Translations under genes and position numbers: made by a program
Source of the DNA: a virus
Virus record (IMG/VR): IMGVR_UViG_3300036671_000354
Location: 1-23,903 of that record
DNA length: 23,903 nt
Reading direction: 5' to 3' (one strand)
Notes under the pieces: generated by a model
What the model was told of the DNA's origin: nothing
What the model saw: only the letters and a program-made list of their open reading frames with translations
The model's database searches: none
Shown here: positions 1-23,903 of the stretch, piece by piece
How the letters are laid out: each line of letters begins with the position of its first letter
How positions within the stretch are numbered: position 1 is the first letter of the stretch

Positions 1-97
1 TCCAATCTGTGGGATCGTTAAATCCAATGCTGAGTCCTTCGATACTTTTTGTAATGTCCTTGCGGAACTTTGATACGTCGAATGGTTTTCCTGCCAT
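1..97 (-). CDS. uvsX: UvsX/RecA-like recombinase, N-terminal fragment (runs off window)
   Basis: The minus strand from ATG at 97 is open to the window edge and encodes 32 residues starting MAGKPFDVSKFRKDITKSI and including GFNDPTDW. This pattern resembles the N-terminus of the UvsX strand-exchange protein of marine T4-like phages; UvsX pairs homologous DNA on ssDNA coated by gp32. A Shine-Dalgarno-like AAGGAAG lies just upstream. Its position directly downstream of gene 32, on the same strand, fits a recombination/replication pair. The P-loop and the rest of the RecA core are outside the window, so the identity rests on a short stretch and on context. The reading frame itself is well supported; the name is moderate. 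Confidence 0.55.
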   Translation of the reverse strand, partial: MAGKPFDVSKFRKDITKSIEGLSIGFNDPTDW

Positions 98-127
98 GAT
101 TGCTTCCTTTGTGTTTATGTAAGATGT

Positions 128-157
128 AATGACGCAAGAGTCGCCCCTTGTGTCATT
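128..157 (-). other. Stem-loop between gp32 and the uvsX-like gene
   Basis: An 11-position stem (128-138 with 147-157, one A-C mismatch in the minus-strand RNA) closes an 8-nt loop. It begins 15 nt after the gp32 stop codon and ends 30 nt before the next start codon. No U-tract follows on the minus strand, so it is not a classical intrinsic terminator. It could protect the 3' end of gp32 mRNA, mark a processing site or attenuate read-through. On the plus strand the pairing is complete with one G-U wobble, followed by ATTATTTT. Confidence 0.5.
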
Positions 158-172
158 ATTTTGAACTAATGC

Positions 173-1159
173 TTACTGTTTCTGCCTAGCTCTAATCATG
201 GCCAAGATATCCTGTGCCTTGTCAGTACCGCCGGCCTTGGCTTCAACTGGAGCCGATGCTGTTGCTGGCGCATCGTCCTCGTCGTCGAAACTGCTGGTTG
301 CCACAGGTGCTGGCTGAGCCGCACGTGGTGCTGGTGCTGATTCAGCGGCAGGTGTGCTGGATCCTGCTGGCGCATTAACACCTGCTGGACGGAAGTACTG
401 ACCCCAACGCTCTACATCGTAGCTTTGCCCATCCACTGAGGCTTCAAACATTTCTTTGATAACCTTGAGTTCAACGTCAGTGGGCTTTTTAGGCAAGAAT
501 GTGCTCATATCGAACAGACCATACTGCTCAATGGCCGCTTGTTCAGCTTCGGTGAGTGCTGATTCTTTTCTTGCCCATTTGCTGGTTGAGTAGTCAGCAT
601 AGCCACCTTTTGATGTCTTGCTGATACGGAAGTCTAGACCACGTAGCAGGTCAGTTGGTAATTCTTCCAGCTCTGGATCCATCAATGCCGATTTGATAGT
701 GGCAAAGATCTGTGGACCAATGATAAATCTACGGATTGGATTCTCTGGAGCCTTGTCGTCGCTCATTGGGTTCTCACGCACAAAGCCTTGAAACAGATAG
801 TCACGCTTCTTCCAATACTTACGACCCATTTCTTCAAGACTCTTGTCCTTGAACCAGGTACGCACTTCAGTGAGAACCGGACATACATCGCCCCACATTT
901 CGACACAGGGGACTCTGACTTGCACTTGTTTTGAATCCATTTCGCCCTTGATGCCGTTAAATGGCAATCGAATCATGGCACGTTCTTGCCAGAAGAATGT
1001 GTTCTTGGCATTGCCGTCGGGTAGGAAGCGTAGTGTTGCTGATTCACCTTCGGATATGTTCCAATGGGCGTATATGCCATTGTCACCGCCGGACGATTGT
1101 CCACCTTGTTTTGTTTCACTTGCTGCGAGTCTAGCTCGGATTTCCGCCAATGAGGCCAT
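173..1159 (-). CDS. gp32: Single-stranded DNA-binding protein gp32
   Basis: This 328-aa protein matches the gp32 family, which coats ssDNA during phage replication, recombination and repair and recruits replisome partners through an acidic tail. Visible features are a basic N-terminal segment (LAEIRARLAA), a core with RFLPDG, CVEMWGDVC (Cys85 and Cys93), GRKYWKKRDYLFQGFV and PENPIRRFIIGPQIF, a Pro/Ala-rich linker from about residue 260, and an acidic FDDEDD patch near 290 before the C-terminal DILAMIRARQKQ. T4 gp32 binds zinc through one His and three Cys. Here only two Cys are seen in that region, so zinc binding may be altered or absent. The start has an AAAGGT ribosome-binding site. The A-rich leader (1160-1225) would suit the autogenous control known in T4, but this is inference. 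Confidence 0.93.
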   Translation of the reverse strand: MASLAEIRARLAASETKQGGQSSGGDNGIYAHWNISEGESATLRFLPDGNAKNTFFWQERAMIRLPFNGIKGEMDSKQVQVRVPCVEMWGDVCPVLTEVRTWFKDKSLEEMGRKYWKKRDYLFQGFVRENPMSDDKAPENPIRRFIIGPQIFATIKSALMDPELEELPTDLLRGLDFRISKTSKGGYADYSTSKWARKESALTEAEQAAIEQYGLFDMSTFLPKKPTDVELKVIKEMFEASVDGQSYDVERWGQYFRPAGVNAPAGSSTPAAESAPAPRAAQPAPVATSSFDDEDDAPATASAPVEAKAGGTDKAQDILAMIRARQKQ

Positions 1160-1225
1160 TTTGTATTACCTTTCTAAGTTTTAGTTGTGATGCCTATCTA
1201 TGTTACTAGATGATTTTGTGTTGCC

Positions 1226-2023
1226 TTACGACTTATTATACACTATGTCGTCAGTGTTTGCTACTAAACTGGATAAATTCATTTTACATCTTTTTTTGTG
1301 TTGTTTAATTTGAACAGTTGCATAATCTTTTCCGCAATGAGTACAAGCCACTCGTCGATAATGTGTGCCTTTACGAGCCTGGTTCATCTCTGTAAATTGT
1401 TTGCTACGTTGTTCTAGGGCACCGGGTTTTTGGTAGATCCAGTTGTTGGTGCCACTGACTTTGGTTGCCACTTCAGGACGCTTCATGTGATGATTGTCAC
1501 CTTTCATTGCTTCTGCTCGTTTAGCCATAGCAACTGGTTGCTTGAAGTTGTGCTTGCTTCCTAATGACGCTTGGAATATGCGTTGTAATTCTGCTATAGC
1601 AGGACGTTTGATACCGTAACAATGATTGTCAGGTCCTTTTTTACCAAAGTGCGGATGATCCGCACCATATAAAGGAGTAATAGATTTGTTGTCGGTTCTA
1701 TTTAGGTAGTCTTTGCGCCACCCCACTTGTAATCTTTTGAGAACACGATGTTCCCATTGTCTAGCAATAGCGGTGTCTTGGAATGTTTTACGTATTTGTA
1801 TTACATCTGGGTCGCCGTGCTGTTTAACAAAAGCAGTGACATGGTGGCTTGATGTAAAGTAGGTGACCCAAAGATCATTGGGGTTGCATGATTTGGAGTA
1901 TCTTACGCCGTAGTAGCTGATGTTCAGCTGAGTCCATTTAAGAAGATATGTGTATGGTTGCATGTCAATCGGTTGCCTGTGTATGTTGCCGGGTACTGCT
2001 AGTTGCCTGTGTAGAGTATGCAT
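1226..2023 (-). CDS. Free-standing GIY-YIG homing endonuclease with NUMOD3-like motifs and C-terminal zinc finger
   Basis: The 265-aa protein has a GIY-YIG-type core: Tyr24 in TYLLKW, YYGVRYS at 37-43 with Arg41, and Glu91 in QWEHRVLKR as the probable metal-binding glutamate. NUMOD3-like glycine/aromatic motifs follow (HFGKKG near 125-130 and GDNHHMKRPE at 175-184). A zinc-finger-like C-x2-C-x11-H-x3-C (Cys227, Cys230, His242, Cys246) sits at the end. Such enzymes cut phage genomes lacking the gene and spread by recombination. The start is uncertain: ATG at 2023 lies in the loop of a hairpin, and an internal ATG at 1963 (MQPYTYLL) sits just before the domain. Neither has a strong ribosome-binding site. 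The gene is inserted between the 756-aa gene and gp32. Confidence 0.85.
   Translation of the reverse strand: MHTLHRQLAVPGNIHRQPIDMQPYTYLLKWTQLNISYYGVRYSKSCNPNDLWVTYFTSSHHVTAFVKQHGDPDVIQIRKTFQDTAIARQWEHRVLKRLQVGWRKDYLNRTDNKSITPLYGADHPHFGKKGPDNHCYGIKRPAIAELQRIFQASLGSKHNFKQPVAMAKRAEAMKGDNHHMKRPEVATKVSGTNNWIYQKPGALEQRSKQFTEMNQARKGTHYRRVACTHCGKDYATVQIKQHKKRCKMNLSSLVANTDDIVYNKS
1235..1244 (-). promoter_or_regulatory. -10-like element AGTGTATAAT upstream of gp32
   Basis: The minus strand carries a perfect TATAAT (1235-1240) preceded by AGTG. It lies within the last codons of the endonuclease gene, about 75 nt upstream of the gp32 start. The hexamer 17 nt further upstream (TAGCAA) is a poor -35 match. 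The same 10-mer occurs before the HNH gene at 6084-6093, and a one-base variant before the exonuclease, suggesting an early or middle phage promoter class. Confidence 0.45.
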
Positions 2024-2038
2024 TATTACATACTCTAC
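2011..2038 (-). repeat. Perfect 10-bp inverted repeat enclosing the endonuclease start codon
   Basis: Arms GTAGAGTATG (2011-2020) and CATACTCTAC (2029-2038) are perfectly complementary around an 8-nt loop. On the minus-strand transcript the loop is TAATAATG-like and holds the ATG at 2023-2021. In T4, some homing endonuclease transcripts (for example I-TevI) fold so that the ribosome-binding site is hidden in unwanted transcripts. This hairpin could play that part, but no strong ribosome-binding site is visible to be hidden. Confidence 0.6.
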
Positions 2039-2055
2039 TAGTTAATACAAGTACT

Positions 2056-2063
2056 ATTTATCT
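2056..2063 (-). promoter_or_regulatory. Late-promoter-like GATAAATA
   Basis: The minus strand reads GATAAATA, one base from the T4 late consensus TATAAATA. It is 33 nt upstream of the endonuclease ATG at 2023. Transcription would begin about 6 nt downstream, just before the hairpin at 2011-2038. The same octamer is found upstream of gp18. Confidence 0.5.
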
Positions 2064-2085
2064 CGCGGTTGTTCTAATTGCAAGA

Positions 2086-4356
2086 TTACTTGCGCATACC
2101 GCTTAGTTCTTTGAGTCGATCCAAAAAGCTGAGATCTTTACTGACTGCTTTCATCTTGCCCGAGTGTCCGTATTGACCTGCCAAGGCCGAAGTGTCTGGT
2201 TCGGCACTTTCACTGCTCATGTTGCTGGGGCGTGTCATCATGACACCGTCTGAATCAAGATTTTCGTTTGTTTCTTCATTGCCAACTTCATAATCTGGAG
2301 CGGCTTTTACAATATCATTAACACCGGCGGATTTGAGTATTCCAGTCAGGTTGTCTTGATACTCTGGGTACGCAGGTTGCTGTGTGCCAGCAGGGTCTTC
2401 AGTTTGGGTGTAAGGGTTCTTGACTGACTCTTCAGCATAGTCGCCTGCGCTTTCACGTTCCATGTCACGATCTTCATCGGGACGTCCGCCCACGATACCA
2501 CCACCTTGCAGATGGCTTTGTAAATTGGCAGCCACCCATTCATACGGGTCGCCGTCACGAGCTTTGGCAACGCCATAAGGAATCTCGCCAGAATCCATGT
2601 AGTAGTCAAACAGGGCATGGTACAGGTCTTCGTCTAGGTCGCCACCTTTTTCAAAGGTTTTGACTTCGTGCTTGAAACGATTTAGCACGTGATCCATGGT
2701 CACACCTGCAGCATCACGCAACAGTGTTTCTTCCAGACGATCAACTGCTTTACGGATACCTTTTCTGCGACCGTCGTCTCTGCGAGCATTGTCGTGATCA
2801 AAATTGTCGTCCACGTCTGCGTCAAAGGGATTTATCTTGTCAAAATTCCTGCCTGCGTCTAGACCTTGATCAAAGTTTCTCATGGCTCTGTCACTGGAGG
2901 CTTTCTTCACATAGCTTTTCAGTGTGTCGCCACTGAGTTCTGCAAGTCCGGCATTGCGTAGCACACTTTCCAGTGTGTCTTGTTCAGTGTCAATGTCGCG
3001 GATCAGATTGTCAGCAGCGTCACCACCAAGGTCATCACAGTCTTCCAAATTTTCTTCTTCTAGGTCAGCAGGAGTGGCTTCGTTGGGATTCATTTCAGCC
3101 GCAGGATCAATCTGCAATTGATCAATGACTGCACGTACATCTGGATCATCGCTCAACATCTGCAAGCGATCATACACCACCTGACGTGCGTCTGCGTTGG
3201 CATCGCGTTCGGCCAACTCTTCCAACTGATCAAACAGTTCATCGTCACCAATCAAGTCATACAACTGTTCAGTGGCGTTGGTTGCATCTGCGCCCACTGG
3301 CAAGTCTTGACTGAGTAGTTCAACCAGTTTGGCCTGCTTTTCTGGTGTGTCTGGTGTTTGCCATGTGCCTTCCATGAGACGATTGGCCCATGCTTCAAAT
3401 ATGTTAGCTTCTTTCATTGCTGTTCCTTGTTGTTGTATTCGGGCGATCAACGGCAGTGCGTCTTCGATGCGTTGATCGATGCTTTGTGTTACAAATAAGT
3501 GTTTGAGGCCTTCTATGACCACAGACTCTTCGGTTACTGTGGCCGGAGCCCATGATTCAAAATATGTGTCGTAGCCACGTCGACTGGTGAGACTTTTGAG
3601 ACTGCGTTGTAGATTTTCGTAGTACACTGTGGTCTGTTCAACCAGGGTGGCAGTGTCACCTTCCAACAACTGTCCTTGGTTGGCTCTGCGAAATCTTGAA
3701 AGCACACTTAATTCAGTGACCATTTCTGCTATGTGTTGCCCACGAACATCGTAGGGGCGGCCGCCTTGGCGCACATGTTCCAGCATGGCCTTGCCTGCTG
3801 TTAGATTGCGGAACGGCAACTTGTAGCGTTCGCCTTCCACAGTTTCCACAAACAAACTTTCCACACAGCGAAATCTGGCTTCGCCCAATTCCATGTTGCG
3901 GCTGTGGCGTATCATGAGTCGTGATTGATTAGGGCCGGCATTGTAACTGACATCCTTGCGGCCCACCCATGATTCGAACAGGCCTTCTCGGATTGCAGCT
4001 TGTCCTTGCATGCTGTAGCGCAAGTGGTTGAGATTTTTAATGCCAAACGTCATGCGATTGTTTCTGATTGCAAAGTTTTTCATTTGATGCAAAAAGTTGA
4101 ACCAGTCTGTTTTGTCTGAGCCTTCCATGGTTTTACCAACATTATCGGCGCAGTACACTTCCAAGGCTCCATCCGTGGTCAACATAATGACCACAGTACC
4201 ATAATCTTTGCCTGATTCGGCACGGAAATTAAAACTGAATATTTCAGCTTGGCTAGGATCAGTGGCAGGTTTTCCTGCACTGTCCAACAGTTCAGGATCA
4301 AAATCTCTACTGACCAGTAGATCAAACAGTTTGCGAGCAGGTGTTATTGTTGACAT
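2086..4356 (-). CDS. Large conserved hypothetical phage protein (756 aa)
   Basis: I recognise this as a large hypothetical protein recurring in T4-like marine phages, without an established function. The N-terminal part (about 40-330) looks folded, with motifs such as YGTVVIMLTTDG, KNLNHLRYSMQGQAAI, SLFVETVEGERYKLPFRNL and GQHIAEMV. The middle is strongly acidic (near 420-460). The C-terminal third is charged and low in complexity and ends LSFLDRLKELSGMRK. Short motifs of the type LRNAGL and LKSAGV recur near 468 and 675. There is no signal peptide or membrane segment. It starts 8 nt after the terminase C-half stop codon and is probably co-transcribed with it, so a virion or head-assembly role is a reasonable guess only. 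Confidence 0.85.
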   Translation of the reverse strand: MSTITPARKLFDLLVSRDFDPELLDSAGKPATDPSQAEIFSFNFRAESGKDYGTVVIMLTTDGALEVYCADNVGKTMEGSDKTDWFNFLHQMKNFAIRNNRMTFGIKNLNHLRYSMQGQAAIREGLFESWVGRKDVSYNAGPNQSRLMIRHSRNMELGEARFRCVESLFVETVEGERYKLPFRNLTAGKAMLEHVRQGGRPYDVRGQHIAEMVTELSVLSRFRRANQGQLLEGDTATLVEQTTVYYENLQRSLKSLTSRRGYDTYFESWAPATVTEESVVIEGLKHLFVTQSIDQRIEDALPLIARIQQQGTAMKEANIFEAWANRLMEGTWQTPDTPEKQAKLVELLSQDLPVGADATNATEQLYDLIGDDELFDQLEELAERDANADARQVVYDRLQMLSDDPDVRAVIDQLQIDPAAEMNPNEATPADLEEENLEDCDDLGGDAADNLIRDIDTEQDTLESVLRNAGLAELSGDTLKSYVKKASSDRAMRNFDQGLDAGRNFDKINPFDADVDDNFDHDNARRDDGRRKGIRKAVDRLEETLLRDAAGVTMDHVLNRFKHEVKTFEKGGDLDEDLYHALFDYYMDSGEIPYGVAKARDGDPYEWVAANLQSHLQGGGIVGGRPDEDRDMERESAGDYAEESVKNPYTQTEDPAGTQQPAYPEYQDNLTGILKSAGVNDIVKAAPDYEVGNEETNENLDSDGVMMTRPSNMSSESAEPDTSALAGQYGHSGKMKAVSKDLSFLDRLKELSGMRK

Positions 4357-4364
4357 AGTTGTAT

Positions 4365-5441
4365 TTAGTGCATGACACTAATGAAGGGCATAGGCGGAAT
4401 TATCACATCTCCGTGGTCTCTCAGCTGAGTATCAATGGCATTATCGTAGGTCTGTAGCAGTTGTAGCATGCGTATGGCCAGCACAGTGCTCATGACTAGG
4501 TCGTCAGTTTCGCCTGATTTGGCTGCATATCCCACGCCCGACGCCACAAAGGTTTTGAGTTCTGACACCAGGCTGGCGCTGCGTATTTTCATGCGGCCAG
4601 TTTCTACCAGAATTTTCAGCTTGTTGCAGGCTGCCAGCTTGCTTTTTGGTGTGGTGTTGAATCCTTTTCGGTATCTGCGATTGCCGCTGCTGTGCGGATC
4701 GCTGAGAAAATAGCCTTGTATGCGGTCCTCGCCGTATTCAGCAATGCTGATTAGTGCAGCTTCGCCGATGGTGTTGTTCTCTATGCTGTAGTAGATACGG
4801 TCTGGATCCCGGGTTGTTTCGTTGATGTGTGCGCAGATGTCAGCCAAGATTCTGATCTGCTCTGGAATGGTTGTTTTGTTGTGGCGCCACTCACCAATCT
4901 GTTCAGTGGTGTTGGCTTCGTAGATCTGTATGGCAGCAGGATCGCCGCCGGTGCCCAAGCTGGGATCCAGGGCCACCACATAGGTACGCCCCGGTTGTGG
5001 ACGTTGATACCAACGCACCTGCCCGGTCTTGTACAAGGGCTCGTGTCCTTGTAGATCCAGTAATTTTGCCGGAGCAATCAAGGTCTCATCGTTTATGACA
5101 AATTCGCAATTTGACACCAATATATTATTGGCATAAAATCGGCGATTATTTTTTACATTTAACAGATCATAAACCTGCTCAGTTCCTAGTAGTGTTACGT
5201 TTACTACTGTTTGCTTCCCAGTTGATGTGTGTAAAGTAATACCAGGACGTAGATTTTTAACTTCCATTGTGGTCAAGTTATCTGTGTAGATCTTGTGATC
5301 CAGAGTGGCTGTTATGGTATTGCGAGTCAGCTGAACTCGGGCTGTCTGCTTGGTGCCTTTGTTGAGTACTCCGTCAAATTTGCTCCAGCCAGTGTCAGTT
5401 AATACTTGCCAGCCCAGCTTGTTTTCTGCTAATTCTTCCAC
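4365..5441 (-). CDS. gp17: C-intein fused to the nuclease half of large terminase gp17
   Basis: The 358-aa product starts at GTG 5441 (AGGGA ribosome-binding site about 9 nt upstream). Residues 1-111 form the C-terminal part of a split intein: block B TLDHK (Thr46, His49), block F VYDLLNV, and block G ending ILVSN before Cys112. Residues 112-358 are the terminase nuclease half, continuing exactly where the N-half stops (EMG joined to CEFVINDETLI). RNase H-type metal residues are visible: Asp159 in VVALDPS, Glu221 in YYSIENNT, and Asp313/Asp314 in ETDDLVMS. After trans-splicing the terminase would be 274+247=521 aa, somewhat shorter than T4 gp17. This half cuts concatemeric DNA during packaging. 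The start overlaps the HNH gene by 47 nt. Confidence 0.92.
   Translation of the reverse strand: MEELAENKLGWQVLTDTGWSKFDGVLNKGTKQTARVQLTRNTITATLDHKIYTDNLTTMEVKNLRPGITLHTSTGKQTVVNVTLLGTEQVYDLLNVKNNRRFYANNILVSNCEFVINDETLIAPAKLLDLQGHEPLYKTGQVRWYQRPQPGRTYVVALDPSLGTGGDPAAIQIYEANTTEQIGEWRHNKTTIPEQIRILADICAHINETTRDPDRIYYSIENNTIGEAALISIAEYGEDRIQGYFLSDPHSSGNRRYRKGFNTTPKSKLAACNKLKILVETGRMKIRSASLVSELKTFVASGVGYAAKSGETDDLVMSTVLAIRMLQLLQTYDNAIDTQLRDHGDVIIPPMPFISVMH
5109..5441 (-). other. Split intein, C-terminal fragment (IntC, 111 aa)
   Basis: Hint-domain features run from WQVLTDTGWSKFDGV (the strand after block A) through block B TxxH (TLDH) to the C-terminal blocks F/G (VYDLLNV ... RFYANNILVSN). The scissile Asn is encoded at 5109-5111 and the +1 Cys of the C-extein at 5106-5108. 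The penultimate residue is Ser, not the usual His. There is no endonuclease domain between blocks B and F, so the intein is of the mini type. Confidence 0.9.
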
Positions 5442-6069
5442 TAATAAATCCCTCGGGTTCTGTTCCTTGCCTATACTGCTTGTCTTTTACACCATCATTA
5501 TACCAACGTAATCCCTTGCGTGCTTCATTTGTATGATTAAGTCTACCCTTTATCCATCCTGGCTGTGCTGACTCAAGATACTTTTCGTCTAGCCCGTTAT
5601 TGTACCAGTGTTTGCCGGCAGAGCTTCCTGTTTTTCCTCTATGGGCATCACCTATGCGCTTGTTTCGATCAGCATCAGCATACACTTTTTCCATCTTGTC
5701 TTTGTACTCCTCGGTGCTTCGAGCAAGCTCTCGAGACTTGCGTTCATCTGCTGACCAGGTTGTACCTTTTTTACGACCACCAATTCCGGGCCGTTTGACT
5801 CCACGATTAGGAGCAGGCTTACCCCACATGGGATTTTTATCGCCTTTTCTATTTTCAGACAGTAATTCGTATACTATCTCTGCGGTAGTAGCAAGTCCAG
5901 CTAGGCCTTTCCAGGCCAATTTGTCTTCAATTCGACCGTGCTCCTCGTATAACTCACGATGTGCTTTTGCGTGTTCTTCTACGGTAAGCTCGACCAGATT
6001 TGATGAATCGTTTGATCCACCCATGTGCCTTGGTATGATATGATGATTGTGTAGTGTATGTTTGCTCAT
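5395..6069 (-). CDS. HNH homing endonuclease lying between the two terminase halves
   Basis: The 224-aa protein begins with an HNH core: HNHHIIPRHMGGSNDSSNLV, then EEHAKAH (His9/His10, Asn24, His33, His37). A NUMOD3-like segment follows (GDKNPMWGKPAPNRGVKRPG, 76-95). The end holds two similar modules of the form WYNNG...GWIKGR (153-177) and WYNDG...GFISGR (187-213), probably DNA-binding. It is a separate gene with its own ATG, 42 nt after the N-half stop codon, and its 3' end overlaps the C-intein gene. It probably cuts uninterrupted terminase genes and so drives spread of the whole intein/endonuclease unit; that role is inferred from known fractured phage genes. A -10-like AGTGTATAAT lies just upstream. 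Confidence 0.88.
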   Translation of the reverse strand: MSKHTLHNHHIIPRHMGGSNDSSNLVELTVEEHAKAHRELYEEHGRIEDKLAWKGLAGLATTAEIVYELLSENRKGDKNPMWGKPAPNRGVKRPGIGGRKKGTTWSADERKSRELARSTEEYKDKMEKVYADADRNKRIGDAHRGKTGSSAGKHWYNNGLDEKYLESAQPGWIKGRLNHTNEARKGLRWYNDGVKDKQYRQGTEPEGFISGRISRKQAGLASIN

Positions 6070-6083
6070 AATTTACTTTGATG

Positions 6084-6093
6084 ATTATACACT
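6084..6093 (-). promoter_or_regulatory. -10-like element AGTGTATAAT upstream of the HNH gene
   Basis: The minus strand reads AGTGTATAAT in the short gap between the terminase N-half stop and the HNH start, with TATAAT ending 14 nt before the ATG. It is identical to the 10-mer upstream of gp32. No good -35 hexamer is visible. If active, it would express the HNH gene and the downstream C-intein/terminase half separately from the N-half. Confidence 0.45.
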
Positions 6094-6111
6094 TACTTAT
6101 CTCGTCCGTGA

Positions 6112-7029
6112 TTATAAACTAAATTTTTTATACAATTCGCCAATTGATAGCAAATGGATTTTTCCAGCTGGATCCTTGACCTTGAGCAGAGCGTCACTGT
6201 ACAAGCAACCCATTTCTCGTCTAAAGCGATCTTCGCCCAGTTGTGCCTGCTGTTCAATGGCCCAGGCTTCGTCGCGATCTGGATGTTCGTTCCAGTATGA
6301 TCGGTAGGCTCTAAATCCATTGATGCCTAAGGGAGTTGGATTACCCCATGCATCTTCACATTTGAGAGCACCTTTCCACAAGAGAGCAAACTGATCTTCG
6401 TCACTGTTGGGTGTACTTGTGATAATGGCCTTGCCACCTGTGGCTAGCGTGGGACTTATCGACGTCCAGAATTCTTTGGCAATGCCAGGTCGTACAAACG
6501 CAAATTCGTCGGCGTACAGCAATGATATACTCATGCCTCGTCCGGTATTTTCTGTTGTGGTTGTTGATACTATTCTACTGCCGTTTTCAAAGTCTAGATT
6601 ACCTTTGTTGTAACTGGTAACCCCGGCACGGATATGATCTGGACACAGCTCGTAGGCATAACGAATACGTTGCATGATCTCCTGTGAGCCGGTGTACTTG
6701 TGCGCAGCAATCAGGATTGTGGAATCTGGATGGAACATGGCCATCCATAGTAGATATCCAGCTGCGCTGGTACTTTTACCTGTTTGTCGCGGCATCATGC
6801 TGATGCTGTAGCGATAATTGTGATAGGTATCTATCAGGCGTCGTTGGTATTCAAACGGATGATACAGCATCTTGCCCTTGGTTGGGTGCTGTATGTGAAA
6901 AAAGTTGTCCATAAAATACACAGGACCAGTCACAGGATCTGCACAGGCCAAAAATTCAGCCAGCTGTTGCTCGGTGAATGTGGTATTCTTGTACGGGGTT
7001 TTGACTAGGTTAGATTCAGTTTGACTCAT
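6112..7029 (-). CDS. gp17: ATPase half of large terminase gp17 fused to N-intein
   Basis: The 305-aa product carries the packaging motor ATPase: Walker A RQTGKST (81-87, Lys85), Walker B LLYADEF (170-176, Asp174/Glu175) and the coupling motif TSTPN (204-208). This motor drives DNA through the portal into the prohead. The terminase part ends at Gly274 (RREMG). The last 31 residues, starting at Cys275 (CLYSDALLKVKDPAGK), are an N-intein with block A. Translation then stops with TAA at 6112-6114. The ATG overlaps the stop of the radical SAM gene (ATGA), implying translational coupling. The nuclease domain is encoded separately at 4365-5441, so activity as a full-length terminase would need trans-splicing or assembly of the halves. 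Confidence 0.93.
   Translation of the reverse strand: MSQTESNLVKTPYKNTTFTEQQLAEFLACADPVTGPVYFMDNFFHIQHPTKGKMLYHPFEYQRRLIDTYHNYRYSISMMPRQTGKSTSAAGYLLWMAMFHPDSTILIAAHKYTGSQEIMQRIRYAYELCPDHIRAGVTSYNKGNLDFENGSRIVSTTTTENTGRGMSISLLYADEFAFVRPGIAKEFWTSISPTLATGGKAIITSTPNSDEDQFALLWKGALKCEDAWGNPTPLGINGFRAYRSYWNEHPDRDEAWAIEQQAQLGEDRFRREMGCLYSDALLKVKDPAGKIHLLSIGELYKKFSL
6115..6207 (-). other. Split intein, N-terminal fragment (IntN, 31 aa)
   Basis: It runs from Cys1 (codon at 6205-6207) through CLYSDALLKVKDPAGKIHLL and ends GELYKKFSL before the stop. The Cys plus acidic/hydrophobic pattern fits intein block A, and IGELYK is a common continuation in phage TerL inteins. It is far shorter than the roughly 100-aa N-fragments of canonical split inteins. 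It is close to the 25-aa IntN I recall for AceL-TerL. Confidence 0.88.
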
Positions 7030-8153
7030 AGTAATTTACTTATTTCGGGCCATAACTTGGCAAATTGACCTTGCTGATCGTGATGATATACGCTTTCTAT
7101 TTCGTTGATGTGTTGTTTTAATTCGGCACGCAGATCTTGAATGCTAGATAAATTGATCAAAACAGTTTGAAAAAAATCCTGTTCGCTAGCAAGGCATATT
7201 CCAAGACTCAATAACTGTTTAATTTCCTGCCTGGCTAGGTCTGCAATGCCATCTCCGAGACGGGCAGGATCCAGGCATTCGGGTTGATACAGGCTCTGCC
7301 AATGTATAGTAAGTCCGCGGGCTCGTGCAAACTTGGTAAGTTCTACCAAGCAAGTTGCATTGTACAAGTTGTATACTGCATGTATACCGCCCCAGTGTCC
7401 ATGCGTGTCCATAAGAGGCTTTAATAGATCAAGATTCTTTTCCAACAGGTTCCATGTGCCGCCGTGCCGCACGTATTCAAATTTGTTGCCAATGTTGTCG
7501 AAGCTCAGACTCCATCCTACTTGTTTGCGATCAGCTAGCTTGGCAAAAATTTTGTTGGTAGCCAGCTCCACACTCACATTGGTTATCAAGGTCACGACAC
7601 AGTTTTCCGGCAATACATCAAGCAGTCGACTGTTTTCCGGCAACAGCAAGGGTTCGCCGCCAACCAAGGCCACTTCTCTTATGTGACTCCGATGTTGTTC
7701 AAGGTAGTCACACACCTGCTCGTAGTAAGGACGTGCACCGGATTTGAACGGTATATGCTTGAGTGCAGCCCATTTGCTAGAACACTTGTCACCACAATAG
7801 TTGCAACTCAAGTTACAGGTAGTATTCCAGCGTACATCAATCAAGACCGGCACATGCTCAGTATCGGCAGCAGTGGTGCAATCGAATTCAGGACTGACCT
7901 CGTTGTGCCAGTTGCGTTCACTGCGCCCATAACGTTCGGCTTGTATACAGTTGTGACAGTACTTTTCGTGAAGTTTTCCACTGCGTAGAGTTTGACGGAT
8001 TTCCTGTAGCACTGGGCCGTGCAGTATTTGCTCGATACTTTGTGCGTCTAGATTTCCCAGCATGTTAGGATCACCGGCACAGCATGTTTTTACATCACCA
8101 CGAGGATTTATATGCAGTCCCCTCCATGGGGCTGCACAAGATTGATAGCTCAT
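7026..8153 (-). CDS. Radical SAM protein with N-terminal SPASM/twitch-like Cys cluster
   Basis: The 375-aa protein has a canonical radical SAM CxxxCxxC (Cys113, Cys117, Cys120 in TTCNLSCNYC) that would bind a 4Fe-4S cluster and SAM, and the GGEP motif (165-168). Before the core is a second Cys set (Cys6, CC at 24-25, Cys66, Cys69) in the context CAAPWRGLHINPRGDVKTCC and GNL, typical of SPASM/twitch domains that hold an auxiliary cluster. In most SPASM enzymes this domain is C-terminal, though N-terminal versions occur. The substrate is unknown. The gene follows the SGNH hydrolase by 7 nt and overlaps the terminase start by 4 nt, so it should be made late. A role in modifying a peptide, a host surface molecule or a virion component is possible, but nothing here decides. 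Confidence 0.88.
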   Translation of the reverse strand: MSYQSCAAPWRGLHINPRGDVKTCCAGDPNMLGNLDAQSIEQILHGPVLQEIRQTLRSGKLHEKYCHNCIQAERYGRSERNWHNEVSPEFDCTTAADTEHVPVLIDVRWNTTCNLSCNYCGDKCSSKWAALKHIPFKSGARPYYEQVCDYLEQHRSHIREVALVGGEPLLLPENSRLLDVLPENCVVTLITNVSVELATNKIFAKLADRKQVGWSLSFDNIGNKFEYVRHGGTWNLLEKNLDLLKPLMDTHGHWGGIHAVYNLYNATCLVELTKFARARGLTIHWQSLYQPECLDPARLGDGIADLARQEIKQLLSLGICLASEQDFFQTVLINLSSIQDLRAELKQHINEIESVYHHDQQGQFAKLWPEISKLL

Positions 8154-8160
8154 ACAGTAA

Positions 8161-8943
8161 TTATGACTGTGATTGATTGCGAAATTTAAATTTCATAAAA
8201 GCTGACTTTGACAATTGCATTTGATCAAGGAACTGCTCAGCAAGCCATTGTTGAGCAACAGTCCCAGGATGAGCCAGATCTCTGGCCTGGCGATCGTAGT
8301 AGATATGGCTTTTTGGCTGGTTTACAAACAAGGGAATTGACGCCAGCGCACAAATTTGTTGTATTGCCAGCAGATTTTTTCTAGCGGTTATATCTTGATT
8401 GTGTTGCTGGGTCAACCAGGCCTTGCCAAAATCAGGGTAACGGTCCAACCTATAAGGAGCAACTGAAATAAAATCACCGTTTATGTCGCAAAATTCAAAT
8501 CTCGTTGGTGGTGGTGGCAATACACAAACAAATTGAACGTTGAGTTTGGGGAGATAATATTCCAACAATCTAAACACAGTGTCAAACGAGCAACCACCAA
8601 CTCCAAGATTCCAAATATGATAATTACACAATTTGGATAAAACACTGGGCCATGTTTGATCCTGGGCTACCCCAACTCCTTCTGTATAACTACAACCCAG
8701 GGCTAATCCACTGGGCTGTTGATCAAAATCAGCAGTTCTAAATCCGTGATTGTTGTATTTGTAAGTGATAACCCTGGGGTCGAGCCAGTTTAAATCTTGT
8801 AGTTGTTGACGATACTCTGGAATGGCGCAGTGTTTTTTGAATGTTTGTTCCGAGTCCATGCCACTCCATTCTACCGTACTATTACAATACCGGATATTAC
8901 AGTGATGGGCACAAGGGTCAACATTGGCCAACCAGTTGTCCAT
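8161..8943 (-). CDS. SGNH/GDSL-type hydrolase-like protein
   Basis: The 260-aa protein shows spaced SGNH motifs: GCSYTEG (83-89) with Ser85 as the probable nucleophile, a NLGVGG block (112-117) giving the oxyanion glycine, and DLAHPG (222-227) supplying Asp222 and His225 of the catalytic set. The family includes esterases, O-acetyl hydrolases and acyltransferases. No signal peptide is seen, so the enzyme should be cytoplasmic. The N-terminus holds a Cys/His-rich stretch (CAHHCNIRYC, 11-20) of unknown use. It is packed 4 nt after the secreted nuclease and 7 nt before the radical SAM gene, suggesting one expression unit. The substrate cannot be told from sequence. Confidence 0.8.
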   Translation of the reverse strand: MDNWLANVDPCAHHCNIRYCNSTVEWSGMDSEQTFKKHCAIPEYRQQLQDLNWLDPRVITYKYNNHGFRTADFDQQPSGLALGCSYTEGVGVAQDQTWPSVLSKLCNYHIWNLGVGGCSFDTVFRLLEYYLPKLNVQFVCVLPPPPTRFEFCDINGDFISVAPYRLDRYPDFGKAWLTQQHNQDITARKNLLAIQQICALASIPLFVNQPKSHIYYDRQARDLAHPGTVAQQWLAEQFLDQMQLSKSAFMKFKFRNQSQS

Positions 8944-8947
8944 TATA

Positions 8948-9658
8948 TTACTGTCCTAGATTAAATCGCATGCCAGTTGCCTGTTCTACAGCGGCCACGG
9001 GCACTTGATACCGGGGCAGGTCAGCCACAGGCAGGGCGGTATTGGGCATTAGGTATGCTTGAACATTCTTTGAGTTTTTTTCGATAATGATCTTGTATAG
9101 ACGTGTGGGAATGCCTAGACCGTTGCCCACCACAGGGTGCCCGGCATCATATATGCCGCCGGATATGATGTAGAAGTCTGCGTTGGGATTGGTTGCCCAG
9201 GCTCGTTCCCAAGTTTCCAACTGCTTCCAGATGCCGCGATTATTGCCAGCATTCTGTGCTACTATGTTTGATAAGTAGAAACTTTCTGTCATGATCACAT
9301 CATTCTGTGTGTTGTTGGCAGCTGGAGCCATGTGTCCGCGGTCATGTGTCTTGCCCACTACCGCATAGTCTGCCAAGGTGGCACTGCAGGCAGGAGTCAC
9401 AGCAGGGTCAGGGCGAAAGTTGTCTTTACGTTTGGCAGGCCCAGTCATTGCGGCCACGGTCAAGTGCTCAAATACTGCTACAGGAGCCTTGACTGAACAA
9501 CGATGGATCACAGCGTAGTTCATATGGCAAATTTCCTGATCACCGGGCTGTGCTTGATACTGTGGAGTACCGTTAGCAGTGAACTGCGAGCACTGAGCGT
9601 TGATCTGTGCAAATGCCAATACAGGTGTGGCCAGTAATACCAGTAATAGTCGTTTCAT
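8948..9658 (-). CDS. Secreted DNA/RNA non-specific endonuclease (NUC1/Serratia nuclease family)
   Basis: The 236-aa protein begins with a Sec signal peptide (MKRLLLVLLATPVLAFA, cleavage likely after Ala17). It then has the family signature DRGHMAPA (106-113) with catalytic His109. YLSNIVAQ with Asn140 in NNRGIW and Glu148 match the Mg-binding Asn and acidic residue of Serratia nuclease. Four Cys in the mature part (23, 44, 54, 91) could form two disulfides. These enzymes degrade DNA and RNA of any sequence. The product should reach the periplasm or medium, unusual within a phage late gene cluster. It might digest host debris, scavenge nucleotides or block superinfecting DNA. The ribosome-binding site is weak. 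Confidence 0.88.
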   Translation of the reverse strand: MKRLLLVLLATPVLAFAQINAQCSQFTANGTPQYQAQPGDQEICHMNYAVIHRCSVKAPVAVFEHLTVAAMTGPAKRKDNFRPDPAVTPACSATLADYAVVGKTHDRGHMAPAANNTQNDVIMTESFYLSNIVAQNAGNNRGIWKQLETWERAWATNPNADFYIISGGIYDAGHPVVGNGLGIPTRLYKIIIEKNSKNVQAYLMPNTALPVADLPRYQVPVAAVEQATGMRFNLGQ

Positions 9659-9668
9659 AATTTTTGTA

Positions 9669-9874
9669 TTATGTTTCCATAGTTACTGCAAACCACAAAT
9701 CTATCTTAGTGGCATTATCTAATCGTCGACATGCAATGGCCACACCAAAACGATACTGCAGGTATGGGTCTTGATTTTTCAGTGCAGGAATCTTGAACAC
9801 GCCCGGTAAGGCACGGCCACATCGGCGGAGATACTTCCGGTACGGCCTTCAGCCACAAACTCTCGGGCTCTCAT
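9669..9874 (-). pseudogene. Frameshifted small phage protein with MRAREF N-terminus
   Basis: ATG at 9874 overlaps the stop of the preceding gene and opens a frame starting MRAREFVAEGRTGSISADVA. It stops after 31 codons at 9779. From about 9825 the -1 frame continues sensibly as RALPGVFKIPALKNQDPY and QYRFGVAIA, ending in a TAA at 9669. Adding one base near 9822 would give a 68-aa protein resembling a small family I recall from marine T4-like phages. No slippery heptamer is visible. The lesion may be real or a sequencing error. The N-terminus parallels that of the upstream gene, suggesting paralogues sharing a targeting peptide. Confidence 0.65.
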
Positions 9875-10242
9875 CGTGGATAGCCAGCAAATCCTTTTAC
9901 AGGACTGGTTGTGTTGGTTGATTTTAATTCTTGACTGGCTTGATCTGCACCATTGAGATCCTGATGTTCGCCGCCAGTGGCCTGCAAGGCCTGCTTGATC
10001 ATTTCGTTTTCAATGTCTGTGTAAGGATGTGCTGTGTTGTAACGTCCGGCCCAGCTTTCGGTGTCCAGATCCAACGGTGTGACTCCATCGGCACAGGCCA
10101 CTGCCATCATGACTCGATTGAGTTCATAGGTTCTATCGTATCCACCCCGATCACGAAACTTGTGTAATCCTCGTGTGGCTATCTGACGCCGTTGGCCAAT
10201 TTTGCCTGTGCGTTTTTCTACCAGGAACTCTTGGGCACGCAC
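9871..10242 (-). CDS. Small conserved phage protein with capsid-targeting-like N-terminus
   Basis: A GTG at 10242 gives a 123-aa protein starting MRAQEFLVEKRTGKIG. This start is preferred over an in-frame TTG two codons earlier because it aligns with MRAREFVAEGRTG of the next gene. Later motifs are GLHKFRDRGGYDRTYELNRV and HPYTDIENEMIKQAL. I recall similar proteins of unknown function in marine T4-like phages. The opening resembles the T4 internal-protein propeptide MKTYQEFIAE, and Leu-Val-Glu at 7-9 fits the gp21 protease consensus (Leu/Ile-x-Glu). It may therefore be an internal head protein; this is inference. It begins 2 nt after the preceding stop and overlaps the next start. Confidence 0.8.
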   Translation of the reverse strand: MRAQEFLVEKRTGKIGQRRQIATRGLHKFRDRGGYDRTYELNRVMMAVACADGVTPLDLDTESWAGRYNTAHPYTDIENEMIKQALQATGGEHQDLNGADQASQELKSTNTTSPVKGFAGYPR

Positions 10243-10244
10243 GG

Positions 10245-10535
10245 TCAAGTTCCGGCAGAGTTGAACACACTGGATTGTGCTGAACTGGCTGTGCCAAGTT
10301 CAAGTGCTGTGAATGGTGTGCCAACCACAGTGACCTTGTTGCCTGCACCCGAATACACTTCAAACACAGTGTTGGCTGAGATTAAAATTGGTGCACTGTA
10401 TATGTTGCCTGCAACTATGGCCGAGCCCAGTGCTGTGGCATACACCTGATAGGTCACTGCATTGGCACCAGTGGTGATCTGCAACTTGTCAGTGTAGACT
10501 GTAGCGTTAGCCAATAATGTGTATACGTTTGCCAT
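10245..10535 (-). CDS. Small beta-rich hypothetical protein (96 aa)
   Basis: I do not recognise this family with confidence. The product is rich in Ala, Thr, Val and Gly, with alternating hydrophobic stretches (LQITTGANAVTYQVYATAL, APILISANTVFEVYSGAG, KVTVVGTPFTALEL). This suggests a beta-sandwich, as in decoration or fibre-associated proteins. There is no signal peptide, membrane segment or cysteine. The ATG at 10535 has AAAGGG upstream. It sits 6 nt after the 600-aa gene and 2 nt before the next start, inside the putative head-protein block, so a virion role is plausible but unproven. Confidence 0.7.
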   Translation of the reverse strand: MANVYTLLANATVYTDKLQITTGANAVTYQVYATALGSAIVAGNIYSAPILISANTVFEVYSGAGNKVTVVGTPFTALELGTASSAQSSVFNSAGT

Positions 10536-10541
10536 TGTGCA

Positions 10542-12344
10542 TTACCCTTTGTAATTTTTCCAGGTCTTGAACAGGTTGCGCTCAAGTTCCACATTCTCTT
10601 CCATGCTGACCTGGCGCCGTAGTTGACTTGCAACTACAGGCACTGTGGCTTGACCAGTTGACTTGGGTCCATTTAGGCCACCTGAATACTGAAATGGATT
10701 GTCACTGGTTTCTGTGTTGGTTGGATAGTCTGGCGCATTTTCATCTATGCAACCACACGGTGCTTGACCGCATGATGCACACTCTTGTTCTTGAGCCTGC
10801 ATACCACTCATCTTCAACAAGTCGGCTAGTGCATCTGCATCGGCATCAGTGGCATTTACACTGACAGTCTTTTTACCTTGCTCGTCCACACTCACATTGA
10901 TACTCATACCTTCGTTGATGATGTTTTCAAGGCGACTGCTTAGTCCTTCGTATACACCTTTGCCAAACTGCATGCCTTTTGCGGCTTTAGGAGCGGCATC
11001 GGCTGTTGCTACACTACCTGCAGTGGTTGTTTCTTCAACTTTTTCTTCTTTAGTATCCGTGTCTTTGCCTTTTTTCAGAAAGGCTGGCTTTGTGTCACCG
11101 GATTGTTTCTTGTCGGCCACAGCTTTTTTCATTGGCTCTTTTTTGTCGCCGTCCTTGTCCATGTCTAAAAAGTCTGGCCTGGCGCCCTTGGGCTTGGCCT
11201 TTTCAGCAATAGCTTGTTGATCAGAGTGATCAGCGTGATTCTGCATGTAGTCATCTACCGACGTCATCATGCCTTCAATCTTGGCCAACTTGCTTTGTAC
11301 CCACTCTGGCAAGTTGTCGTTGTCATTGAGAATCTTGTGCAAGGCCTGAGCATGACGCACAATAGTCTTGATGTCGCACTTGGCACTTTCGCCTTCTTGA
11401 TCGTATTCACCTTGGTCAGCTGGATCTTGAGCATCCTCATTGGCCTTGGCAGGACGACCATTCTTGTACTTGTAGCTCTTGCCGGTCACACGCTCAGGAC
11501 CTTTAGCTGGACCTTTTGGACGTCCTTTTTTCTTGGGTGTGTCACTGTCTGCTGTATCTTTGTCCATGCCAGCCTCTGGAGCACGGCGAGTATAACGCTT
11601 GCTGTAACCAGTGTCATGCACATCAAAGTTGCCTGTGCCTTTTTCTTTCTCACGGCTCTTTAACCAGGCATCCATTTCGCCAAAGCCTTCGTCCACGGCT
11701 TCTCCGTGTCCGCCAATGGCCTTGCGCATGGCATCAGCTGCAACGTCGCCTAGCATTTCGTCCACTTCTTTTTTGGCACCAGCAATCTTGTCAGCAAATG
11801 TGATCTTGTCTGCGGGTGGTGCCAGCTTGGCAAAACTCTTTTGCTTTGGCGTCATTGCAGGCATGCCATCTTCTTTGACCGGATAAGACTTGCTAGAGTA
11901 AATTCTTTCTATTTCCTTACGAATTTCTTTGTCGCTTAGTCCCTTAGCTCTCAAGTCTCTGACCAGTTTCGTTTCTGTGTGAGGGCCAGCTTCAGCTTCG
12001 TCCATCTTTTTGCACTCGCATGGTGAACAATCACAAGCGGAACAATGATCCTCGTTGGTTTTGTGACGGAGTTTATTTAGTACTGCGCCTGCAACACGCT
12101 CGCCTGCGGCTTTGGAACCATATCGTTCTGCTGCACCTTTGGCAATCTTGGCAAAGTTTTTGCCTGGCTTGCCGATGTCTTTGCCGGCGGCTGCACGTTT
12201 GGCTGAATAGTCGGCTTCGTTGAGTGCCTGTGTTAAGGGCGACCGGGCAACAGTTTCTGCTTGCGCAGACTCAGTGATTTGTCTAGCGTCTTGCTTGCTG
12301 GCTAAGTCTGCCAGGCGTTTGTTGAGATTATGAAAAAATGACAT
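10542..12344 (-). CDS. Large conserved hydrophilic phage protein, probable head core or virion protein (600 aa)
   Basis: The protein is highly charged, Lys/Ala/Asp-rich and probably largely disordered. Recognisable parts are a Cys cluster CSACDCSPCEC (101-111), AT-hook-like KKKGRPKGPAKG (271-282) and NGRPAK (295-300), a helical segment with NDNDNLPEWVQSKL near 340, an acidic DMDKDGDKKEPMKK stretch near 395, a SINVSVDEQGKKTVSVNATD region, and a second Cys cluster CASCGQAPCGC (522-532). Similar NDNDNLPEWVQSK and DKDGDKKEPM segments occur in hypothetical proteins of marine T4-like phages as I recall them. Paired Cys clusters suggest metal binding and the AT-hooks DNA contact, fitting a prohead core or internal protein. 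The function is not established. Confidence 0.82.
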   Translation of the reverse strand: MSFFHNLNKRLADLASKQDARQITESAQAETVARSPLTQALNEADYSAKRAAAGKDIGKPGKNFAKIAKGAAERYGSKAAGERVAGAVLNKLRHKTNEDHCSACDCSPCECKKMDEAEAGPHTETKLVRDLRAKGLSDKEIRKEIERIYSSKSYPVKEDGMPAMTPKQKSFAKLAPPADKITFADKIAGAKKEVDEMLGDVAADAMRKAIGGHGEAVDEGFGEMDAWLKSREKEKGTGNFDVHDTGYSKRYTRRAPEAGMDKDTADSDTPKKKGRPKGPAKGPERVTGKSYKYKNGRPAKANEDAQDPADQGEYDQEGESAKCDIKTIVRHAQALHKILNDNDNLPEWVQSKLAKIEGMMTSVDDYMQNHADHSDQQAIAEKAKPKGARPDFLDMDKDGDKKEPMKKAVADKKQSGDTKPAFLKKGKDTDTKEEKVEETTTAGSVATADAAPKAAKGMQFGKGVYEGLSSRLENIINEGMSINVSVDEQGKKTVSVNATDADADALADLLKMSGMQAQEQECASCGQAPCGCIDENAPDYPTNTETSDNPFQYSGGLNGPKSTGQATVPVVASQLRRQVSMEENVELERNLFKTWKNYKG

Positions 12345-12348
12345 TGTG

Positions 12349-12957
12349 TTATCCTCGTGGGTTAGAGCCAGTTGCCGGGCGTGGTGGGCGTTTTACCCGG
12401 GTCATTGGGCTGGTTACACCCATTGCTAAATCGTTTGTGGTTTGAGCAGCAGGTGTTTTGCCACCTGCCACGGTAAAGTCACTGCGGTATGCATTTTTTA
12501 ACACTGCATGATCGTATGGACCTGTGCTATAATCGGCACTGAGTGCTTTTTGTTCAGCATTGTCAGCAGGAAAGTCTGTGTCGGTCAACAGATCTTTGTT
12601 TTCTGTTTCTACCCGTTTACGCTCTAGATCCATGCTGTCTTCGTGTGGTGTGGTCAACATGATGATTCTGTTTGGATCCATGAACAACACCTGTGCCAGT
12701 TGTTTGATCTGTGGTTCAATGGCAGGGTAGCGAAATTCCACATCAATACTGGTGACACTGTCGTTGCTGTGTGCTGGAAAATCAGCAGGTTTCATTTGCA
12801 CAGGAGTTGATTTGGCACGGCCAATTTTTACTGGATCAAACTGCTTGAGTTTTTCCTCCAGCTGTCGAACAAAATCCGGTGCCACATCGCCTACAATCTT
12901 TATACGATAATTGTAGGTTCTTTCACTTTCAGTGAGGTATTGTTGAAAATTTTTCAT
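12349..12957 (-). CDS. Conserved phage protein with capsid-targeting-like N-terminus (202 aa)
   Basis: The N-terminus MKNFQQYLTE closely parallels the T4 internal-protein targeting peptide MKTYQEFIAE, and Leu8-Thr9-Glu10 fits the gp21 prohead protease consensus. Next comes a folded region (YNYRIKIVGDVAPDF, TSIDVEFRYPAIEPQIKQLA, FMDPNRIIMLTTP) resembling a small alpha/beta domain, then a Pro/Arg-rich tail. I recall homologues in marine T4-like phages annotated only as hypothetical or structural. It starts 22 nt after gp16 with a late-promoter-like CATAAATA at 12977-12984. Head localisation is inferred from the N-terminus. Confidence 0.82.
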   Translation of the reverse strand: MKNFQQYLTESERTYNYRIKIVGDVAPDFVRQLEEKLKQFDPVKIGRAKSTPVQMKPADFPAHSNDSVTSIDVEFRYPAIEPQIKQLAQVLFMDPNRIIMLTTPHEDSMDLERKRVETENKDLLTDTDFPADNAEQKALSADYSTGPYDHAVLKNAYRSDFTVAGGKTPAAQTTNDLAMGVTSPMTRVKRPPRPATGSNPRG

Positions 12958-12976
12958 TAGTTTATTCCCTATACGA

Positions 12977-12984
12977 TATTTATG
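12977..12984 (-). promoter_or_regulatory. Late-promoter-like CATAAATA
   Basis: The minus strand has CATAAATA overlapping the gp16 stop codon, 19 nt upstream of the 202-aa gene's ATG. It is one base from TATAAATA and identical to the octamer preceding gp19. The leader after initiation would hold AGGGAATAA, a possible ribosome-binding site. Confidence 0.45.
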
Positions 12985-13480
12985 CTTGGTTACTGTTTTG
13001 GTCTCTGGAGGCCAAGAGTCTTTCCAGTAGATCGTTGCGACTCAGCACTTGTCCCTGAGCTGTTTCTACAGTGCCGGCTTCTTCGGGCGCATGCCTAGCT
13101 TGATCCTGATCTAGCTTGAGTTTTTTCAACTGTAGATCAAGCATTTTTAATTTCTTGTTTAGTTTGGTTGTTTTTGCTGTTAGAGCATGCCCTAGCATGG
13201 TACTAGCCACAGCAAAAAGTTCGCTGGCATAACGACTGTCTACATTGAATCCTAAATCACTGAGATTTTGATAGCTTTCCTTGGCCAAATCCGCAATGTC
13301 ATCCAGTTCTCTATCACTGGCATCCAGATCGCGTATGCCTGGTAGAGCCGCGTCAATTTTGTCTATGGTTGCATCAATCTGGGCTAGTTGTGCCTGCGAT
13401 GGCGCTGTTGCAGGCTCTGTTGCAACTTCAGCTGGCTCTAGTTCATCGAATTGGAACAGTTCTTCTAATTTCTTAGTCAT
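12980..13480 (-). CDS. gp16: Terminase small subunit gp16
   Basis: The 166-aa protein starts MTKKLEELFQFDELEP, a start I associate with gp16 of T4-like marine phages. Central motifs are DATIDKIDAALPGIRDLD and YASELFAVASTMLGHALTAK, corresponding to the FATLMGQM region of T4 gp16. A Lys/Leu-rich coiled-coil stretch (KLNKKLKMLDLQLKKLKL, about 105-122) and a short C-terminal helix (RNDLLERLLAS) follow. Small terminase forms a ring that selects DNA and stimulates the gp17 ATPase. Gene order here is gp4, gp16, head-protein block, accessory cassette, gp17, so the two terminase genes are about 6 kb apart rather than adjacent as in T4. The exact role rests on pattern recognition. Confidence 0.72.
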   Translation of the reverse strand: MTKKLEELFQFDELEPAEVATEPATAPSQAQLAQIDATIDKIDAALPGIRDLDASDRELDDIADLAKESYQNLSDLGFNVDSRYASELFAVASTMLGHALTAKTTKLNKKLKMLDLQLKKLKLDQDQARHAPEEAGTVETAQGQVLSRNDLLERLLASRDQNSNQA

Positions 13481-13484
13481 ACCT

Positions 13485-13492
13485 TATTTATA
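13485..13492 (-). promoter_or_regulatory. Consensus late-promoter octamer TATAAATA near the gp16 start
   Basis: The minus strand holds an exact T4 late octamer TATAAATA ending only 4 nt before the gp16 ATG (13480). By T4 spacing the transcript would begin at about the ATG itself, giving a nearly leaderless message; AAGG right after the octamer is too close to serve as a normal ribosome-binding site. It may be real and serve downstream genes, or be fortuitous. Confidence 0.4.
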
Positions 13493-13509
13493 GGCATGTT
13501 CACCGGCTG

Positions 13510-13947
13510 TTACTTCTTGCCGCCTTGGTGAAATATGTCATCTTCGGTGATCACCCTGAATGTCAAACCCTGTTGTTTGCACCAGCGTGTGGCTGCGTCC
13601 CATTTGCAGTAATTAACGGCCACTGTGGCTCGTTGGTTGGCATTCATCTTGCTTTCTACTAGGCTTTGGCTTTTGGGCTTGATTTCAATCATTTCTGCTC
13701 GCATGGTGTTTTTTGGGCCGCGATATGTGACTATGAAGTCCGGCACATACATGGTCATTTTGCCTGTGAGTGGGTGACGATAAGGAATGCGTACTGGCTC
13801 TGACGCCCAGTTCAAGATGTTTTCGTTGTTGTCCAGAAACAACATAAACGTTAATTCCCAGCCTGATCTGTACCTGGGCGTGCCTTTGCCCACATACTTG
13901 GCAGTGTTTTTTACAGTGTATAACCCTTGACGAAAGTTATTGGCCAT
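13510..13947 (-). CDS. gp4: Head completion protein gp4
   Basis: The 145-aa protein has the gp4 (gp50/4) pattern: N-terminal FRQGLYTVKNTAKYVG, YRSGWELTFMLFLDNNENIL, WASEPVRIPYRHPLTGK, the VPDFIVTY and AEMIEIKPKSQ strands, and a C-terminal WCKQQGLTFRVITEDDIF. The E...PDF...EIKPK arrangement is typical of a restriction-endonuclease-like fold with Asp and Glu-x-Lys. T4 gp4 acts after DNA packaging and is needed for the filled head to be sealed and joined to a tail. It lies between the 119-aa gene and gp16 in tight spacing. Confidence 0.83.
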   Translation of the reverse strand: MANNFRQGLYTVKNTAKYVGKGTPRYRSGWELTFMLFLDNNENILNWASEPVRIPYRHPLTGKMTMYVPDFIVTYRGPKNTMRAEMIEIKPKSQSLVESKMNANQRATVAVNYCKWDAATRWCKQQGLTFRVITEDDIFHQGGKK

Positions 13948-13950
13948 ACA

Positions 13951-14310
13951 TCAACTTCTGATATTTCTAGACACATAGTAATTGGGCTGAGTGGGCGCAT
14001 TTACACCCAGCAATGTGCTACTACTACGCAGTCCGTTCAAATAATAGGCCAAGCTCAAGGTCAATTGCGGAGCTGTTTGCCCTTGAAACTGTTGCAACAG
14101 GGTCATGACCGAGATGCCAGTTTGTTGACCAATGCGGAATACTGCCACTGTAAAATTGTCAGCGGCCTCAGCTGACTCAAACACCGATGCAAAGTAAGAC
14201 CTAACTGCATCGTACTGATCAGCTGGTACAACTTGTTGATATTTGTAAAATTTGTCAAAAATTTGAACAGTCTGATCAATCCTGTTGTTGATAGCATTAA
14301 CCGAACTCAT
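13951..14310 (-). CDS. Conserved small phage protein (119 aa), possible virion or assembly protein
   Basis: The protein starts MSSVNAINNRIDQTVQIFDK and ends in QLTLSLAYYLNGLRSSSTLLGV, then NYYVSRNIRS. It appears mainly helical. I recall closely similar hypothetical proteins beside tail and head genes in marine T4-like phages. There is no signal peptide or membrane segment. The ATG at 14310 is preceded by GAAGGATAA, so its ribosome-binding site overlaps the stop of the upstream gene. It lies between the second tube-like gene and gp4, suggesting a structural or assembly role. Confidence 0.8.
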   Translation of the reverse strand: MSSVNAINNRIDQTVQIFDKFYKYQQVVPADQYDAVRSYFASVFESAEAADNFTVAVFRIGQQTGISVMTLLQQFQGQTAPQLTLSLAYYLNGLRSSSTLLGVNAPTQPNYYVSRNIRS

Positions 14311-14312
14311 GA

Positions 14313-15527
14313 TTATCCTTCACTCCAGCCGTTGTTGCTGACTGGATTTGCGTTGGTATTTTTTGCGTTCAAGGGCCCATTCCACGGAAAGGTCTGGCCG
14401 CTCGGGCTATTTGCTGTGGGTTGCTGAGCAGATGGCGTACTATTGTTTGCAACAACACCGAGTCCTCCGGCAATGGTCGAAGTCAATGTTCCAGCATTGG
14501 AATACAGATATCCTAAAGCAGTGCTGGCAAGACTGGCACCCACGGCACCTATGGTGTTCTGTAGAGTATTTTGTCCTGTGCTCAAGGCTTGTAGGTCTTG
14601 CTTGTTGCCTTGTGGCACTGATCGTGTAGCACCTTGTGTAGTAACTGTGTTGTTGCTGCCAGGTTTAGCAATAGGACTGATTGCAGTATCGTAGTGGGCA
14701 GGATCAGCAAACCCGGGTACTGAATTACTGGGTTGGTCACCACCGATGGCACCAGAATAATATTTTACAGCTTCGTATCGTATGCTCATGGTGTGTGTGA
14801 CCAAGCCGTTGCCTTGACTGTAATCGTAGGTGTCGTGTTGCCACTCTGTGATCAAGGGATTGATCATGGTGTACTGTGCATAGGTCTTTTGTGCCATGCC
14901 GTATATGGTAATATCTCTAAAAAATGGCTCTACACTGCTGGATGGCCCAGTCAACAAACTGGAGCTCAAACTCTGCAGACTAGGATTTGAATAGCCTTGG
15001 CCGCTGAGTCCCCAATGCTGAACCACTCGGGCAGGGCTATATGTGTCATTTGACCCGTAACTAAAGCCACTCAGAGCACCGGTGATGTCTCCTACAACAC
15101 CAGCCTGTGCAGGCGTGTTGCCATACTTGTAGGTTGGGTCGCTGTAGTAGTATTGATAGTACTGATACCACATGTTGCGAATCAAGTCACTTGAATCATC
15201 GTTGAACACAATCTGTGCAGGATTATAATTGATCTTGGTTTGGACCAGTCGTTTACGATTATACTGATTCATTGTGCCAACATCCACAGTGTAGCTGGGC
15301 AACTGGGCTGTCTTGACCATAAGGCCAATTACACTGCTTTTGCCGCCGGACAGCAGGTTAGCTACTGCTGGTATATTGGTGTTTAGATTAAAATTGACAT
15401 AGAATAAAAACTTGTTGCGAGGCGCAAGGTCATATCCGCCAGCCTTGAATGTTTTACTAGCGTGGGTATAATTTCTAAGCCCTTGCCCAGGAGGGAAAGG
15501 CTGTAGATTGTCTTGGCCAAATGCCAC
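14313..15527 (-). CDS. Second tail-tube-like structural protein (404 aa)
   Basis: It starts at GTG 15527, 6 nt after the gp19 stop. Residues about 35-135 show a gp19-type tube pattern (NKFLFYVNFNL, LMVKTAQLPSYTVDV, NQYNRKRLVQTKINYNP, IVFNDDSSDLIRNMWYQYYQ), and a later strand (HTMSIRYEAVKYYSG) would complete the fold. Gly/Ser/Tyr-rich and Asn/Pro-rich segments lie in between, with a C-terminal tail from about 270. It is twice the length of gp19 and probably a tube-related protein of the baseplate, tail terminus or a tube variant. Homology to T4 gp54 or gp48 is possible but cannot be judged by eye. Confidence 0.72.
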   Translation of the reverse strand: MAFGQDNLQPFPPGQGLRNYTHASKTFKAGGYDLAPRNKFLFYVNFNLNTNIPAVANLLSGGKSSVIGLMVKTAQLPSYTVDVGTMNQYNRKRLVQTKINYNPAQIVFNDDSSDLIRNMWYQYYQYYYSDPTYKYGNTPAQAGVVGDITGALSGFSYGSNDTYSPARVVQHWGLSGQGYSNPSLQSLSSSLLTGPSSSVEPFFRDITIYGMAQKTYAQYTMINPLITEWQHDTYDYSQGNGLVTHTMSIRYEAVKYYSGAIGGDQPSNSVPGFADPAHYDTAISPIAKPGSNNTVTTQGATRSVPQGNKQDLQALSTGQNTLQNTIGAVGASLASTALGYLYSNAGTLTSTIAGGLGVVANNSTPSAQQPTANSPSGQTFPWNGPLNAKNTNANPVSNNGWSEG

Positions 15528-15533
15528 GGGCTA

Positions 15534-16157
15534 TTAACCTGTAGCTACGTTGTTGACAGTTGGTATGATAGCAGCACCAACACCAACATCAGCACCGGTG
15601 GTGGTCTGCATAGCGTTGTCGTAGCGAATGGTCATGGCCACTGTCATTGGTTCGTTAGATCCATAGTTGGCATCGTTGTAGTTGACGCCTTGTAAATAAC
15701 AGCCCAAGATAGTCCATGTTTCTAAGGCCACCGGAACGTTCACTCCGTTGCCACCGTCTAACACTTCAAATACCGTGGTAAACTTGTAGTCTAGTCCCGA
15801 GGCAGCACTTGACTGCTCCATAAAGTCCAACTGCTTCTGTAACTGTTCGCCTACTAATCTGCTGACATTGCCGCCAGCATCATCTCGTAGTTCGCAACTG
15901 ATATCCTGCCAGCTATGCTTGCCAGCTAGGCGTATGGTACTGTTGTAGATGGGCAAGTCAATGTTGTCAAAGGTCACATTAGGACGACCAAAACTCATGA
16001 CCTGCTTGGTTAATTCTGTAGTGGGCTGTGAAATGCCCAAGTTTAAAAAAGACACGCGAAAGCGGTACTTTAACTTTGGCATCAACAAGCCCTGTGATGG
16101 GTTGCTTTGATCGCTAGCCAACGGTACGGTCAGTTTAGTTAATGATGATGTGGCCAT
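15534..16157 (-). CDS. gp19: Tail tube protein gp19
   Basis: The 207-aa protein follows the sheath gene and has the features of T4-like tube subunits: LMPKLKYRFRVSFLNLG, ELTKQVMSFGRPNVTF, YNSTIRLAGKHSWQDISCEL and a C-terminal MTVAMTIRYDNAM strand. Stacked hexameric rings form the inner tube that crosses the host envelope when the sheath contracts. An AGGAGA ribosome-binding site and a CATAAATA late promoter lie upstream. T4 gp19 is 163 aa, so loops are longer here, notably around 110-150. Confidence 0.85.
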   Translation of the reverse strand: MATSSLTKLTVPLASDQSNPSQGLLMPKLKYRFRVSFLNLGISQPTTELTKQVMSFGRPNVTFDNIDLPIYNSTIRLAGKHSWQDISCELRDDAGGNVSRLVGEQLQKQLDFMEQSSAASGLDYKFTTVFEVLDGGNGVNVPVALETWTILGCYLQGVNYNDANYGSNEPMTVAMTIRYDNAMQTTTGADVGVGAAIIPTVNNVATG

Positions 16158-16181
16158 GTGTTCGTTCTCCTAATATACGTT

Positions 16182-16189
16182 TATTTATG
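16182..16189 (-). promoter_or_regulatory. Late promoter CATAAATA for gp19
   Basis: The minus strand reads CATAAATA 24 nt before the gp19 ATG. T4-type spacing would start transcription near 16176 and give a short leader containing AGGAGA. It lies in the gap between gp18 and gp19, a sensible place for a late promoter. Confidence 0.65.
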
Positions 16190-16209
16190 TAATTTACCTG
16201 GGTCAATTA

Positions 16210-19200
16210 TTACGCTGATTGTTGCGCAGCAATTGTTCCGGTGTTTTGAATACGCATTGGTATGTAAATGAACTCAACTGCTTTAACTGGTTCAATTGCA
16301 ATATCAACATACAGCTCGTTGGCATCAATGGTAGCCGGGGTATTGTTAGTTAAGTCACACACAACCAAGTAGTCGTATAACCCACGCTTGTTGACCAAGT
16401 CACTCATGAGTGATGTGATCTGATTGGTGATTGAAGCACGAGTGATTGTGTCATTGGGTTCAAACAGGTACTGATTGCCAATGATTTCCAAACGACCGCG
16501 TAGGTATGCTACCAAGCGTGCCACGTTAATGCGATCCAACGCAGTAGTGGCACCTTGTAGAGTATGGTTACCAAAGTTTACAATACCTGTGCCTGGCACA
16601 AATGTAATTGGGTTGATGTCGTTGCGATACAGGGTATCACGCAGATTTTGATTCACACCTAAAGACTGGAATTCGCCTGTTTGAGCAACAACATAACCAA
16701 TTTGCAACGCATTGTCTACTACGCCACGTCGCAGTCCTGCTGGCGCAAACCATGGATAGGCCACGCTGTCACTGCGAATAATTGTGCGCAACATCATGTG
16801 ACTCGGCGCTGTGACCACTGTGTTACCAGTTAGGTCAGTTGTGCTACAACTTGGGTAAAATGTACTTGAATATGCATCGCCTACAGCCAGGTTACTGTCA
16901 CCAAAAAATGTGTTGAAATCTGGACTGGTCACAGTATATGCACCTGCATTGCTTGCCCAATCACCCACTTGGTCTGGTGTTAATCGTAATGGTGTGTCGA
17001 CCACGTTGAATCCTGTTTGACCACGGTCGTTGTTGAGTACAACCATGTTGGGTGCAAGCTCTGGATATTGTGGGCAGGCAATCAAGTTGAACTGAGCCTG
17101 TTGCTCGCGCAGTTGTGTACTGGTGTCAATGGCTGCTCTAAGAGCTTTCACAATCAAGTACCGCTGAGCACGACGACCCATATTAGGTGCACCGTCTTCC
17201 CGATTTGCACTGGCAGTAGCCCAGGTATCAGTTACTGCTGGCAAAGACTCACCGGGATAATCTGTGGCATTAAATGCATTGGCTTCAAATGCCTTGACGT
17301 TGAATCCTGATCTGCGGGTGTTCCATAACAGTACTCCTTCTGGATACAGCAACGGATTAGGTGCGTCAAGATCCAGGTAGTCACTGGTGATCAACGGTGT
17401 TGATCCTGTGGCAATAGGAGGCAATGGATCTGTGATAGGATTGGTGGTTCCGTTTGGAGCCCAGCGAGCATCTGCAAACAGGATACCATTAATTGTGGTC
17501 TGATCTGTGTTGCCGATCTGCACCCATTGATCCTGGCCGCTAACCTGTTCCCAACGACTGATCACTGGGTAATTTTCTAAATCACTAGTATCGATCCACA
17601 AGTCACCGTAGGCCAATGGACTTTCTGCTGTGTTGGTTTGTGTGGTCGGTGCTGTAGCACTGAAGATTGGGCCAGCAGCATTAGTTAAACTTAGATTGAA
17701 GCCGCGCACATCGTTGATGCAATTTTGATAACCAACCCACTCGCCGTTGTTCTGTATCATGATATCGGCAACTGTGCTGTCACTATAATACCAATAAGTG
17801 CCGGTAGCAGGGTTGATGCTGGGGGCACTGGTGCTGGCTGTGTATGCGAATGTTGGACTGGATACCCAGTTGCTTAGGATCAAGCCAGATACTTGCCCGG
17901 CTGTATACCTATTACGTATGCCAACTACACCGGTGTTGAATCCAGCTGTGGCCAAAGGTGTGTTGGTTCCGTCAATTAAGAAAATATCGCCGCCTGTGGC
18001 ATGCACAAACACAACAGCGCCTGCACTGTTGATATCAGCACTGACATTGTCTACACCAGCAGAACTGACCGCAGAAATAAAGTCAGCAGTGGTTGTTCCT
18101 GACACCGTCACTGTGACTGGCGCAGTTGTTGTTGGTGTTCCTGGTTGTGTAGCCGATAATTCAAAGGTAGATGAAGAGATAAATGTAGGATTAACTGCGG
18201 CACCTGTAATTACAGTAGCACCAGTGGTCACACGCTCAAGAATTAAAAATCCTGCAGTTGAATTGTTGTAAGGGTCAATCTGTGCATAGGTTGTACTGAC
18301 TGGAATACTGGATCCGCCGTTGGCAGGATCTATGCCGTAAATAGCAACAGCATCATTGGAGTAAACTGGGCATGCTTGTGGCACAAATGCACCCAAGGTG
18401 CTGTTGTAACGATTGACCGCTACTAGCATACCATTATTGACTGCATTGATTTGCTGGAACACACTGCCAGTTGGTTCTGGTTGTGTGTCAGATGATTTCC
18501 ATCTTGGAGCTTGATAGTTATAGCCGTATGCATAGGCAGGGGCTGCATATTGCCCAGAAGTAATACCTAACGCAATCAAGGGTGTGCCCACGTGATTGCT
18601 AATAGCAATAACACCTGTGCCTTCTGTGCTACCATCATTAGTAGCAGTACTATCGGCGTACAAAGATAATTTTCCGCCAATATTGGCTGCATAAACTCCT
18701 TGTGCATTCATGACGGCATTGATATCTGTGACCAGTTGTGTAACGGTGTTAGGAGAGACAACTGTAATAATTGTGTCATTGATGTTGATAGCATTGTTCA
18801 CTGTCAATGAGGTCGGTGCTAGTGTGCCTTGTACGGTGGCCCAGGCTGTTTTCCATTCGTCGCTGCCAACTAGGACCCAGGTGTTGTATAGATCGCTGGC
18901 ACTTAAAGTATCTTGTGTCCACCCCGGGGCCTGCGTTGTGGTAGGGCCTCCGCGTTTGTAGTACAAAGGATTGTTGATGTTTGTGGACACCACTGCATAA
19001 TTGCCAATGCTGCCGTAGCTGGCCAAGGGCACTGTGCTAAGTGTTTCAAGATTGGCAGTGTTTGTGATTACCGTGGCTGTTTGCTTGGTAAACGCCGAAG
19101 TGGTCTGATTCCACTGATTGATGCCCTGGGCACTTGTGGTAGTATTCAACCAGTAGGTTCCGTTGGCAGGAGCACCTGTTGGACGTGTCAGTGTGGCTGT

Positions 19201-19557
19201 AAGTGCAGCCAGGTCAATGTCGGCTCGCATCACGTAGGCAATGTTGGTTGCGCCAAGAGCAGAATACGCAGCCAATGCTCCGTATTCGTTGAGCTCGTAT
19301 CCGTTGATAGGAGTACCAGCTGTGGTATTGTAGAAGAATGGTACGCCAAATGTGCTTAGTAAATCACGTTGGCTGGTCATCAAGAACAGTTTACCGGCAT
19401 TGGCTGCTAGTGTGCCTGGGGCAATACCAGTACCTGCGCCAGAAATTTTGTTCTCGGCAGTTGCCAATAAAATAAATGGTACTGAGCTAGCAGCTGAGGG
19501 TGTGTAATTGCTTTGATCAATTACACTGACTTGTACACCTGGGGATAGTAAGGCCAT
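16210..19557 (-). CDS. gp18: Tail sheath protein gp18, greatly enlarged (1115 aa)
   Basis: The N-terminus (MALLSPGVQVSVIDQS, then PFILLATAENK) and the C-terminal third (RRGVVDNALQIGYVV, LRGRLEIIGNQYLFEPND, LVVCDLTNNTPATID, YVDIAIEPVKAVEFIYIP) are typical of T4-type sheath. Sheath subunits surround the tube and contract on infection. T4 gp18 is 659 aa; the extra length lies between about residues 130 and 720. That part is Thr/Ala/Gly-rich and beta-like, with recurring short modules (TYWLNTT near 134, TYWYYSD near 587, GDLWIDTS near 651) and two related stretches near 250-300 and 480-530. These probably form surface-exposed domains. The start has AAAGGAA upstream and a late promoter. Confidence 0.92.
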   Translation of the reverse strand: MALLSPGVQVSVIDQSNYTPSAASSVPFILLATAENKISGAGTGIAPGTLAANAGKLFLMTSQRDLLSTFGVPFFYNTTAGTPINGYELNEYGALAAYSALGATNIAYVMRADIDLAALTATLTRPTGAPANGTYWLNTTTSAQGINQWNQTTSAFTKQTATVITNTANLETLSTVPLASYGSIGNYAVVSTNINNPLYYKRGGPTTTQAPGWTQDTLSASDLYNTWVLVGSDEWKTAWATVQGTLAPTSLTVNNAININDTIITVVSPNTVTQLVTDINAVMNAQGVYAANIGGKLSLYADSTATNDGSTEGTGVIAISNHVGTPLIALGITSGQYAAPAYAYGYNYQAPRWKSSDTQPEPTGSVFQQINAVNNGMLVAVNRYNSTLGAFVPQACPVYSNDAVAIYGIDPANGGSSIPVSTTYAQIDPYNNSTAGFLILERVTTGATVITGAAVNPTFISSSTFELSATQPGTPTTTAPVTVTVSGTTTADFISAVSSAGVDNVSADINSAGAVVFVHATGGDIFLIDGTNTPLATAGFNTGVVGIRNRYTAGQVSGLILSNWVSSPTFAYTASTSAPSINPATGTYWYYSDSTVADIMIQNNGEWVGYQNCINDVRGFNLSLTNAAGPIFSATAPTTQTNTAESPLAYGDLWIDTSDLENYPVISRWEQVSGQDQWVQIGNTDQTTINGILFADARWAPNGTTNPITDPLPPIATGSTPLITSDYLDLDAPNPLLYPEGVLLWNTRRSGFNVKAFEANAFNATDYPGESLPAVTDTWATASANREDGAPNMGRRAQRYLIVKALRAAIDTSTQLREQQAQFNLIACPQYPELAPNMVVLNNDRGQTGFNVVDTPLRLTPDQVGDWASNAGAYTVTSPDFNTFFGDSNLAVGDAYSSTFYPSCSTTDLTGNTVVTAPSHMMLRTIIRSDSVAYPWFAPAGLRRGVVDNALQIGYVVAQTGEFQSLGVNQNLRDTLYRNDINPITFVPGTGIVNFGNHTLQGATTALDRINVARLVAYLRGRLEIIGNQYLFEPNDTITRASITNQITSLMSDLVNKRGLYDYLVVCDLTNNTPATIDANELYVDIAIEPVKAVEFIYIPMRIQNTGTIAAQQSA

Positions 19558-19586
19558 AACAGATTCCTTTTTTTGTTAATTACAGA

Positions 19587-19594
19587 TATTTATC
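19587..19594 (-). promoter_or_regulatory. Late promoter GATAAATA for gp18
   Basis: The minus strand has GATAAATA 29 nt before the gp18 ATG, followed by a leader with AAAAAAAGGAATC as ribosome-binding site. The rest of the divergent gap up to 19709 shows no convincing promoter for the plus-strand gene. Confidence 0.65.
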
Positions 19595-19709
19595 GGTCTC
19601 GACAAAAAAGAAGCTGGTTGCAGACGACAAGTTGCGTGAGAATAATTAAAAAGCAAGATATTTTGTAAACAATAATCCTATATAGTAGGTTCGCAACATA
19701 AGTAATAGT

Positions 19710-20666
19710 ATGACTTTGTTAAATCAAGCCAGTGTTTACTGGATACACTTGCTGGAACACACCGACATTAACACCCAGGGCTACGTGGGGGTGTCCAAGG
19801 ACGTGGATTTTCGCACCGTAACACACCTGCGCCAACTTGTGGACGGTACACATACCAACCCTCATCTAAAATATGCATTTGACAAATACGGGTGGGAAAA
19901 ATTCAAAGTTGACGTGGTACTATGCGGAGATGAAGCCTATTGTTATGTTGTGGAAAACTCCCTACGCCCGCTCAAAAATATTGGATGGAACATCACCATC
20001 GGTGGGCATCGTGGACCAGGATGGACCAAGGGTGTAAAGAAAAGCCAGCAGGCAATTGCAAAACAAAAAGCCACAACTCTTTTGCGATACGGAAATCGAA
20101 AAGAACTACGAGAAATTGCCAGAAAAGCGCAAGTTGCAACAAATCGTGCTGCACGGGCTCAACAAAAAGCTCAAGCTGCTATAGATCTCCAGCAGGAGCG
20201 TGATCGTATCAAGCAAGAACGTGCCAAGAAAAAGTTGCAAAAGTCAGAAAGAATCCAACAAGAGCGTCAACAGAGAAGGCAAGAACGAGCAGTAGAAAAG
20301 GCTGAAATATCGCTAAATCAACCGCGTCCCATCTGTCCGTATTGCAGTCAAAGACCCAGGGCTGTGGCCTATCATAGACCAGATCGAATCTATTATCGCA
20401 GTGGATGTATGCAGTGTCTGAAACGGAGCCAGCACAGAACTGTACCCAAGATGCGGTGGCAGTTGGCAGGCTACAAGAAAAAACCCACGTGCGATCTTTG
20501 TGGGTTTAGGGCTAGATATTCAGCTCAGTTACAAGTGTTTCACATGGACGGCAATCTCAACAACACAGGGTTGGCAAATCTAAAAACTATATGTCAAAAC
20601 TGTGCAGTTGGAATCAAGAAGTCAGATCAGCCGAGTCGGGCCGGAGATCTCGAACCAGATCTGTGA
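19710..20666 (+). CDS. GIY-YIG nuclease fused to coiled coil and zinc-finger/HNH-like domain
   Basis: The 318-aa plus-strand protein has an N-terminal GIY-YIG domain: VYWIHL (9-14), GYVGVS (24-29), Arg35, and Glu82 in VENSLRP, followed by IGWNITIGG. A long basic coiled-coil stretch rich in Gln, Arg and Lys covers about 130-200. Two zinc-binding Cys pairs follow (Cys209/212 with Cys233/236, and Cys261/264 with Cys295/298). The second encloses FHMDGNLNNTGLANLKTI, the pattern of an HNH-like family I recall as free-standing in T4-like phages. It is probably a mobile homing endonuclease. No strong ribosome-binding site is seen. The 3' end overlaps the convergent kinase gene by 53 bp. Confidence 0.8.
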   Translation: MTLLNQASVYWIHLLEHTDINTQGYVGVSKDVDFRTVTHLRQLVDGTHTNPHLKYAFDKYGWEKFKVDVVLCGDEAYCYVVENSLRPLKNIGWNITIGGHRGPGWTKGVKKSQQAIAKQKATTLLRYGNRKELREIARKAQVATNRAARAQQKAQAAIDLQQERDRIKQERAKKKLQKSERIQQERQQRRQERAVEKAEISLNQPRPICPYCSQRPRAVAYHRPDRIYYRSGCMQCLKRSQHRTVPKMRWQLAGYKKKPTCDLCGFRARYSAQLQVFHMDGNLNNTGLANLKTICQNCAVGIKKSDQPSRAGDLEPDL

Positions 20667-21264
20667 CCTGAGCAAACAAGGCATCAAGCCCGTCGGCGTT
20701 GTTGTCAATTTCATAGTCAAACACAGTGCCTGCCCAGGCTGTTTCGCTGGAGTGAACGGCAAATTTGGGTAGTAATCGCAGGGCTTCCGTGTCGCCTTGA
20801 TTGGCAGCAACAGCAGTGTCAAACCACGCGGGTTCTGGGCCTCTGCGCACACGCACCACTACACCGCCGGCGTCACGAATAGCATGAATTTCGTTGGGGA
20901 ATCTGCAGTCGGTGATCACAATATTGTCCTGTGAGTTGCGCATCTTGTTTTCCAGGGCTGCCACCCACATGTTGTCGTGGAATCCTTTGCGGAACACTTC
21001 AGTGCCAAAATATTGCAGTACCCATCTGGGAGTGAGATGCGGCATTTCGAGTCGTTCAGCCCACCATGCATCCACAGTTTCGCGCCAGGCTCGGCTGGTT
21101 GCAGTACGACCTTCCAGCAGATCACAATCCCATCCAAACACACTAGCCACAGCATCTTTGAGCGTGGCAGCAAATGATTCTCTACGAAACTGATGTATGT
21201 TTTGCAGATAGTCTGCAATGGTATCTTTTCCCGACCCTATAAGTCCTACCAGTCCAATGATCAT
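20614..21264 (-). CDS. gp1: Deoxynucleoside monophosphate kinase (T4 gene 1 type)
   Basis: The 216-aa protein starts MIIGLVGLIGSGKDT with a P-loop at 7-15. It continues with family-typical stretches: FAATLKDAVASVFGWD, RTATSRAWRET, VLQYFGTEVFRKGFHDNMWV and NIVITDCRFPNEIHAIRDAGG. T4 gp1 phosphorylates dNMPs to dNDPs, feeding phage DNA synthesis. The ATG overlaps the exonuclease stop codon (ATGA), so the two genes are probably translationally coupled. The last 17 codons overlap the end of the plus-strand endonuclease gene. An early-type function between gp13 and gp18 is unusual. Confidence 0.88.
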   Translation of the reverse strand: MIIGLVGLIGSGKDTIADYLQNIHQFRRESFAATLKDAVASVFGWDCDLLEGRTATSRAWRETVDAWWAERLEMPHLTPRWVLQYFGTEVFRKGFHDNMWVAALENKMRNSQDNIVITDCRFPNEIHAIRDAGGVVVRVRRGPEPAWFDTAVAANQGDTEALRLLPKFAVHSSETAWAGTVFDYEIDNNADGLDALFAQVTDLVRDLRPDSADLTS

Positions 21265-21788
21265 GCCAGGGTCCGTACATTTAGATGTTTAAGCGTGCTT
21301 TGCAACATGTCGATCTGTCTACGGCAATCTTCGAGTGCATGGTGTGTTGTGGGTGGCTTGGGTAATTCAGGCCAAAGGCTGAACACCGTGCGTGAATCAC
21401 GCACCTGATAGAACTGCCACGGAATTGGCTTGCCATAGCTCTTGTATGCATGCTCTAGAATGGTACAATCAAAAGTGGGACCTTGCGCCCAGAGAAATTT
21501 AGCATGCCAAATAATTTTGCCCAGACTGTCCAGGGCCTTGTCTAGATCTACTCGGCCTTCTTCCATGAATGCTTCGTCTCTGGCCGCTGCTGGTTGAGTT
21601 GCCCACCAGGCCAAGGTGTGCTCGTCAATGGTGCGATTTTCCTGGCTTTCCAGTGCGACTCGGGCATAGTACTGCTGTTTACCGTATCCTGTACCAAATG
21701 GGTCAAATACCTGGGCGGCAATGGAAAGAATAGTGGCACTAGGACCTACGCCGATTGTTTCAATGTCTATCATTAGTGAATTGCTCAT
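21261..21788 (-). CDS. DnaQ-like 3'-5' exonuclease (DEDD family)
   Basis: From ATG 21788 the product is 175 aa. DEDDh-type motifs are visible: MIDIETIG (Asp8, Glu10), a middle FDCTILEHAY with Asp, and HHALEDC with the late His and Asp. It most resembles the Rv2179c/RNase T-like exonucleases found in phages, which trim 3' ends of RNA or DNA; the substrate is not evident. An upstream in-frame ATG at 21866 would add 26 residues running across the promoter and palindrome, so 21788 is preferred. The -10 element ends only 6 nt before this ATG, so the mRNA could be leaderless. It is coupled to the dNMP kinase. Confidence 0.82.
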   Translation of the reverse strand: MSNSLMIDIETIGVGPSATILSIAAQVFDPFGTGYGKQQYYARVALESQENRTIDEHTLAWWATQPAAARDEAFMEEGRVDLDKALDSLGKIIWHAKFLWAQGPTFDCTILEHAYKSYGKPIPWQFYQVRDSRTVFSLWPELPKPPTTHHALEDCRRQIDMLQSTLKHLNVRTLA

Positions 21789-21794
21789 GATACA

Positions 21795-21823
21795 AGTATA
21801 CACTAATTGTTGATATATATCAA
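21795..21823 (-). promoter_or_regulatory. Sigma70-like promoter for the exonuclease/kinase pair
   Basis: On the minus strand TTGATA (21818-21823) and TATACT (21795-21800) are separated by exactly 17 nt. The -10 is preceded by AGTG, as in the AGTGTATAAT elements at 1235 and 6084. Transcription would start at about the ATG (21788). The -35 lies inside a perfect palindrome, a possible operator. Confidence 0.6.
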
Positions 21824-21824
21824 C
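21809..21824. repeat. Perfect 16-bp palindrome in divergent intergenic region
   Basis: GTTGATATATATCAAC reads the same on both strands and overlaps the -35 of the exonuclease promoter. It gives TTGATA on each strand. On the plus strand TAAATA follows 17 nt later (21833-21838), a weak -10 or late-promoter-like element for the endonuclease gene at 21901. It could bind a dimeric repressor or phage regulator controlling both directions. Confidence 0.5.
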
Positions 21825-21900
21825 TAAAACGGTAAATAAAGGTGTCAATCGCGATGTTGGAAGCATCCACTGACTCTAACAGTTTAAAGGAACTATCAGC

Positions 21901-22560
21901 ATGTCTACTTATCCACTCCGATTCTACGTATACGCATATCTGCGCAAACACGACTTGACTCCGTATTATATCGGCAAAGGCACCGGTAGCCGGGCATGGG
22001 CAAAAGATCACAAGGTCATTGTTCCTGTTGATGATCGGCGGATTATTATTGTAGAGTCAGGGCTAACTAATTTAGGTGCGTTGGCTATCGAACGTTGGCT
22101 TATCCGCTGGTATGGACGCAAAGATAATAACACTGGTATATTACGCAACATGACCGACGGTGGTGACGGGGGCTGTAACGGTGTACCATCAGAAAAAAGA
22201 AGACTGGCCTGTATCAAATCCAATCAAGAAAGAGTTTGGCAAGAGAGTTCCAAAAACCAATTAAGAAAAATTAATACTGGAAAAACATATTCAGCCGCAA
22301 TCAATGCCAAAAAAGGATCTACCAAAGGGCAGATCTGGATGTATAATACCAGCACGTTGACCGGATTACGTGTCGATACTCACAAAGTTACTGCGTATGT
22401 CAATAATGGGTGGGTTAAAGGAAGAGGTCCGACTATAAAGTTAAATCATAATCGAAACAAAAAATATATCTTTAATCCTGCTACAAGCAAGACCAAAATG
22501 ATATCCCAGCAAGATCTGGAATACTACGTATCAATTGGGTGGACTCCGGGCAGGAAGTAA
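21901..22560 (+). CDS. Free-standing GIY-YIG homing endonuclease
   Basis: The 219-aa plus-strand protein has a GIY-YIG core: FYVYAYLR (8-15), [13 protein letters not shown] (21-33) with Arg31, and Glu64 in [12 protein letters not shown], followed by NMTDGGDGG. The C-terminal half has two similar modules, [11 protein letters not shown]...NNGWVKGRG (about 144-176) and [11 protein letters not shown]...SIGWTPGRK (about 189-219). They resemble those of the HNH protein at 5395-6069 and probably bind DNA. The ATG has AAAGGA upstream at good spacing. It is transcribed against its neighbours, and its TAA directly abuts the gp13 stop codon with no gap, as for a mobile gene inserted between phage genes. 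Confidence 0.87.
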
Positions 22561-23331
22561 TTATCCAATAATCCAAGTTAATGGCTGAGAATTATCCACA
22601 TAGTTTTTAAGATCTTCCAGGCATCTGTCCATAGCTGCCTGTGCCTCAGCTTTCATGGCTGATCCATTTAGGCTGCCACCGCCCTGTGGGCCTGCAATGG
22701 TGCTGAATTTTTCACGGGCTTCACCAATGATCATCTTGCAGTTGGCCACCATGTAGTCGCGGAGCCATTGCCGAATCTGAAAATCTGCAAGCAGGTTAAA
22801 CTCGGGCTTGAGATTGTAACTCCATAACAGCACATTCTCGCCGGTGCCTTTGGGGTCACGCATGAGCTGTAGTTTTTTGGTCACAGAGTTGTAGCTGTAA
22901 TTCATGTAGGCGCCAAACATCTTGCCGGCCTGTTCCACATACTGCGAGTAAAAATCAAAAGTGGCAAGGCCGCCGGCCACGTTGAAGTTCATGAGGTACA
23001 CGTTCATACTAGCTTGGCTAAACGGGTCAAAATTGCTGGCAAATGGGCCGGTTGAGTCGCCGAATGTTCTGCGATATATGGTGCGCACAGTTATGATTTC
23101 CTGCGGCAGGGTGTAGATGTTCACATTGGTCACAAGCTCCAGGAACGTGTAACTTTCTTCGTAGGCATTTTGTGCTCGCTGGCGATACACCCCAATGGTG
23201 CGTTGATATGCGGCTTCGTAGTGCTCGGCGTCCAGTTCAAGGTCAATGATTTGACTGCCCAGTTGCAGGCGTACATAATCAAACAGTTCTTGTTTCAGTG
23301 TGTCTAAGCTGGATTCGTTTTCTACTGCCAT
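22561..23331 (-). CDS. gp13: Neck protein gp13
   Basis: The 256-aa protein resembles gp13 of T4-like marine phages: TLKQELFDYVRLQLG, ELDAEHYEAAYQRTIGVYRQR, a central GPFASNFDPFSQA and GKMFGAYMNYSYN, then the C-terminal KFSTIAGPQGGGSLNGSAMK, LKNYVDNSQPL and WIIG. gp13 and gp14 form the neck that closes the filled head and receives the tail. T4 gp13 is about 309 aa, so this version is shorter. The ATG at 23331 has AGGAGC upstream and a CTAAATA late-promoter variant. gp14 and gp15, which follow gp13 in T4, are not next to it here. Confidence 0.72.
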   Translation of the reverse strand: MAVENESSLDTLKQELFDYVRLQLGSQIIDLELDAEHYEAAYQRTIGVYRQRAQNAYEESYTFLELVTNVNIYTLPQEIITVRTIYRRTFGDSTGPFASNFDPFSQASMNVYLMNFNVAGGLATFDFYSQYVEQAGKMFGAYMNYSYNSVTKKLQLMRDPKGTGENVLLWSYNLKPEFNLLADFQIRQWLRDYMVANCKMIIGEAREKFSTIAGPQGGGSLNGSAMKAEAQAAMDRCLEDLKNYVDNSQPLTWIIG

Positions 23332-23353
23332 TGTGGTTGCTCCTGGTTGCTAG

Positions 23354-23360
23354 TATTTAG
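23354..23360 (-). promoter_or_regulatory. Late-promoter-like CTAAATA upstream of gp13
   Basis: The minus strand has GCTAAATA 22 nt before the gp13 ATG, with CAGGAGC as ribosome-binding site between. It differs from TATAAATA at two positions and so is weaker than the gp18 and gp19 sites. Confidence 0.45.
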
Positions 23361-23364
23361 CAGT

Positions 23365-23903
23365 TTACCAGGCCCATAGTATCATCAAATTGTCGTTGCC
23401 CCTGCCGTTCCATTTGACTTCGGTTGACTTTATGTCCTTGAATATTTTGCGTGCGCCCGGTTTACTACTTGACAATAATTCTTTAAGTTGTTCAGCCGGT
23501 TTGCGCAGAGTTTTTTGTACCGTAGTTAAACTATCAAACCCTATCACCGCAGATCCTTTGATGGTAAATGTGCCTATGTGGCTGTCAGCCATGACATGAA
23601 TCAGTTTACGCTTAGACGAGTCAAATAACCAGGCTTCTGTGGCTGCGACCAGTTTTGTTACTGGTTCAGATTTCAGCTTGAGCTCGGCGAATTCCTTGAG
23701 ATGCTTGAATCCTCTCGCTGTGCGCTCTGGGCTGATGGCTTTTTTGGCTCTGGGCTTGCGTTCTACCTTCTTCAACTGCACATAGCTGTTGCAGTCGTTG
23801 ATCACTGTTTCACAGAATTTCACACACTGCTTGAGTTGCAGTTTTGAAAGGTGGCTGTAGCCTTCCACTAGGTCGGCATCCTCGCCTACTAGCACTTCTG
23901 CAA
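23365..23903 (-). CDS. Conserved hypothetical phage protein, 5' end outside the window
   Basis: The frame is open to the right edge, so the true start is not visible; a GTG at 23895 is the first possible start inside. About 176 residues are seen: an N-terminal helical part (SKLQLKQCVKFCETVINDC), a basic linker (KKVERKPRAKKAIS), and a C-terminal domain with AATEAWLFDSSKRKLIHVMA, GSAVIGFDSLTTVQKTLRKP, ARKIFKDIKSTEVKWNGRGN and DNLMILWAW at the end. I recall similar C-terminal domains in hypothetical proteins of T4-like marine phages, with no known function. It precedes gp13 on the same strand. Confidence 0.75.
   Translation of the reverse strand, partial: AEVLVGEDADLVEGYSHLSKLQLKQCVKFCETVINDCNSYVQLKKVERKPRAKKAISPERTARGFKHLKEFAELKLKSEPVTKLVAATEAWLFDSSKRKLIHVMADSHIGTFTIKGSAVIGFDSLTTVQKTLRKPAEQLKELLSSSKPGARKIFKDIKSTEVKWNGRGNDNLMILWAW

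What the first reader, a model, noticed from the sequence alone, without database searches (positions are those of the whole stretch)
4365..7029. Fractured terminase: gp17 encoded in two genes joined by a split intein around an HNH gene
The ATPase half ends RREMG then CLYSDALL... (N-intein, stop). The nuclease half begins after ILVSN at CEFVINDETL. Joining at G274/C gives an uninterrupted terminase of 521 aa. Split inteins flanking a free-standing endonuclease are known from environmental phage-like sequences (fractured genes; AceL-TerL). Here the essential packaging motor depends on protein trans-splicing or on the two halves assembling.
Basis: partly seen in the sequence, partly recalled or inferred. 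Interest (0 to 1): 0.85.

Follow-up and report, generated by a model that had tools for sequence, protein, structure and literature searches.

The report
Split-intein terminase gene in two pieces
This virus of bacteria encodes its DNA-packaging motor as two separate proteins that carry matching halves of a self-splicing element (a split intein), with a DNA-cutting selfish gene between them; the arrangement is real and well supported by relatives, and it is a new example of a known kind rather than a new kind.

Summary
Confirmed. On the minus strand, terL is broken after residue 274. The first gene ends in a 31-aa N-intein (6207-6115, then stop), an HNH homing-endonuclease gene follows (6069-5395), and the second gene (GTG start at 5441) begins with a 111-aa C-intein ending SN|CEF. 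Removing 6207-5109 gives a 521-aa, 58.9-kDa terminase that lines up with intact relatives without a gap. Over forty other viral terL sequences are broken at the same site; about 130 sampled terLs are intact there. Cys1, the TxxH motif, Asp92, the C-terminal Asn and Cys+1 never vary in 39-43 unique sequences. A contiguous sister intein is predicted as a HINT fold, closest to VidaL. A relative of Cat (AceL/GOS-TerL consensus) sits at the same site. Sister elements are more alike than the terL genes around them, so N-intein, HNH and C-intein move as one unit. No RNA intron or second terL was found. Most likely mechanism: protein trans-splicing, not yet shown by experiment. The window is a new member of the known fractured-gene/atypical split-intein kind. 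The surprise lies in relatives: terL there has up to three split sites (85, 172, 274), hence three or, in one contig, four pieces.

The parts
6208..7029 (-). terL 5' part: ATPase half of the large terminase (274 codons), N-extein
   Evidence: Pfam Terminase_6N 2.6e-16, PHROG TerL 6e-65, T4 gp17 1.7e-30
6112..6207 (-). N-intein, 31 aa (CLYSDALL...KKFSL) plus stop codon
   Evidence: aligned with five relatives; Cys1 and Gly15 in 39 of 39 unique loci
5395..6069 (-). free-standing HNH homing-endonuclease gene (224 aa); its end overlaps the C-intein start
   Evidence: PHROG homing endonuclease 1.2e-17; HNH_5 4.7e-4 and HNH 3.1e-3, both below Pfam cut-offs; 59-65% identical to the HNH at the same place in relatives
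5449..5454 (-). Shine-Dalgarno-like GAGGGA, 7 nt before the GTG start of the C-half, inside the HNH gene
   Evidence: AGGA or GAGG at the same place in nearly all split loci with HNH or GIY-YIG genes; start GTG or ATG
5109..5441 (-). C-intein, 111 aa (GTG start; TLDH motif; ends ILVSN)
   Evidence: Pfam Intein_splicing in 38 members of the family alignment; family profile hits VidaL 1e-11, gp41-1 6e-10, CatC 3e-9
4365..5108 (-). terL 3' part: nuclease half (247 codons and stop), C-extein beginning with Cys+1
   Evidence: Pfam Terminase_6C 3.8e-7, PHROG TerL 1.3e-42, T4 gp17 nuclease domain 2e-11

Best explanation
The large terminase is made as two proteins. The ATPase half plus a 31-aa N-intein is translated from one gene; a 111-aa C-intein plus the nuclease half is translated from another, from a GTG with its own ribosome-binding site inside the HNH gene (initiation inferred). 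The two intein pieces bind and fold into one HINT domain. Cys1 and Cys+1 carry the acyl transfers, the C-terminal Asn111 cyclises, and the two terminase halves are joined by a peptide bond at Gly274-Cys, leaving a 521-aa TerL. The HNH protein cuts terL alleles that lack the insert, so N-intein, HNH gene and C-intein are copied together into them. Shown here: anatomy, homology, predicted fold of a sister intein, purifying selection, transfer as a unit. Inferred: splicing, cutting, and that the motor depends on splicing.
For: Seamless join to intact relatives. Same site and gene order in dozens of contigs; Cys1 in 39 of 39 and Thr46, His49, Asp92, Asn111, Cys+1 in 43 of 43 unique sequences. PDB profile hits to inteins; AF2 model of the contiguous sister intein L161, pLDDT 86.5, Foldseek top hit VidaL 1e-11, TM-score 0.86 by target length. 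Contiguous in-frame inteins at the same site in L161 and L166. Low dN/dS in N-intein, HNH and C-intein. Identity steps at the insert ends, e.g. L003/L033 insert 89-96% against flanks 68-83%; dS 0.25-0.42 inside against 2.3-2.8 outside. Patchy on the TerL tree: at least 15 changes, 9 forced by strong branches. Only one TerL in six contigs of 67-337 kb that carry the fractured form.
Against: No splicing was observed; all evidence is sequence and predicted fold. The residue before Asn111 is Ser (Ser or Lys across the family), not the usual His, and the N-intein alone is too short for a significant database match. The window is a 23.9-kb fragment, so a second terL elsewhere in its own genome is not excluded. 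The window's HNH has lost the family's stop codon and has an extra repeat, so its cutting activity is uncertain.
Confidence: 0.92

Rival explanations
1. The two halves assemble non-covalently into a working motor, as in the genes-in-pieces ribonucleotide reductase split by a homing endonuclease, and the intein pieces are relics or assembly tags.
For: The break maps to about T353/A354 of T4 gp17 (3ezk numbering), next to the ATPase-nuclease domain border, so separate halves could fold. A gene split by a homing endonuclease into two working peptides is cited in PMC10448857.
Against: Splicing residues of both intein pieces are invariant across divergent loci and under purifying selection; relics would decay. 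Contiguous versions at the same site (L161, L166) must splice in cis to give an uninterrupted TerL.
Confidence: 0.05
2. The segment 6207-5109 is an RNA intron (group I or II) removed before translation.
For: A spliced phage terL transcript next to a homing endonuclease exists (ICP1, PMC10448857).
Against: No Rfam match at gathering threshold in the whole window, and no intron family even at E up to 5 in 4900-6500. The insert ends are coding, conserved as protein and intein-like on both sides.
Confidence: 0.01
3. Broken terL: a dying gene or an assembly error.
For: The window is one metagenome contig.
Against: The same arrangement is found in dozens of contigs, some over 300 kb; Walker A, Walker B and nuclease acidic residues are present in the translations; dN/dS in the terL halves is about 0.02-0.1.
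Confidence: 0.02

Closest known systems
AceL-TerL, GOS-TerL and their consensus Cat intein (PDB 6dsl; PMC11766414)
   Same: Atypical split with a short N-intein and long C-intein (25/104, 37/115 and 30/104 aa there; 31/111 here), host gene terL, Cys+1 followed by Glu. A relative, L322, at the same site matches CatC at 1.2e-11 through C-E and the window at 37% identity, 7e-24.
   Different: Sequence is distant (window-family profile to CatC 3e-9); the window uses Cys1 where GOS-TerL uses Ser1; what lies between the AceL or GOS halves was not given in the sources I could read.
VidaL intein (PDB 6vgv)
   Same: Best structural and profile match.
   Different: Only about 21% identical over the model; its host gene was not given in the sources read.
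Fractured genes (Dassa et al. 2009, not held; described in PMC7891396 and PMC11766414)
   Same: Two gene halves, split-intein halves at the break, free-standing homing endonuclease between.
   Different: The AceL NrdHF example has a GIY-YIG nuclease and a typical split; here an HNH nuclease and an atypical split.
MIJ3 phage PolB split intein with HNH orf154 (PMC6892783)
   Same: Fractured gene with an HNH homing endonuclease; MIJ3 and PA5oct are among the nearest cultured phages by TerL, 57.8%.
   Different: Other host gene; terL of PA5oct is annotated as one intact gene.

Membership tests
Split intein (HINT, class 1) | Nucleophile at position 1 and at +1, Asn at the intein end | tested here: met
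   Cys1 39/39, Asn111 43/43, Cys+1 43/43 unique loci; the window has all three
Split intein (HINT, class 1) | Block B TxxH and block F Asp | tested here: met
   T46 and H49 43/43, D92 43/43
Split intein (HINT, class 1) | HINT fold | tested here: met
   AF2 model of the contiguous sister L161 plus Foldseek to VidaL 1e-11; the window's own two pieces could not be folded as one chain
Split intein (HINT, class 1) | Penultimate His (usual, not universal) | tested here: not met
   Ser110 in the window; Ser 29, Lys 14 in the family; not treated as a defining feature because active inteins without it are known (own knowledge)
Split intein (HINT, class 1) | Trans-splicing activity | not testable with these tools
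   needs co-expression
Fractured gene (Dassa et al. 2009) | Free-standing homing endonuclease gene between two intein-tagged host-gene halves | tested here: met
   gene order and ORFs; recurs in relatives
Fractured gene (Dassa et al. 2009) | Mobility of the insert | tested here: met
   insert dS far below host dS and identity steps at both ends in sister pairs of the family; cutting itself not tested
AceL/GOS-type TerL intein | Same insertion site and short N-intein | tested here: met
   C+1 E+2 flank in the CatC alignment; N-intein 30-37 aa in nearly all loci; AceL and GOS host sequences themselves were not available
Group I or II intron | Rfam intron match | tested here: not met
HNH homing endonuclease | HNH motif and family match | tested here: met
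   PHROG 655 1.2e-17; His/Asn/His pattern conserved; Pfam HNH below its curated cut-off
HNH homing endonuclease | Site-specific cutting of the empty allele | not testable with these tools
   needs purified protein

The most novel reading that the evidence does not exclude
In this group of phages terL is a multi-site target of split-intein cassettes. Up to three split inteins (after residues 85, 172 and 274) cut the packaging motor into three or four polypeptides that must all be spliced together, while the nuclease gene between halves is swapped freely (HNH, GIY-YIG, a DUF7487-type gene). In the HNH and GIY-YIG versions a similar C-terminal module also carries the ribosome-binding site and start codon of the next half. 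I found no report of a natural protein in four such pieces in the library searched.
Probability: 0.55. Interest if true: 0.75.

Novelty: new member of a known kind. Interest (0 to 1): 0.55.

Why it matters
It gives a large natural set of atypical split inteins (43 unique C-inteins at one site, with N-inteins mostly of 30-37 aa), useful for protein ligation, where short N-inteins are sought. It also shows stages of the cycle side by side at one codon: intact gene, split with nuclease, split with decayed nuclease (L191, L192), and contiguous intein (L161, L166). The three- and four-piece terminases would make sequential trans-splicing of an essential viral motor directly testable.

Tried and rejected
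RNA intron: Rfam at gathering and at E up to 5, nothing relevant. Second intact TerL: searched six long contigs with the fractured form, none. Bacterial or archaeal genomes: the genome-contig scan found no relative. Cultured phages: C-intein matches are distant (the best listed are 30-33% identical) and in other lineages; PA5oct terL is annotated as one gene. Atu_ph07 terL is annotated as two genes but was not analysed further. The first alignment for folding (A4) misplaced the N-intein rows and was not used; A5 with extein anchors was used instead. Dassa et al. 2009 is not held and the original AceL and GOS papers were not found, so their details come from reviews.

Full report
What is there. 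On the minus strand of the window lie, in order of transcription, a terL ATPase half with a 31-aa tail and stop (7029-6112), an HNH gene (6069-5395) and a second terL part that starts with 111 extra residues (5441-4365). The tail and the extra residues are the two parts of an intein; without them the halves join as ...RREMG|CEFVINDETL..., a 521-aa, 58.9-kDa TerL. PHROG 36964 is matched at 434-630 by one product and 626-862 by the other. Between the N-intein stop and the HNH start there are further in-frame stops, so a single base error cannot explain the break.

Relatives. Two scans of viral contigs gave 150 loci. In most, terL is intact and runs through the junction with no gap; in seven, counting the window, the same kind of insert sits at the same codon. 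A scan with the C-intein alignment added about 50 more loci at that site. In a deduplicated census of 177 terL loci, chosen partly by intein searches and so not a measure of frequency, site 274 is intact in 129, split in 45 and occupied by a contiguous intein in 3.

Is it an intein? In 43 unique C-inteins Thr46, His49, Asp92, Arg101, Asn111 and Cys+1 never vary; Cys1 and Gly15 never vary in 39 N-inteins. The family profile finds VidaL (1e-11), a DnaX mini-intein (1.7e-10), gp41-1 (6e-10) and CatC (3e-9) in the PDB. Pfam Intein_splicing matches 38 members of the 71-row alignment, of which 42 rows hold the C-intein (E up to 0.1; best 1.5e-7; the one match shown in full is below the curated cut-off). 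L161 carries the same intein in one piece, 143 aa in frame; its AlphaFold2 model (pLDDT 86.5) has the HINT fold, with VidaL as top Foldseek hit.

Same site as AceL/GOS-TerL. The CatC chain aligns with the family through its C+1 E+2 residues. L322 has a Cat-like intein at this site (1.2e-11 to CatC) and is 37% identical to the window's. The site corresponds to about T353/A354 of T4 gp17 in 3ezk numbering, my count on the alignment.

Mobility. In sister pairs of the family the insert is much more alike than the terL around it. For L003/L033 dS is 0.25, 0.29 and 0.42 in N-intein, HNH and C-intein against 2.3 and 2.8 in the flanking terL, and nucleotide identity steps from 68-83% to 89-96% at the two ends. 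The same holds for L152/L155 and L175/L176/L180. The window's own copy has no such close sister: its insert is no more alike to L003's than the flanks are. dN/dS of 0.03-0.3 in all parts (saturated pairs left aside) says they are maintained. The label intein/intact needs at least 15 changes on the TerL tree, 9 forced by strong branches (quick tree).

How the C-half is made. In split loci with HNH or GIY-YIG nucleases the C-half starts at GTG or ATG about 7 nt after AGGA or GAGG, and both lie inside the last codons of the nuclease gene. In L163, L164, L188 and L194 the start is an ATG that, in L163 and L188, overlaps the end of another nuclease-like gene, which matches Pfam DUF7487 in L163 (3e-35). 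In the window the nuclease's usual stop is changed (TAA to CAA), so its ORF runs 8 codons further. L161's contiguous intein still holds AAGGATTCCACCGTG at the same place, which reads as a trace of the old start site; that it descends from a split form is inference.

More pieces. A second site after residue 172 and a third after 85 also carry inteins. Eleven unique loci have at least two split sites, e.g. L157, L174, L241 and L317 with three terL genes and further ORFs, mostly nuclease-like, between them. L181 has all three sites split, i.e. four terL pieces. Within one terL the inteins of sites 172 and 274 are only distantly alike (24-33% for the site-172 C-intein against the window's site-274 query), as expected if they must not cross-react. 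These are single contigs from a public collection and were not checked against reads.

Alternatives. No RNA family matched. Six fractured contigs of 67-337 kb hold one TerL only, but none is known to be complete. Non-covalent assembly cannot be excluded by sequence, yet does not explain invariant splicing residues.

Verdict. Observation and interpretation hold. Fractured terL with an atypical split intein is known (AceL, GOS; PMC11766414), and HNH or GIY-YIG nucleases in fractured genes are known (PMC6892783, PMC7891396), so the window is a new member of a known kind. The three- and four-piece terminases in relatives are the part I would follow.

Noticed in passing
L157, L174, L181, L241, L315/L316, L317, L322, L341, L354, L356, L359: terL with two or three split-intein sites (85, 172, 274), so three or four terL genes; L181 has all three split.
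   Followed up: partly
L047:188-2321: Intact 521-aa terL followed directly by a free-standing HNH gene 60% identical to the window's; a possible form without intein.
   Followed up: partly
L161:2554-2982, L166:2037-2432: Contiguous mini-inteins at the same site; L161 keeps what looks like the old C-half start site.
   Followed up: yes
L191, L192, L193: Split form with the nuclease gene shrunk to its C-terminal module.
   Followed up: partly
L316:3307-4095, also L333, L334, L336, L352: A second, divergent TerL-like stretch (about 27-37% identical, mostly the ATPase part) directly upstream of the fractured terL.
   Followed up: no
L315, L316 at site 85: In-frame contiguous 328-aa insert beginning with Ala (ALALDTPIPTNS), possibly a class 3 intein.
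   Followed up: no
window 1226-2023 (-), 19710-20666 (+), 21901-22560 (+): Three further homing-endonuclease-like genes besides the HNH in 23.9 kb; 21901-22560 matches the same PHROG (15526) as the GIY-YIG-like nuclease in the L160 terL insert.
   Followed up: partly
L163:4995-6011: Pfam DUF7487 (3e-35) occupies the nuclease position, with weak matches to PHROG homing endonucleases, so DUF7487 may be a homing-endonuclease family.
   Followed up: no
L157:3853-4731, L181:1611-2852: PHROG 5104, of unknown function, sits between split halves at site 172 and may be a nuclease.
   Followed up: no
window, upstream of genes: TAAATA, like the core of T4 late promoters, occurs in 7 of 24 40-nt regions upstream of genes but only 12 times on both strands of the window.
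   Followed up: no
window 7026-8153 (-): Radical SAM gene overlapping the start of terL by 4 nt.
   Followed up: no
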